Shown: piece by piece, positions 1 to 64,000 of the stretch
Position numbering within the stretch: the stretch's first letter is position 1
Layout of the letters: each line of letters starts with the position of its first letter
DNA from: Stutzerimonas kunmingensis
GTDB lineage: Bacteria > Pseudomonadota > Gammaproteobacteria > Pseudomonadales > Pseudomonadaceae
Direction of reading: 5' to 3'
Assembly: GCF_002929225.1 (NCBI RefSeq)
Contig: NZ_PISM01000018.1
Location: 248,001-312,000, forward strand
Length of the DNA stretch: 64,000 nucleotides
Position numbers and translations under genes: made by a program
Notes under the pieces: model-generated
What the model was told of the DNA's origin: nothing
Seen by the model: only the letters and a program-made list of their open reading frames with translations
Database searches by the model: none

Positions 1-3000
1 CAAAGAGAAGATCGACGGCAAACTGCAGGCCAGCAGCCAGAGCCTCACCGATCTCGACAGCGGCACGCTCCTGGCCAGCGGTAAAAAGCGCGAGTTCAAG
101 GAACTGCTGGAAGCGCGCCTGGGGCTGACCCTGGCCCAGTTCACCCGCGCCGTGCTGCTGGCGCAGAGCGAGTTTTCCGCCTTCCTCAAGGCCGACGACA
201 ACGAGCGTGGCACCCTGCTGGAAAAGCTCACCGATACCGGCCTCTACAGTCGCCTCGGCCAGGCCTCGTTCGAGGCCGCCAAGCAGGCGAAGGAGAGCCT
301 GACTCGCTTGGAACAGCAGGCCGGCGGCCTGCAACCAATGGAGCCCGAGCAGCGTGAAGTACTGGAGCGCGAACATCAGGCCCAGCTCGAAGAATTGAGA
401 AAGCTGCAACAGCAGCTCAAGGAGCTGGAAGCCCAGCGGCAATGGCTCAGCGAACTGCAGCGCCTGGAAAACGAGCGCGAAGCAGCGCGCCAGCAGCTGC
501 AGGACGCCGAAGACGAGCGCGAGAGCCTGACCGAGGCCCGCCGTATTCTCGACCTGTTCGAACGGCTCGCACCGCAGCGCCACCGCTTTCTGCGCCAGCA
601 GGAACTCGAACCGCTGCTGGGCAAGGCCGCCGACAGCCTCGCTCGCCTGCAGCACGAGGCACAAAGCCTGCAGCAACGTCTCGACACCTTGCAGAGCGAG
701 TGCGAAGCGGCCGGCAACGACCTGCGTGCGGCCGAACAGGCGCGCCAGGACGCCGAGCCGCGGCTCGTCCAGGCGCGCCGTGAAGAAGAACGCCTACAGC
801 ATCTGAACGCCGACCTCGCCTCGATCCGCGAAGAAAGCGTCCAGGCCGATGCTGCGGCGAGCACCGGCGAGGCAACGCTCAAGCAGCTCGCCGAGCAGCA
901 ACAGCGCGCCGCCGAACAGCTAGCAGCGCTGACGCAGCAACTCGAGACGAGCGCAGCGCTGCAACCGCTCTGTGCAGCCTGGGGCGGTTACCGTCCGCGT
1001 CTGCAACAGGCCGTCCAGCTGGCGGCACGGCTGCAGCAAGGTCAAGGCGAACTCCCGGCACTGGAAGCGCAGGCCAAGGCTGCCGAAACCCGGCAAAGCC
1101 AGGCGCGCGAGGCGCTGGACAATCTGCAACGCGAGCGCGACAGCGAACTAGGGCTGGCCGAACAGCTGGCCGGTCTGCATCGACAGCTCGACGAATGGCG
1201 CCAGGCCGAGCGCGAAACCGAGGCCCTGCGCGAACTCTGGGCGCAGCAGCTCACGCTCACCGCCAGCCAGCGCGAACTGAGCGACGCCCACATCCGCCAG
1301 CAGGCCGAGCTGGACAGCCTGGTACCGCAGGGCAAACAGCTTCGCAGTGACCGTGATGCTGCCGAGCAGGCGCTCAAGGTCACCCTCGCCCTGCTCGAAC
1401 GCCAACGCCTGGCACGCAGCGAGAATGTCGAAGCGCTGCGTGCGGCGCTCGTCCCCGGCGAGCCCTGCCCGGTCTGCGGCAGCGACGAGCATCCCTGGCA
1501 GCAGACCGATGCGCTGGTCGCCAGCCTCGACCGACACGACGACAGCGAGGCCGAGCGCGCTCGCCAGTCGCTGCAGGAACAGGACCAGCGTCTGCAGGAA
1601 CTGCGCGATCGCCATGTTGCGCTCAGCACGCAGTTGCGCCAGACGCAACAACGCCAGGGCGAAGTCGAGGCGCAGCTGCAGGCCCTGGCACCGCGCCTGC
1701 TCGCCCTGCCCGCACACTCGCGATTGCTTGAGCAGCCGGAAGCCGAGCGTTCGCAATGGCTGGAAGCGCAGCTGACGACACTCAAAGACCAGATCGCCAA
1801 CACCAGCCAGCGTCAGCAGCAGTTACTCGCCCTGCAACAGCGCAGCGAAACCCTGCAGCAGGCCTGGCAGGCCGCGCGCGAAGCCTGTGTCGAGACGACC
1901 CAGCAACTCGCCCGCCAGCGCGATGCCCTGGCCCACGACAGCCAACAGCTTGATGAGGAACTGCAGGCGTTTGCCGAGCTGTTGCCCGCCGACCAGCTGC
2001 AACGCTGGCGCGAAAACCCCGCGCAGACCTTTATGCAGCTGGACGCCAGCATCGCCACGCGGCTGCAACAGCTGCAACAGCAGAGCGAGCTGGCCGAGGA
2101 GCTGCGCCAGTGCGAGCAGCGCCGCAGCGACGAGCAGCTGCAGCAGCGCCATCGCCAGGAGAAACAGGCAGGCTGCAGCGTACGACTGAGCGAGCGCGAG
2201 AAACTGCTGCTGGCCTGCCAGCAGGCGCTGCGTACCAGCCTTGGCGAACAGACCAGCGCCAGCGCCTGGCAACAGCAGCTGGACGCGACCATCCAGGCTG
2301 CGCGGCAAACCCAGGCCGAGATTGATCGGCAGCTCAACGAGAGCAAGATTGGCCTGACGCGGCTGCACAGCGAGCAGCAGAACTGTCGCCAGCGCCAAGC
2401 CGAACTGGAACAGGAACGCGACGCGCTGAATGCGGAACTGGCCACCTGGCGCACCAGCCACCCGCAGCTGGACGACACCACCCTCGCCCAGCTGCTGCAC
2501 ATGGATGACCAGCTGATTGCCGAGGCGCGCCAGCGCCTGCAACAGAACGCCGAAACCCTGACCCGCTGTCGCGAGCGTCTGGACGGCTGCCTCAGTCGCC
2601 TGAACACGCACAAACTGCAGCAGGCCGAAACGCCGGACATCGAACGGCTGCAGCAGCGCCATGCCGAGCAACTGCAGCAATGCGAGCAGGCCGACCAGCA
2701 CTGCGCGGAAACCCGCGCCCAGCTGATCGACGACGACAAGCGCCGCAGCCAGAGCCAGGCGTTGCTCGCGCAGATCGACGCCGCACGGGCCGAGCATCAG
2801 CGCTGGGGGCGCATCGCCGCCTTGATCGGCTCCAGCGACGGCGGCGCCTTCCGCAAGATCGCCCAGGCCTACAACCTCGACCTGCTGGTGCAGCACGCCA
2901 ATGTGCAGCTGCGCCAACTGGCCCGGCGCTATCGGCTCAAGCGCGGCGGCAGCCCGCTGGGGTTGTTGGTGATGGATACCGAAATGGGTGACGAGCTGCG

Positions 3001-3307
3001 CTCGGTGCATTCGCTGTCCGGCGGCGAGACCTTCCTCGTTTCGCTGGCCCTGGCGCTGGGCCTGGCCTCGATGGCCTCGAGCAAGCTCAGGATCGAGTCG
3101 CTGTTTATCGACGAAGGCTTCGGCAGCCTCGACCCCGAGTCGCTGCAGATCGCCATGGACGCGCTGGATTCGCTGCAGGCCCAGGGCCGCAAGGTGGCGG
3201 TGATCTCCCATGTGGCGGAAATGCACGAGCGCATTCCAGTGCAGATCCAGGTGCGCCGGCAGGGCAATGGGCAGAGTGATCTACAGATTGTCGGGGGGCT
3301 TTCATAA
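1..3307 (+). CDS. sbcC: Exonuclease subunit SbcC (5' end outside window)
   Basis: Large SMC-like ATPase subunit of the SbcCD nuclease, which cuts hairpins and long inverted repeats at stalled forks. The open frame runs in from before base 2, so the start codon, the Walker A motif and roughly the first 110 residues are missing. What is visible: the family segment FTRAVLLAQSEFSAFLKA near base 140, a very long Gln/Glu/Arg-rich coiled coil, the zinc hook CPVCG at 1466-1480 in the middle of it, the ABC signature LSGGE at 3014-3028 and Walker B LFIDE at about 3101-3115. About 1,100 residues are visible. sbcD should lie upstream outside the window. Identification is firm. Confidence 0.95.
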   Translation, partial: KEKIDGKLQASSQSLTDLDSGTLLASGKKREFKELLEARLGLTLAQFTRAVLLAQSEFSAFLKADDNERGTLLEKLTDTGLYSRLGQASFEAAKQAKESLTRLEQQAGGLQPMEPEQREVLEREHQAQLEELRKLQQQLKELEAQRQWLSELQRLENEREAARQQLQDAEDERESLTEARRILDLFERLAPQRHRFLRQQELEPLLGKAADSLARLQHEAQSLQQRLDTLQSECEAAGNDLRAAEQARQDAEPRLVQARREEERLQHLNADLASIREESVQADAAASTGEATLKQLAEQQQRAAEQLAALTQQLETSAALQPLCAAWGGYRPRLQQAVQLAARLQQGQGELPALEAQAKAAETRQSQAREALDNLQRERDSELGLAEQLAGLHRQLDEWRQAERETEALRELWAQQLTLTASQRELSDAHIRQQAELDSLVPQGKQLRSDRDAAEQALKVTLALLERQRLARSENVEALRAALVPGEPCPVCGSDEHPWQQTDALVASLDRHDDSEAERARQSLQEQDQRLQELRDRHVALSTQLRQTQQRQGEVEAQLQALAPRLLALPAHSRLLEQPEAERSQWLEAQLTTLKDQIANTSQRQQQLLALQQRSETLQQAWQAAREACVETTQQLARQRDALAHDSQQLDEELQAFAELLPADQLQRWRENPAQTFMQLDASIATRLQQLQQQSELAEELRQCEQRRSDEQLQQRHRQEKQAGCSVRLSEREKLLLACQQALRTSLGEQTSASAWQQQLDATIQAARQTQAEIDRQLNESKIGLTRLHSEQQNCRQRQAELEQERDALNAELATWRTSHPQLDDTTLAQLLHMDDQLIAEARQRLQQNAETLTRCRERLDGCLSRLNTHKLQQAETPDIERLQQRHAEQLQQCEQADQHCAETRAQLIDDDKRRSQSQALLAQIDAARAEHQRWGRIAALIGSSDGGAFRKIAQAYNLDLLVQHANVQLRQLARRYRLKRGGSPLGLLVMDTEMGDELRSVHSLSGGETFLVSLALALGLASMASSKLRIESLFIDEGFGSLDPESLQIAMDALDSLQAQGRKVAVISHVAEMHERIPVQIQVRRQGNGQSDLQIVGGLS

Positions 3308-3330
3308 AGCTCGGCGCTGTCGCGCAGACA

Positions 3331-3358
3331 TGCCGCCGTCGCTTGGCGACGGTCGGCA
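3331..3358 (+). terminator. Strong hairpin after sbcC, possible terminator
   Basis: Inverted repeat ccgtcgc/gcgacgg (3336-3342 with 3346-3352), extended outward by tgccg/cggca. It lies 24 bases after the sbcC stop. There is no T-run after it, so it may act as an RNA 3' end stabiliser rather than an intrinsic terminator. The rest of 3359-3565 shows no gene; it should hold the promoter for the riboswitch transcript, which I could not place. Confidence 0.35.
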
Positions 3359-3565
3359 CGACCTCGGCGGCTTCGAGCCCAATGTAGGCGCCCGCAAGTC
3401 AGCGCCGATCGCTGAACATTGCGCACCATCGCGGCTGGATGTTTTTCGAGCAACGCTCGAGCGGCCCTGGGGCGCGGCTTTGCTTGGAAACCACTGTCCT
3501 TGCGGCCATTCGTCCGCTTGTGTTTCCCCAGCACCAGCCGTAAGGTTCGCGCGTTTTCTTATCCG

Positions 3566-3760
3566 CCCAGGTGTGCACGACCGCAAGGTCCGCATTAAAC
3601 GGGAAGCCGGTGCGCTCGATGAGCAAGGCCGGCGCTGCCCCCGCAACGGTAATCGACCGCGATCCTCAGGGATCGCCGTCCGCTCCACAGCCACTGTGTT
3701 CCGACATGGGAAGGTGAGCGTGATGCGTGTCGAAAGCCCGGAGACCGGCCTGACGGATTC
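3566..3760 (+). promoter_or_regulatory. Cobalamin (AdoCbl) riboswitch
   Basis: The conserved parts of the B12 element occur in order. The B12 box core gctgcccccgcaacggtaa is at 3634-3652, gccactg at 3690-3696, the atgggaaggtgagcg block at about 3705-3720, and gcccggagaccggcctg at about 3736-3752, which closes the aptamer. The element sits just before btuB, a usual target, and should switch btuB off when cobalamin is plentiful. Boundaries are approximate; the core is unmistakable. Confidence 0.95.
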
Positions 3761-3829
3761 GACTGGTGTTGCGGAGGGCAGCACCGTCAAGCGCTGCTGC
3801 CCGTCATCCCCCGCGCTTGTTCCTGCCCT

Positions 3830-3855
3830 CCTCAAAAGTCTGCGATCTTTTGAGG
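3830..3855 (+). promoter_or_regulatory. Hairpin covering the btuB ribosome-binding site
   Basis: A perfect 9-bp stem, cctcaaaag (3830-3838) with cttttgagg (3847-3855), and an 8-base loop. The 3' arm contains the tgagg Shine-Dalgarno sequence 10 bases before the btuB ATG. No T-run follows. This looks like the expression platform of the riboswitch, acting on translation rather than on termination. Confidence 0.7.
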
Positions 3856-3865
3856 AATTCCAAGA

Positions 3866-5731
3866 ATGAAACTGTCCCGACTTGCCCTGGCCGTGGCGCT
3901 GCTGCCTGGCGTGCAGGTGTTTGCTGCTGAGCAGGAGCTGCCAAGCATGCTCATTACCTCCGCCCGCCAGGCTGAACCCCGCGCCCAGGCGACGGCAGCC
4001 AATACCGTATTCACTCGCGCGGATATCGAACGGCTACAAGCCCGCAGCGTGCCCGAGCTGCTGCGGCGTGTGCCAGGCGTACAGGTGAGCAGCCCTGGCG
4101 GTGTGGCGTCGCTGTCGCTGCGCGGCACCGGCACCGCGCAAACACTGGTGCTGGTCGACGGCCAACGCATTGCCTCGGCCACCAGCGGTTTCGCCCGCCT
4201 CGACTACCTGGCTATCGACAACATCGAGCGTGTCGAAGTGATCCGTGGCCCGCGCTCCTCGCTTTACGGTGCAGATGCCATTGGTGGCGTCATCCAGATC
4301 TTTACCCGTGGCGGCAAAACCGGAATAAACCCGGAAGTCCGCTTGGCCGCCGGCAGCGACCAGACCTTCCAGCGCAGCCTGAGCCTCGCAGCCGGAACGG
4401 AGCAGACCCGCGTCCATCTTGGCGCCAGCCTCGACGAGCGCGACGGCTTCGATATCACCCGCGACAACCGCGGCGCCGATCGGGACAACGATGGCCAGCG
4501 CAACAAGGCGCTGCACCTGAAGCTGGATCACCAGTTCGATGCAAACTGGAAAGCGGGCTTGAGTCTCAACGACCAGCGCGGCAAGAACGAGTATGACGAC
4601 GCCAATGATTTCGAACCCGGAACGCCGCAGGACGAGTTTCGGGTCAGCAGTTACAGCGGCTACCTGGACGGTCAGTTGACCGACATGTGGAATAGCCGTC
4701 TGGAACTGGGTCGCAGCTTCGATCGTAATCACGCCGTCGGCGCCGGCAGCGCTTGGAACAACACCCTGTTGGAAACCACGCGTCATTCGGCGGCCTGGAT
4801 AAATCGGCTGCAATTGAGCGAGCGCCACCAACTGAGCGTCGGCGGCGACTGGTATGAAGACCAACTCGATTCCGCGACGATTTTTCAGGAAGACAGCCGC
4901 GACAATTCGGCTTTCTTTGCCCAGCACAGCTTTCAAGGCGAGCGCTTTGGCACCGAGCTCGGGCTACGCCACGATGACAACCAGCAGTTCGGCAGCCACA
5001 ACAGCTGGAATGCCGCTGTCAGCCTGCCAGTGGGTGAGTCGCAGCGCTGGATTCTGAGCTATGGCGAAGGCTTCCGCGCTCCAACATTCTCCGATCTTTA
5101 CGGACCGCCGTTATGGGGACCGAATCCGGACCTCAAGCCGGAGACCTCGAAGACCTATGAGTTACAATGGCGCGCCGAATTCGACGAGACCCAGCTGGAA
5201 GCCGCGCTTTATCGTACCGATGTCGAAGACATGATCGCCTGGGGTGGAACCCGGATGGAAAACGTCAGCCAGGCACGGATCAACGGTTTCGAAGCCAGTG
5301 CGGCGCGCGAACTGCTGGGGTGGCAAGCGAGCCTCGGCGTGAGCATTATTGATCCGCGCGATCGGGACAGCGGACGGGTACTACAACGTCGCGCCAAGCG
5401 CTCGCTGAGCCTGGACGTGGATCGCCAACTCGGTGCATTCGGCGTCGGCGCGTCCTGGCAGGCCTTCAGCCAGCGCTTCGATGACAGCGCGTTCAATGCA
5501 AACTACGAGTCTGAGCGCACCACAATCCCTGGGTATGCCGTGCTGAACCTTCGCACGAGCTGGCAGGCGACACCCGAGCTTCGCTGGGAAGCCAAATTGG
5601 ACAACGTGCTGGACAAGGACTATCACCTGGCGCTGTACCAGCGCGAATTCGCCAACATGGACAGCGCCTACGGATACAAGGAGCAGGGCCGCACCGCACT
5701 GTTCGCCGTTACCTGGACTCCCTCGCTTTAA
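3866..5731 (+). CDS. btuB: TonB-dependent vitamin B12 receptor BtuB
   Basis: Outer-membrane receptor that takes up cobalamin using TonB-ExbBD energy. It has 621 residues: a signal peptide ending near VFAAEQ, a TonB-box-like segment SMLITSA around residue 30, a plug domain (VPELLRRVPGVQV, LRGTGTAQTLVLVDGQR, IERVEVIRGPRSSLYGADAIGGVI) and a beta-barrel rich in alternating aromatic residues. Length is close to E. coli BtuB (about 614). The last residue is Leu, not the usual Phe or Trp of barrel proteins. The upstream B12 riboswitch and the nearby btuF support cobalamin as substrate. Confidence 0.93.
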   Translation: MKLSRLALAVALLPGVQVFAAEQELPSMLITSARQAEPRAQATAANTVFTRADIERLQARSVPELLRRVPGVQVSSPGGVASLSLRGTGTAQTLVLVDGQRIASATSGFARLDYLAIDNIERVEVIRGPRSSLYGADAIGGVIQIFTRGGKTGINPEVRLAAGSDQTFQRSLSLAAGTEQTRVHLGASLDERDGFDITRDNRGADRDNDGQRNKALHLKLDHQFDANWKAGLSLNDQRGKNEYDDANDFEPGTPQDEFRVSSYSGYLDGQLTDMWNSRLELGRSFDRNHAVGAGSAWNNTLLETTRHSAAWINRLQLSERHQLSVGGDWYEDQLDSATIFQEDSRDNSAFFAQHSFQGERFGTELGLRHDDNQQFGSHNSWNAAVSLPVGESQRWILSYGEGFRAPTFSDLYGPPLWGPNPDLKPETSKTYELQWRAEFDETQLEAALYRTDVEDMIAWGGTRMENVSQARINGFEASAARELLGWQASLGVSIIDPRDRDSGRVLQRRAKRSLSLDVDRQLGAFGVGASWQAFSQRFDDSAFNANYESERTTIPGYAVLNLRTSWQATPELRWEAKLDNVLDKDYHLALYQREFANMDSAYGYKEQGRTALFAVTWTPSL

Positions 5732-5753
5732 TCACGTTTACCAGCGCGCCCGC

Positions 5754-6554
5754 TCAGGGCGCTGCCGCCATTACCTCGCAGAGCTTCCGGATCGCCCCCA
5801 GCATCTGGAAGCTCGGCCGCTCCAGCCCCTTGTCGGGCACTTCAAGCAGTCGACCGCTGCGCACGGCACTGAGCTGCGGCCAGGCCTGCCACTCATCCAA
5901 CTGCGCACCGCTACCGGCCAGAATGACTTCAGGATCGCGGGCGAGCACGGCTTCGATGCTGACCTGGGGCGCCGCCAGGGTCAGATCGGCGAAAACGTTT
6001 TGCCCACCACACACCTCGATCGCTTCGCTGATGATCTGCTGGCCGCCTAGGGTATACAGCGGGCGATTCCAGATCTGATAGAACACCCGCAGCGGCTCAG
6101 CGCGCGTGTATTTGCTGCGTAATTCGGCGAGGCCTGCACGAAAGCGCCCGGCCAGTCGTTCGCCTTGTTCGGCGCGCCCGACGGCATTACCCACTACAAC
6201 GAACTGCTCGGCCAGCCCTTCGAGACGGGTCTGCTCGACAACCAAAACGGGAATACCGAACTGCTGCAACTGCTCACGCTGACTGCGCGGCACACTGTCC
6301 GGCCAGAGCAGCACGAGATCAGGGCGCAAGCTGAGCAGGGTTTCCATCTCCACCTGGCCATAGCGTCCAACCGAAGGCACCGACTGCAGCGCCGCTGGGC
6401 GCTCGCCACCATCCAGGACGCCAACCAGCCGGTCGGCAGCATCGAGTTCGAGCATGATCTCGCTAAGCGATGGCGCCAGGCTCACTACTCGCTCGGCAGC
6501 CAACGCAGGCAATGACGCCAGGGAAACCAGCGCGGCAAGCAGCAGACGCCGCAT
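5754..6554 (-). CDS. btuF: Periplasmic cobalamin-binding protein BtuF
   Basis: Substrate-binding protein that delivers cobalamin to the BtuCD ABC transporter. It has 266 residues from the ATG at 6554: a signal peptide ([20 protein letters not shown]), then the class III binding-protein start ERVVSLAPSLSEIMLELD, and further typical segments such as PSVGRYGQVEMETLLSLRPDLVL. An in-frame TTG lies one codon upstream, but the ATG is preferred because it overlaps the stop of the preceding gene by one base (TGATG), which implies coupled translation. BtuCD are not in the window. It converges on btuB with a 22-base gap. Confidence 0.9.
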   Translation of the reverse strand: MRRLLLAALVSLASLPALAAERVVSLAPSLSEIMLELDAADRLVGVLDGGERPAALQSVPSVGRYGQVEMETLLSLRPDLVLLWPDSVPRSQREQLQQFGIPVLVVEQTRLEGLAEQFVVVGNAVGRAEQGERLAGRFRAGLAELRSKYTRAEPLRVFYQIWNRPLYTLGGQQIISEAIEVCGGQNVFADLTLAAPQVSIEAVLARDPEVILAGSGAQLDEWQAWPQLSAVRSGRLLEVPDKGLERPSFQMLGAIRKLCEVMAAAP

Positions 6555-6961
6555 CAATGCAATTGCCGCGGAATGCGGTAGAGCACCAGCAACACCAGGC
6601 TACCGAACACCAGCAGCAGGCGGGCAACCGGCTCCATGCCGAACAGCGCACCCGTAGCACCGAACCAGGCCGGTAATGAGGCGATCAGTAGGTCGTGACG
6701 GCGCACGCGACGCAGATCGTTCCAGGCGTCGTCCTCCGCCGGCCCGTTCAGCGCCTGTTCGGTGGCGATCAGTGCATGTTTGAAGCGGGTGAAGGCCCGC
6801 AGGCTGAAGAACAGCGACACGAGGCCTGCAGCGAAGAGTGGCAGCCCCCAGTCGGCAAACACCACCGATGTGCGCCCAAGCACCAGCACCGGCAGCACCA
6901 TCAACAGCGTATGCAGCCAGCCGTCACGTGCGAGCTGGCGAAGGGCGGCGGCGCGCGTCAC
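6554..6961 (-). CDS. Small four-helix membrane protein, function unknown
   Basis: 135 residues starting at GTG, which overlaps the ribA stop by four bases (GTGA); its own stop overlaps the btuF ATG. Four hydrophobic stretches can be read: [48 protein letters not shown] and [14 protein letters not shown]. The charged loop between the pairs probably faces the cytoplasm. I do not recognise the family. Its place between ribA and btuF, coupled to both, suggests a role in cofactor metabolism or transport, but this is only context. Confidence 0.8.
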
Positions 6962-7575
6962 GACTGCTCGGCTTCGCCTTGGTGAATCTCGCCGAGCATG
7001 TGGCCGAGCTTGCCGGCCTTGGTGGCGAGGTAGTTGCGGTTGTACGGGTTATGCGCGATCTGCAATGGCTTGCGTTCGGCGACGCGAATGCCGAAGCCCT
7101 GCAGCGCCTTGACCTTGCGTGGGTTGTTGGTCATCAGCTTGATCTCGGCGATGCCCAGGTGCTCGAGCATCGGCAGGCAGATGCCGTAGTCGCGCATGTC
7201 CGGGGCGAACCCCAGACGCTCGTTGGCTTCGACGGTGTCGGCGCCGGCGTCCTGCAGTTCGTAAGCGCGAATCTTGTTCAGCAGGCCGATACCACGGCCT
7301 TCCTGGCGCAGATAGAGCAGCACGCCGCGGCCCTCGTCGGCAATCGCGCGCAGTGCCGCTTCGAGCTGGAAGCCGCAGTCACAGCGCAGGCTGAACAACG
7401 CATCGCCGGTCAGGCACTCGGAGTGCAGACGACCCAGCACCGGCTTACCGTCGGCCACGTCGCCGAGCGTCAGCGCGACATGTTCCTTGCCAGTGTCCTG
7501 GTCGAGAAAACCATGCATGGTGAACACACCGAACGGCGTCGGCAGTTGGGAAGCGGCGACGAACACGACAGACAC
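6958..7575 (-). CDS. ribA: GTP cyclohydrolase II
   Basis: First step of riboflavin synthesis: GTP is opened to 2,5-diamino-6-ribosylamino-pyrimidinone phosphate, formate and pyrophosphate. The zinc site [15 protein letters not shown] is complete, as are the catalytic [13 protein letters not shown] region and NPRKVKAL. I chose the GTG at 7573-7575 because it gives [16 protein letters not shown] at the N-terminus and 205 residues, the usual pseudomonad length; the longer frame to 7623 adds an unrelated hydrophobic stretch. It heads the coupled ribA-membrane protein-btuF set and is separate from the main rib operon, where the RibBA fusion lacks the zinc cysteines. Confidence 0.95.
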
Positions 7576-7695
7576 GGGCGGAAATCCCAGGAGGCAGAAA
7601 AGCGAATATTGTAACACCAACAAAAGGCGAGTCAGGCCGGAGAGTTTGCCGACGAAAGCGCCAATCGTGCCACCCAGAGAGCGGATGCGCAGGTG

Positions 7696-8343
7696 CTAGG
7701 AGGTCTTCGACTCCAGCACGAGCATACCCTGCTCCTCGCGCCAGCTGACGCGACCGAGGAAGCTCATGCCAAGCAGGGCCTCAGTGGGCGAGCCACCTTC
7801 GACGACAACCGCCTCCACCCCAATAACCTCGATTGCCCCAACTTTGACGCTGTTGAGGTGCACCCGCCAGGCCTTCGCCGTGCCGCTGGCGGTGTTCACC
7901 ACCATCGGCCGTCCGTTGACCCGATAGTCGATACCCAAGCGGCGGGCCTGATGCTCGTTGATCGCCACCGAGGTAGCGCCGGTATCGACGAGAAACTGGA
8001 TCGGCTGGCCATTGATAGTGCCGGCGATCCAGTAATGGCCGCCGGTGCCCTTGGCTACGCTCAGTTGGGTCTTGCTTGGTGTGGCGTAGGCGCCGCTGTA
8101 TTCGCGGCTCAGGTTGTAGTGACGTTCGACGCCATCGACCCGCAGCACCGCGCCGCTGGCATCGGCACTGACTACCTGAACGCCGCCTGGGCCAGTCTGC
8201 CCGACCTTGACCAGCTTGCGCTGGCCGTCGACATTGACCACCGCCGCTCCCGGAAACAGCCCGACCACCTGCACCATGGATGCGGCCTGCGCCAGAGCGG
8301 GCGACAGCAGAAGGCTGGCCAACAGAATGTGGATGCTACGCAT
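7696..8343 (-). CDS. Retropepsin-like periplasmic aspartic protease
   Basis: 215 residues with a signal peptide (MRSIHILLASLLLSPALAQA). An SH3-like N-terminal part follows, then a single retropepsin domain with the active-site motif FLVDTGATSVAI and the later hydrophobic-hydrophobic-Gly element EALLGMSFLGRV. It resembles the TIGR02281 clan AA family of proteobacterial single-domain aspartic proteases, which must dimerise to form an active site. Substrate unknown. It lies 82 bases after pgpA on the same strand, possibly as the last gene of that transcript. Confidence 0.85.
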   Translation of the reverse strand: MRSIHILLASLLLSPALAQAASMVQVVGLFPGAAVVNVDGQRKLVKVGQTGPGGVQVVSADASGAVLRVDGVERHYNLSREYSGAYATPSKTQLSVAKGTGGHYWIAGTINGQPIQFLVDTGATSVAINEHQARRLGIDYRVNGRPMVVNTASGTAKAWRVHLNSVKVGAIEVIGVEAVVVEGGSPTEALLGMSFLGRVSWREEQGMLVLESKTS

Positions 8344-8425
8344 GGCAATTTCCCTCGAAACCAGGCCCGGGCCGGACGCCGATCATCCTTCAATGGCCAG
8401 CCGCCTGCAGCGACCGGACGCACAA

Positions 8426-8923
8426 TCAAACCAATAGCGCCACCAGCCCCTGCATGACCGCCCAGGCCGCGACGCCTGCAAGGATGTCATCGAGCATGAT
8501 CCCGAAACCGCCGTGGATATGCCGATCGACCCAGCTGATCGGCCAGGGCTTGGCGATGTCCATTACGCGGAAGATGACAAAACCGAGCAGCATCCAATAC
8601 CAGCCTTCCGGCACCAGCCAGAAGGTGATCCAGATGCCGACGAACTCATCCCAGACGATGCCTTCGTGGTCATGCACACCGAGTTCGCGCGCCACCTTAC
8701 CGCACAGCCAGACGCCGAACAGCATGGTCAGGCCGAGCATCAGCAGATAACCCCAGCCTGGCAGCAGTTGCCACAGCGGCACGAACGGCAGTGCTACCAG
8801 CGAACCCCAGGTTCCCGGTGCCTTGGGCATCAGCCCGGAGCCGAAGCCGAACGCCAGGTTGTGCCAGGGGTTGGACCAGACCAGGTTTTGCGGCTTGGCC
8901 GCGACCGGCGAGGAGTCAGTCAA
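8426..8923 (-). CDS. pgpA: Phosphatidylglycerophosphatase A
   Basis: Inner-membrane phosphatase that makes phosphatidylglycerol from phosphatidylglycerol phosphate. 165 residues; family motifs LAFGFGSGLMPKAPGTWGSLVALP near the N-terminus, then DHEGIVWDEFVGIWITFWLVP and the C-terminal IPWVDRHIHGGFGIMLDD-like stretch (here WVDRHIHGGFGIMLDDI). The start is a TTG at 8921-8923 with an AAGGAA ribosome site eight bases upstream; no ATG fits. It follows thiL by 50 bases, as in other pseudomonads. Confidence 0.93.
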   Translation of the reverse strand: MTDSSPVAAKPQNLVWSNPWHNLAFGFGSGLMPKAPGTWGSLVALPFVPLWQLLPGWGYLLMLGLTMLFGVWLCGKVARELGVHDHEGIVWDEFVGIWITFWLVPEGWYWMLLGFVIFRVMDIAKPWPISWVDRHIHGGFGIMLDDILAGVAAWAVMQGLVALLV

Positions 8924-8973
8924 AACAGCGTTCCTTATCGGATCGGAGGCAAGCGGCTGCTCCGCAGCGGCGC

Positions 8974-9936
8974 TTACGCATTGAAATGGTTGTAGCCACG
9001 TTCGGACACGGGCAGTTCGTTGCCCGCCGCATCGATCAGCTGCACACCCTCACCTGCCAACACCCGGCCGATGACATGCACAGGCCAACCGGAATCGAGC
9101 AACGCAGATAGCTCAGCGGGCGGCAGGGTGAACGCCAGCAGGTAGTCGTCGCCACCGGCCAGCGCACAGCGCAACGCTTCCGCCTCACCAGCAAAACGCC
9201 GCAAAGGTTCGGATAGCGGCAGGCGATCACACTCGATCTGCAGCGCGACGCCCGAAGCCTTGGCGATATGCCCGCAATCGGCCAGCAGACCGTCGGAGAT
9301 ATCCAGCGCCGACGTGGCCTTGCCTCGTAGCACCTCGCCCAGGGCCAGCTGCGGTTGCGGCGACCAGTAACGCGCCAGCAGGTGTTCGGCGACATCCGCA
9401 TCGGCTTCGGCCTGCCGCAACACCAGCGGCAACGCGCCGGCCGCCTCGCCCAACGCGCCGCCAACGCAGAGCAGATCGCCGACCTGCGCGCCGGACCGAA
9501 CCAGCGCCTGCCCTGCCGGGACGCGACCGAACACCGTGACGGTCAGGCTCAGCGGGCCTCGGGTGGTGTCGCCGCCAATCAGACGCAGGCTGCAGTCGAG
9601 CGCCATGGCGTCCAGACCACGGGCAAGCTCCGCCAGCCAGAGTGGATCTCCAGCAGGCAGAGTCAGGGCAAGGGTGAAGCCGATGGGCGTGGCGCCCATG
9701 GCGGCAAGGTCACTGGCGGCCACGGCCAACGCGCGCTGGCCGAGCAGGAAGGGATCGCAGGAGTCAGGGAAATGCACCCCGGCGACCAGGGTATCGGTGG
9801 AAACCGCCAGCTGTTCGCCGGCCGGGAGCTGTAGCAGGGCACAGTCATCGCCAATGCCGAGAACGACTTCGCCGCCGGCCCTGGCACAAGCGGCGGCGGC
9901 GAAGTAGTGACGAATCAGCTCGAACTCACCCAGCAA
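8974..9936 (-). CDS. thiL: Thiamine-monophosphate kinase
   Basis: Phosphorylates thiamine monophosphate to the cofactor thiamine diphosphate. 320 residues; N-terminal GEFELIRHYF, metal/ATP site LGIGDDCALL, then STDTLVAGVHF, SDLAAMGATP and GGDTTRGP, all in family order. The start is TTG at 9934-9936, after a GAGGGCGG-like ribosome site that overlaps the nusB stop region. It sits 12 bases after nusB, in the nusB-thiL-pgpA order seen across gamma-proteobacteria. Confidence 0.95.
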   Translation of the reverse strand: MLGEFELIRHYFAAAACARAGGEVVLGIGDDCALLQLPAGEQLAVSTDTLVAGVHFPDSCDPFLLGQRALAVAASDLAAMGATPIGFTLALTLPAGDPLWLAELARGLDAMALDCSLRLIGGDTTRGPLSLTVTVFGRVPAGQALVRSGAQVGDLLCVGGALGEAAGALPLVLRQAEADADVAEHLLARYWSPQPQLALGEVLRGKATSALDISDGLLADCGHIAKASGVALQIECDRLPLSEPLRRFAGEAEALRCALAGGDDYLLAFTLPPAELSALLDSGWPVHVIGRVLAGEGVQLIDAAGNELPVSERGYNHFNA

Positions 9937-9948
9937 GGCGAGCCGCCC

Positions 9949-10434
9949 TCAGCGCTTGTGGTTGCGCACTTCGGCGCTGCGCAGCGTGGGGGCCAGCTTG
10001 TCCAGCACGCCGTTGACGAACTTGTGTCCGTCGGTGGCGCCATAGACCTTGGCCAGCTCGATGCCTTCGTTGATGACCACGCGGTAAGGCACGTCGATGC
10101 GCTGCATCAGCTCATAGGTGGACAGCCGCAGAATTGCCAGCTCAACCGGATCGAGCTCGTCCAGCGGACGGTCGAGATTCGGCGCGATGGCACCGTCGAC
10201 TTCGCTCTTGCTGCGTGCGACACCGGTCAGCAACTCATGAAAGTAGCTGCCGTCAACGCCGGAGAAATCGTTGTCGACGCGAAACTGCGCCTCGATTTCG
10301 TTGAGGCTCTGACCGGCCATGTGCCACTGGTACAGCGCCTGCATCGCCAGACTGCGGGCAACCCGACGCGTGGCGATCTTGCCCTTGGCCTTAGGTTGCG
10401 GAGCGTCCTGGCTGTCGTCGTGATTCAGGCTCAC
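9949..10434 (-). CDS. nusB: Transcription antitermination factor NusB
   Basis: All-helical RNA-binding partner of NusE (S10) in rRNA antitermination. 161 residues from the GTG at 10434, which overlaps the ribH stop by four bases (GTGA). The N-terminal arginine-rich helix [19 protein letters not shown] and the C-terminal [31 protein letters not shown] are typical. The open frame continues 61 codons upstream through ribH but carries no NusB sequence there. Co-transcription with riboflavin genes is common in this group. Confidence 0.95.
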
Positions 10435-10907
10435 TTCGCCTCCAGCTGCGACAGCAGGCTCACCATTTCCAGTGCGGAGAGTGCGGCTTCGGCGCCCTTG
10501 TTGCCGGCCTTGGTGCCGGAGCGTTCGATGGCCTGTTCGATGGAATCGACGGTCAGCACGCCAAAGGCGACCGGCACACCGAACTCCATGGAGACCTGGG
10601 CCAGGCCCTTGGTGCACTCACCGGCAACGTATTCGAAGTGCGGCGTACCGCCACGAATGACCGCGCCGAGGGCGACGATGGCGTCGTATTCACCCTGCTG
10701 GGCGACCTTCTGCGCGACCAGCGGAATCTCGAAGGCACCCGGTGCGCGGATGATGGTGATGTCGTTCTCGCTGACGCCGTGGCGAACCAGCGCGTCGACC
10801 GCGCCGCTGACCAGGCTCTCGACGACGAAGCTGTTGAAGCGGCCTACGACCAGGGCGTATTTGCCCTGCGGGGCGATGAAGGTTCCTTCGATGGTCTTCA
10901 GGGGCAT
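10431..10907 (-). CDS. ribH: 6,7-dimethyl-8-ribityllumazine synthase
   Basis: Joins 3,4-dihydroxy-2-butanone 4-phosphate with the ribitylamino-pyrimidinedione to give lumazine, the penultimate riboflavin step. 158 residues; motifs [50 protein letters not shown] and the C-terminal [17 protein letters not shown]. Start ATG at 10907. It is separated from ribBA by 58 bases holding a GC-rich hairpin (see 10937-10961), and its stop overlaps the nusB start. Confidence 0.96.
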
Positions 10908-10936
10908 GGGTGCTTTCTCATCTCTTTAAAGAACGA

Positions 10937-10961
10937 AGGCGCCGCGGACTGCGCGGCGCCT
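10937..10961 (-). terminator. Terminator-like hairpin between ribBA and ribH
   Basis: Perfect 10-bp GC-rich stem, 10937-10946 with 10952-10961, and a 5-base loop. On the minus strand it is followed by tcgttcttt. It begins only four bases after the ribBA stop. It may reduce transcription into ribH, nusB, thiL and pgpA, or mark an RNA processing point. Confidence 0.5.
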
Positions 10962-10965
10962 CTGA

Positions 10966-12045
10966 TTATTCGGCCGGGAGGTATTCTACAACTTCCAGAT
11001 CAAAGCCGGATATCGCGTTGAACTTCATTGGCGCGCTCATCAGGCGCATCTTGCGAACGCCCAAGTCACGCAGGATCTGCGAACCGGCGCCGACGGTGCT
11101 GTAGGTAGCCGGGGTCGGCGGCTGCTGACGGGTCAGCTGCGCCAGCAGCTGCGGGCCGGTCAGCGGGTTGCCGAGCAGCAGCACGACGCCCTTGCCGGCC
11201 TTGGCAACCTCGCTCATCGCCGCGCGCAGGCTCCAGCGGCCCGGCACGGTGACCAGCAACAGATCACGCAGCGGCTCCATGTTGTGCACGCGGACCAGCG
11301 TCGGCTCCTCCGGGGAGATTTCGCCGCGGGTCAGCGCCATGTGCACGGTGTCCTCGACGCCGTCGCGGTAGGTGACCAGGTTGAACTGGCCCAGCTCGGT
11401 TTCCAGCGGCTGTTCGGAAACCCGCTCGACGGTACGCTCGTGGATCATGCGGTAGTGGATCAGGTCGGCGATGGTACCGATCTTCAAACCGTGCTGCTCG
11501 GCGAAGGCTTCCAGCTCAGGACGGCGCGCCATGGTGCCGTCGTCATTCATGATCTCGCAGATCACCCCGCTCGGCTCGAAACCACCCATGCGCGCCAGGT
11601 CGCAGGCCGCTTCGGTATGGCCGGCACGCGCCAGCACGCCGCCGGGCTGGGCCATCAACGGGAAGATATGACCGGGGCTGACGATGTCCTCGGCCACGGC
11701 ATTGCGCGCCACAGCAGCCTGCACGGTACGCGCACGGTCGGCAGCGGAGATGCCGGTGGTCACCCCTTCGGCGGCCTCGATGGAGACGGTGAACTTGGTG
11801 CCGAAGCCCGAGCCGTTGCGCGGCGCCATCAGCGGCAGCTTGAGCAGTTCGCAGCGCTCGCGGGTCATCGGCATGCAGATCAGGCCGCGGGCGAAGCGCG
11901 CCATGAAGTTGATGTGCTCGGCGGTGACGCATTCGGAAGCGACGATGATGTCGCCCTCGTTCTCGCGATCCTCGTCATCCATGAGGATGACCATCTTGCC
12001 GGCGCGGATGTCTTCGATCAGTTCTTCAGCGGTATTGAGCGCCAT
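10966..12045 (-). CDS. ribBA: DHBP synthase fused to a degenerate GTP cyclohydrolase II domain
   Basis: The N-terminal half (about residues 1-200) converts ribulose 5-phosphate to 3,4-dihydroxy-2-butanone 4-phosphate. It has ILMDDEDRENEGDI, FMARFARGLICMPM, and the paired RAGHTEAACDLARMGG and GVICEIMNDDGTMAR motifs. The C-terminal half has the GTP cyclohydrolase II fold, but where true enzymes have [18 protein letters not shown] it reads RVHNMEPLRDLLLVTV, so all zinc cysteines are gone, and RQEGRGIG is absent. It is probably only a DHBP synthase. The start is ATG at 12045 after GAGGAG (359 residues); an upstream TTG falls inside the ribosome site. Confidence 0.92.
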   Translation of the reverse strand: MALNTAEELIEDIRAGKMVILMDDEDRENEGDIIVASECVTAEHINFMARFARGLICMPMTRERCELLKLPLMAPRNGSGFGTKFTVSIEAAEGVTTGISAADRARTVQAAVARNAVAEDIVSPGHIFPLMAQPGGVLARAGHTEAACDLARMGGFEPSGVICEIMNDDGTMARRPELEAFAEQHGLKIGTIADLIHYRMIHERTVERVSEQPLETELGQFNLVTYRDGVEDTVHMALTRGEISPEEPTLVRVHNMEPLRDLLLVTVPGRWSLRAAMSEVAKAGKGVVLLLGNPLTGPQLLAQLTRQQPPTPATYSTVGAGSQILRDLGVRKMRLMSAPMKFNAISGFDLEVVEYLPAE

Positions 12046-12056
12046 GGGGCGTCTCC

Positions 12057-12719
12057 TCAATTCTTCAGGTAGCCGTGCTCGGCGAGAAAACCTTCGGTGA
12101 GCCCCGAGGCCTTGGGTTCGGCGGCCTTGTCGCCCATCATCAGGCGCTCCAGGTAACGCGCCAGCAGGTCGACTTCCAGGTTCACCTGCCGCCCGGGGCG
12201 GTAGTCGGCCATGATGGTTTCGCCGAGGGTGTGCGGCACGATGGTCAGCTCGAATTCGGCGCCATTGACCGCGTTGACCGTGAGGCTGGTGCCGTCGACG
12301 GTGATTGAGCCCTTCAGCGCGATGTACTTGGCCAGCTCGCGCGGGGCACGGATGCGGAACTGCACGGCGCGGGCGTTATCTTCCCGAGAGACGACCTCGC
12401 CAACGCCATCGACGTGGCCGCTGACCAGATGGCCGCCGAGGCGGCTGGTAGGGGTCAGGGCCTTTTCCAGGTTGACCCGGCTGCCGGCCTTGAGGTCGAT
12501 GAAGGCGGTGCGTGCGAGGGTTTCGCGACTGACGTCGGCCCAGAAGCCGTTGCCCGGCAGCTCGACCGCCGTCAGGCAGACGCCGTTGACCGCGATGCTG
12601 TCGCCCAGCTTTACGTCGCCCAGATCCAGCTTGCCGGTTTCGACCAGCACGCGGACGTCGCCGCCCTTGGGCGTGAGCGCACGAATGGTGCCGATGGCTT
12701 CGATTATTCCGGTGAACAT
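12057..12719 (-). CDS. ribE: Riboflavin synthase, alpha subunit
   Basis: Dismutes two lumazine molecules into riboflavin and a pyrimidinedione. 220 residues made of two repeated lumazine-binding barrels: the first starts MFTGIIEAIGTI with GDSIAVNGVCLTAV, the second has GHLVSGHVDGVGEV and KGSITVDGTSLTVN. It is the first gene after the FMN riboswitch, with GGGAGG as ribosome site eight bases upstream. It is followed 11 bases later by ribBA. Also called ribC in Pseudomonas. Confidence 0.96.
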   Translation of the reverse strand: MFTGIIEAIGTIRALTPKGGDVRVLVETGKLDLGDVKLGDSIAVNGVCLTAVELPGNGFWADVSRETLARTAFIDLKAGSRVNLEKALTPTSRLGGHLVSGHVDGVGEVVSREDNARAVQFRIRAPRELAKYIALKGSITVDGTSLTVNAVNGAEFELTIVPHTLGETIMADYRPGRQVNLEVDLLARYLERLMMGDKAAEPKASGLTEGFLAEHGYLKN

Positions 12720-12722
12720 GTG

Positions 12723-12783
12723 GCCTCCCGTGGAAGGCGGGTAAAACGTTGCATACGACGAACTCCTGTTTTTGAAAAACAGG
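12723..12783 (-). promoter_or_regulatory. Leader hairpins before ribE
   Basis: Two inverted repeats lie between the FMN aptamer and ribE. cctgttttt/aaaaacagg at 12765-12783 is a 7-9 bp stem. A short stem at 12723-12738, gcctt/gaggc on the RNA strand, would pair the ribE Shine-Dalgarno sequence. Together they are the likely expression platform, acting on translation. This is inferred from position and pairing only. Confidence 0.45.
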
Positions 12784-12840
12784 GCGCTACGGATCGATAG
12801 GGATGCATGACGGGCGCACGGACGGCGTCCATCGGGATAT

Positions 12841-13108
12841 CCCGCTCTCTCTCATCCGGACTATACCGTCGGCCCCGGAATCACACCGGGTCTGCTGACC
12901 TTGCCTAGGCAAGCGCTCGCGGGCTAGACGCGATTGAAAGCTACTGCGCGCAGAGCATGCTGCGTTGTGGTCCTCCTCGAAGTACTCATTTACCAGGGTA
13001 AACTCCGCCTTCTCGTCGAATCACGCCTTGCCTGCTCAGCGCTCGCTACGCTTTCATCCTTGTAACTGCGCCATTACCGCCGGTGGGGAATCGCACCCCG
13101 CCCTGAGA
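12841..13108 (-). promoter_or_regulatory. FMN riboswitch (RFN element)
   Basis: Read on the minus strand, the conserved blocks are ctcagggcggggtg (about 13108-13095), ccccaccggcggtaatg, agcccgcgagcg (about 12924-12912), ggtcagcagacccggtg, and tgattccggggccgacggta running to catccggatgagag-type sequence ending at 12841. It lies between ribD and ribE, so it controls ribE, ribBA, ribH and followers but not ribD. The rest of the 522-base gap (13109-13241) has no gene; it should hold a promoter, which I could not assign. Confidence 0.95.
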
Positions 13109-13241
13109 ACGTTGGGCCGCTTGCGGCCCGGCAGCGTTTTTAACACAAATAGCGGCGCGGGGCAGCCCGATATCGCCAGATAGCAGCTATGAGGGTGCAA
13201 TACGAAGGCTATCGGCAGACGCTGCCGGCATGCGTTGCCGA

Positions 13242-14342
13242 TCAGTTGGCCGGGCGCGCCACGATCTTCCAGTCATCACCCACCGCACGGATGTCGCCAA
13301 TCTTCAGCTCGCGCGCCTCGTTCATGCGTTCCAGAGGCAGCTCCAGCAGCGGGCGCGCCGTGGAGCCGAGAAACTTGGCGGCCATGAACACCTGGTATTC
13401 GTCGATCAAGCCGAGACTGGCGAACGCACCGACCAGCCGCGGGCCGGCCTCGACCAGCACCTCGTTGGCACCACGGGCAGCCAGCTCGCGCAGCAGCGCG
13501 GTCAGGTCGACCCGCTCCTGTCCCAGCACCAGCGCCTCATGGCCGGCGCGACGATAGGTCTCCTCGCAACCAGCGACCGCCGTGACGACCAGCGCTGGAC
13601 CAGCCTGAAAGAACGGCGCATCCAGCGGCACGCGCAGCCGACCATCGACCAGCACCCGCAGCGGCTGGCGCAGCAGCGCCAGCGCCGTCGTTTCCGCGTC
13701 CAGCCCCAGTTCATCGCCACGCACGGTCAGCCGCGCGGCGTCCATCAGCACCGTATCGGCGCCGGTCAGCACGACGCTGGAGCGAGCGCGCAGGCGCTGC
13801 ACCTCGGCGCGTGCCGCCGGCCCGGTGATCCACTGACTCTCGCCGCTGGCCATCGCGGTGCGCCCGTCCAGGCTCATCGCCAGCTTGGCGCGAACGAACG
13901 GCAGGCCGCTTTCCATGCGCTTGATAAAGCCCGCATTGAGTTCCCGCGCCTCGCCTTCCAGCACGCCGCTGGCGACTTCGATACCGGCGCTGCGCAGCAG
14001 CGCCAGACCGTTCCCGGCGACCTGCGGATTGGGGTCCTGCATGGCCGCTACTACGCGCCCGACGCCGGCCTTGACCAGCGCTTCGGCACAGGGCGGTGTA
14101 CGCCCGTAATGGCTGCAGGGTTCGAGGGTGACGTAGGCGGTGGCACCGCGGGCGCGCTCACCCGCCTGGCGCAGCGCATGGACTTCGGCATGCGGCTCGC
14201 CGGCACGAACGTGCCAGCCTTCACCGACCAACTCACCATCAGCGACGATCACGCAGCCGACCCGCGGGTTCGGGTGGGTCGAATACAGCCCCCTGCACGC
14301 CAACTGCAGCGCCCGGGCCATCCAGGCGTGATCGGTAGTCAT
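13242..14342 (-). CDS. ribD: Bifunctional pyrimidine deaminase/reductase RibD
   Basis: Carries out the second and third steps of riboflavin synthesis. The N-terminal cytidine-deaminase-like domain has the zinc motifs PHAEVHAL and [18 protein letters not shown]. The C-terminal reductase domain has [15 protein letters not shown]-type sequence (here [17 protein letters not shown]) and [14 protein letters not shown]. 366 residues, normal length. The ATG overlaps the nrdR stop by four bases (ATGA), so nrdR and ribD are coupled. It lies upstream of the FMN riboswitch and is not under its direct control. Confidence 0.96.
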
Positions 14343-14806
14343 TCGGGCTTCGCGGGCTCGCGGGACAGCCGCTCGATTTCCTCGCGGAACTCGTTGAGGT
14401 CCTGGAAGCGGCGGTAGACCGAGGCGAAGCGGATATAGGCGACCTCGTCGAGCTTCTGCAGCTCGGCCATCACCAGCTCGCCGAGCACGCGCGACTTGAT
14501 CTCACGCTCGCCGGTGGCGCGCAGCTGATGCTTGATATGGGCGATCGCAGCTTCCAGGCGCTCGACGCTGACCGGACGCTTTTCCAGCGCACGCTGCATG
14601 CCGGCGCGCAGTTTCTGCTCGTCGAACGGCTGTCGGCTGCCATCGGACTTGATCAGGCGCGGCATCACCAGCTCGGCGGTTTCGAAGGTGGTGAAACGCT
14701 CGCCACAGGCCAGACACTCGCGGCGGCGGCGCACCTGATCGCCTTCGGCAACCAGGCGGGAATCGATGACCTTGGTATCGTTGGCGGCACAGAAGGGACA
14801 ATGCAT
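14339..14806 (-). CDS. nrdR: Ribonucleotide reductase regulator NrdR
   Basis: Zinc-ribbon/ATP-cone repressor of ribonucleotide reductase genes. 155 residues from the ATG at 14806: [17 protein letters not shown] and [12 protein letters not shown] supply the four zinc cysteines, then the ATP-cone from [19 protein letters not shown] onward. The frame is open for about 160 further codons upstream, through a divergent gene, but the zinc ribbon must start the protein. Its conserved position before ribD is seen in many gamma-proteobacteria. Confidence 0.96.
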
Positions 14807-14918
14807 GGGGCTGAAATCGGTCGTACGTCGGGACGGCCATGGTAGCGCATCCGACCCGCAAGACAAGGCGACGGCTTTGCTGCTATACAACCCGCAATTG
14901 TCGTTCAGGAGGCTGTCC

Positions 14919-15344
14919 GTGCCGCCACGTTTTTTCGTTCTCCCTGCCTTCCTGGCCTTGCTCGCCGGCTGCAGCAGCCAACCCAGCGAGCCGCCGACCG
15001 CGCCGGTCGAGCTGAGCACCGCCCCGCACTCCAAATTGCTCAACGAACTGAGCGGCAGCCTGATCGGCGCGCCGGCTGGCAGCGACGTCGAACTCGCCTT
15101 ACTGGAAGTCGATCGCCGCGACCAGCCAGACCGCCTGCTGAGCAACGTGCAGCTCAAGGGCCGCGGCAGCGAATTGCCATTCATCCTGCAGTTCAACCCG
15201 GACACTTTCCGTCCAGGCCAGCGCGTGGAGCTGCGCGGCCGTGTCACGCGAGCGGGACAGCTGATCATGCGCCTGCCATCGCGCAGCATTGCCAGCCCCG
15301 CCAGCCAGGCGCTCGGCCCGCTGCAGCTGGTTCCTGCGCCGTGA
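14919..15344 (+). CDS. YbaY-family lipoprotein
   Basis: 141-residue exported lipoprotein. The start is the GTG at 14919 with AGGAGG six bases upstream (14907-14912); the longer open frame to 14766 runs through nrdR in antisense and is rejected. The signal peptide ends in a lipobox LLAGC, followed by SSQPSEPP. The mature part ([21 protein letters not shown] ... ) matches the YbaY/YscW-type lipoprotein domain, whose function is poorly known. The stop overlaps the next start by four bases. Confidence 0.8.
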
Positions 15345-15997
15345 CGGCACCGGCGTCCTTACAGGCGGCACTGAACGAGCTGCTGGGCGACGCACGCCTG
15401 GTTGCCGAGCCGCTGCCGGGCACCGATCTGCGACTCTGGCTGATCGACGCCGCCAACATGGATCGCGCCTTCAGCCCCGAGGAAACCCGGCGGATACTCG
15501 AAGCGCCGCCGTACTGGAGCTTTTGCTGGGCCAGCGGCCTGGTGCTGGCGCGCTGGCTGGCCGAACGGCCGGAATGGGTGCGCGGCAAGCGCGTGCTGGA
15601 TTTCGGCGCGGGCTCGGGCGTCGCCGCCATCGCCGCCGCCAAGGCCGGCGCGGTCGAAGTGGTGGCCTGTGATCTCGATCCGCTGGCGCTCGCCGCCTGC
15701 CAGGCCAACGCCGCGCTGAACGAGGTCGAGCTACGCTATTCGCAGGACTTCTTCGGCGAGGCGGATCGCTTTGATCTGATCATCGTCGCCGATGTGCTCT
15801 ACGACCGCGCCAATCTGCCGCTGCTGGATCACTTCCTCAGCCGAGGCCGGGAAGCGCTGGTGGCTGACTCACGGGTGCGCGACTTCGCTCATCCGCTGTA
15901 TCGGCGCCTGGACGTGCTGGATGCCTGCACCTGGCCGGATCTGGCAGAGCCTGCGGAGTTCAGGCACGTGAGCCTCTATCACGCAGCAAGGAGCTGA
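15341..15997 (+). CDS. SAM-dependent methyltransferase, ETFB-lysine type
   Basis: Class I methyltransferase of 218 residues. SAM-binding motif I is [19 protein letters not shown], followed by the acidic loop CDLDPLAL and the post-motif [12 protein letters not shown]. The segment [20 protein letters not shown] just before motif I is typical of the METTL20-like family that methylates lysines of electron-transfer flavoprotein beta; the actual substrate here is not known. The start is GTG, overlapping the preceding lipoprotein stop (GTGA), so the two are probably co-translated. Confidence 0.85.
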
Positions 15998-16069
15998 AGA
16001 GTCTGAGCCAGGGTGAAAAACCGCGAAGCGTTTTCCACCAATCTGTGCCGCTGCGACTAGGGACCCGCC

Positions 16070-16588
16070 ATGATCGACGACACCCTGCGCCTGTTCTTCG
16101 CCCTGCCCTGCCCGCCCGAGCAGGCGGCAGCCATCTGCGCTTGGCGTGAAGACCAGGCCCTCGACGGCAGAATAGTGCCGCAGGACAACCTGCACCTGAC
16201 CCTGGCCTTTCTTGGCGCACAACCGAGAGAACACCTCGACGCCCTGCTGCAGATGGCTGCAACCGTGCACGCCGAAGCTTTCAGCCTGACCCTCGACCGC
16301 CTGACCACCATCGGCAAAGGTTTCATCTGCCTGCAGCCCGCCAGCACACCACCCGCACTGCTGCAGCTGGTCGAAGCACTGAGCGAACGACTGGCAGCGC
16401 TTGGCGTCGTGCTCGACTGCCGGCCATTCCTGCCGCACCTGACGCTGAGCCGCCAGGCCCGGAGCCGAGCGCAGCAACCGGCGCCGGACCTCACCTGGCA
16501 TGTCGATCGCTTCGTGCTCTACCGTTCAGTCAATACGGCGGACGGCGTGCGCTACGACGAGCTGGGCAGCTGGCCACTTCTGCCATAA
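16070..16588 (+). CDS. thpR: RNA 2',3'-cyclic phosphodiesterase
   Basis: 2H phosphoesterase that opens 2',3'-cyclic phosphates at RNA ends. 172 residues; LRLFFALPCP at the start and the two catalytic HxTx motifs, HLTLAFLG (about residue 43) and HLTLSRQA (about residue 124), in the right spacing. The ATG is preceded by a weak AGGGA. It stands alone: 72 bases after the methyltransferase and convergent with yedF. Confidence 0.93.
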   Translation: MIDDTLRLFFALPCPPEQAAAICAWREDQALDGRIVPQDNLHLTLAFLGAQPREHLDALLQMAATVHAEAFSLTLDRLTTIGKGFICLQPASTPPALLQLVEALSERLAALGVVLDCRPFLPHLTLSRQARSRAQQPAPDLTWHVDRFVLYRSVNTADGVRYDELGSWPLLP

Positions 16589-16619
16589 CACCCCTTCAAA
16601 GCCGCCATGGCGCAGTCTC

Positions 16620-16859
16620 TCAACGCGGCACTTCGATCAGAAAACGAAACAGCGGGCCGTGCTGTTCCACTGCCAGGCAGTTGTAGCCCTTGGCCTTGGC
16701 GTCCTCGGGGATGCCATGCACCGACTGCGAACAATCGGTTACCACCTCGAGCAGCTGCCCCGGCTGCATGGTTTCCAGGGTTTCCAGCGTAGCGATGGCG
16801 TTGTACGGGCAATGCTCGCCACGCAGATCAAGCGAGAGATTCGGTTTGGCCTGGCTCAC
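16620..16859 (-). CDS. yedF: TusA-family sulfurtransferase YedF
   Basis: Small cytoplasmic sulfur-relay protein. The 79-residue version starts at the GTG (16857-16859) with AAGGAG eight bases upstream; an ATG 12 codons earlier is also in frame. The family start LDLRGEHCPYNAIATLE carries the active cysteine in CPxP-like context (CPYN, with Asn in place of Pro), and LEVVTDCSQSVHGIPEDAKAKGY closely follows E. coli YedF as I recall it. It lies directly after yedE and overlaps its 3' end by 32 bases, as a partner in sulfur or selenium handling. Confidence 0.88.
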   Translation of the reverse strand: MSQAKPNLSLDLRGEHCPYNAIATLETLETMQPGQLLEVVTDCSQSVHGIPEDAKAKGYNCLAVEQHGPLFRFLIEVPR

Positions 16860-18054
16860 GGGCAGGGCTCCTTTTCGATTGGAAACGACGTGCATTGAGG
16901 TGCACCAGTAACATGGCGACGGCCAGGCCGGCGAAGGTCAGCAGCAAGCCACTGGCCGGGCCAAAGCTCTCCAGCAGATTGATCTTCGGATAGGGCAGTG
17001 CCAGCGAGGTGCCGAGTTCGTCCCAGTAGACCGCCACCAGAGTACCGCCGATAACGTTACCGACGCCGACCACCCAGAAATGCACCTGCCCTTCCATGGC
17101 GCGATACATCCAGCCGGTTTCGCAGCCGCCGGCAACGACGATACCGATACCAAACAGCACGCCACCGATGATTGCGTTCGGCCCCATCCAGAAAATCTTC
17201 GGGCTTGCCCCTAGCGCGATGGCACCGAAAGTACCGACGCAGGCCACAGCCATGCCCAGCAGGATGCCGTAGGCAGCGCGGGTTCGGCCGGTGGTCCAGA
17301 GATCGCGCGCGGCACTGGTAAAGCAGATCTGTGCGCGCTCGATCAGCCCGCCGAACAGGAGTCCGAACAGCACCGCCATGCCCAGCACCAGCGAGGCATC
17401 GAAACGCCAGGCAGCGAAGGCGACCGCAAGCACCGCGACCGCCGTGCCGATCCGGGCCTGCACCGTGGCCCGCCGCCGCGTGCCTTCCGCATCGCCGAAC
17501 AGCGTACTGGCCTGGCTGCCGACCTTCAGCGGCGTGCGCAACCAGGGCAACAGGCAGATCTTCACGCCGATCCAGGCACCACCCACGGTAGCCAACATGA
17601 AAGCCCAGGCGTGCAGCGAGAACATCGGAATGCCGGTGAAGAAAGCCGCCAGGTTGCAACCCATCGCCAGGCGCGCGCCGAAGCCGGCGACCACCCCGCC
17701 GATCAGCCCCTGCAACAGGCGGCGCTTGCTGGTCGGCCAGCGCAGGCTGACGTTGTTTGCCCACAGCGCCGCACACAGTGCGCCAAGCAACATGCCGATG
17801 ATCATCACGCCATCCACGCGATCGAGCGGCGTGCCGGACAAGCCGATCAGCTTGAAGTAACTCCACTCCTCGGGTGCGTAGCCGAACCAGGAAATGACGT
17901 GCCCACCCCAGCGAGTGAACTCGCCGGTGACGGCCCAGAAGGTGCCAGTTATGGCGAAGTAGTAAGCGGAAGCGACGCCCAGCGCGACAAGCGCGGGCAG
18001 CGGCGACCAGAAGCGCACGAGGTAGCGCTCCCGGAAGTCGGAGAGAACGGACAT
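16828..18054 (-). CDS. yedE: YedE-type sulfur/selenium-compound transporter
   Basis: Multi-spanning inner-membrane protein of the YeeE/YedE (TsuA) family, 408 residues. The conserved cysteine-bearing motifs GFGARLAMGCNLAAFFTGI, IERAQICFTSA and VAGGCETGWMYRAMEGQVH are all present; in TsuA such cysteines pass thiosulfate across the membrane. Segments such as ITGTFWAVTGEFTRWGG are very close to E. coli YedE. E. coli YedE has been linked to selenium metabolism by genome context; the substrate is not shown here. Pairing with yedF is the usual arrangement. Confidence 0.9.
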   Translation of the reverse strand: MSVLSDFRERYLVRFWSPLPALVALGVASAYYFAITGTFWAVTGEFTRWGGHVISWFGYAPEEWSYFKLIGLSGTPLDRVDGVMIIGMLLGALCAALWANNVSLRWPTSKRRLLQGLIGGVVAGFGARLAMGCNLAAFFTGIPMFSLHAWAFMLATVGGAWIGVKICLLPWLRTPLKVGSQASTLFGDAEGTRRRATVQARIGTAVAVLAVAFAAWRFDASLVLGMAVLFGLLFGGLIERAQICFTSAARDLWTTGRTRAAYGILLGMAVACVGTFGAIALGASPKIFWMGPNAIIGGVLFGIGIVVAGGCETGWMYRAMEGQVHFWVVGVGNVIGGTLVAVYWDELGTSLALPYPKINLLESFGPASGLLLTFAGLAVAMLLVHLNARRFQSKRSPAREPGQTESLA

Positions 18055-18259
18055 GTGAAGCTCCTTATGACGCGCGACTGCAAACGCCGCACCGGTCTAG
18101 GAAAAGGGTTGCGCCACGATGAGCCGGCAAAGAGCCGTGCCATCCGGCGGGCGCAACCATAGACCAATGGCCGCGGGCATGCGAGCCCTTGCTTCCCGTG
18201 GCGGGCGCCCCCACATACCATGCACGCCTTTCCTGTCATTCGTGCCCACGAGAATCCCG

Positions 18260-19129
18260 ATGAGCCAGACGCCCTATATCTTCGATGTCACCACCGCCAG
18301 CTTCGAACAGCTGGTGCTCGAGAACTCGTTTCACAAGCCGGTACTGGTGGATTTCTGGGCCGAATGGTGCGCGCCGTGCAAGGCCCTGATGCCGTTACTG
18401 GCGAAGATCGCCGAGGAGTATCAGGGTGAGCTGCTGCTGGCCAAGGTCAACTGCGACATCGAACAGGAGGTCGTCGCCCGTTTCGGCATCCGCAGCCTGC
18501 CAACCGTGGTGTTGTTCAAGGATGGTCAACCAGTGGACGGTTTCGCCGGTGCGCAGCCCGAATCGGCGATTCGCGCCATGCTCGAGCCCCACGTGCAGGC
18601 TCCGGCGACGCCGCAGGGCAACCTGCTGGAAAGCGCGCAGGCCGCCTTCGCCGAAGGCCGTTTCGCCGAGGCCGAGGCGCAGCTGCAGCAGCTGCTGAGT
18701 GAAGACAACGAGAACGCTGCCGGGCTGATTCTTTATGCCCGCTGCCTGGCCGAGCGCGGAGAACTGGGCGAAGCGGAAACGGTGCTCAACGCGGTAAAAG
18801 GCGATGAGCACAAGCAGGTTCTGGCCGGCGCCCGTGCTCAGCTGACGTTTCTGCGCCAGGCCAACGACCTGCCGGAAGTCGCCACCTTGAAGAGTCGCCT
18901 GGCGCAGAATGGCGAGGACGATGAAGCGGCGTATCAGCTGGCCATCCAGCAACTGGCTCGCCAGCAATACGAGGCGGCGCTCGACGGCCTGCTCAAGCTG
19001 TTCGTGCGCAACCGCGGGTACGCCGATGGGCAGCCGCACAAGACGCTGCTACAGGTTTTCGATCTGCTGGGTAATGACCACCCGCTGGTGACGCTGTACC
19101 GCCGCAAGCTTTACCAGGCGATCTACTGA
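18260..19129 (+). CDS. cnoX: Thioredoxin-TPR co-chaperone CnoX (YbbN)
   Basis: 289 residues from the ATG at 18260 (MSQTPYIFDVTTASFEQLV). A thioredoxin domain over about residues 1-110 has the active site FWAEWCAPCK and cis-Pro segment RSLPTVVLF; TPR-like helices follow (AQAAFAEGRFAEAEAQLQQLL, AAYQLAIQQLARQQYEAALDGLLKLF). Unlike E. coli CnoX, whose site is SxxC, this one keeps both cysteines and may be a true redox enzyme as well as a holdase for GroEL/DnaK clients. The upstream frame to 18119 has no homology. Confidence 0.9.
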   Translation: MSQTPYIFDVTTASFEQLVLENSFHKPVLVDFWAEWCAPCKALMPLLAKIAEEYQGELLLAKVNCDIEQEVVARFGIRSLPTVVLFKDGQPVDGFAGAQPESAIRAMLEPHVQAPATPQGNLLESAQAAFAEGRFAEAEAQLQQLLSEDNENAAGLILYARCLAERGELGEAETVLNAVKGDEHKQVLAGARAQLTFLRQANDLPEVATLKSRLAQNGEDDEAAYQLAIQQLARQQYEAALDGLLKLFVRNRGYADGQPHKTLLQVFDLLGNDHPLVTLYRRKLYQAIY

Positions 19130-19144
19130 TCGCGGGCAAACCTC

Positions 19145-19171
19145 CGGCGCGCCCATCAGGAAGGCGCGCCG
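19145..19171. terminator. Inverted repeat between convergent genes
   Basis: Perfect 9-bp arms cggcgcgcc (19145-19153) and ggcgcgccg (19163-19171). They lie 15 bases after the cnoX stop and overlap the last codons of the opposing gene. There is no T-run on either side. Probably a transcript-end structure serving cnoX. Confidence 0.4.
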
Positions 19172-19506
19172 ACCCAGTGATAGCAAGCCGAGTCGGCGCC
19201 GTGCTCGACCTTCACCTCGTCACAGTGACGCAAGCGCACCAGCAGCCGCTTGGCCAGCAACGCATTGCCGGCGAGCGCTTCCAGTTCGGCGAGCAATTCC
19301 GGGCCGTCCAGTTTGCCGGCGCAGCGCAGTCGCTCCCGCGCACTGTGCCACAGGGCATCGCCAGGTGGCGTCGCAGGCGCCTGGACGCCACCCACCGCAG
19401 CCTCATCGGTGCCGACGCTACGGGTCAGGTTCATCCAGTCCTGGGCGTCCAGCTCGATTTCAAGATCGACCGGCCAATCTCCTATGCGTCCGCGGATTCG
19501 AATCAT
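19156..19506 (-). CDS. Small conserved-looking protein, function unknown
   Basis: 116 residues starting ATG at 19506 (MIRIRGRIGDWPVDLEIELD). Soluble, no signal peptide or membrane segment; a beta-rich N-terminus, then a helical part with HSARERLRCAGKLDGPELLAELEALAG. Three cysteines and a C-terminal ADSACYHWVG. I do not recognise a family. Codon usage resembles its neighbours, and the coding frame is clean across its whole length between two convergent or divergent genes, so I judge it real. It is divergent from the zinc-type cluster with a 107-base gap. Confidence 0.65.
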   Translation of the reverse strand: MIRIRGRIGDWPVDLEIELDAQDWMNLTRSVGTDEAAVGGVQAPATPPGDALWHSARERLRCAGKLDGPELLAELEALAGNALLAKRLLVRLRHCDEVKVEHGADSACYHWVGAPS

Positions 19507-19576
19507 GCTGTCCCTCCAGAGCTATGCGTTCATCCTCACATGAAGGCAGCGGACTGGCCAGCCGCACGGCAAAGTT

Positions 19577-19589
19577 GTTATAACGTAAC
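19577..19589. promoter_or_regulatory. Zur-like palindrome
   Basis: gttataacgtaac (19577-19589) is a near-palindrome with half-sites gttat and gtaac. It agrees with the gamma-proteobacterial Zur consensus (gttata-n-tataac) at 10 of 12 fixed positions. It lies 24 bases before the zrgA-type start, where a repressor would block the promoter. Homologous clusters in Pseudomonas are reported to rise under zinc shortage. The site itself is a prediction. Confidence 0.5.
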
Positions 19590-19613
19590 GAACCCCTTTC
19601 GATGGAGCCGACC

Positions 19614-20231
19614 ATGCGCCACCTACTTTTTGCCGTGCCTATGCTTCTGCTGCCCCTGAGCTACAGCCAAGCACATGAAGACGATCATCACCATGAACAC
19701 GAAGGCGCCACCAGCCTGGGTGCGCATGAGCATGGCGCGGCGCGCCTGAATGCGGCACTGGATGGCAATCAGCTGGAGCTGGAGCTGATCAGCCCGGCGA
19801 TGAACCTGCTCGGTTTCGAGCACGCTGCTGCCAGCGCAGCAGATGAGGCGAAGATCGCCAGCGTACGCTCGCAACTGGAACAACCTCTGGCCCTGTTCGG
19901 CCTCCCGGCGGCGGCAGGTTGCAGCGTCAGTGAGCAGCAGTTTGCCGGCGAACTGCTCGGCTCGGCCCATGCGGGCTATCAGCGCGGCGATGATCACGAA
20001 CACAAGCAGGAGGATAAGCACGACCACGACGACCACGAAGCCGGTGGCCACAGCGACATCGAAGCGCACTACCAACTCGACTGCAGCAACCCAGAGGCGC
20101 TGCGCGCACTGGATCTCACACGGCTGTTCGAAAGCTTTCCCGGCACGGAAAAGATTCAGGTACAACTGATCGGCCCGAGCGGCCAGCAGGGCACGGAACT
20201 GACGCCGGCCCGCGCGCAATTGCCCTTCTGA
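19614..20231 (+). CDS. ZrgA-family (DUF2796) His-rich periplasmic protein
   Basis: 205 residues from the ATG at 19614, chosen because GGAG lies eight bases upstream; a second ATG four codons earlier has no ribosome site. A signal peptide ends at YSQA, and the mature protein begins HEDDHHHEHEG. A second His/Asp-rich loop (DDHEHKQEDKHDHDDHEAGGH) lies near residue 125, and two cysteines are well placed for a disulfide (AAAGCSVS and LDCSN). The DUF2796/ZrgA family is linked to zinc uptake in Vibrio and Pseudomonas. It is the first gene of a four-gene cluster with an ABC ATPase, a permease and DUF3299. Confidence 0.88.
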   Translation: MRHLLFAVPMLLLPLSYSQAHEDDHHHEHEGATSLGAHEHGAARLNAALDGNQLELELISPAMNLLGFEHAAASAADEAKIASVRSQLEQPLALFGLPAAAGCSVSEQQFAGELLGSAHAGYQRGDDHEHKQEDKHDHDDHEAGGHSDIEAHYQLDCSNPEALRALDLTRLFESFPGTEKIQVQLIGPSGQQGTELTPARAQLPF

Positions 20232-20248
20232 ACCAGCACGGGACCCCG

Positions 20249-20956
20249 ATGAGCGCTCCACTCCTCGCAATCGACAACCTCGGCTTCGCCTGGCCCCGCC
20301 AGGCCGAGCTGCTGGACATTCCCACGTTTCGCCTCGAACGCGGCGAAAGCCTGTTCCTCAAGGGCCCGTCGGGCAGCGGCAAGACCACCCTGCTCGGCCT
20401 GATCGGCGGTGTGCAAAAGGCCGGCCGCGGCAGTATCCGCCTGCTCGACCGCGACCTCGGCAGCCTGTCGGCCGGTGCCCGTGACCGCTTCCGCGTCGAT
20501 CACACCGGCTACATCTTCCAGCAGTTCAACCTGCTGCCTTTTCTTTCGGTACGCGAGAACGTCGGCCTGCCCTGCCATTTTTCGCCGCTGCGTGCCGAAC
20601 GTGCGCGCAAGCGCCACGGCAGTACGGATGCCGCGGCGGCGAGCCTGCTGGAGCATCTGGGACTGCCCCCGGGGATGTTCGAGCGTCGTGCCGATGCGCT
20701 CTCCATCGGCCAGCAGCAACGCGTCGCCGCTGCCCGCGCACTGATCGGCCAGCCGGAGCTGGTCATCGCCGACGAGCCGACCTCGGCGCTGGATGCGGAT
20801 AGCCGCGAAGTCTTTCTGCAGCTGCTGTTCTCCGAGTGCCGCGCAGCCGGCGCGAGCCTGCTGTTCGTCAGCCATGACCAGAGCCTGGCGCCACTGTTCG
20901 ACCGCAGCTTGTCGCTGGCCGAGCTCAATCGCGCGACGCGCGCAGTGGAGTGCTGA
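20249..20956 (+). CDS. ABC transporter ATPase (MacB/LolD type)
   Basis: 235 residues: Walker A GPSGSGKTT near residue 38, Q-loop FQQFNLLPFLSVRENV, signature LSIGQQQR (Ile in place of the usual Gly) and Walker B LVIADEPTSALD, then the H-loop FVSHD. The sequence is of the LolD/MacB/FtsE subgroup. It is 17 bases after the ZrgA-type gene and three bases before its permease, so the pair should form one transporter. In my recollection it corresponds to PA4064. Confidence 0.92.
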   Translation: MSAPLLAIDNLGFAWPRQAELLDIPTFRLERGESLFLKGPSGSGKTTLLGLIGGVQKAGRGSIRLLDRDLGSLSAGARDRFRVDHTGYIFQQFNLLPFLSVRENVGLPCHFSPLRAERARKRHGSTDAAAASLLEHLGLPPGMFERRADALSIGQQQRVAAARALIGQPELVIADEPTSALDADSREVFLQLLFSECRAAGASLLFVSHDQSLAPLFDRSLSLAELNRATRAVEC

Positions 20957-20959
20957 GCG

Positions 20960-22225
20960 ATGTATCTCCTGCGCCTGGCCCTGGCGAGCCTGAACAATCG
21001 GCGCTTCACCGCCCTGCTGACCGTGTTCTCCATCGCCCTCTCGGTGTGCCTGCTGCTCGCCGTCGAACGGGTGCGCAACGAAACCCGCGCCAGCTTCGCC
21101 AGCACCATTAGCGGCACCGATCTGGTGGTCGGTGCGCGCTCCGGCTCGGTCAATCTGTTGCTGTACTCGGTCTTCCGCATCGGCAATGCGACCAACAACA
21201 TCCGTTGGGACAGCTACCAGCGCTTCGCCGAACACCCGCGGGTCGCTTGGGCGATTCCGATTTCCCTGGGCGACTCCCATCGTGGCTATCGCGTAATGGG
21301 CACCAACACGGCCTATTTCGAGCATTACCGCTACGGCCGCAAACAGCCGCTGCAACTGGCCGAAGGCCGCGCCTTCGAAAGCGATCCTTTCGAGGTCGTG
21401 CTTGGCGCGGAAGTGGCCAGTGCACTGGGCTACAAACTCGACGACAGCATCGTCCTCGCCCATGGCGTAGCGCGTGTCAGCCTTGTACAGCACGATGACA
21501 AACCGTTCCGCGTGGTCGGCGTGCTGCAGCGCACCGGCACGCCGGTCGACCGTACCCTGCACATCAGCCTGGCCGGCATGGAAGCGCTGCATGTCGACTG
21601 GCAGAACGGCATGCCAGCCCGCGGCGCCGCGCGTATCGACGCCGAGCAAGCGCGGGCACTCGATCTCCAGCCGCAGCAGATCACTGCGGTCCTGCTCGGT
21701 CTGAACAGCAAGGTCGCCACCTTCACCCTGCAACGGGAAATCAACCAGTACCGCGGCGAGCCGCTGCTGGCGATCCTGCCCGGCGTCGCCCTTCAGGAGC
21801 TCTGGAGCCTGATGGGCACGGCCGAGAAGGCGCTGTTCGTGGTCTCGCTGTTCGTCGTGCTGACCGGCCTGATCGGCATGCTCACGGCGATCCTCACCAG
21901 CCTCAACGAGCGACGCCGGGAGATGGCGATCCTGCGCTCGGTGGGTGCTCGCCCCTGGCATATCGCCGCGCTATTGATCATCGAGGCGTTCGGCCTCGCC
22001 CTCGCGGGCACGCTGCTGGGGCTGGCCCTGCTGTATATCGGCATCGCGATCGCGCAGTCGCCGCTGCAGAGCCTCTACGGCCTTTATCTGCCGCTGGCCT
22101 GGCCGAGCGCCTATGAGTGGGGACTGCTCGGCGCTATTCTGCTGGCGGCACTGCTGATGGGCAGCGTGCCGGCCTGGCGGGCCTATCGCCAATCGCTGGC
22201 CGATGGCCTGTCGATTCGACTGTGA
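20960..22225 (+). CDS. ABC permease, MacB/FtsX type
   Basis: 421 residues with the four-helix plan of MacB/FtsX proteins. Helix 1 is at residues 12-30 (ALLTVFSIALSVCLLLAVE); a large periplasmic domain covers about 40-290; and three helices form the C-terminal part (ALFVVSLFVVLTGLIGMLTAIL, IAALLIIEAFGLALAGTLLGLALLYIGIAI, WGLLGAILLAALLMGSVPAW), with the coupling motif NERRREMAILRSVGARP before the third helix. Such type VII systems usually move signals or lipoproteins rather than import small solutes, which makes the zinc link puzzling. Confidence 0.9.
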   Translation: MYLLRLALASLNNRRFTALLTVFSIALSVCLLLAVERVRNETRASFASTISGTDLVVGARSGSVNLLLYSVFRIGNATNNIRWDSYQRFAEHPRVAWAIPISLGDSHRGYRVMGTNTAYFEHYRYGRKQPLQLAEGRAFESDPFEVVLGAEVASALGYKLDDSIVLAHGVARVSLVQHDDKPFRVVGVLQRTGTPVDRTLHISLAGMEALHVDWQNGMPARGAARIDAEQARALDLQPQQITAVLLGLNSKVATFTLQREINQYRGEPLLAILPGVALQELWSLMGTAEKALFVVSLFVVLTGLIGMLTAILTSLNERRREMAILRSVGARPWHIAALLIIEAFGLALAGTLLGLALLYIGIAIAQSPLQSLYGLYLPLAWPSAYEWGLLGAILLAALLMGSVPAWRAYRQSLADGLSIRL

Positions 22226-22233
22226 GGAACCCG

Positions 22234-22746
22234 ATGTCGCGCCTGCTGCTTGCTCTGCTACTGGCCTGTGCAGTCTCTGCCCATGCCGATGACGTCCGCG
22301 ATCTACAGTGGTCGGAGCTGATTCCCGAGGGCGCGCCGCCACCACCGCCGCCAATGGCCATGCATGACATGTCGCAGCTGGCCGATGCACTCGCTGCCGA
22401 GGCTGGGCCGGCTGCCGCACAACAGTCGCCGGCCGCGCCAGTGGTCGAAGCGCTCGATGGGCAGATGGTGAAGCTGCCGGGGTATATCGTGCCGCTGGAC
22501 ATGACCGAGGAAGGGCGCGTCATCGAATTCCTGCTGGTGCCCTACTTCGGCGCCTGCATTCATGTGCCCCCGCCGCCATCCAACCAGATCGTGCATGCCA
22601 CCAGCGAGCTGGGCGTGCGGGTGGAAGCGCTATATGAACCCTTCTGGATCGAGGGGCCGCTGAGGGTGGAACACGCCAGCAGCGAGCTGGCGGAGGCTGG
22701 TTATCGCATGCAGGCACAGAAGATCTATCCCTACGAATTGCAGTAA
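22234..22746 (+). CDS. DUF3299 periplasmic protein
   Basis: 170 residues from the ATG at 22234 (MSRLLLALLLACAVSAHA signal peptide); GAGGAA lies 6-11 bases upstream. A proline run near residue 36 and a low-complexity Ala-rich stretch precede the DUF3299 domain: MVKLPGYIVPLDMTEEGRVIEFLLVPYFGACIHVPPPPSNQIVHA. The conserved CxH in GACIHVPPPP could bind metal, but this is only a guess from the residues. Last gene of the zinc-type cluster; convergent with the TPR gene 34 bases away. Confidence 0.85.
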   Translation: MSRLLLALLLACAVSAHADDVRDLQWSELIPEGAPPPPPPMAMHDMSQLADALAAEAGPAAAQQSPAAPVVEALDGQMVKLPGYIVPLDMTEEGRVIEFLLVPYFGACIHVPPPPSNQIVHATSELGVRVEALYEPFWIEGPLRVEHASSELAEAGYRMQAQKIYPYELQ

Positions 22747-22780
22747 TCACCAGCCGGCAGGTTACGTTCTGCCAGCTCGA

Positions 22781-23872
22781 TCAGTGCGCGCTGGCGATCT
22801 GCTTCTCACGCTCGAAACTGAGCTCACCTTCCGCCCACTCGCGCCATTCGCGCACGCGACGACGCTCGGCGCCGGCCCGCTCGGCCTGCTTCAACGCGTC
22901 AAGCCCGGCCTGCCAACGAGCCTGTTCCAGCTCGAGCTGCGCCACATTCATCCAGAACTTCGCGCTGCCGGTCTGAGTCGCCAGCTGGCGATAGATCTTC
23001 GCGGCCTCGGTGCGCTCGCGGGCCTGCCACCAGAGCATGCCCATGCGCTCCTGGCGACTGGCATTGCTCGGCAGCAAGCGTGACGCCAGCATACCTTCGA
23101 GCAGTTTGGCGCCTTGCCATGGCTGCCCAGCGGCACTAGCGAGAGCGACCAGGTTGTCCAGCTCCGCCTCACTGAAGCGCAAGCCCTTCGCGTGCGCAGT
23201 GCGCAGCGTCGCCAGCGCGCGATCTTCAGCGCCGGCCATCTGCTGCAGGCCGGCCAGCTGCCGCCAGGCCTTGACCTGATCGGGGTGGCGCAACAGCAGC
23301 TTTTGTTGCCAGCGTTCGGCAGCCTGATAGCGCTTGAGCTCGGCGTTGCCGGCAACCAGGAACTGCAGCCAGGTATCGCCCGCCTTCGGGTTCGCCTGCA
23401 CATAACGCTCGGCCAGCGGCAGCGCCTTGGCATGCTGACCGAGGCCCTGGTAAGCCTGCACCAGCATCTGCAGCACTTCTTCGTTGCCCTGATTAGCCGA
23501 TCCCAGCAGGCTGACCACCTTGGCGTAGCGACCCTCGACCAGGTTCAGCCGCGCAAGGTTCATCCGCTCGCCGGCCAGCAGCTCTTCGTCCAGCTTGCCG
23601 CTGGCCACTGCCTTGTCCAGCCATTCCAGCGCCTGGCGATTATTGCCTTCGGCCCAGGCCAGATAGCCGCGACTGCGCCAGAGCAACGCCTCTTCACCGC
23701 TACCGGCCTTGGCGCTGACGCCCTCCAGCGCCTTGCGCGCAGTGGCATAGTCGCCCTTGCTCTGCGCGGTCTGCGCTCGCTCGAGCGCCATGAACACCGC
23801 GGGGTCGATGGCCTGGGCGGCCTGGGCCGAAGCGGAGAGAAAAAGCGACAGCACGAGCAGCAAACGAAGCAT
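22781..23872 (-). CDS. TPR protein of the TonB2-type operon
   Basis: 363 residues with a signal peptide (MLRLLLVLSLFLSASAQAAQA), then repeated helical pairs: ERAQTAQSKGDYATARKALE, RGYLAWAEGNNRQALEWLDKA, LVQAYQGLGQHAKALPLAERYV and ARWQAGLDALKQAERAG. Probably periplasmic or anchored. In Vibrio TonB2 clusters a TPR gene also follows tonB2; its role is not clear. It starts one base after the tonB stop, so it belongs to the same transcript. Confidence 0.85.
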   Translation of the reverse strand: MLRLLLVLSLFLSASAQAAQAIDPAVFMALERAQTAQSKGDYATARKALEGVSAKAGSGEEALLWRSRGYLAWAEGNNRQALEWLDKAVASGKLDEELLAGERMNLARLNLVEGRYAKVVSLLGSANQGNEEVLQMLVQAYQGLGQHAKALPLAERYVQANPKAGDTWLQFLVAGNAELKRYQAAERWQQKLLLRHPDQVKAWRQLAGLQQMAGAEDRALATLRTAHAKGLRFSEAELDNLVALASAAGQPWQGAKLLEGMLASRLLPSNASRQERMGMLWWQARERTEAAKIYRQLATQTGSAKFWMNVAQLELEQARWQAGLDALKQAERAGAERRRVREWREWAEGELSFEREKQIASAH

Positions 23873-23873
23873 C

Positions 23874-24587
23874 TCAGCGTTCTCCTTGCAGGCGGAAGTG
23901 CAGGGTTTTCACGGCTTCACGGGATACCGGTGCACCGTTTTCGGTACGCGGCGCGAAACGCCAGCGGGCCGCCGCGCGCCGGGCCTCGCGATCGAACACG
24001 TTACGAGGCGAGGCTTCCAGCACGCGGATGTTCTCCACCCGCCCCTGCGGGTTGATGGTGAACGCCAGTTTGATATGCCCTTCGATGCCCTGTTGCCGCG
24101 CACGGTAGGGATACTCCGGACGTACATCATTGAGCGGCATCACTTCCTGCTCCGGGCCGCCGGGCTTGCCCGCCGCTTCGACTGCCGCACTGGCCGGCGC
24201 TGGCGCCGCGGCCGGGGCACTCTGTGCCGCCGTCAGGCCGGACAGACTGGGCGCCGGAGCGGTGGCGACCGATACGCCTGCGTCGATGTTCGGCAGGTCG
24301 AGGTCGAGCTTGGGCAGATTGGCGTCTGGCGTCGCCATATTCGGCGTCGGTGGCGTCGGCGGTTGCGGCGTCTTCGGCTGCGGCGGCTGTGGCGCCTGCT
24401 GACGTGAGCGCGTGGCGGTGTCCTCGTTGCGCCCATCCATGCGCACGAAATTGGCAATCGCCAATGGATCTTCCTCAATCTTGCTGCGCGGGGGATTGAC
24501 CATGCTCAGCATCAGGGCGAACAGCAGCAACGCCACCACACAGGCGGCGATGAAGGCCAGACTGAAACGGACCAGCCGCGGTTGCAT
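23874..24587 (-). CDS. tonB: TonB energy transducer (TonB2 type)
   Basis: 237 residues: one N-terminal membrane helix (FSLAFIAACVVALLLFALML), a Pro-rich linker (QAPQPPQPKTPQPPTPPTPN, about residues 64-83), an Ala-rich stretch, and a C-terminal TonB domain with VRPEYPYRARQQGIEGHIKLAF and RVENIRVLEASPRNVFDREARRAAARWRF. It passes proton-motive energy to outer-membrane receptors. The ATG overlaps the exbD stop by one base (TGATG). Which receptor it serves is not shown; btuB is the only one in this window. Confidence 0.92.
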   Translation of the reverse strand: MQPRLVRFSLAFIAACVVALLLFALMLSMVNPPRSKIEEDPLAIANFVRMDGRNEDTATRSRQQAPQPPQPKTPQPPTPPTPNMATPDANLPKLDLDLPNIDAGVSVATAPAPSLSGLTAAQSAPAAAPAPASAAVEAAGKPGGPEQEVMPLNDVRPEYPYRARQQGIEGHIKLAFTINPQGRVENIRVLEASPRNVFDREARRAAARWRFAPRTENGAPVSREAVKTLHFRLQGER

Positions 24588-25000
24588 CAGCGCGACCCCG
24601 TGCTGGCGGCCAGTGCAACGTCTTGCACGCCGGCCTGACGCGCCTGGTCCATGACCTGCACCACCAGGCCGGTGCGCGCATCCTGGTCAGCCTGGACGAC
24701 CACCGCGCCCTCCGGCTGATCCACGCGCAGACGCTCGACATGCGCCCGCACACTGCGTACGTCAACCACCTGCTTGTCGATCCAGACCTGGCCATCGGCC
24801 GTGACGGCGATGAGGATATTGCCCTTGTCCTGGGTGCTGGCGGTGTCCGCCTGCGGGCGCTGGACTTCGACACCGGATTCCTTGATGAAGGAGCTGGTGA
24901 CGATGAAGAAGATCAGCATGATAAAGACAACATCGAGCATCGGCGTAAGATCGATGCCGGTATCTTCTTCCTGCTGGTAATGATGACGGCGCATACGCAT
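24587..25000 (-). CDS. exbD: ExbD-type proton-channel subunit
   Basis: 137 residues with one N-terminal helix, GIDLTPMLDVVFIMLIFFIV, carrying the essential aspartate (about residue 23), then a periplasmic domain (VEVQRPQADTASTQDKGNILIAVTADGQVWIDKQ). It works with the ExbB partner to use proton flow for TonB. Start ATG at 25000; it lies 11 bases after exbB and overlaps tonB. Confidence 0.93.
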   Translation of the reverse strand: MRMRRHHYQQEEDTGIDLTPMLDVVFIMLIFFIVTSSFIKESGVEVQRPQADTASTQDKGNILIAVTADGQVWIDKQVVDVRSVRAHVERLRVDQPEGAVVVQADQDARTGLVVQVMDQARQAGVQDVALAASTGSR

Positions 25001-25011
25001 CCCGCTAATCC

Positions 25012-25557
25012 TCAGTCGTGACGCAGCTGGTCAGCCAGCCGGTCGAGAGACTGGCGCGCGATTCGCTCTAGGCGCGCCAGACTGAACAATCCTGTAATGG
25101 CCAGCACCATGCCGGCCATGGTCGGCAGGGTCGCCTGCCAGACACCCGCGGCCATGCCGCGTGGGTTGCCGGAGCCACTGAGCGCCAGCACGTCGAAAAC
25201 CGCGATCATGCCGCTGACCGTACCGAGCAAGCCAAGCAGCGGATACATCGCCACCAGAGTCTTGCTCAGCCGTAGCGGTCCGGACAACTGCTGCTGAGCC
25301 TGCGCCAGCCAGGCCGAACGCACCGCACGCTGCCAGCTACCAGGCTCATCGGCCATCTGCGCCCAGGCCTGCCGACGCGATTCGACCCAGTGCGGGAAGA
25401 CCCGCCGCATGAACCACAGACGCTCGAAAACCAGCGTCCAATACAGCACGCACAGGCCGGCCAGCGCCCACATCACCACGCCGCCCGCAGCCATGAAGTC
25501 GAGCAGCGCATGACCGCTGTCGACCAGACCCAGCCAGTGGGCGCGCAAATCAGTCAC
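25012..25557 (-). CDS. exbB: ExbB-type proton-channel subunit
   Basis: 181 residues, MotA/TolQ/ExbB family. Three helices: GGVVMWALAGLCVLYWTLVFERLWF, then VAMYPLLGLLGTVSGMIAVFD with the conserved LLGLLGTVxGM segment, and MAGMVLAITGLFSLARLERIA. The start is GTG at 25557 and overlaps the upstream ttpC-type stop by eight bases. Short form, as in Vibrio ExbB2. Confidence 0.9.
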   Translation of the reverse strand: MTDLRAHWLGLVDSGHALLDFMAAGGVVMWALAGLCVLYWTLVFERLWFMRRVFPHWVESRRQAWAQMADEPGSWQRAVRSAWLAQAQQQLSGPLRLSKTLVAMYPLLGLLGTVSGMIAVFDVLALSGSGNPRGMAAGVWQATLPTMAGMVLAITGLFSLARLERIARQSLDRLADQLRHD

Positions 25558-26896
25558 GGCGTGGCGCCCCCGACAGGTGCAGCGCGATGAGGCCGGCGCT
25601 CTGCTGCTCCAGCAACTGGATCAGCGCCTTGCTACGGCTGGCCAGCAGGCTGTGCAGGAACAGCAGCGGAATCGCTACCACCAGGCCCAGCACCGTGGTT
25701 ACCAGCGCCTGGGAGATACCGTCGGCCATCAGCCGCGAGTCGCCGCCACCGCTCTGGGTGATGGCCTGGAAAGTGATGATCATGCCGGTCACGGTGCCCA
25801 GCAGGCCGAGCAGCGGTGCAACGGCTGCCAGCAGCTTGAGCAGCGGCTGACCGCGCTCCAGTGGCGGAGTTTCTTGGAGGATCGCCTCGTCCAGCTTGAG
25901 CTCGAGGGTCTCCAGATCCGACAACTGTGGCTTCGGCCCCAGCACGCCTATGATGCGGCCGAGCGGATTGTCGTCGCGCGGCTGGTTCAGCTCGCGCATC
26001 TGGCTGCCCACCTTGCGACCGACGCCACCCAGATACACCATGCGCCAGATCGCCAGCAGCAGGCCGACGGCACCGAGCACCAGAATGACGCCGCCGACCA
26101 GACCGCCTTGCTTGACGCGATCCCACAGGTCCGGCTGGCGTTGCAGCTGGGCGATCAGCGTGCCGCGGCCCGGATCCACCGGCAATGTAGCCAGCGCATC
26201 GGAGCTGCTCAGATAGTCTTCGATCAAACCCTGACCGGACGGCTGGCGTGTCGGTACCAGCAGCTCGCCGGCATCGGCGTCGTAGCGCAGGAAGGCCTCG
26301 TCGGTGAATGCGGAAAAGCTGCCGACCCGCAGTACCGGCTGCTCGCTGCGCGCGCCATCGGTGCCCACCACCGGCAGCTGTACGCGCTCGACGCGGCCGC
26401 TGGCCGCCAGGTCTTCCAGCAGGGTCATCCAGAACGCATCGAGGTCATCGGCCGACGGCAGCGCGCGGCTTTCCGCCAGGCTGCGCAGCTGGGTCAGGCG
26501 CTCGGGATACTGAGCGTTGAGCAGACTGTCCTGCCACTGGCCAACGATGCCACCTGCACTCTGGCGCACGACGCCGAACAGCTCACCCAGATGGCCAACA
26601 CGCTGCGCCAGGAGTTTTTCCTGCTCGGCCAGCTCGGCCTCCTGGCGATCGAAGTCGGCCTTCAGGCGTTCGGCCACGGCCTTCTGCTCGGCCAGTGCGG
26701 CACGGGCACGTGAAAGCAGTTGCTGCTGCTCGCCACGATCACGAACGAAGGCCTGCTCGCGGGCCTTCATGGCGCTTACCTCGGCGGCACGGTCGCTGCG
26801 AATGCGCTCGAGCAGCTGGTCGGGACTGAGCGGTTCTGCCGAATGAGCCGTGAGGGGCAACAGCGCGACAAGAAGGAGGGAAAACAGACGGCTCAT
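25550..26896 (-). CDS. TtpC-like long MotA/TolQ/ExbB protein
   Basis: 448 residues from the ATG at 26896, which overlaps the DUF3450 stop (ATGA); the frame continues upstream but has no ribosome site there. A signal peptide (MSRLFSLLLVALLPLTAHS) precedes a periplasmic coiled coil rich in Glu/Gln (about 25-130) and a globular part. Then comes an ExbB-like membrane core: GGVILVLGAVGLLLAIWRMV, LAAVAPLLGLLGTVTGMIITFQ, and ALVTTVLGLVVAIPLLFLHSLL. This is the layout of Vibrio TtpC, which is needed for TonB2-driven uptake. Length close to the Vibrio protein as I recall it (about 450). Confidence 0.88.
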   Translation of the reverse strand: MSRLFSLLLVALLPLTAHSAEPLSPDQLLERIRSDRAAEVSAMKAREQAFVRDRGEQQQLLSRARAALAEQKAVAERLKADFDRQEAELAEQEKLLAQRVGHLGELFGVVRQSAGGIVGQWQDSLLNAQYPERLTQLRSLAESRALPSADDLDAFWMTLLEDLAASGRVERVQLPVVGTDGARSEQPVLRVGSFSAFTDEAFLRYDADAGELLVPTRQPSGQGLIEDYLSSSDALATLPVDPGRGTLIAQLQRQPDLWDRVKQGGLVGGVILVLGAVGLLLAIWRMVYLGGVGRKVGSQMRELNQPRDDNPLGRIIGVLGPKPQLSDLETLELKLDEAILQETPPLERGQPLLKLLAAVAPLLGLLGTVTGMIITFQAITQSGGGDSRLMADGISQALVTTVLGLVVAIPLLFLHSLLASRSKALIQLLEQQSAGLIALHLSGAPRRD

Positions 26897-27678
26897 TGCG
26901 CGGCCTCCTCGGCCAGGGTCTTCACGGGCAATTGCAGGTAGGCCGGAGCCTGTTGCTGACGGGCGATGGCGATGGCCTGCGTAAGCGGTCGGCGGGCGCT
27001 GCCGTCGAGCACTTCCCAGGCGCGAGTCTGCGGATTCCACCAGCCGCTCTCGTGAGCATCGAGAGTCTGGTAATAGAGCATCACTCGACCGAGCCGCAGG
27101 AATTCGACGCTGCGTGACTCCGCGTCGCCCGGCAGCTCGCCACGCCAGGCTTCCAGCGTGCGGCCGTAGTCGCTTTCGATCTGATAGGCCTCGAGGATGC
27201 GCCGGTACTTTTCCGCCAGGCTGACGTCGGCGCGTGGCAGTAGGTCCTGCAGGCCGGCCAGACGATCGGCACGCTCATCGGGGAGGAACGGCAGATCGGC
27301 CGCGATGAATTCCCCCAGCACCTCGACCATACGGCTCATCTGCGGCGTTACTGCTTCCTGGGTGCGCTCGATGCTGTCCAGCTGGCGCTGAAAGCCCACA
27401 AGTTCCTTGCTCTGCGCTGCGGTCAGCTCCTGCAACTGCTTGTTGTAGGCCTTCAGCGCTTCGGTCTGCTGCAAAGCACTGCGGTACTCGTTGAGCATCT
27501 CGCGAGTGGCGTCGTCGAGCTGGTCGATCCGCGCTTGCGAGGCCTTCGCCTCCGCAGACAAGCGCTCACTCTCATCCAGCGCAGCATCCAGCGGTGCCGC
27601 GGACAGCGACCCGGCATAAAGCTGAAAACAGCACGGCAGCACGGCAACCGCCAGCAGGCGGGGAAAGAAGGAAGGCAT
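26893..27678 (-). CDS. DUF3450 coiled-coil periplasmic protein
   Basis: 261 residues. A signal sequence (RLLAVAVLPCCFQLYAGSLSAA) is followed by a long coiled coil (about residues 30-110: ESERLSAEAKASQARIDQLD, SKELVGFQRQLDSIERTQ), then EVLGEFIAADLPFLPDERADRL, typical of DUF3450, and a C-terminal part with EFLRLGRVMLYYQTLDA and GWWNPQTRAWEVLD. It leads the TonB2-type operon and probably works with the periplasmic coil of the TtpC-like protein; no biochemical role is known to me. Confidence 0.85.
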   Translation of the reverse strand: MPSFFPRLLAVAVLPCCFQLYAGSLSAAPLDAALDESERLSAEAKASQARIDQLDDATREMLNEYRSALQQTEALKAYNKQLQELTAAQSKELVGFQRQLDSIERTQEAVTPQMSRMVEVLGEFIAADLPFLPDERADRLAGLQDLLPRADVSLAEKYRRILEAYQIESDYGRTLEAWRGELPGDAESRSVEFLRLGRVMLYYQTLDAHESGWWNPQTRAWEVLDGSARRPLTQAIAIARQQQAPAYLQLPVKTLAEEAAQ

Positions 27679-27710
27679 TGAAGGGTCCTTGCAGACGGTC
27701 GTTAACTCAA

Positions 27711-27730
27711 AAGAGAAACATTATCATCTG
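27711..27730 (-). promoter_or_regulatory. Weak Fur-like site before the TonB2-type operon
   Basis: On the minus strand tgataatgtttctc matches the second two-thirds of the Fur 19-mer, including an intact tgataat; the whole 19-mer agrees at about 12 positions. It is flanked by aactca/tgagtt arms at 27704-27709 and 27731-27736. It lies 33-52 bases before the DUF3450 start. Iron control of such operons is usual, but this match alone is weak. Confidence 0.35.
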
Positions 27731-27785
27731 TGAGTTGACGCAAAGCAACCCGGGCGTTTCGTCGCAGTCGAGGCGGCGTTTTTCA

Positions 27786-27826
27786 TTGAGCTGGATCAAA
27801 AAGCCCCAGCGCTCAGCACCTACCAT
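27786..27826 (+). promoter_or_regulatory. Anr/FNR box and -10 of oprG
   Basis: ttgagctggatcaa (27786-27799) matches the FNR/Anr consensus ttgat-n4-atcaa at nine of ten positions. A taccat -10 element lies at 27821-27826, so transcription would start near 27833 and the box would be centred at about -41, the classic activating position. OprG/OmpW genes are known to be induced at low oxygen through Anr or FNR. Confidence 0.65.
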
Positions 27827-27862
27827 GGCGCCCAATCGCATTCCAACAAACGGAGCATCATC

Positions 27863-28546
27863 ATGCGCAAGACCCTGTTCACCGCTTCCGCGCTGGCCCT
27901 GGCGCTGGCCGCACCCTTCGCCCAGGCTTTCGAAGCCGGGGACATCATCGTTCGCGCTGGTGCTATTACCGTTGATCCGCACGAAGATAGCAGTGACATC
28001 AACCATGCCGTTCTCGGCGACGTCGCTGGCTCCAAAGCTACGCTGGACAGCAATACTCAGCTGGGCCTGAACTTCGCCTACATGGTCACCGACAAGGTGG
28101 GTATTGAACTGTTGGCCGCAACTCCTTTCAGTCACGACGTTGGCGTGAAGGGAATGCCAGGACCATATGCAGGCCTGAACGGCAAGCTGGGCAGCCTCAA
28201 GCACCTGCCGCCGACCCTCAGCGTTATCTACTACCCGCTGGACAAGACCTCAGCGTTCCAGCCTTATGTCGGTGCCGGCATCAACTACACTTGGTTCTTC
28301 GACACCGAACTGAGCAGCAGCGCCGAAGACAAAGGTTTTAGCGGACTGGACATGAAGGACTCTTGGGGCCTGGCCGCTCAAGTTGGCATGGACTATATGC
28401 TGACCGACAACATCATGCTGAACGCTCAGCTTCGCTATATCGACATCGACACGACCGGCACCACTTACTTGGCTGGCGACAAAGTCAAAGTCGACGTAGA
28501 CGTCGACCCCTTCGTCTACATGGTCGGTCTCGGCTACAAGTTCTGA
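27863..28546 (+). CDS. oprG: Outer-membrane protein OprG (OmpW family)
   Basis: 227 residues: a signal peptide ending AQA, then an eight-stranded barrel with the family pattern GDIIVRAGAITVDPHED, LGLNFAYMVTDKVGIELLAATPFSHDV, LPPTLSVIYYPL, FQPYVGAGINYTWFF and the C-terminal VYMVGLGYKF ending in Phe. OmpW barrels pass small hydrophobic molecules sideways into the membrane. The upstream Anr-type promoter and the PA4067-like position next to the zinc cluster support oprG. Confidence 0.93.
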   Translation: MRKTLFTASALALALAAPFAQAFEAGDIIVRAGAITVDPHEDSSDINHAVLGDVAGSKATLDSNTQLGLNFAYMVTDKVGIELLAATPFSHDVGVKGMPGPYAGLNGKLGSLKHLPPTLSVIYYPLDKTSAFQPYVGAGINYTWFFDTELSSSAEDKGFSGLDMKDSWGLAAQVGMDYMLTDNIMLNAQLRYIDIDTTGTTYLAGDKVKVDVDVDPFVYMVGLGYKF

Positions 28547-28575
28547 CGTAACCGGCCCAGCCGGATCGCAGACAG

Positions 28576-28602
28576 ACAAAAGGCGCCTAGGGCGCCTTTT
28601 GT
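28576..28602. terminator. Bidirectional terminator between oprG and the epimerase gene
   Basis: Perfect 12-bp stem acaaaaggcgcc/ggcgccttttgt with loop tag. The A- and T-rich ends serve both strands. It lies 30 bases after the oprG stop and 19 bases after the end of the opposing epimerase gene. Confidence 0.85.
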
Positions 28603-28620
28603 GCTTTCAGAGTTTGCAAC

Positions 28621-29550
28621 CTACAAACCCAACAGCTTCGCCAACCCTTCCCGCATGCCGGTCGGCGGTTCCGGCAGACGATAGCGCTGCACTAGCCGGG
28701 CATTATTCGCCCGCGAATGTCGAATATCCCCCGGCCGCGCGGCCTGATAGCTCACCTCGGGAAGCCCGCCCAACACGTCACCGATGGCCGCTAGCAGCTG
28801 ATTCAGAGAAGTGGCCTGATTCAGCCCAACATTCACCGCGCCCTCCACTGCCTCGGGCGACTCCAGCGCCTGCACCAACACCTCGACCAGATCGGCAACG
28901 TAGAGAAAATCGCGCGTCTGCTCGCCATCGCCGAACACCGCAATCGGCAAACCCTTCTGCGCCCGCTCGGTGAAGATGCTGATCACACCGGAATACGGTG
29001 ACGATGGATCCTGCCGCGGCCCGAAGATATTGAAGAAACGGAACACCACCGGCTCCAGACCATGCTGGCGCCGATAGAAATCCAGGTAGTGCTCGCTGGC
29101 TAGCTTGTCCGCGGCATAGGGTGTCAGGGGCGCCATCGGCGTCTCTTCGTCGATGGCTTGGCCTTCGCCATTGTTGCCATAGACCGCCGCACTCGAGGCG
29201 AACAGCACACGTTTCACACCCGCCTCGCGCATCGCCTCGCACAGATTCAGCGTGCCAATCAGGTTGCTCTGGTGCGTACGGAATGGATCATCCACCGACG
29301 CCTGCACCGACGCCACCGCGGCCAGATGCACCACCGCCCGACATCCCTGCACCGCACGACGCACGCAATCGGCATCGGCGACATCGCCGACTATCAGCTC
29401 GACGCGTGTATCTTGCGGCAGGTTTTCGCGCTTGCCGGTCGAGAGATTGTCCAGCACACGAACGGCATAGCCGCGCGCCAGCAACGCATCGACCAGGTTC
29501 GATCCAATGAACCCGGCACCGCCGGTGACCAGAATCGGGGCATCAGCCAT
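28621..29550 (-). CDS. NAD-dependent sugar-nucleotide epimerase/dehydratase
   Basis: 309 residues from the ATG at 29550 (MADAPILVTGGAGFIGSNLV); the longer frame lacks family sequence and covers the upstream gene. Extended SDR fold: NAD motif TGGAGFIG, then DNLSTGKREN, VVHLAAVASV, active-site Ser region FASSAAVYG with YAADKLASE (YxxxK), and FNIFGPRQDPSSPYSGVIS. GalE/WbpP-like, so it probably works on a UDP-sugar; exact substrate not readable. It overlaps the end of the next upstream gene by eight bases, forming a pair with it. Confidence 0.88.
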   Translation of the reverse strand: MADAPILVTGGAGFIGSNLVDALLARGYAVRVLDNLSTGKRENLPQDTRVELIVGDVADADCVRRAVQGCRAVVHLAAVASVQASVDDPFRTHQSNLIGTLNLCEAMREAGVKRVLFASSAAVYGNNGEGQAIDEETPMAPLTPYAADKLASEHYLDFYRRQHGLEPVVFRFFNIFGPRQDPSSPYSGVISIFTERAQKGLPIAVFGDGEQTRDFLYVADLVEVLVQALESPEAVEGAVNVGLNQATSLNQLLAAIGDVLGGLPEVSYQAARPGDIRHSRANNARLVQRYRLPEPPTGMREGLAKLLGL

Positions 29551-30427
29551 GACGGTAGTAACGCTCCAACAGGTTCGGCAACCCGGTGCGCCAGGCGCGA
29601 GGCTTGATGCCGAAAGTGGTAAAAATCTTCTTGCAGGCGAGTACGCCGTGCTGCGGCTCGGCTGCGGCATCCGAACAGGCGGCATGCGCCACGGCCGTCA
29701 GATTCGCCGTTGTGACGTCGCGATACTTGCCGGCCTCGCCGAGCAACGCCTGGGCGACCAGCAACGGGGTGGAAGCCTCATGTCCGCCGTAGTGATAGGT
29801 ACCCCACAGCGGAGCCTGGCAGTCGAGCTGCTTCAATACCGCAAGGATCACACGCGCGGCATCGTCGACAGGTGTCGGATTGCCGCGCCGGTCATCCGCC
29901 AGCAGTATCGCCTCGCTCTGCTCGAGTCGTTGCAGCACGCGCCCTAGAACACCGTCCCGACTGTCATCGAGCAACCAGCCAAAACGCAGCAGGACATGTC
30001 GCGGGCATAGCGAACGCACACTCTGCTCGATGCGCCAAAGCGCCCTGCCTCGTGCATCCAGCGGCGCCACTTCGTCCTTTTCGCTATAGGCCGTGGTTCG
30101 GGCACCGTCGAATACCCGGTAGCTCGATGGCTGCAACAGGACGAAATCATGGTGCTGACAGAGTTCGGCGAGCCGCTCGACCGCACGCTCCTGTGCGGCG
30201 AGCGCCGGCTCGTTGGGCTGTCCGCTCTGAAACCAGTCGTAATAGTAGGCAAGGTTGACCACGACATCCGGACGGTTGTCGTCGAGCAACTGGGTAAGAC
30301 TGGCGGCGTCCCAGCCCTGAGCGGGCGGTCGCGGCGCGAGGAAGCCTATGTCTTCCTCGGCGCCGAGGCGGATGAGCGCCTGGCCCAGGGCATTGCCGCC
30401 GCCCAACAGCATCAGGCGCATTCGCAT
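29543..30427 (-). CDS. RmlD-like sugar-nucleotide reductase family protein
   Basis: 294 residues, starting MRMRLMLLGGGNALGQALI, a Rossmann N-terminus with a GGGNALG nucleotide loop in place of the usual GxxGxxG. VVNLAYYYDWFQSG, FVLLQPSSYRVFDGARTTAYSEKDEVAPLDARGRALWRIEQSV and LLRFGWLLDD follow the RmlD_sub_bind pattern, but the SDR YxxxK motif reads GRALWRIEQ, so catalysis is uncertain. It is 10 bases after ssb and overlaps the epimerase gene. Likely a cell-surface sugar function together with its partner. Confidence 0.75.
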   Translation of the reverse strand: MRMRLMLLGGGNALGQALIRLGAEEDIGFLAPRPPAQGWDAASLTQLLDDNRPDVVVNLAYYYDWFQSGQPNEPALAAQERAVERLAELCQHHDFVLLQPSSYRVFDGARTTAYSEKDEVAPLDARGRALWRIEQSVRSLCPRHVLLRFGWLLDDSRDGVLGRVLQRLEQSEAILLADDRRGNPTPVDDAARVILAVLKQLDCQAPLWGTYHYGGHEASTPLLVAQALLGEAGKYRDVTTANLTAVAHAACSDAAAEPQHGVLACKKIFTTFGIKPRAWRTGLPNLLERYYRHG

Positions 30428-30437
30428 TCAGATAACT

Positions 30438-30932
30438 CTAGAAGGGGATGTCGTCGTCGAAGCTGTCGTAGTCCGGTGCCGGCTGCTGCCGCGCAGCGGG
30501 CTGCTGCGGCTGGGCCTGCTGACGCGGCGCCTGCTGCGGCTCACGCTGCTGCGGGCGAGCCTGACGCGGCGCATCGTCGGAACTGCCGCCACGGCCACCG
30601 AGCAGCTGCATGGTGCCGTTCATGTCGACGACTATTTCGGTGGTGTAGCGCTTGACGCCGTCCTTCTCCCACTCGCGGGTCTGCAGGCGTCCCTCGATGT
30701 AGCATTGCGAACCCTTGCGCAGGTATTCGCCGGCGATCTCGGCAACCTTGCCGAACAACACCACGCGATGCCACTCGGTACGCTCCTGAAGCTGGCCGGT
30801 CTGCTTGTCCTTCCAGCTATCGGTGGTTGCCAGCGTGATGTTGGTCACCGCATTGCCATTGGGCATGTAGCGGGTTTCCGGGTCGCCGCCGACATTGCCG
30901 ATCAAGATGACTTTATTCACCCCTCTGGCCAT
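30438..30932 (-). CDS. ssb: Single-stranded DNA-binding protein
   Basis: 164 residues. The OB-fold over about residues 1-110 begins [23 protein letters not shown] and includes [26 protein letters not shown]; a long Gln/Pro/Ala/Arg linker follows, and the acidic tip [11 protein letters not shown] docks SSB partners. A GAGGAG ribosome site precedes the ATG at 30932. The gene lies 157 bases after a YajR-type exporter on the same strand, with uvrA divergent beyond. The 157-base gap holds no LexA box that I can see. Confidence 0.97.
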
Positions 30933-31089
30933 GGGTAACTCCTCATTGGAACATTGAATTGGATGGATTCACCGATGGCGGTTGTACCGCCAGCAAAGCC
31001 GATGACCGCGAATCTTACCTCAGCCACCCCTGACGGCCAACCGACGCACTTTCATGTTGCGCGGCACTATGCAGCCGCGAACAGGCGCC

Positions 31090-32457
31090 TCAGGCAACCA
31101 GGCGATCAAGAGCTTCACGATCCAGTTGCTGCGTATCGACCTTGATATAGGCCGCCGCCTCGTCGGCAACGATGAGCACGTCGCTAACACCGGCGACTTG
31201 TAGCAGGTCACGCCCAAGTCCTGCGTTGGCCAGCGCTCTGGCCGAAAGCGGCAAGCGCAGGCTCGTTACATAAGGAGGTTCGCGCATGCTGAAGGCCACC
31301 ACGAACCACAACGCGCACAGCGCAGCGCAACCGGCGAACACCAGCGCCAGGCCACCCTGCTGATAGAGCATGCCGCCCAGCACGCCACCGAGACCGGCAC
31401 CGAGAAACTGACTGGTGGAGTAGACGCCCATCGCGGTGCCCTTGCCGCCGGCCGGCGCGACTTTGCTGATCAACGAAGGCAGCGACGCTTCCAGCAGATT
31501 GAACGCGATGAAGAAGCCCACCATGCCGACGACCAGCATCCACAAGCCATTTCCGAACCACCAGAAGAACAGCTCGCAGAGCAGCAACGCGGAGACCGCG
31601 CCCAACAGCACGCGGCGCATCTGGCGCTTCTTCTCGCCATAAATAATGAAGGGAATCATGCCGAAGAAGCCGACCAGCAGTGCCGTGAGGTAAACCCACC
31701 AATGCTCCTCCTTGGGCAATGCGCCCTGCTCGACCAATGCCAGCGGCAGCGCGACGAAGCTGGCCATCAGGATCGCGTGCAGCGCCAGAATACTGAAATC
31801 CAGGCGCAGCAGATCAGGATGGCGCAGCGTCAGGCCGAGTGCCTGCTTGGCGACGCCCGATTCGCGATGGCGCACATGCGCCTGGGCCTTGGGCAGCAAC
31901 GCGACGATGACTCCGCCAAGCAACGCCATGCCGGCGGTTACCCAGAACAGCCCGGAGAGACCGAAGGCACGGGTCAGCAACGGCCCGACGATCATCGCGA
32001 CAGCGAAGGACAAACCGATGCTCACGCCGATCAGCGCCATTGCCTTGGTCCGGTGCTGTTCGCGGGTCAGGTCCGAGAGCAGCGCCATCACTGCAGCGGA
32101 AATCGCGCCCGCCCCTTGCAGGATGCGCCCGGCGATAACGCCCCAGATACTGTCCGACATCGCCGCCAGTGCGGCTCCGGCAGCAAAGATCAGCAGGCCG
32201 CAATAGATGATCGGCAGGCGACCAATACGATCGGAAAGGATACCGAAGGGAATTTGCAGCAGCGCCTGGGTCAAACCATAGGCACCTATCGCAAGACCGA
32301 TCAGGGTCGGCGTAGCGCCTTCCAGGTCCATGCCGTAGGTTGCCAGCACGGGCAAAACCATGAACATGCCGAGCATGCGAAAAGCGAAAACCAGGGCCAG
32401 CCCGGAAGCTGCGCGTTTTTCGCTGGCGCTCATGCGCTCGCTGTAGGGGTCCTGCAT
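31090..32457 (-). CDS. MFS exporter with C-terminal YAM domain (YajR type)
   Basis: 455 residues with twelve predicted helices. The loop 2-3 motif is GILSDRIGRLP, and ALIGVSIGLSFAVAMIVGPLL is the antiporter motif in helix 5. After the last helix (about residue 390) a 60-residue soluble tail (LLQVAGVSDVLIVADEAAAYIKVDTQQLDREALDRLV) has the size and pattern of the YAM domain of E. coli YajR. Substrate unknown. Start ATG at 32457; divergent from uvrA with 131 bases between. Confidence 0.88.
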   Translation of the reverse strand: MQDPYSERMSASEKRAASGLALVFAFRMLGMFMVLPVLATYGMDLEGATPTLIGLAIGAYGLTQALLQIPFGILSDRIGRLPIIYCGLLIFAAGAALAAMSDSIWGVIAGRILQGAGAISAAVMALLSDLTREQHRTKAMALIGVSIGLSFAVAMIVGPLLTRAFGLSGLFWVTAGMALLGGVIVALLPKAQAHVRHRESGVAKQALGLTLRHPDLLRLDFSILALHAILMASFVALPLALVEQGALPKEEHWWVYLTALLVGFFGMIPFIIYGEKKRQMRRVLLGAVSALLLCELFFWWFGNGLWMLVVGMVGFFIAFNLLEASLPSLISKVAPAGGKGTAMGVYSTSQFLGAGLGGVLGGMLYQQGGLALVFAGCAALCALWFVVAFSMREPPYVTSLRLPLSARALANAGLGRDLLQVAGVSDVLIVADEAAAYIKVDTQQLDREALDRLVA

Positions 32458-32588
32458 GGAGGGTCTCGCTTGTATGAACCGGCGGCGATTCTAGCAGCCC
32501 TACCCTGTTCGGCACAGGCGCGCGGTTTTGCCGCGACTATCACCCCGGCCGTATACTTTCGGGTTTCCGCCCGCCACGCGAGGCTGTT

Positions 32589-35432
32589 TTGGACAAGATT
32601 CTGATTCGTGGGGCCCGCACCCACAACCTGAAGAACATCGACCTCACCCTGCCGCGCGACAAGCTGATCGTCATCACCGGCTTGTCCGGTTCTGGCAAAT
32701 CATCGTTGGCATTCGACACTCTCTACGCAGAAGGCCAGCGCCGTTACGTCGAATCGCTTTCGGCGTATGCGCGCCAGTTCCTCTCGATGATGGAAAAGCC
32801 CGACGTCGACACCATCGAAGGGCTCTCCCCGGCGATCTCCATCGAGCAGAAATCGACCTCGCACAACCCGCGCTCCACCGTGGGCACCATCACCGAGATC
32901 TACGACTACCTGCGTCTGCTCTATGCGCGGGTCGGCACGCCGCGCTGTCCAGATCACGATGCCCCGTTGGAAGCGCAGACGGTCAGTCAGATGGTCGACC
33001 AGGTGCTGGCACTGCCCGAAGGCCGCAAGCTGATGCTGCTGGCCCCGGTCATCCGCGAACGCAAGGGCGAGCACCTGGCCGTGTTCGACGAACTGCGTGC
33101 TCAGGGTTTCGTGCGCGCCCGCGTCAACGGGCGGCTGTACGAGCTCGACGAGCTACCCAAGCTGGACAAGCAGAAGAAACACTCGATCGACGTGGTGGTG
33201 GATCGCTTCAAGGTTCGCGGCGACCTGCAGCAGCGCCTGGCCGAATCCTTCGAAACGGCGCTCAAGCTGGCCGATGGCATCGCCCTGGTCGCCTCCATGG
33301 AAGAGGACGACGACAGCGAGGAAATGATCTTCTCCGCACGCTTCGCCTGCCCGATCTGCGGCCACTCGATCAGCGAGCTTGAACCCAAGCTGTTCTCCTT
33401 CAACAACCCAGCCGGCGCCTGCCCCACCTGTGACGGCCTGGGCGTGAAGCAGTTCTTCGACGCCAAGCGCCTGGTCAATGGGGAGCTGACCCTGGCCGAA
33501 GGCGCCATACGCGGCTGGGACCGGCGCAACGTTTACTATTTCCAGATGCTCGGCTCACTGGCCTCGCATTATGGCTTCAGCCTCGACGAGCCTTTCGACT
33601 CACTGGCCGCCGATCATCAGAAGTCCATCCTGCGCGGCAGCGGCCGTGAGAATGTCGAGTTCCGCTACCTCAACGACCGCGGCGATATCGTCAAGCGTTC
33701 GCACCCGTTCGAAGGCATCGTTCCCAACCTGGAACGCCGCTACCGCGAAACCGAGTCCAATTCGGTTCGCGAAGAGCTCGCCAAATACCTCAGCACCCAG
33801 CCCTGCCCGGACTGTCGCGGCACGCGTCTGCGCCGCGAAGCACGCCACGTGTGGGTTGGCGACAAGACCCTGCCTGCGGTCACGGCCATGCCCATCGGCG
33901 ACGCCACCGACTACTTCGGCGTCCTCTCGCTCAGCGGACGACGCGGCGAGATCGCCGACAAGATTCTCAAGGAGATCCGCGAACGCCTGCAGTTCCTGGT
34001 CAACGTCGGCCTGGATTATCTGACCCTGGATCGCAGCGCCGACACCCTGTCCGGCGGCGAAGCCCAGCGTATTCGCCTGGCCAGTCAGATCGGCGCCGGC
34101 CTGGTTGGGGTGATGTACATCCTCGACGAACCTTCGATCGGCCTGCATCAGCGCGACAACGAACGCTTGCTGGGCACCCTTCGCCACCTGCGCGACATCG
34201 GCAATACGGTGATCGTCGTGGAGCATGACGAGGATGCGATCCGTCTCGCCGACTACGTCGTAGACATCGGCCCAGGTGCCGGCATACATGGCGGCCGCAT
34301 CGTCGCTGAAGGCACACCTGACGAGGTGATGGCGCACCCGGATTCGCTGACCGGCAAGTACCTCTCTGGTCGGGTAAAGATCAACTATCGGCCTGAGCGC
34401 ACCCGCCGTGATCCGAAGATGCTGCTCAAGCTCAAGGGCGCGCGGGGCAACAACCTGCGCAACGTCGACCTGGAGATTCCGGTAGGCCTGCTCACCTGCA
34501 TCACCGGTGTGTCGGGCTCGGGCAAATCAACGCTGATCAACAACACGCTGTTCCCGATCACGGCGACTGCACTCAATGGCGCGACCACGCTGGAAGTAGC
34601 CCCGCACGACAGCTTCGATGGGCTGCAGCATCTGGACAAGGTGGTGGACATCGATCAGAGCCCGATCGGCCGCACCCCGCGCTCCAACCCGGCGACCTAC
34701 ACGGGGCTGTTCACGCCGATTCGCGAGCTGTTTGCCGGCGTGCCGGAAGCGCGCTCACGCGGCTACGGTCCGGGCCGCTTCTCTTTCAACGTCAAGGGCG
34801 GACGCTGCGAAGCCTGCCAAGGCGACGGCGTGATCAAGGTGGAAATGCACTTCCTGCCCGACATCTACGTGCCCTGCGACGTATGCAAGGGCAAGCGCTA
34901 CAACCGCGAAACGCTGGAGGTGAAGTACAAGGGCAAGAGCATCACCGAAGTGCTCGACATGACCATCGAGGAAGCCCGCGAATTCTTCGATCCGGTGCCG
35001 GCCGTCGCGCGAAAACTGCAAACGCTAATGGATGTTGGGCTGTCCTACATCAAGCTGGGGCAGAGCGCGACGACCCTCTCTGGCGGTGAGGCGCAGCGCG
35101 TCAAGCTGTCCCGCGAGCTGTCCAAGCGTGACACGGGCAAGACGCTGTACATCCTTGATGAACCCACCACCGGCCTGCATTTCGCCGATATCCAGCAGCT
35201 GCTCGACGTACTGCACCGTCTGCGCGACCACGGCAATACGGTCGTGGTGATCGAGCACAACCTCGACGTCATCAAGACGGCCGACTGGCTGGTGGATCTC
35301 GGCCCGGAAGGCGGCTCGAAGGGTGGCCAGATTATCGCCTGCGGTACGCCGGAAGAGGTGGCAGGCATGGCCCAGTCTCATACCGGTCATTTTCTCAAAC
35401 CGTTACTCGAGCGCGACCGCTCGGCGGGTTGA
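32589..35432 (+). CDS. uvrA: Excinuclease ABC subunit A
   Basis: Damage-sensing ATPase of nucleotide excision repair, 947 residues. Start TTG at 32589 with GAGG six bases upstream; it gives the invariant [19 protein letters not shown]. Walker A sites are GLSGSGKSS (near 35) and GVSGSGKST (near 640); zinc modules [21 protein letters not shown] and [22 protein letters not shown]; two LSGGEAQR signatures ([14 protein letters not shown] and [14 protein letters not shown]). Full length, no defect. No proper LexA box lies in the 131 bases before it. Confidence 0.98.
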
Positions 35433-35542
35433 TCATCGCGTCGGCAGCCGTTTCGGCAACAAGCGCAAGCGCAGCGGGGTCCACTACGGATCCCGCCGGG
35501 CAGTTGGGCGGGACACTCTCAGCCCGACAAGGAGAAATCCTG

Positions 35543-36798
35543 ATGCGAATTGCGCTTGCTGCCTGCCTGCCTGCTTGGCGCCGGCCTGCTACCCTGTCTC
35601 GCCGCTGCCGCCCAACCCAACGGCCCTTGGATCACCAACGAGCAGAACGTCTCGCTGGAGGCGTTCATGAGCAACAACCAGCTGTACGATCAGCTCAACG
35701 CACTTTCACGACGCTTCCCGGATGCCCTGCGACTAGAACAGGCCGGCAGCAGCAACGAAGGCCGGCCAATCTGGCTGGCCAGGCTGGGTAATTCAGACAA
35801 ACCAGCCGCAATGATCACAACCCAACAGCACGGCACCGAAGCGGCGGTCAATCTGATAAAACGCCTTGCCTCGGGCGGGGGCCTTGTCCCGCCAGGTACT
35901 GGATAATCTGCAGGTGCTGATCGTGCCGAGGGTTAACCCGGACGGCGCCGAGCGTTTCAGTCGCGGCAACATGGATTTCAGCGCCCCGCAAACCAGCGCT
36001 GACTGCCTGCGCGCCGATGGCACCCTGAATCCTGCCAAGTTGGATCAGCACCTCGGCGCCAACGTGACCGCCTTCACCAATGCCTACGGCCAACGCCAAT
36101 TTAGCTACGACATCAACCGCTACCACTGGACAGACTGGAGCAAGAGCACGCAGATACGCTGCAATCCAGGCCTGGCCAGCGAGCGGCACTTCAACCCGGG
36201 GCAGAACCCGGTGCCCGAAGCGGTTGCGGTACGCGGCATCTATGACCGTTACCGTCCCATCTGGCTGGTAGATGTGCACAATCAGAACCCTGCCGTGGTA
36301 CTCGAGGATGTGGATCCTGAAGTGAACCGCCCGGACCGCCAGGTGACCGGCTCTATCACCTGGCCAACTCACCCGGATGTCGCCCCGGAAGCGGTAGCAC
36401 TGTCGAAGCACCTGGCAATCGTGATGAAGCAGCGCTCCACGCAGCTTGGCTTCATGGAAATCACCAACTACTACTATGAGCACCCCAACGGCGATGTCCG
36501 CCGCGGCGGCGGCGATCCAGACATTGCCCGAAACGCATACGGCCTGCTGGGGACCGAGCGACTGGCCGCCTGCGAAACAGGCCCATTGGGCGGCAGCGTG
36601 CTCATGGAAATCGGCGGATTGAACAGTCGCGGCCAGAAGTCTGTCGGCATGCTGCGCAACAATGTGCGTGAAATGCTTGAGGCCGTGCTTGTCGCAACTG
36701 CCGACGGTAGCCTGACGGCGATCGATCCGGCAGAGGCCGATCGCCTTCTGCCACTCGGACAGGAGAGCGATAAGCCGCTCAACAATCCCCACGAATAG
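35543..36798 (+). pseudogene. M14 zinc carboxypeptidase, two frameshifts
   Basis: A secreted peptidase of about 415 residues is split over three frames. AAGGAG at 35529-35534 and ATG at 35543 start MRIALAAC; after the CTGC tract (35559-35574) the sense continues one frame later as LLGAGLLPCLAAAAQPNG, a complete signal peptide if one CTGC unit is removed. That frame runs to 35906 and includes the zinc motif HGTE in TTQQHGTEAAV. At the G5 run 35877-35881 sense shifts again (LASGG then ALSRQVLDNLQVLIVPRVNPDGAE). The rest is intact: zinc His in WLVDVHNQ and catalytic Glu in VLMEIGGLNSRG, ending at 36798. Either a decaying gene, a phase-variable one, or assembly errors. Confidence 0.82.
35559..35574 (+). 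repeat. CTGC tetranucleotide tract, four units
   Basis: (ctgc)x4 lies within the signal-peptide codons of the M14 peptidase gene. Three units would keep the ATG at 35543 in frame with the mature protein; four put it out of frame. Tetranucleotide tracts at 5' ends are a known slippage form, though four units is short. Confidence 0.8.
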
Positions 36799-36814
36799 CG
36801 CTGAAGAAACAGGA

Positions 36815-36840
36815 AAGCCCGCAGCACTCGCTGCGGGCTT
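36815..36840. terminator. Bidirectional terminator between peptidase gene and katA
   Basis: Perfect 10-bp stem aagcccgcag/ctgcgggctt with a 6-base loop, between convergent genes (stops at 36798 and 36868). On the minus strand it is followed by ttcctgtttc, which suits katA; on the plus strand by ctcgatcc only. Confidence 0.75.
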
Positions 36841-36867
36841 CTCGATCCTGCGGATACCGCGAATCGC

Positions 36868-38328
36868 TTATACCGGCACTTCCGACAGCGGAATATCCAG
36901 GGCGGCGGCAATACCTGCTCCGTAGGCCGGATCAGCCTTCAGGCAGTGGTTGATGTGGCGAATCTTGATATGACGCGCCACTCCCTGCATCGACCGAGCG
37001 GTATTTTCGAACAACCGCTGCTGTTCATCGGCCGTCATCAAGCGGAACAGGTTGCCCGGCTGAGTGAAGTAATCGGCGTCGTCGGCACGGTAGTCGTAAC
37101 GATCCGCCGCCCCCTCGAGCGCCAGCGGTGGCTCGCTGAAGTCAGGCTGTTCCTGCCACTCGCCATAGGTATTCGGCTCGTAATGCAGACGACCGCCCTG
37201 ATTGCCATCTACGCGCATGGCACCATCGCGATGGTAGCTGTGGACCGGGCAACGCGGAGCGTTGACTGGAATCTGATGGTGATTCACCCCCAGCCGGTAG
37301 CGTTGCGCATCCCCGTAGGAGAAAAGACGGCCCTGCAACATACGGTCTGGAGAGAAGCTGATGCCCGGAACGACATTCGCCGGCGTGAATGCCGCCTGCT
37401 CGACATCCTGGAAGTAGTTGTCGGGATTGCGGTTGAGTTCGTAATAGCCGACCTCGATCAACGGGTAGTCAGCATGCGGCCAGACCTTGGTGAGGTCGAA
37501 CGGATGGTACGGCACCTTGGCGGCGTCGGCCTCTGGCATTACCTGCACATACATCGTCCAACGTGGATATTCGCCACGCTCGATGGCCTCAAACAGATCG
37601 CGCTGCGAACTCTCCCGGTCATTGGCAACGATGGCTGCCGCCTCGCCGTCGGTGAGATTCTTGATGCCCTGCTGGGTCCGAAAGTGAAACTTCACCCAGA
37701 AACGCTCGTTGTTCGGACTGATGAAGCTGTAGGTGTGCGAACCGAAACCGTGCATATGGCGGTACGACGCCGGAATGCCCCGATCGCCCATGACATAGGT
37801 GATCTGGTGCAAGGCTTCAGGCAGCCCGGTCCAGAAGTCCCAGTTGTTGTTCGCGCTGCGCATGTTGGTGCGCGGATCGCGTTTTACTGCGTGGTTGAGG
37901 TCCGGAAACTTCAGTGGATCGCGGAAAAAGAACACCGGCGTGTTATTGCCCACCATGTCCCAGTTGCCTTGCTCGGTGTAGAACTTCAGGGCGTAACCAC
38001 GAATGTCGCGCTCGGCATCGGCGGCACCACGCTCGCCTGCGACGGTCGAGAAGCGCGCGAACAGTGGAGTGCGTTTGCCGATCTCGGAAAACAGCTTGGC
38101 TTTGGTGTAGCGGGTGATGTCATGGGTGACGACGAATTCTCCGAACGCCCCCGAGCCCTTCGCATGCATTCGCCGCTCCGGAATGACTTCCCGATCGAAA
38201 TGAGCGAGCTTCTCCAGAAACCATACGTCCTGAAGCAGCATGGGACCACGGCGGCCCGCGGTCATGGAGTTCTGGTTTTCGGATACCGGCGCACCGGCAA
38301 CGGTTGTGAGCTTCGGCTTGTCAGTCAT
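36868..38328 (-). CDS. katA: Catalase KatA (small-subunit, haem)
   Basis: Breaks down hydrogen peroxide. 486 residues, the size of clade 3 catalases. Distal His in [16 protein letters not shown], catalytic Asn in [13 protein letters not shown], and proximal haem Tyr in [22 protein letters not shown]-binding-type residues [14 protein letters not shown] follow. Start ATG at 38328 with AAGGAG nine bases upstream. In PAO1, as I recall, bfrA sits between uvrA and katA; here the broken peptidase gene occupies that spot. Confidence 0.97.
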
Positions 38329-38394
38329 GGTTGCAGCTCCTTGGTATTCAATAGGCTTCCAGGGTACTTGGTAATTACCTGCTGGTTGAATGCC

Positions 38395-38400
38395 ATTATA
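38395..38400 (-). promoter_or_regulatory. Likely -10 element of katA
   Basis: A perfect tataat on the minus strand, 67-72 bases before the katA start. No good -35 can be read at 16-18 bases upstream, which would suit an activator-dependent promoter such as one driven by OxyR; no OxyR site was identified by eye. Confidence 0.5.
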
Positions 38401-38478
38401 GGAAGCAAGCGCAACGGCGACTAATGATGAAGATCAACGCCCCTTATAGAGCCAGTCTCTCAGAATCCTTTGGGCATA

Positions 38479-38508
38479 AAAAAACCGAGCCAAAAGGCTC
38501 GGTTTTTT
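38479..38508 (-). terminator. Terminator of the alpha operon after rplQ
   Basis: Stem aaaaaaccgagcc/ggctcggtttttt (13 bp, loop of four) with a run of seven T on the minus strand. It lies 17 bases after the rplQ stop. Symmetric enough to work in both directions. Confidence 0.92.
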
Positions 38509-38525
38509 AATTGCTGCTACCAATC

Positions 38526-38912
38526 TTACTCGGCGGCTTCCACTTCACCAGTGACCGGACGGTCAACCAGCTCGACGTAAGCCATAGGTGCGTTGTCACC
38601 AGCGCGGAAGCCGCACTTGAGGATACGCAGATAGCCGCCCTGACGGGTGGCGTAACGCTTGCCCAGATCGTTGAACAGCTTGCCTACGGCAGCCTTCGAA
38701 CGAGTACGGTCGAAAGCCAGACGACGGTTGGCGACGCTGTCTTCCTTAGCCAGGGTGATCAGCGGCTCGGCAACGCGACGCAGTTCCTTGGCCTTGGGCA
38801 GGGTGGTCTTGATCAGTTCGTGCTCGAACAGCGACACCGCCATGTTTTGAAACATGGCCTTGCGGTGGGCGCTGGTGCGGCTCAGGTGACGGCCACTTTT
38901 ACGATGACGCAT
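38526..38912 (-). CDS. rplQ: 50S ribosomal protein L17
   Basis: 128 residues, [32 protein letters not shown] at the start, the standard L17 N-terminus, and [31 protein letters not shown]. Last gene of the alpha operon, 45 bases after rpoA, followed by a strong terminator. Binds 23S rRNA near the exit tunnel. No anomaly. Confidence 0.98.
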
Positions 38913-38957
38913 GATTGAAATTCCTTACCAAACGTTCAGTTCGGTTACTGGGGGCGA

Positions 38958-39959
38958 TCAGGCAGTGGCCTTATCGTCCTTCTTGAGACTTGCCGGCGGC
39001 CAGTTATCCAGACGCATACCGAGGGACAAACCACGCGAAGCCAGAACGTCCTTGATCTCAGTCAGGGACTTCTTGCCCAGATTCGGCGTCTTCAACAGCT
39101 CTACTTCGGTGCGCTGAATTAGATCACCAATGTAGTAGATGTTTTCCGCCTTCAGGCAGTTGGCCGAACGTACGGTCAGCTCCAGGTCATCAACCGGACG
39201 CAACAGGATCGGATCGATCTCGTCTTCCTGCTCGATTACAACCGGCTCGCTGTCGCCCTTGAGGTCGACGAACGCAGCCAGCTGTTGCTGCAGGATGGTC
39301 GCTGCACGACGGATCGCCTCTTCGGGATCCAGGGTGCCGTTGGTTTCCAGGTCAATGACCAGTTTGTCCAGGTTGGTGCGCTGCTCGACACGAGCATTCT
39401 CGACCACGTAAGCCACGCGACGAACCGGGCTGAAAGTGGCGTCGAGCTGCAGACGACCGATGCTACGGCTTTCGTCTTCATCGCTCTGACGCGCATCAGC
39501 AGGCTCGTAACCGCGGCCGCGAGCGACCTTGAGCTTCATGTTGAGCGAGCCGTTGGCCGCCAGATTGGCGATCAGGTGATCGCCATTGACGATTTCGACA
39601 TCGTGATCCAGCTGGATATCGGCAGCGGTAACAGCGCCCGCGCCCTTCTTCACCAGGCTCAAGGTCACTTCATCACGGCCGTGCAGCTTGATGGCGATAC
39701 CTTTGAGGTTGAGCAGGATTTCGATGACATCTTCCTGCACGCCCTCGATGGCGCTGTACTCGTGGAGCACACCGTCGATCTCGGCCTCGACCACAGCGCA
39801 GCCGGGCATGGAGGACAACAGAATACGACGCAGCGCGTTGCCAAGGGTGTGGCCAAAACCACGCTCGAGGGGCTCGAGAGTGATCTTGGCACGGGTCGGA
39901 CTGACCACCTGCACATCGATATGGCGGGGGGTCAGGAACTCATTTACCGAACTCTGCAT
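38958..39959 (-). CDS. rpoA: RNA polymerase alpha subunit
   Basis: 333 residues. The N-terminal dimerisation domain has [26 protein letters not shown]; the C-terminal domain (from about 245) binds UP elements and activators, with [47 protein letters not shown]. Fourth gene of the alpha operon, 22 bases after rpsD. Full length. Confidence 0.98.
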
Positions 39960-39981
39960 GGATACACCTATTTTCTAGCCC

Positions 39982-40602
39982 TTACTTGGAGTAGAGCTCG
40001 ACAATCAGGTTTTCGTTGATGTCGGCGGACAGATCGCTGCGAGCCGGAACATTCTTGAAAACACCGGATTTCTTGTCGGCATCTACTTCGACCCATTCAA
40101 CGCGACCGCGCTGAGCGCACAGTTCGAGGGCCTGGGCGATACGCAGCTGGTTACGGCACTTCTCACGAACAGCCACTACGTCACCGGCCTTGACCTGGTA
40201 AGACGGAATGTTCACGGTCTGACCGTTGACGCTGATTGACTTGTGCGAGACCAGCTGACGCGATTCGGCACGAGTAGAGCCGAAGCCCATGCGGTACACG
40301 ACGTTGTCCAGACGGCACTCGAGCAGCTGCAGCAGATTCTCACCGGTAGCGCCCTTACGGCTGGCTGCTTCCTTGTAATAACCACTGAACTGACGCTCCA
40401 GCACACCGTAGATGCGGCGTACCTTCTGCTTTTCACGCAGCTGGGTGCCGTAATCGGACAGACGTCCGCGACGCTGACCGTGAACACCCGGCGGGGTTTC
40501 GATATTGCACTTGGATTCGAGCGCGCGCGCACCACTCTTCAGGAAGAGATCGGTGCCTTCACGACGAGACAGTTTGCACTTGGGACCAATATAACGAGCC
40601 AT
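39982..40602 (-). CDS. rpsD: 30S ribosomal protein S4
   Basis: 206 residues: [32 protein letters not shown] at the start, then the S4 RNA-binding domain with [31 protein letters not shown]. Initiates 16S rRNA folding, and in E. coli represses the alpha operon at the rpsM leader. 17 bases after rpsK. No Cys4 zinc site: one of the C+/C- type cysteines only. Confidence 0.98.
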
Positions 40603-40619
40603 TCTTCACTGTCTCCTGA

Positions 40620-41009
40620 TTACACGCGGCGCTTCTTCGGCGGACGGCACCCGTTATGCGGGATAGGCGTCACGTCGGTGATGCTGGCGATTTTATAACC
40701 ACATGCGTTCAAAGCACGCACGGCGGACTCCCGACCCGGACCTGGGCCCTTGACGTTGACGTCGAGGTTCTTCAGGCCGTACTCCAGCGCAGCCTGGCCA
40801 GCGCGCTCTGCAGCGATCTGGGCAGCGAACGGAGTGCTCTTACGCGAGCCGCGGAAACCGGAACCACCCGAAGTAGCCCAGGACAACGCATTGCCCTGAC
40901 GATCGGTGATGGTCACGATGGTGTTGTTGAAAGACGCGTGGATGTGGGCGATGCCATCAACCACTGTCTTTTTGACTTTTTTACGAGGACGAGCAGCAGG
41001 TTTTGCCAT
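40620..41009 (-). CDS. rpsK: 30S ribosomal protein S11
   Basis: 129 residues; [31 protein letters not shown] and the C-terminal [20 protein letters not shown] are invariant S11 features. Sits on the 30S platform and contacts the Shine-Dalgarno helix. 30 bases after rpsM. Confidence 0.98.
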
Positions 41010-41039
41010 GACTAAATTCCTGTCGATTCGCTAACGCGA

Positions 41040-41396
41040 TTACTTGCGGATCGGCTTGCGCGGGCCCTTACGGGTACGTGCGTTGGTCTTGGTACGCTGA
41101 CCGCGAACCGGCAGACCACGACGATGACGCAGGCCGCGATAGCAGCCCAGGTCCATCAAGCGCTTGATTTTCATGTTGACTTCGCGACGCAGGTCGCCTT
41201 CAACGATGAACTTGCCGACTTCGCCACGCAGCAGTTCGACCTGCTCGTCGGAAAGATCCTTGATCTTCGCTGCCGGATTCACACCGGTAGCAGCACAGAT
41301 TTCCTGTGCACGGGTGCGACCAACACCGTAGATGTAGGTCAGCGAGATAACAGTGTGCTTGTTATCCGGAATGTTGACGCCTGCAATACGGGCCAT
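41040..41396 (-). CDS. rpsM: 30S ribosomal protein S13
   Basis: 118 residues, [27 protein letters not shown], then [32 protein letters not shown], the basic tail that reaches the P site. First gene of the alpha operon; its own promoter can be read at 41455-41483, giving a leader of about 50 bases. Confidence 0.98.
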
Positions 41397-41454
41397 TCAG
41401 TGAAACTCCAATTGACAGCTACCTACGCCCCGGAAGCCAAGAAAAGGGCGCGAG

Positions 41455-41483
41455 ATATTAACGCTGTAATAACAAATATTCAA
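41455..41483 (-). promoter_or_regulatory. Alpha-operon promoter before rpsM
   Basis: On the minus strand ttgaat (41483-41478), a 17-base spacer, and taatat (41460-41455), a near-consensus sigma-70 promoter. Start of RNA near 41448, about 50 bases before the rpsM ATG. It partly overlaps the downstream arm of the hairpin at 41482-41509, so termination of spc and start of alpha are adjacent. Confidence 0.75.
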
Positions 41484-41509
41484 CCCGGCAGCGCACTAGC
41501 TGCCGGGTT
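41482..41509 (-). terminator. Hairpin at the end of the spc operon
   Basis: Perfect 11-bp stem aacccggcagc/gctgccgggtt with a 6-base loop, 17 bases after the rpmJ stop. The minus strand continues gaatatttgttatt, moderately T-rich. Could end the spc transcript or only reduce it before the alpha promoter. Confidence 0.65.
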
Positions 41510-41525
41510 ATAACGCCTTACACAA

Positions 41526-41642
41526 TCAGCCTTGGCGCTGCTTGTGACGCGGTTCTGCGCTACAGATCACGCGCACGACACCGTCGCGACGGATGATCTT
41601 GCAGTTACGGCACAGCTTTTTAACCGATGCACGAACTTTCAT
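41526..41642 (-). CDS. rpmJ: 50S ribosomal protein L36
   Basis: 38 residues: [21 protein letters not shown] then [17 protein letters not shown]. Zinc residues CxxC, C and H are all present, so this is the zinc-containing (C+) form, which in many gamma-proteobacteria is replaced by a Zur-controlled C- copy during zinc shortage. Found from the sequence between secY and rpsM. 29 bases after secY. Confidence 0.97.
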
Positions 41643-41671
41643 CACCAACTCCTAGAACCTTACGAGCCACC

Positions 41672-43000
41672 TCAGCGGAGCATTCCACTGCCGTAGCCCT
41701 TCAGGTTGGCTTTCTTCATCAGGGAATCGTACTGGTGCGACATGAGGTGTGACTGCACTTGAGACATGAAGTCCATTACAACCACAACCACGATCAGCAA
41801 CGAGGTCCCACCAAGGTAGAACGGCACGTTGGCTGCAACCACAAGAAACTGTGGCAGCAGGCAGACAGCCGTCATGTACAGGGCGCCGAACATGGTCAAA
41901 CGAGTCAACACGCCATCAATGTAGCGAGCCGACTGCTCACCAGGACGAATCCCGGGAATAAACGCGCCAGATTTCTTCAGGTTCTCTGCTACGTCTTTCG
42001 GATTGAACATCAATGCCGTATAGAAGAAGCAGAAGAAGATGATCCCGGCACTGAACAGCAGAATATTCAACGGCTGCCCGGGCGCGATCGCCTGCGAAAT
42101 GTCAGCCAACCAGCCCATGCTCTCTGACTGACCGAACCACTGCCCCAGCGAAGCCGGGAACAGCAGAATGCTGCTGGCAAAGATAGCCGGGATGACCCCC
42201 GCCATATTCACCTTCAACGGCAAGTGGCTGGTCTGCGCAGCAAAGACCTTACGGCCCTGCTGACGCTTCGCGTAGTGAACCGCGATACGGCGCTGACCAC
42301 GCTCGATAAACACCACGAAACCGATGATCGCTACAGCGAGCAGGCCGACAGCGAGCAGCGCGATGATATTGATATCGCCCTGACGAGCAGACTCGAACGA
42401 CTGACCGAGCGCACCCGGCAAGCCGGCGACGATACCTGCGAAGATCAACATCGAGATACCGTTGCCAACGCCACGCTCGGTGATCTGCTCACCCAGCCAC
42501 ATCATGAACATCGCACCAGACACGAACGTCGTGATGGCCACGAAGTAGAAGCCGAAATCGTTGCTGAACGCGACACCTTGCCCCGCCAACCCGACCGACA
42601 TACCGATCGCCTGAACGATGGCCAGCACGAGCGTACCGTAACGCGTGTACTGACTGATCTTGCGACGACCGGCCTCACCTTCTTTCTTCAACTGCTCCAG
42701 CTGTGGGCTGACAGCGGTCATGAGCTGCATGATGATCGATGCCGAAATGTACGGCATGATCCCCAAAGCAAAAATACTCATCCGCTCCAGCGCACCACCG
42801 GAAAACATGTTGAACAAGCTAAGGATGGTCCCCTCGTTCTGACGGAACAGCTCGGCCAGCCGATCGGGATTTATCCCGGGAACAGGGATGTGTGCGCCAA
42901 TCCGATAGACGATGATCGCCATGAACAGAAAGCGCAGACGAGCCCAGAGTTCGGACAGACCACCATTACTCAGCGCGGAGAGAGCACCTTGCTTAGCCAT
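41672..43000 (-). CDS. secY: Preprotein translocase subunit SecY
   Basis: Channel of the Sec translocon, 442 residues, ten helices. Typical segments: [22 protein letters not shown] (helix 1), [30 protein letters not shown] (plug and helix 2), [18 protein letters not shown], and the long C5 loop [24 protein letters not shown] with the SecA-contact Arg. The ATG at 43000 directly touches the rplO stop (43001). Located in the spc operon as usual. Confidence 0.98.
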
Positions 43001-43435
43001 TTATTCCTCGAACTTGCCGCCAGCTGCTTCGATAGCCGCACGCGCACCTTTGGTGGCTGCGATACCCTTGAGAGTAACCGCACGACCAACCTCGCCCGAC
43101 AGCATGATTTTCACGCGCTGTACGTTCTGGTTGATTACGTTGGCGTCTTTCAGGCTTTGCACGGTAACGACATCACCTTCCACCTTGGCCAACTCAGAGG
43201 TACGAACCTCAGCGCGATCCATGGCTTTCAGCGAAACGAAACCGAACTTCGGCAGACGACGATGCAGAGGCTGCTGACCACCCTCGAAACCAGGAGCGAT
43301 CTTGCCGCCGGAACGAGAGGTCTGACCCTTGTGACCACGGCCACAGGTCTTGCCCAGGCCACTACCGATACCACGACCGGGACGCAGCTTTTCGCGACGG
43401 GCACCCGGCGCAGAACGCAGATCGTTCAGTTGCAT
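43001..43435 (-). CDS. rplO: 50S ribosomal protein L15
   Basis: 144 residues; [38 protein letters not shown], the glycine/arginine-rich L15 tail that threads into 23S rRNA, then [18 protein letters not shown]. Stop abuts the secY ATG, and it lies three bases after rpmD. Confidence 0.98.
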
Positions 43436-43438
43436 GGC

Positions 43439-43618
43439 TTAGCCCTCCACACGGAGCATGTAATAAGCCTTGTTGATCATGCCGCGATTTTCAGGAGTAT
43501 CCTGAACCTCGACGGTGTGACCAATGCGACGCAGGCCAAGACCCTTGACGCACAGCTTGTGATTGGGGATACGACCGCTGACACTCTTGATCAGCGTGAC
43601 CTTGACGGTGTTAGCCAT
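43439..43618 (-). CDS. rpmD: 50S ribosomal protein L30
   Basis: 59 residues, [20 protein letters not shown] then [20 protein letters not shown] and ending YYMLRVEG. Start ATG at 43618, two bases before the rpsE stop; stop TAA at 43439-43441. Read directly between rpsE and rplO. Normal length for L30. Confidence 0.96.
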
Positions 43619-43620
43619 GA

Positions 43621-44121
43621 TCAGGAAATCTCCTCGACGCTCTTTCCACGCTTGGCAGCAATCGACTCAGGCGACTGCATCGCCTTCAGACCCTTAAAGG
43701 TGGCGTGAACCACGTTGACCGGGTTGGTAGAGCCGTAGCACTTGGCCAGCACGTTCTGAACGCCAGCAACTTCCAGAATGGCGCGCATGGCACCACCGGC
43801 AATCACGCCGGTACCCTCGGAGGCAGGCTGCATGTAGACCTTGGACGCGCCATGCGCGGCCTTGGTGGCGTACTGCAGAGTAGTGCCATTCAGGTCGACC
43901 TGGATCATGTTGCGGCGAGCCGCCTCCATAGCCTTTTGAATAGCAGCCGGTACTTCACGGGACTTGCCACGACCGAAGCCGACACGACCCTTGCCATCAC
44001 CGACCACAGTCAGCGCGGTGAAGGTGAAGATACGACCACCTTTTACAGTTTTTGCGACGCGGTTAACTTGAACCAGCTTCTCGATGTAGCCTTCGTCGCG
44101 CTTTTGCTCGTTATTTGCCAT
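43621..44121 (-). CDS. rpsE: 30S ribosomal protein S5
   Basis: 166 residues: [50 protein letters not shown] then a C-terminal domain with [25 protein letters not shown]. The loop where spectinomycin-resistance changes fall (VKGGRI) is of the sensitive type. Three bases after rplR. Confidence 0.98.
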
Positions 44122-44124
44122 AAC

Positions 44125-44475
44125 TTAGAACTCCAGCCCGCCTTCACGAGCAGCTTCAGCCAGTGCCTTGACACGACCGTGGTACTTGAAGCCAGAACGG
44201 TCGAACGCCACCTGAGTGACACCTGCGGCTTTCGCGCGCTCAGCGACCAGCTGACCGACTTTCTTGGCAGCGTCGACGTTGCCGGTGGCGGCGTCACGCA
44301 GTTCTTTGTCCAGAGTCGAGGCGCTGGCCAGGACCTTGCCGCCGTCGGCCGAAAGGACCTGGGCGTAGATGTGCTGGGAAGAGCGGTACACGCAGAGGCG
44401 TACGGTTTCCAGCTCGCGCATCTTCAGGCGTGCCTTGCGAGCGCGACGCAGACGAGTTTCTTTCTTTACGCTCAT
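44125..44475 (-). CDS. rplR: 50S ribosomal protein L18
   Basis: 116 residues, [41 protein letters not shown], and the C-terminal [26 protein letters not shown]. Binds 5S rRNA together with L5. 10 bases after rplF. Confidence 0.98.
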
Positions 44476-44485
44476 TTGCTATGCC

Positions 44486-45019
44486 CTACTTCTTCTTAGC
44501 TTCTTTGCGACGGACTACTTCATCCGAGTACCGCACGCCTTTGCCCTTGTAAGGCTCAGGGCGACGGAAGTCGCGGATTTCAGCAGCCACCTGACCGACC
44601 AGTTGCTTGTCGACACCCTTGATCAGGATATCGGTCTGGCTGGGGGTCTCAGCGGTAACGCCTTGCGGCAGTTCGTAATCCACCGGATGCGAGAAACCGA
44701 GAGCCAGGGACAGCACTTGACCTTTGGCTTGCGCCTTGTAACCAACACCAACCAGCTGAAGCTTGCGCTCGAAGCCTTGGCTGACGCCGATCACCATGTT
44801 GTTGACCAGCGCACGGGTAGTGCCGGCCATGGCGCGAGTTTGCTGATCGCCATTACGGCCAGCAAAACGCAGCTCACCAGACTCCTGGATGACCTCCACG
44901 GACGGATGAACATTCAGTTCGAGAGCGCCTTTTGCGCCCTTCACCGAAAGCTGCTGACCAGACATCTTGATTTCGACGCCAGCAGGCAGCTTGACGGGGT
45001 TCTTAGCAACGCGAGACAT
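44486..45019 (-). CDS. rplF: 50S ribosomal protein L6
   Basis: 177 residues, [31 protein letters not shown], with the second repeat ending in the invariant [26 protein letters not shown]. Lies near the factor-binding site of the 50S subunit. 12 bases after rpsH. Confidence 0.98.
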
Positions 45020-45031
45020 GCTTATCCCCCC

Positions 45032-45424
45032 TTAGAACACAGTGCAGAGCACTTCGCCGCCAACACCAGCAGCCCGAGCAGCCCGATCAGTCATCACACC
45101 CTTGTTGGTGGAGACAATCGACACACCCAAACCGCCACGTACTTTCGGCAACTGGTCAACGGATTTGTACTGGCGCAGGCCAGGACGACTTACGCGCTTG
45201 AGCTCCTCGATGACCGGACGGCCTTCGAAATACTTCAGCTCGATGGACAGTTGCGGCTTGGCGTCGCCACTGACCTGGTATCCCGCGATATAGCCTTCAC
45301 CTTGAAGAACGTTGGCAACAGCCACCTTCAGAGTGGAAGACGGCATGCTTACGACGGACTTTTCGGCCATCTGGGCATTACGGATACGAGTTAGCATGTC
45401 CGCTAACGGGTCCTGCATACTCAT
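45032..45424 (-). CDS. rpsH: 30S ribosomal protein S8
   Basis: 130 residues, [30 protein letters not shown], and the C-terminal [52 protein letters not shown]. In E. coli S8 is the autoregulator of the spc operon. Here rpsH is preceded by an unusually long 184-base gap with a terminator, a promoter and leader hairpins. Confidence 0.98.
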
Positions 45425-45453
45425 GGGCTCTTAGCTCCTAATACAAAAAAATA

Positions 45454-45506
45454 AGCCTTGGACGGCTCGTGTCGCCAACAGGCAAACCCCACAAAAATGC
45501 AAGGCT
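45454..45506 (-). promoter_or_regulatory. Attenuator-like leader before rpsH
   Basis: In the RNA from the internal promoter, agccttg (45506-45500) can pair with caaggct (45460-45454), directly followed by tattttttt (A7 at 45445-45451 on the plus strand). That has the form of an intrinsic terminator placed about 20 bases before the rpsH start. A smaller stem ggctc/gagcc nearer the promoter could compete. Pure inference from pairing; a ribosomal-protein leader is the likeliest reading. Confidence 0.4.
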
Positions 45507-45520
45507 CAGGCGAGCCGGGC

Positions 45521-45549
45521 ATTCTAGAGAGTTGCCAGAAACGAATCAA
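45521..45549 (-). promoter_or_regulatory. Internal spc promoter before rpsH
   Basis: Minus strand ttgatt (45549-45544), 17-base spacer, tagaat (45526-45521): a near-consensus sigma-70 promoter between rpsN and rpsH. RNA would start near 45514, giving a 90-base leader. A perfect hairpin, caagcccc/ggggcttg (45548-45567), lies just upstream and touches the -35. Confidence 0.65.
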
Positions 45550-45570
45550 GCCCCATGAGGGGCTTGAACG

Positions 45571-45598
45571 AAAAACAAACAGGACCCGCAGGGCCCTG
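45571..45598 (-). terminator. Intrinsic terminator after rpsN
   Basis: Minus-strand stem cagggccc/gggtcctg (one G-U pair, loop of three) at 45580-45598, followed by tttgttttt. It lies about 10 bases after the rpsN stop, inside what is normally one spc operon. Termination may be partial. Confidence 0.6.
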
Positions 45599-45608
45599 GA
45601 TGCTTCTA

Positions 45609-45914
45609 TTACCAGCTGGCCTTAACCAGACCCGGCACGTCACCACGCATTGCCGCCTGACGCAGCATGTTGCGCGCGAGGCCGAACTTGCGGTAAACGC
45701 CGTGCGGACGACCAGTCAGACGGCAGCGGTTGCGCAGGCGCGAAGCGCTTGCGTCACGAGGCTGCTTCTGCAGTGCGACCTGAGCTTCCCAGCGCGCTTC
45801 CGGAGAGGACTCCGGACTTGCGATGATTGCTTTCAGTGCAGCACGCTTCTGGGCGAACTTGGCGACCGTTTGCTGACGCTTCAGCTCACGGTTCTTCATG
45901 CTTTGCTTAGCCAT
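45609..45914 (-). CDS. rpsN: 30S ribosomal protein S14
   Basis: 101 residues from the ATG at 45914 ([31 protein letters not shown]); the frame continues 22 codons upstream into rplE in another phase and is not coding. This is the long C- form without a CxxC zinc site, ending [27 protein letters not shown]. 13 bases after rplE. Confidence 0.97.
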
Positions 45915-45927
45915 GTGCCTACTCCAA

Positions 45928-46467
45928 TCAGTTACGGAACGGGAAGTTGAAAGCACGCAGCAGAGCGCGACCTTCTTCATCCGTCCGAGCAGTAGTGGTC
46001 AGAGTGATGTCCAGACCACGCAGGGCATCGATCTTGTCGTAATCGATTTCCGGGAAGATGATCTGCTCTTTGACGCCCATACTGTAGTTGCCGCGGCCAT
46101 CGAAGGACTTGGCATTCAGGCCGCGGAAGTCACGCACGCGCGGCAGGGAGATCGAAAGCAGGCGATCCAGGAATTCATACATACGATCACTGCGCAGCGT
46201 GACCTTGACGCCGATCGGCCAGCCTTCGCGGACTTTGAAGCCTGCGATGGACTTGCGAGCGTGAGTCACTACAACCTTCTGGCCAGTGATCTTTTCCAGA
46301 TCAGCAACAGCATTGTCGATGATCTTCTTGTCACCGATCGCTTCGCCGATACCCATGTTGAGGGTGATCTTGGTGATACGCGGAACTTCCATCACGTTGC
46401 CAAGCTTCAGTTCTTCCTTCAGCTTGGGCGCGATTTCCTTCCGATAAACTTCTTTTAGTCGTGCCAT
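45928..46467 (-). CDS. rplE: 50S ribosomal protein L5
   Basis: 179 residues: [43 protein letters not shown], and C-terminal [40 protein letters not shown]. Contacts 5S rRNA and P-site tRNA. 19 bases after rplX. Confidence 0.98.
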
Positions 46468-46486
46468 GGTTATCTACCTAGCAGTC

Positions 46487-46801
46487 TCAAGCGTCAACCG
46501 GCTTCTGGGTCGACTTGAAGACACGAATTTTCTTGCCCTCTTCAACCTTGAAGCCAACGCGGTCTGCCTTGTTGGTCTCACCGTTGAAAATGGCGACGTT
46601 AGAGACGTGCAAAGGCGCCTCCTTCTCGACGATACCGCCCTGAACGCCGGACATCGGGTTAGGCTTGGTATGGCGCTTCACGAGATTGATCCCGCCAACG
46701 ACCAGACGGTCGTCCGCGAGGACCTTCAGCACCTTACCGCGCTTGCCCTTGTCTTTGCCGGCGATGACGATGATCTCGTCGTTGCGACGAATCTTTTGCA
46801 T
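46487..46801 (-). CDS. rplX: 50S ribosomal protein L24
   Basis: 104 residues with the KOW motif near the start: [39 protein letters not shown]. Early-assembly protein of the 50S subunit. 11 bases after rplN. Confidence 0.98.
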
Positions 46802-46812
46802 GCGGCTACTCC

Positions 46813-47181
46813 TTACAGCACTTCAGGGGCGAGCGAGACGATCTTCATGAACTTCTCGGTACGAAGTTCACGCGTCACCGGCCCAAAGATACGGGTGCCG
46901 ATAGGCTCCTGCTTGTTGTTCAGCAGAACAGCAGCATTGCCATCGAAGCGAATGATGGAGCCATCGGGACGACGAACACCGTGACGAGTGCGAACCACAA
47001 CAGCGGTCATCACCTGGCCTTTCTTGACCTTGCCACGAGGAATCGCTTCCTTGACGGTTACTTTGATAATGTCGCCGATGCCGGCGTAACGACGGTGAGA
47101 ACCGCCGAGCACCTTGATACACATGACGCGACGAGCGCCACTGTTATCAGCCACATCGAGCATGGATTGAGTCTGAATCAT
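46813..47181 (-). CDS. rplN: 50S ribosomal protein L14
   Basis: 122 residues: [55 protein letters not shown], almost invariant among gamma-proteobacteria. First gene of the spc group; only 23 bases separate it from rpsQ, and no separate promoter was seen, so it may be read through from the S10 operon. Confidence 0.98.
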
Positions 47182-47204
47182 ATAATTTCTCCGACCCCTA
47201 GCCC

Positions 47205-47471
47205 TTAGACTTCGACGGCGCGTTCAACGACATCAACCAGCATCCAGGACTTGGTCTTTGCCAGCGGACGAGTCTCGCGGATGGTGACCTTGTCGCCGAT
47301 ACGGCACTGGTTGGTTTCGTCGTGGGCGTGCAGTTTGGTCGAACGCTTCACGTATTTACCGTAGATCGGGTGCTTGACGCGACGCTCGATCAGAACGGTG
47401 ATGGTCTTGTCCATCTTGTCGCTGACGACGCGACCGGTCAGCGTGCGGACGGTTTTCTGAGCTTCAGCCAT
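47205..47471 (-). CDS. rpsQ: 30S ribosomal protein S17
   Basis: 88 residues from the ATG at 47471 ([41 protein letters not shown]). A GTG two codons earlier is also in frame but overlaps the rpmC stop. OB-fold protein binding 16S rRNA helix 11. Two bases after rpmC. Confidence 0.97.
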
Positions 47472-47473
47472 GA

Positions 47474-47665
47474 TCACTTACCTGCCTGCTGGTTGAGCAC
47501 AGTCTTGACACGAGCGATGTCGCGCTTGACTTGCGAGAGCAGGTGAGACTGCCCCAACTGGCCAGTCGCTTTCTGCATACGCAGATTGAACTGGTCCCGC
47601 AGCAGCTCGAGCAGTTGCTCGTTCAGCTGCTCAACGGATTTTTCACGAAGTTCATTCGCTTTCAT
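47474..47665 (-). CDS. rpmC: 50S ribosomal protein L29
   Basis: 63 residues, [37 protein letters not shown], two long helices near the tunnel exit. The ATG at 47665 overlaps the rplP stop by one base (TGATG); a GTG one codon earlier is less likely. Confidence 0.97.
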
Positions 47666-48078
47666 CACATCACCGTCCGCTTAACAAAGGAGGTGGCGAG
47701 CGGCAGCTTTGCAGCGGCCAGGGCGAAAGCCTCACGCGCCAGCTCTTCGGAAACACCCTCGATCTCGTAGAGCACCTTGCCCGGCTGAATCTGGGCTACC
47801 CAGTACTCGACGCTACCCTTACCTTTACCCATCCGGACTTCCAGAGGCTTCTTGGTTACAGGCTTGTCGGGGAACACGCGGATCCAGATCTTTCCGCCAC
47901 GCTTTACGTGACGGGTGAGCGCACGACGTGCAGCCTCGATCTGACGCGCGGTCAGACGACCACGGGAAACAGACTTCAGCGCGAATTCGCCGAAGCTGAC
48001 CTTGCTACCGCGCTGAGCCAGACCACGGTTGTGGCCGGTCATCTGCTTGCGGAATTTTGTACGCTTGGGTTGCAACAT
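47665..48078 (-). CDS. rplP: 50S ribosomal protein L16
   Basis: 137 residues: [62 protein letters not shown], and [23 protein letters not shown]. Arg near position 81 (the residue hydroxylated in E. coli) lies in this motif. 12 bases after rpsC and overlapping rpmC. Confidence 0.98.
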
Positions 48079-48090
48079 TTGGCGTACCCC

Positions 48091-48777
48091 TTACTTAGCA
48101 GCTTTTTTACGAGGAGCAGGCGCTTGAGGCTTGAGCTCTTCATGGCGACCACCAATTACTTCGCCCTTGAAGATCCACACCTTCACGCCGATCACACCGT
48201 AAGTGGTGTGCGCTTCGTAAGTGTTGTAATCGATATCGGCACGCAGGGTGTGCAGAGGCACACGACCTTCGCGATACCACTCGGTACGGGCAATTTCAGC
48301 CCCACCCAGACGACCACTGACCTGGATCTTGATGCCTTTGGCACCAATGCGCATGGCGTTCTGTACGGCGCGCTTCATGGCGCGACGGAACATCACGCGA
48401 CGCTCCAGCTGCTGAGCTACGCTCTGTGCAACCAGCATTGCGTCGAGCTCCGGCTTGCGGATCTCTTCGATATTGATGTGCACCGGCACACCCATTTGCT
48501 TGGTCAGGTCCTGACGCAGCTTCTCAACATCCTCACCCTTCTTGCCGATCACAATGCCGGGACGAGCGGTGTGGATGGTGATGCGTGCGGTTTGAGCCGG
48601 GCGATGGATATCGATACGGCTTACGGACGCGCTTTTTAATTTGTCTTGGAGGTACTCACGCACGTTCAGATCTGCAAGCAGATAGTCTGCATACGTACGG
48701 CCGTCTGCGTACCAGACGGAGGTGTGCTCCTTGACGATTCCCAGGCGAATGCCAGTGGGATGTACTTTCTGACCCAT
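48091..48777 (-). CDS. rpsC: 30S ribosomal protein S3
   Basis: 228 residues from the ATG at 48777 ([29 protein letters not shown]); the frame is open further but lies in rplV. KH domain with the GKKGED loop ([19 protein letters not shown]), then [30 protein letters not shown]. Helps form the mRNA entry site. 13 bases after rplV. Confidence 0.98.
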
Positions 48778-48790
48778 CTGATCGACTCCG

Positions 48791-49123
48791 TTACTTGTCC
48801 GCAACCTTGACAGTGATATGGCAAGACCGCTTGACGATGCGATCAGCGCGGCCTTTGGCACGCGGCATGATGCGCTTAAGCGAACGCCCCTCGTTGACGA
48901 AGACCGTGGAGACTTTCAAGTCATCCACATCTGCGCCTTCGTTGTGCTCGGCGTTGGCAACGGCCGACTCCAGCACTTTCTTCATGATCTCGGCGGCTTT
49001 CTTGCTACTGAAAGCCAGGAGGTTGAGCGCTTCGCCCACCTTCTTCCCGCGGATCTGGTCGGCGACCAGGCGGGCTTTCTGGGCGGAGATGCGAGCGCCC
49101 GACAACTTAGCGGCTACTTCCAT
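48791..49123 (-). CDS. rplV: 50S ribosomal protein L22
   Basis: 110 residues: [39 protein letters not shown], with the tunnel-lining hairpin [25 protein letters not shown]. No deletion of the hairpin residues linked to macrolide resistance. 13 bases after rpsS. Confidence 0.98.
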
Positions 49124-49136
49124 CTTTCCTTACCCC

Positions 49137-49412
49137 TTAGCGCTTGCCTTTCTTGTCCGCCACATGCCCGCGATATGTACGGGTTGCAGCGAACTCGCCG
49201 AGTTTGTGGCCGACCATGTCTTCGGACACGAGGACCGGTACATGTTGACGACCGTTATGTACAGCGATGGTCAGACCGACCATTTGCGGCAGGATCATCG
49301 AACGACGCGACCAGGTTTTAACTGGCTTACGATCGCTCTTTTCCACCGCCGCTTCGACCTTCTTCAGTAGGTGAAGATCGATAAAAGGACCTTTTTTCAG
49401 AGAACGCGGCAC
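49137..49412 (-). CDS. rpsS: 30S ribosomal protein S19
   Basis: 91 residues: [53 protein letters not shown] and [14 protein letters not shown], invariant S19 segments. Lies on the 30S head with S13. 16 bases after rplB. Confidence 0.98.
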
Positions 49413-49428
49413 TGTCGTATCCCTCTAG

Positions 49429-50250
49429 TTACTTGCGACGACGGACAATCATGTTATCGGTGCGCTTGTTAGTGCGGGTCTTCGCGCCCTTAGTCGGGAA
49501 GCCCCATGGCGACACCGGATGACGACCACCGGAGGTACGACCTTCACCACCACCGTGCGGGTGATCGACCGGGTTCATCGCGACACCACGAACGGTAGGA
49601 CGAATGCCCTTCCAGCGCTTAGCCCCTGCCTTGCCCAGCGAACGCAGGCTGTGCTCGGAGTTCGAGACCTCGCCCAGGGTCGCACGGCACTCGGCCAGCA
49701 CCTTGCGCATCTCGCCGGAGCGCAGACGCAGCGTCACGTAGGAACCCTCGCGAGCAACCAGCTGAGCCGAAGCGCCAGCGGAGCGAGCGATCTGAGCACC
49801 CTTACCCGGCTTGAGCTCGACACCGTGAACGGTAGAACCCAGCGGGATGTTGCGCAGCGGCAGGCTGTTGCCAGCCTTGATCGGAGCATTGATGCCCGAG
49901 ACCAGCTGATCGCCAGCGCTTACACCCTTCGGTGCGATGATGTAGCGACGCTCACCGTCGGCATACTTCAGCAGCGCAATGTGCGCAGTACGGTTCGGGT
50001 CATATTCGATACGCTCGACGATGGCAGGAATGCCATCCTTGTTGCGACGAAAATCAACCAGACGGTAATGCTGCTTGTGACCACCGCCAATGTGGCGAGT
50101 GGTGATACGACCGTTGTTGTTACGGCCGCCAGTCTTCGACTTCTTCTCGAGCAGCGGTGCGTAAGGAGCGCCTTTGTGCAGCTCCTGATTGACCACCTTG
50201 ACCACAAAACGGCGGCCCGCGGAAGTCGGTTTGCATTTAACGATTGCCAT
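49429..50250 (-). CDS. rplB: 50S ribosomal protein L2
   Basis: 273 residues: [60 protein letters not shown], and the near-invariant C-terminal [31 protein letters not shown] with the histidine near the peptidyl-transferase centre. 14 bases after rplW. Confidence 0.99.
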
Positions 50251-50264
50251 GATGCACCCCTTCC

Positions 50265-50564
50265 TTACTCAGCACTGCCGGAGAAATCGAGATCCTGGCC
50301 CGGCTGAAGCGCGATATACGCCTTCTTCCAGTCGTTGCGCTTGCCCAGACCGCGAGCGGTACGCTTGGTCTTGCCCTGAACGTTCAGGGTGTTGACGGCG
50401 GCGACCTTCACGTCGAACAGGCTCTCAACAGCCTTCTTGATTTCCAGCTTGGTTGCGTCGGTCGCAACCTTGAAAACGAATTGCTTCTTGCTGTCAGCCA
50501 GCACGGTAGCCTTCTCAGAGACGTGCGGACCAAGCAGGACTTTAAATACGCGTTCCTGGTTCAT
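50265..50564 (-). CDS. rplW: 50S ribosomal protein L23
   Basis: 99 residues: [54 protein letters not shown]. Docking site for trigger factor and SRP at the tunnel exit. Its ATG overlaps the rplD stop by four bases (ATGA). Confidence 0.98.
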
Positions 50565-51163
50565 CCCAGCAGCTCCTCGAATTTCTTCACAGCCGACACG
50601 GTGATCAACACCTTGTCATAGGCGATCAGGCTGACCGGATCGGAACCCTGGACATCACGCACATCGACATGCGGCAGGTTGCGCGCAGCCAGGTACAGGT
50701 TCTGATCGACAGCATCGGAAACGATCAGCACATCGCTCAGGCCCATACCATTGAGCTTGCTAGCAAGCACTTTGGTTTTCGGCGCGTCGACGGCGAAATC
50801 TTCTACGACAACCAGACGCTCGGAGCGGACCAGCTCAGCAAGAATGGAACGCAGCGCAGCGCGATACATCTTCTTGTTCAGCTTCTGATCATGATTCTGA
50901 GGACGCGCGGCGAATGTTACGCCACCGCCACGCCAGATCGGGCCACGGCTGGTACCAGCACGAGCACGACCTGTGCCCTTCTGGCGCCACGGACGCTTGC
51001 CACCACCGGACACATCGGAGCGGGTTTTCTGCTGCTTGCTACCCTGACGACCGCCGGCCATGTAGGCGACGACTGCCTGGTGCACCAGCGTCTCGTTGAA
51101 CTCACCACCAAAGGTGCGATCGGAGACTTCGATGGCCTGTGCGCCATTTACATTCAATTGCAT
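50561..51163 (-). CDS. rplD: 50S ribosomal protein L4
   Basis: 200 residues: [70 protein letters not shown], the extended tunnel loop. In E. coli L4 represses the S10 operon through a long leader; the leader here is too short for that form. 12 bases after rplC. Confidence 0.98.
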
Positions 51164-51175
51164 GTGAACTCCCCC

Positions 51176-51811
51176 TTAACCGCGAGCCTTGGCGGCCGGA
51201 CGCACGAGCACGTCACCACCAGTGGCACCGGGCACTGCGCCCTTCACCAAAAGCAGATTCCGCTCAGCATCGACACGCACGATTTCCAGAGACTGCACGG
51301 TTACGCGCTCGGCGCCCATGTGCCCGGACATCTTCTTGCCCTTGAATACACGACCTGGGGTCTGGCACTGACCGATAGAGCCCGGGACGCGGTGGGATAC
51401 GGAGTTACCGTGGGTATTGTCCTGACCACGGAAGTTCCAGCGCTTGATGGTACCGGCGAAGCCTTTACCCTTGGACTGACCGGTGACATCCACCATCTGC
51501 CCAGCCTGGAAAATCTCAGCGTTGATCTGGTCACCAGCCTGGAACTCCTCGCCATCGAGGCGGAATTCCCAGACGCCACGACCAGCAGCAACATTCGCTT
51601 TAGCGAAGTGACCGGCCTGAGCCTTGGTAACACGGGACGCGCGACGCTCGCCGACAGTGACCTGCACTGCACGATAGCCATCGCTCTCTTCATTCTTGAA
51701 CTGAGTGACGCGATTCGGCTCGATCTCGATGACCGTAACCGGAATAGAGACACCATCCTCGGTGAAAACGCGGGTCATACCGCATTTGCGACCGACTACA
51801 CCAATAGTCAT
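51176..51811 (-). CDS. rplC: 50S ribosomal protein L3
   Basis: 211 residues: [37 protein letters not shown], and the loop [58 protein letters not shown] that reaches the peptidyl-transferase centre; its Gln (GQCQTPG) is the residue methylated by PrmB in E. coli. 82 bases after rpsJ. Confidence 0.98.
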
Positions 51812-51893
51812 TTTGAAACCTCTTGAGTGTACGGGGCTTTCACCCGCTATGGCCGCCCATTTCAGAGCGTTACACGACTAAAACTCTCAGGTT

Positions 51894-52205
51894 TTAGCCG
51901 AGGCTGATCTGCACTTCCACACCAGCCGCAAGATCGAGCTTCATCAGCGCATCGACGGTTTTGTCGGTCGGCTGAACGATGTCCAGCACACGCTTGTGGG
52001 TTCGAATTTCATACTGATCGCGCGCGTCTTTATTGACGTGCGGGGAGACCAGCACAGTGAACCGCTCTTTGCGGGTTGGCAGCGGAATCGGACCACGCAC
52101 CTGAGCACCAGTACGTTTCGCGGTTTCCACGATTTCCTGGGTTGATTGATCGATCAGGCGATGGTCAAAAGCCTTCAACCGAATACGGATTTGTTGGTTT
52201 TGCAT
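51894..52205 (-). CDS. rpsJ: 30S ribosomal protein S10 (NusE)
   Basis: 103 residues from the ATG at 52205 ([45 protein letters not shown]); six upstream codons in frame are leader. Also NusE, the partner of NusB, which is encoded in this same window. First gene of the S10 operon with a clear promoter 64-92 bases upstream. Confidence 0.98.
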
Positions 52206-52268
52206 TTTGACCTCAGACTCCAAGTAGCCACCCTACCAGGCGCAATACCCCCGGTAAAAGGAGGCGCA

Positions 52269-52297
52269 ATTGTACGGATGCGCCCATAGGGTGTCAA
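52269..52297 (-). promoter_or_regulatory. S10-operon promoter before rpsJ
   Basis: Minus strand ttgaca (52297-52292), a 17-base spacer and tacaat (52274-52269): an almost perfect sigma-70 promoter. RNA starts near 52262, leaving a leader of about 57 bases, much shorter than the E. coli S10 leader (about 170) that carries the L4-control hairpins. Confidence 0.85.
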
Positions 52298-52314
52298 TAA
52301 ATGATCAACAATAG

Positions 52315-52340
52315 AAAAAGGCCCCCGAGGGGGCCTTTTT
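52315..52340 (-). terminator. Terminator of the str operon after tuf
   Basis: Stem aaaaaggcccc with ggggccttttt, tight loop, five T at the 3' end on both strands. It lies 16 bases after the tuf stop and just before the S10 promoter, separating the str and S10 transcripts. Confidence 0.9.
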
Positions 52341-52355
52341 CATCATCGTCAATTA

Positions 52356-53549
52356 TTACTCGACGATCTTGGCAACCACGCCGGCACCAACGGTACGACC
52401 ACCTTCGCGAATTGCGAAGCGCAGGCCGTCTTCCATGGCGATCGGCTTGATCAGGGTGACAACCATTTTCACGTTGTCGCCCGGCATTACCATCTCAACG
52501 CCTTCCGGCAGTTCGCACGAACCGGTCACGTCGGTGGTACGGAAGTAGAACTGCGGACGATAGCCCTTGAAGAACGGGGTGTGACGACCACCCTCTTCCT
52601 TGGACAGAACGTACACTTCGGCTTCGAACTTGGTGTGCGGCTTGATGGTGCCCGGCTTGGCCAGAACCTGGCCACGCTCGACGTCATCACGCTTGGTACC
52701 ACGCAGCAGAACGCCGCAGTTCTCACCGGCACGACCTTCGTCGAGCAGCTTGCGGAACATTTCGACACCGGTACAGGTGGTCTTGGTGGTATCACGCAGA
52801 CCAACGATCTCGATTTCTTCCTGAACCTTGACGATGCCGCGCTCAACACGACCAGTCACAACGGTACCGCGACCGGAAATGGAGAACACGTCCTCGATCG
52901 GCATCAGGAACGGCTTGTCGATGGCGCGAACCGGCTCAGGGATGTAGGTATCCAGAGTCTCGACCAGCTTCTTGACCGCAGTAGTGCCCAGTTCGTTGTC
53001 ATCTTCGCCATTCAGCGCCATCAGCGCGGAACCGATGATGATCGGCGTGTCGTCACCCGGGAAATCATAGGTCGACAGCAGATCACGAACTTCCATTTCG
53101 ACCAGCTCGAGCAACTCGGCGTCGTCGACCATGTCGGCCTTGTTCAGGAACACGACGATGTACGGAACACCCACCTGACGGGACAGCAGGATGTGCTCGC
53201 GAGTCTGCGGCATGGGGCCGTCAGCAGCGGAGCAAACCAGGATCGCACCATCCATCTGGGCAGCACCGGTGATCATGTTCTTCACATAGTCAGCGTGACC
53301 CGGGCAGTCAACATGCGCGTAGTGACGGACATTGGAGTCGTACTCTACGTGAGCGGTGTTGATGGTGATACCGCGAGCCTTCTCTTCCGGCGCGCTATCG
53401 ATCTTGTCGAAGTCGACACGAGCGGAGCCGAAAACTTCGGAGCACACGCGAGTCAGAGCGGCAGTCAGAGTGGTCTTGCCATGGTCGACGTGACCAATGG
53501 TGCCGACGTTGACGTGCGGTTTGTTACGTTCGAACTTTTCCTTAGCCAC
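52356..53549 (-). CDS. tuf: Elongation factor Tu
   Basis: 397 residues. GTP-binding motifs [18 protein letters not shown] and NKADM; switch I with [13 protein letters not shown]; domain 2-3 segments [19 protein letters not shown] and the C-terminal [15 protein letters not shown]. Brings aminoacyl-tRNA to the ribosome. Pseudomonads usually carry a second copy near secE, which is outside the window. 30 bases after fusA. Confidence 0.98.
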
Positions 53550-53579
53550 GACAGTAAACCTCTTACTTAAAGGGCTGAA

Positions 53580-55700
<2,121 letters not shown>

Positions 55701-55730
55701 AATAAGGTCCTCGTAAAAGTTGCGCTTGAT

Positions 55731-56222
<492 letters not shown>

Positions 56223-56299
56223 TCAGGTTAGCTCGGAACGGTAACGCACAGGCTACGTCCGACCTTACTCTTATCGACTCAAATAAATAGAAATGCTGC

Positions 56300-56671
56300 T
56301 TACTTCGGACGCTTGGCGCCGTACTTGGAACGACCCTGCTTACGGTCTTTCACGCCGGAAGTATCCAGCGAGCCGCGCACGGTGTGGTAACGCACACCCG
56401 GAAGGTCTTTTACACGACCGCCACGGATCAGCACTACGCTGTGTTCTTGCAGGTTGTGACCTTCACCGCCGATGTACGAGGCGACTTCATAGCCATTGGT
56501 CAGACGAACACGGCACACTTTACGCAGTGCGGAGTTCGGTTTCTTCGGCGTGGTGGTGTACACACGAGTGCACACGCCACGACGTTGCGGGCAGTTTTGC
56601 AGCGCAGGGACGTCGCTTTTCTCGACGACCCGCTTACGCGGCTGACGTACCAGCTGGTTGATAGTTGCCAT
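56300..56671 (-). CDS. rpsL: 30S ribosomal protein S12
   Basis: 123 residues: [57 protein letters not shown]. The lysines in TPKKPNS (position 43) and [10 protein letters not shown] (position 88) are wild type, so the gene is of the streptomycin-sensitive form. First gene of the str operon. Confidence 0.99.
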
Positions 56672-56748
56672 CTACTAGCTCCACTGTTGTCTTTCGACAC
56701 AAACGAAAAATGGCAGGGCACGGAGCCCCGCCAAATTAGGGGTACGAG

Positions 56749-56777
56749 AGTCTAAAGAGCTTCTCGCCCACCGTCAA
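56749..56777 (-). promoter_or_regulatory. str-operon promoter before rpsL
   Basis: Minus strand ttgacg (56777-56772), a 17-base spacer and tagact (56754-56749). RNA starts near 56741, giving a leader of about 70 bases. A weak hairpin, ggcctcgg/ccggggcc, lies just upstream after rpoC, without a T-run, so rpoBC transcripts may also read through. Confidence 0.75.
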
Positions 56778-56811
56778 GGCAGGCCCCGGCTTGTAACCGA
56801 GGCCAAGCACT

Positions 56812-59800
56812 TTAGTTACCGCTGGAGTTCAACGCCTCGGTCAGAGCTGCTTCGACCTCATCGGCGCTCACACGAACGGGCTTGTCGGCTTCACGCTTGC
56901 GCTTACGCTCGCTGTGATACTGCAGGCCCGTACCAGCTGGAATCAGGCGACCCACGACTACGTTCTCCTTGAGACCGCGCAGATAATCGCGCTTGCCAGT
57001 AACGGCAGCCTCGGTCAGAACACGCGTTGTTTCCTGGAACGACGCCGCAGAAATGAACGACTCGGTCGACAACGACGCCTTGGTGATACCCAGCAGAACG
57101 CGGACGTACTTGGAGACGAACTTGTCGTCGTCGCTCAAACGCTCGTTTTCTTCCAATACCTGGGTCAGCTCCATCTGGTCACCCTTGATGAAGCTGGAAT
57201 CGCCCGACTCACTGATCTCAACCTTGCGCAGCATTTGCCGCAGGATGGTCTCGATGTGCTTGTCGTTGATCTTCACACCTTGCAGACGGTACACGTCCTG
57301 AATTTCATTGACGATGTACTTGGCCAGCGCACTGACACCCAAGAGACGAAGGATGTCATGCGGGTTGCTCGGACCATCAGAGATGACCTCGCCCTTGTTC
57401 ACCTGCTCGCCTTCGAAGACGTTCAGGTGACGCCACTTCGGAATCAGTTCCTCGTACGGATCGCTGCCGTCTGTAGGCGTGATCACCAGGCGGCGCTTGC
57501 CCTTGGTTTCCTTACCGAAGGAAATCGTACCGCTGATTTCCGCCAGGATGGACGGCTCCTTCGGACGACGTGCTTCGAACAAGTCAGCAACGCGCGGCAG
57601 ACCACCGGTGATATCGCGGGTCTTCGAAGTTTCCTGCGGGATACGTGCGATGACGTCACCCACGTTGATCTCGGCACCGTCAGCCACACCCACCAGGGCG
57701 TTAGCCGGCAGGAAGTACTGAGCAGGCACGTCGGTACCCGGCAGCAGCAGTTCCTTACCATTGGCGTCGACCATCTTGATCGCTGGGCGAATGTCTTTGC
57801 CCGATGCCGGACGGTCCTTCGGATCCATCACTTCGATGTTGGTCAGACCGGTCAACTCGTCGGTCTGGCGCTTGATGGTGATGTTCTCTTCCATGCCGAC
57901 GAAGGTCACGACACCCTTCATCTCGGTGACGATCGGGTGAGTGTGCGGGTCCCACTTGGCGACCACAGCACCCGCATCGACCTTGTCGCCTTCCTTGACG
58001 GAAATCACCGCGCCGTACGGCAGCTTGTAGCGCTCGCGCTCACGACCGAAGTCGTCGGCCACCGCCAGCTCACCGGAGCGGGATACCGCCACCAGCGCAC
58101 CATCGGCACGTTCTACGTGTTTCAGGTTATGCAGACGAATGGTGCCGCCGTTCTTAACCATGACGTTGTCGACAGCAGAAGTACGGCTGGCCGCACCACC
58201 AATGTGGAACGTACGCATGGTCAGCTGGGTACCCGGCTCACCGATGGACTGAGCAGCGATAACGCCCACCGCCTCACCGATGTTCACCTGATGCCCGCGG
58301 GCCAGGTCGCGGCCGTAGCACTTGGCGCAGATACCGTAGCGGGTTTCGCAGGAAATAGGCGAGCGCACGACCACTTCGTCGATGCTGTTCAGCTCGATGA
58401 AGTCGACCCACTGCTCGTCAACCAGCGTACCGGCCGGCACCAGCACATCGTCGGTGCCCGGCTTGAGTACGTCACGCGCAATCACACGACCGAGAACGCG
58501 CTCACCCAGCGGCTCGACTACGTCACCACCCTCGATGTGCGGGGTCATGAACAGCCCCTGCTCGGTACCGCAATCGACCTCCGTAACCACGAGATCCTGC
58601 GCAACGTCGACCAGACGACGAGTCAGGTAACCGGAGTTCGCGGTTTTCAGAGCGGTATCCGCCAGACCCTTACGAGCACCGTGAGTGGAGATGAAGTACT
58701 GGAGTACGTTCAGACCTTCACGGAAATTCGCGGTAATCGGCGTTTCGATGATCGAGCCGTCCGGCTTGGCCATCAGACCACGCATACCGGCGAGCTGGCG
58801 AATCTGCGCAGCGGAACCCCGCGCGCCCGAGTCGGCCATCATGTACATCGAGTTGAACGAGTCCTGCTCGGCTTCGTTACCATCACGATCAATGACCTTC
58901 TCCTTGGAGAGGTTGGCCATCATCGCCTTGGAAACTTCATCGTTGGCCTTGGACCAAAGGTCGATCACCTTGTTGTACTTCTCGCCCTGGGTTACCAGGC
59001 CGGAAGCGTACTGGCTTTCGATCTCCTTAACTTCCTCGGTTGCCGCATCAATGATGCGTGCTTTCTCATCCGGAATGACGAAGTCATTCACGCCGATGGA
59101 AACACCGGAGATAGTCGAGTAGGCGAAACCGGTGTACATCAGCTGGTCGGCGAAGATCACAGTGTCCTTCAGGCCAACAGTGCGGTAGCACAGGTTGATC
59201 AGCTTGGAGATTGCCTTCTTCTTCATCGGCTGGTTGACCACGTCGAACGACAGGCCGGCCGGCACGATCTGGAACAGCAGCGCGCGCCCCACAGTGGTGT
59301 CGACGATACGGGTGTTCTTGGTGATGCTGCCGTCACGATCCTTGATGGTTTCGTTGATGCGCACCTTCACCCGGGCGTGCAGCGACGCCTCGCCGGCGCG
59401 GAAGACACGGTCGACTTCCTGCAGATCCGCAAAGACCCGGCCTTCACCCTCCGCGTTGATGGCTTCACGGGTCATGTAGTACAGACCCAGAACCACGTCC
59501 TGCGACGGCACGATGATCGGCTCGCCGTTCGCTGGCGAAAGAATGTTGTTGGTCGACATCATCAGCGCACGCGCTTCCAGCTGGGCTTCCAGCGTCAGCG
59601 GCACGTGCACGGCCATCTGGTCACCGTCGAAGTCGGCGTTGTACGCGGCGCAGACCAGCGGGTGCAGCTGAATCGCCTTGCCTTCGATCAGTACTGGCTC
59701 AAACGCCTGGATACCCAGACGGTGCAGGGTCGGTGCGCGGTTGAGCAGCACAGGGTGTTCGCGAATGACTTCGGCGAGAACGTCCCAGACCTCGGGCAGC

Positions 59801-61011
59801 TCGCGCTCTACCATCTTCTTGGCCGCCTTGATGGTGGTGGCCATGCCACGCATTTCGAGCTTGCCGAAAATGAACGGCTTGAATAGCTCGAGAGCCATCT
59901 TCTTCGGCAGACCGCACTGATGCAGACGCAAAGTCGGGCCCACGGTGATCACGGAACGACCGGAGTAGTCCACGCGCTTACCGAGCAGGTTCTGACGGAA
60001 GCGACCCTGCTTACCCTTGATCATGTCAGCCAGGGACTTCAGCGGGCGCTTGTTAGAGCCGGTGATGGCTCGACCGCGCCGGCCGTTATCCAGCAACGCA
60101 TCGACGGCTTCCTGCAGCATGCGCTTCTCATTGCGCACGATGATGTCCGGCGCCGACAGGTCGAGCAGACGCTTCAACCGGTTGTTACGGTTGATCACGC
60201 GGCGATACAGATCGTTGAGGTCCGAAGTCGCGAAACGACCGCCATCCAGCGGAACCAACGGACGCAGATCCGGCGGCAGTACGGGCAGCACGGTGAGGAT
60301 CATCCACTCCGGCAGGTTGCCCGAGCCGTGGAACGCTTCCATCAGCTTCAGCCGCTTGGAGAGCTTCTTGATCTTGGTTTCGGAGTTGGTCTGCGGGATT
60401 TCCTCGCGCAGGCGACCGATTTCGTGCTCCAGGTCGATCTGGATCAACAGCTCGCGCACAGCCTCGGCACCCATGCGGGCATCGAAGTCGTCACCGAACT
60501 CTTCCAGCGCTTCGAAGTACTGCTCGTCATTAAGCAGCTGACCCTTTTCCAGGGTAGTCATGCCCGGATCGATGACGACATAGCTTTCGAAATAGAGCAC
60601 GCGCTCGATGTCGCGCAGAGTCATGTCCAGGAGCAGACCGATACGGGACGGCAGCGACTTCAGGAACCAGATGTGGGCGACCGGCGAAGCCAGCTCAATG
60701 TGCGCCATGCGCTCGCGGCGTACCTTGGCCAGTGCGACTTCCACACCACACTTCTCGCAGATGACACCGCGGTGCTTGAGGCGCTTGTACTTACCGCACA
60801 GGCACTCGTAGTCCTTTACCGGACCAAAGATCTTGGCGCAGAACAGACCGTCGCGCTCCGGCTTGAACGTACGGTAGTTGATGGTTTCCGGCTTCTTTAC
60901 TTCACCGAAGGACCAGGAACGGATCATCTCGGGCGAGGCCAGGGCAATCTTGATGGCATCGAACTCTTCGATTTGACCCTGGTTTTTCAACAGATTCAGC
61001 AAGTCTTTCAA
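56812..61011 (-). CDS. rpoC: RNA polymerase beta' subunit
   Basis: 1399 residues. Start TTG at 61011 with AGGAAAGG upstream, giving [20 protein letters not shown]. Zinc ribbon [25 protein letters not shown] near residue 70; catalytic [12 protein letters not shown]; bridge-helix region [30 protein letters not shown]; second zinc site [52 protein letters not shown]. Forms the active site with RpoB. 65 bases after rpoB. Intact. Confidence 0.99.
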
Positions 61012-61076
61012 GGCCTTTCCTCCTCACGGACCTGCGACACCCGGCCAGTGCCGGGCGCCGCGCAGGCGGTGCGTGG

Positions 61077-64000
61077 TTATTCGGTTTCCAGATCGATATC
61101 GATACCGAGCGAGCGGATCTCTTTGATCAACACGTTGAAGGACTCCGGCATGCCGGCCTCCATACGGTGATCGCCGTCCACGATGTTCTTGTACATCTTG
61201 GTCCGCCCGTTCACGTCGTCCGACTTGACCGTGAGCATTTCCTGCAGGGTGTACGCGGCGCCATAGGCTTCCAGCGCCCAAACCTCCATCTCCCCGAAAC
61301 GCTGACCACCGAACTGGGCTTTACCACCCAGCGGCTGCTGGGTAACCAGGCTGTAGGAACCGGTGGAACGCGCGTGCATCTTGTCGTCGACCAGGTGGTT
61401 CAGCTTGAGCATGTACATGTAGCCGACCGTGGTGGTGCGCTCGAATTTGTTGCCGGTACGACCGTCGAACAGCTGCATCTGACCGCTTTCTGGCAGATCA
61501 GCCAGCTTCAGCATGGCCTTGATCTCGCGCTCCTTGGCTCCGTCAAATACCGGAGTAGCCATCGGAACGCCCTTGCGCAGGTTGTTGGCCAGGTCCAGCA
61601 CTTCCTGATCGCTCAGGTCGTCCAGATTTTCCTGACGGCCGCCGATCTCGTTGTAGATCTCGTGCAGGAACTTGCGCAGCTCGGCGACCTTGCGCTGCTC
61701 TTCGAGCATCAGATTGATCTTCTCGCCCAGGCCCTTGGCGGCGAGGCCCAGGTGGGTTTCGAGGATCTGACCGACGTTCATACGCGACGGTACGCCAAGC
61801 GGGTTGAGCACGATATCGACCGGTGTGCCGTTGGCGTCATGCGGCATGTCTTCGACCGGCATGATCACCGAGACGACACCCTTGTTACCGTGACGACCAG
61901 CCATCTTGTCGCCCGGCTGGATGCGACGCTTGATCGCCAGGTAGACCTTGACGATCTTCAGTACGCCCGGCGCCAGGTCGTCGCCCTGCTGCAGCTTGCG
62001 CTTCTTGTCTTCGAACTTGTCGTCGAGCAGCTGACGGCGATCGGAGATGTAGGCCTGAGCCTTTTCCAATTGCTCGTTCAGCGCATCTTCGGCCATGCGC
62101 AGCTTGAACCACTGCCCATGCTCCAACCCGTCAAGGATCTCGTCAGTGATGACAGCACCTTTCTTGAGGCCGGCACCGCCCTCGGCAGTCGCGCCAACCA
62201 GAGCCGAGCGCAGGCGTTCGAAGGTAGCGCCTTCGACGATACGGAACTCCTCGTTGAGGTCCTTGCGGATCTCGTCGAGTTGCATCTTCTCGATAGCCAG
62301 CGCACGGGAGTCGCGCTCGACACCGTCGCGGATGAAGACCTGCACGTCGATAACGGTACCTTTGGTGCCAGTCGGCACACGCAGGGAGGTGTCCTTCACA
62401 TCGGACGCCTTCTCACCGAAGATCGCGCGCAGGAGCTTCTCTTCCGGAGTCAGCTGGGTTTCGCCTTTCGGAGTCACCTTGCCGACCAGGATATCGCCCG
62501 GGCCGACTTCGGCACCAACGTAGACAATACCCGCCTCGTCCAGCTTGTTCAGCGCCGCTTCGCCCACGTTCGGGATGTCCGCGGTGATTTCCTCTGGACC
62601 GAGCTTGGTGTCACGCGACACACAGGTCAGTTCCTGGATATGGATAGTGGTGAAACGATCTTCCTGAACCACACGCTCCGAGAGGAGGATGGAGTCTTCG
62701 AAGTTGTAGCCGTTCCAAGGCATGAACGCGACGCGCATGTTCTGCCCGAGCGCCAGCTCCCCCATATCAGTGGAAGGGCCGTCAGCCATGATGTCGCCAC
62801 GCTCCACCACGTCACCCTTGCGAACCAGCGGACGCTGGTTGATGCAGGTGTTCTGGTTGGAACGGGTGTACTTGGTCAGGTTGTAGATGTCGACACCCGC
62901 TTCGCCGGTCTCGACCTCCCCATCATGAACACGTACGACTACACGGCTCGCGTCGACTGAATCGATCACACCGCCACGACGGGCAACCACGCAAACGCCG
63001 GAGTCGCGCGCCACGTTGCGCTCCATACCAGTACCGACCAGCGGCTTGTCCGAACGCAGAGTCGGCACCGCCTGACGCTGCATGTTCGAGCCCATCAGAG
63101 CGCGGTTGGCGTCGTCGTGTTCGAGGAACGGAATCAGCGAGGCAGCGACGGAAACGACCTGCTTGGGCGACACGTCCATCAGGGTCACGTCTTCCGGAGC
63201 CTTGACGGTAAATTCGTTCAAGTGACGTACAGCAACCAGTTCGTCGACCAGCTTGCGACCTTCCAGCTTGGCGCTGGCCTGAGCAATAACATGGTCGGCT
63301 TCTTCGATCGCCGAGAGGAACACGATCTCATCAGTGACCTCGCCTTCCTTGACCACGCGGTACGGGCTTTCCAGGAAGCCGTACTGGTTGGTGCGAGCAT
63401 AGGCAGCCAGTGAGTTGATCAGGCCGATGTTCGGACCTTCAGGAGTCTCGATCGGGCATACGCGACCGTAGTGGGTCGGGTGTACGTCACGCACTTCGAA
63501 GCCGGCGCGCTCACGGGTCAGACCACCCGGGCCAAGTGCGGAGACACGGCGCTTGTGGGTGATTTCCGACAGCGGGTTGTTCTGGTCCATGAACTGCGAA
63601 AGCTGGCTGGAACCGAAGAACTCCTTGACCGCCGCCGCAACCGGCTTGGCATTGATCAGGTCCTGCGGCATCAGGCCTTCACTTTCGGCCATCGACAGAC
63701 GCTCCTTGACGGCGCGCTCGACACGGACCAGACCAACGCGGAACTGGTTCTCGGCCATCTCGCCAACGCAACGAACACGACGGTTACCCAGGTGATCGAT
63801 GTCGTCAACGATGCCCTTGCCGTTACGAATATCGACCAGGGTCTTGAGGACGGCGACGATGTCTTCGCGGCTCAGAACGCCCGAACCCTCGATCTCGGTA
63901 CGACCGATACGACGGTTGAACTTCATCCGACCCACAGCGGACAGGTCGTAGCGCTCCGAGGCGAAGAACAGATTGTTGAACAACGTCTCGGCTGCATCCT
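61077..64000 (-). CDS. rpoB: RNA polymerase beta subunit (5' end outside window)
   Basis: 974 of about 1357 residues are visible; the frame is open to the window edge, and the first residues seen are [30 protein letters not shown]. The rifampicin region [42 protein letters not shown] is wild type at the positions where resistance usually arises. Further motifs: [12 protein letters not shown] and the C-terminal [50 protein letters not shown]. The TTG at 63983 is internal, not the start. Confidence 0.99.

Follow-up and report, generated by a model that had tools for sequence, protein, structure and literature searches.

Within the 64,000-nucleotide stretch of Stutzerimonas kunmingensis DNA that was analysed (hereafter, the window), a gene on the forward strand at 35543-36798 encodes the signal peptide and catalytic domain of an M14 zinc carboxypeptidase in a frame that is broken, as seen from a profile match and from alignment, and the question raised by this locus is whether the break reflects a switch, an error or a loss. 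A first-pass annotation of the letters alone had described a gene broken twice and had favoured on/off switching of a secreted peptidase through a CTGC tract, with recent decay and assembly error as the other options.

The ATG of the gene is at 35543 and is preceded, 8 nt to its 5′ side, by the ribosome-site-like sequence AGGAG (35530-35534, forward strand), as the annotation had described; the terminal stop of the sense frame is at 36796-36798. Intact relatives of the gene have 421-422 codons, and the ATG frame in the window ends after 82. The upstream neighbour on the same strand is an open gene that we take to be uvrA (32589-35432), and the downstream neighbour on the opposite strand is an open gene that we take to be the catalase gene katA (36868-38328). 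A G+C-rich stretch, GGGGTCC...GGATCCCGCCGGGC, lies between uvrA and the peptidase gene at 35476-35513 and appears by eye to be similar across many of the aligned relatives; it is possibly a terminator or a regulatory element.

Peptidase family M14 (PF00246) comprises zinc carboxypeptidases such as carboxypeptidase T, A and B. In a Pfam profile search with the PF00246 cut-off at 21.6 bits, the half at 35550-35903 scored 32 bits and the half ending at 36795 (35866-36795) scored 22.7 bits; both halves of the domain recognized in the annotation are therefore significant matches to the family profile. Neither half matched an NCBIfam model at E 0.1. One intact relative (L018) aligns with solved M14 enzymes through HxxE and NPDG, and M14 structures are the top matches (TM-scores 0.4-0.65, rmsd 7-11) of a low-confidence predicted model of another intact copy, that of the MAG isolate CAL (L004, genome G004). 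A genome-wide PF00246 search at E 0.001 for a second M14 gene that might serve as a replacement matched just the two halves described here.

Relatives were collected by scanning a single genome for each species, which gave 17 loci, and by a search of 56 genus genomes, which found the gene in 16. The resulting alignment holds 21 copies: the window, eight relatives of its clade and 12 others, seven of them from the same genus and five from further away. The alignment excludes an archaeal copy with 31% identity (L020) and counts each genome once; several of the relatives are draft or metagenome assemblies.

Both repeats named in the annotation, a (CTGC)4 tract in the stretch coding for the signal peptide (35559-35574) and a G5 run (35877-35881), are present on the forward strand. 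Alignment to the intact relatives bears out that they represent insertions of +4 and +1, each a shift of +1 (mod 3) and neither repairing the other, and that the projected frame has no stop codons besides these two frame breaks. The tract is pure and rare: shuffling gives an expectation of 0.01 (CTGC)4 per window, and at least three CTGC units occur genome-wide at this tract and at one other place (three matches, two of them overlapping in the tract). The comparison with sister strains that had been proposed found the extra CTGC unit, and likewise the extra G, in the window alone among the 21 aligned copies, both as seen in a single assembly. The eight clade relatives have G4, and the CTGC tract is of the usual length in 19 of the 20 aligned relatives; in the remaining relative, DSM 25974 (L014), it is one base short. 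The sampling behind these counts comes close to a single genome for each species, with two further genomes from the species of the window. A TTG at 35550, situated 15 nt from the AGGAG, opens the post-tract frame with a signal-peptide-like start, so the tract lesion alone need not be absolute. Rescue of the gene by this start was considered and rejected, because it bypasses the tract only and that frame stops at 35906.

The count of two breaks missed a third lesion. By alignment, 15 bp are missing in frame, with the junction at 35828/35829 (forward strand), between the near-direct repeats CACGGcaaCGAACCT and CACGGCACCGAA. The deletion takes out residues 95-99 (HGNEP) of the HxxE zinc motif, which are invariant in 13 of 13 intact relatives compared; these proteins read QQHGNEPHGTEA here, with HGNEPHGTE in the place where the window has HGTE (within QQHGTEA). 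HGNE (H95/E98) aligns to the zinc motif HARE in a carboxypeptidase B of known structure, and H95, E98, H249 and E359 are all invariant in the 13 intact relatives. The window retains H249 and E359, presumably the distant zinc ligand and the catalytic E of the family, and carries the neighbouring HGTE in place of the deleted stretch. With the second HGxE now standing where the first used to be, the window read by itself gives no sign of the loss. The earlier statement that all zinc and catalytic residues are intact is thus literally correct, but it overlooks that the first HGxE is deleted and the second substitutes for it. Since the predicted model of the intact CAL copy is poor (mean pLDDT 54.7, with residues 95-97 under 50), we argue the effect of the deletion from conservation instead, on which basis it would impair the activity of the putative enzyme.

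A 15-bp gap at the identical place is found in four of the eight clade relatives: 7850S (L011), 28M-8 (L016), UBA9188 (L017) and PX_067 (L019). The junction reads AACGA in 7850S and UBA9188 and ACCGA in the window, 28M-8 and PX_067, so the deletion may have arisen more than once or may have been shuffled between strains. All five copies that carry it also contain a frameshift, and one of the four copies that lack it (CAL) is open; given this distribution, the 15-bp deletion may have been a founding lesion.

The remaining lesions, scored against an intact 421-codon relative, differ widely between strains. To the +4, 15-bp deletion and +1 of the window, the clade adds a +1 and a 3-bp deletion in AW-1 (L010); a single -1 in Stutzerimonas stutzeri BAL361 (L012); 3-bp and 15-bp deletions, a -11 and a +9 in the complete chromosome of 7850S; -1, -1, +1, a 3-bp deletion and a further -1 in DSM 25974; -4, the 15-bp deletion, -1 and a 3-bp deletion in 28M-8; the 15-bp deletion and -1 in UBA9188; and -4, the 15-bp deletion and -83 in PX_067. 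Only the CAL copy (L004:2668-3930) is free of lesions and is the sole open full-length copy in the clade. Eight of the nine clade copies are therefore broken, through 11 distinct frameshifting indels. Every one of these eight has a frameshift outside the CTGC tract, and in six of them the tract is unaffected. Outside the clade, all 12 copies are open with no indel within the first 421 codons, and yet their protein identity to CAL goes down to 71%. In the CAL copy P86 and G115 are replaced, two residues that all 12 intact outside copies and the other eight clade copies retain. A GGC/GCG tract at window positions 36503-36514 varies in frame among relatives (+9 in 7850S, -3 in 28M-8).

No nonsense codon occurs in the projected frame of any of the 21 copies, and decay through nonsense mutation was accordingly set aside. 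This absence is not surprising, because relaxed substitutions are few and by computation only ∼3% of single-base changes placed at random in the open CAL gene would create a nonsense codon.

The two flanking genes served as controls. In the nine clade members, neither uvrA (947 aa in the window, 851-857 in seven members and 249 in UBA9188) nor katA (486 aa) contains a gap. If the 11 indels are placed by length over the three genes, the chance that all fall in the M14 gene is ∼8e-8, a value to be read as an order of magnitude only, since the full-length uvrA was used and the 11 events were treated as independent. The decay option of the annotation is supported by frameshifts at other places, 11- and 83-bp deletions and the 15-bp gap in clade relatives whose flanking genes are clean.

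Substitutions point the same way. The mean dN/dS of the M14 gene is 0.266 within the clade (36 pairs) versus 0.069 among the seven intact genus copies (21 pairs), these and the following values being pairwise means without a formal test. The flanking genes give 0.014 in the clade and 0.024 outside for uvrA (247 codons), and 0.038 and 0.022 for katA (473 codons; five of the seven outside copies). On these values, short distances as such do not account for the rise in the M14 gene, and amino-acid constraint on it is weaker inside the clade. The clade values rest on few substitutions: 101 sites of the gene are variable there, 69 of them singletons. At the 227 positions that are invariant in the 12 intact outside copies, the window has seven changes and five further positions missing; clade members change two to seven such positions, with four changed in the open CAL copy. 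In a leave-one-out control, the seven intact genus copies change one to nine invariant positions at much greater synonymous distance, so that the window's seven changes are not extreme as a raw count.

With frame-breaking lesions, intact homologues elsewhere and a raised dN/dS, the window gene fits a pseudogene under relaxed constraint. We conclude that the locus is very probably an early-stage pseudogene of a secreted M14 carboxypeptidase that was lost repeatedly in one Stutzerimonas lineage and stayed intact in more distant relatives, and that this decay was probably driven by slippage. Several lesions lie at short repeats, namely the CTGC units, the near-direct HGxE repeats, the GGC tract and G, C and A runs, and the short ones would have arisen by replication slippage or by misalignment of short repeats, slippage being what appears to be their simplest cause; others, such as the 83-bp deletion, coincide with no repeat among those examined. 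Loss of mismatch repair found no support as a source of the indels, as MutS and MutL each have one match over the family cut-off, full-length and stop-free, in the genome of the window; a second MutL match is weak and falls under the cut-off. The gene product would have become dispensable or costly in the lineage, and recombination between strains would have shuffled the lesions. A full-length enzyme would not be expected from the window genome.

The wider distribution suggests that the gene is old at this site. In all 20 aligned relatives, other genera included, uvrA lies upstream, and in broad shape the tree of the gene agrees with those of its flanking genes, though each has weakly supported nodes; the gene has therefore probably been present here, by vertical descent, for a long time. 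A protein-level search of ∼3 kb downstream of uvrA found no trace of the gene in 38 of 39 further genus genomes, and a genome-wide search of those 38 was also without a match; one genome that is 71% complete (G021) was left out of this survey. Downstream of the site, the catalase gave a clear match in 31 of the 38, a weak one in one (G049) and none in six. The thirty-ninth genome, G035, a relative outside the window's clade, holds a remnant between uvrA and catalase (G035:C16:36448-36777; L130, L094) in which the two ends are kept and most of the middle is deleted. Mapped on a uvrA tree built from 55 genomes of the genus with one outgroup, the distribution needs 12 separate complete losses, or at least five once nodes under 95% support are collapsed; both counts come from a single-gene tree and assume ancestral presence. 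In an even sample of the family, 20 of 398 genomes, from three of 19 genera, have matches at E 1e-20, a total that takes in the broken copies and the remnant.

Inside the clade, the history is less tree-like. On a tree of uvrA plus katA, the open CAL genome groups with two broken copies (94% support), which indicates that the gene is not dead everywhere in the clade. The same tree pairs 28M-8 with BAL361 (100% support), against the sharing of lesions: 28M-8 has its -4 in common with PX_067 and its -1 at reference position 851 in common with UBA9188. This conflict points to recombination; nodes of the gene tree inside the clade are weak.

One explanation for so many separate losses is that inactivation of the peptidase was favoured, with many independent knock-outs becoming more frequent, each made through whichever repeat slipped first, and open alleles returning by recombination. 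This is a finer version of recurrent decay, compatible with it, and we regard it as possible but doubtful. Many distinct lesions are accompanied by little other divergence, and by a rough reckoning the number of indels exceeds what neutral drift alone would be expected to give at so modest a relaxation of substitution; the departure of lesion sharing from the uvrA and katA tree also fits. In addition, synonymous divergence in the clade is lower for the M14 gene (0.055) than for katA (0.084) or uvrA (0.097), which is opposite to the expectation for a fast-decaying gene and which plain decay leaves unexplained; a recent spread of the gene through recombination may account for it. However, relaxed selection acting on a repeat-rich sequence could produce the same picture, and absence of the gene elsewhere in the genus is what any dispensable gene would show. 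An extension of this idea, in which the gene acts as a slow contingency locus whose scattered repeats (the CTGC tract, the near-direct HGxE repeats, the GGC tract and the G and C runs) offer cheap knock-outs under favoured repeated loss while recombination restores open alleles, seems unlikely to us.

Switching by the tract itself, in which slipped-strand mispairing expands and contracts CTGC units in the signal peptide and so toggles the secreted peptidase, had been the favoured reading, and we now consider it highly improbable. The purity and rarity of the tract speak for it, as does its altered length in two clade genomes (+4 in the window, -1 base in DSM 25974). A precedent is icaC of Staphylococcus aureus, in which a tetranucleotide tract is reported to act as a reversible switch, with variant strains at 4 to 6 units and return of the phenotype upon change back in repeat number (PMC4117637). 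The same study gives a switching rate under 1 in 45,000 divisions and describes reversion as rare (PMC4117637). At our locus, the added unit is seen in one of 21 copies, and the breaks in the relatives show that the tract is not a favoured break point. Moreover, with the TTG start at hand, an added unit might silence the gene only in part. Most directly, the tract is not the sole difference between the window and an intact gene: the +1 shift and the 15-bp deletion would persist after any change in unit number, so the CTGC tract alone cannot switch the gene in this genome, though in an otherwise open allele it conceivably might.

Assembly or sequencing error at the two repeats of an otherwise working gene is just as improbable, for although no other copy has the +4 or the +1, and both fall in tracts prone to slippage, where error is conceivable, an error there would not make the gene ordinary, because the 15-bp deletion and the changes G330D, G347C and P408L are shared with the decayed PX_067 copy, both flanking genes are clean in the same assembly, and relatives from other assemblies are broken too, including the complete chromosome of 7850S with its 11-bp deletion.

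Recurrent decay is thus the reading that we retain. Close relatives display the gene in many different states of loss: one copy is still open, others have between one and four frameshifts or lack 83 bp, a relative outside the clade (G035) retains a remnant, and elsewhere in the genus the gene is absent. The clean flanking genes provide the control, and the set could help to ask whether a secreted enzyme is lost repeatedly through neutral processes or under selection. As a caution, one tract in a single genome is a poor basis for declaring a switch. A literature search confined to open-licence papers found none on this gene in Stutzerimonas or Pseudomonas stutzeri, and because of that restriction the result says little.

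Compared with known systems, the window gene resembles family M14 in its PF00246 matches in both halves, with 4b6z as a solved bacterial relative, and differs in that its frame is interrupted and its zinc-motif loop is shorter. Parallel formation of pseudogenes from dispensable genes occurs in bacterial lineages, and our case is ordinary in kind: many different lesions are spread across close relatives, constraint is weaker and the whole gene is absent elsewhere in the genus. What sets it apart is the striking number of separate lesions, and that those breaking the frame are all indels, several of them at short repeats, with no nonsense codon. It shares with icaC a short tetranucleotide tract in a coding region in which a change in unit number caused loss of the frame; but the icaC variant reverted, whereas the window gene carries two more lesions and its relatives break elsewhere (PMC4117637).
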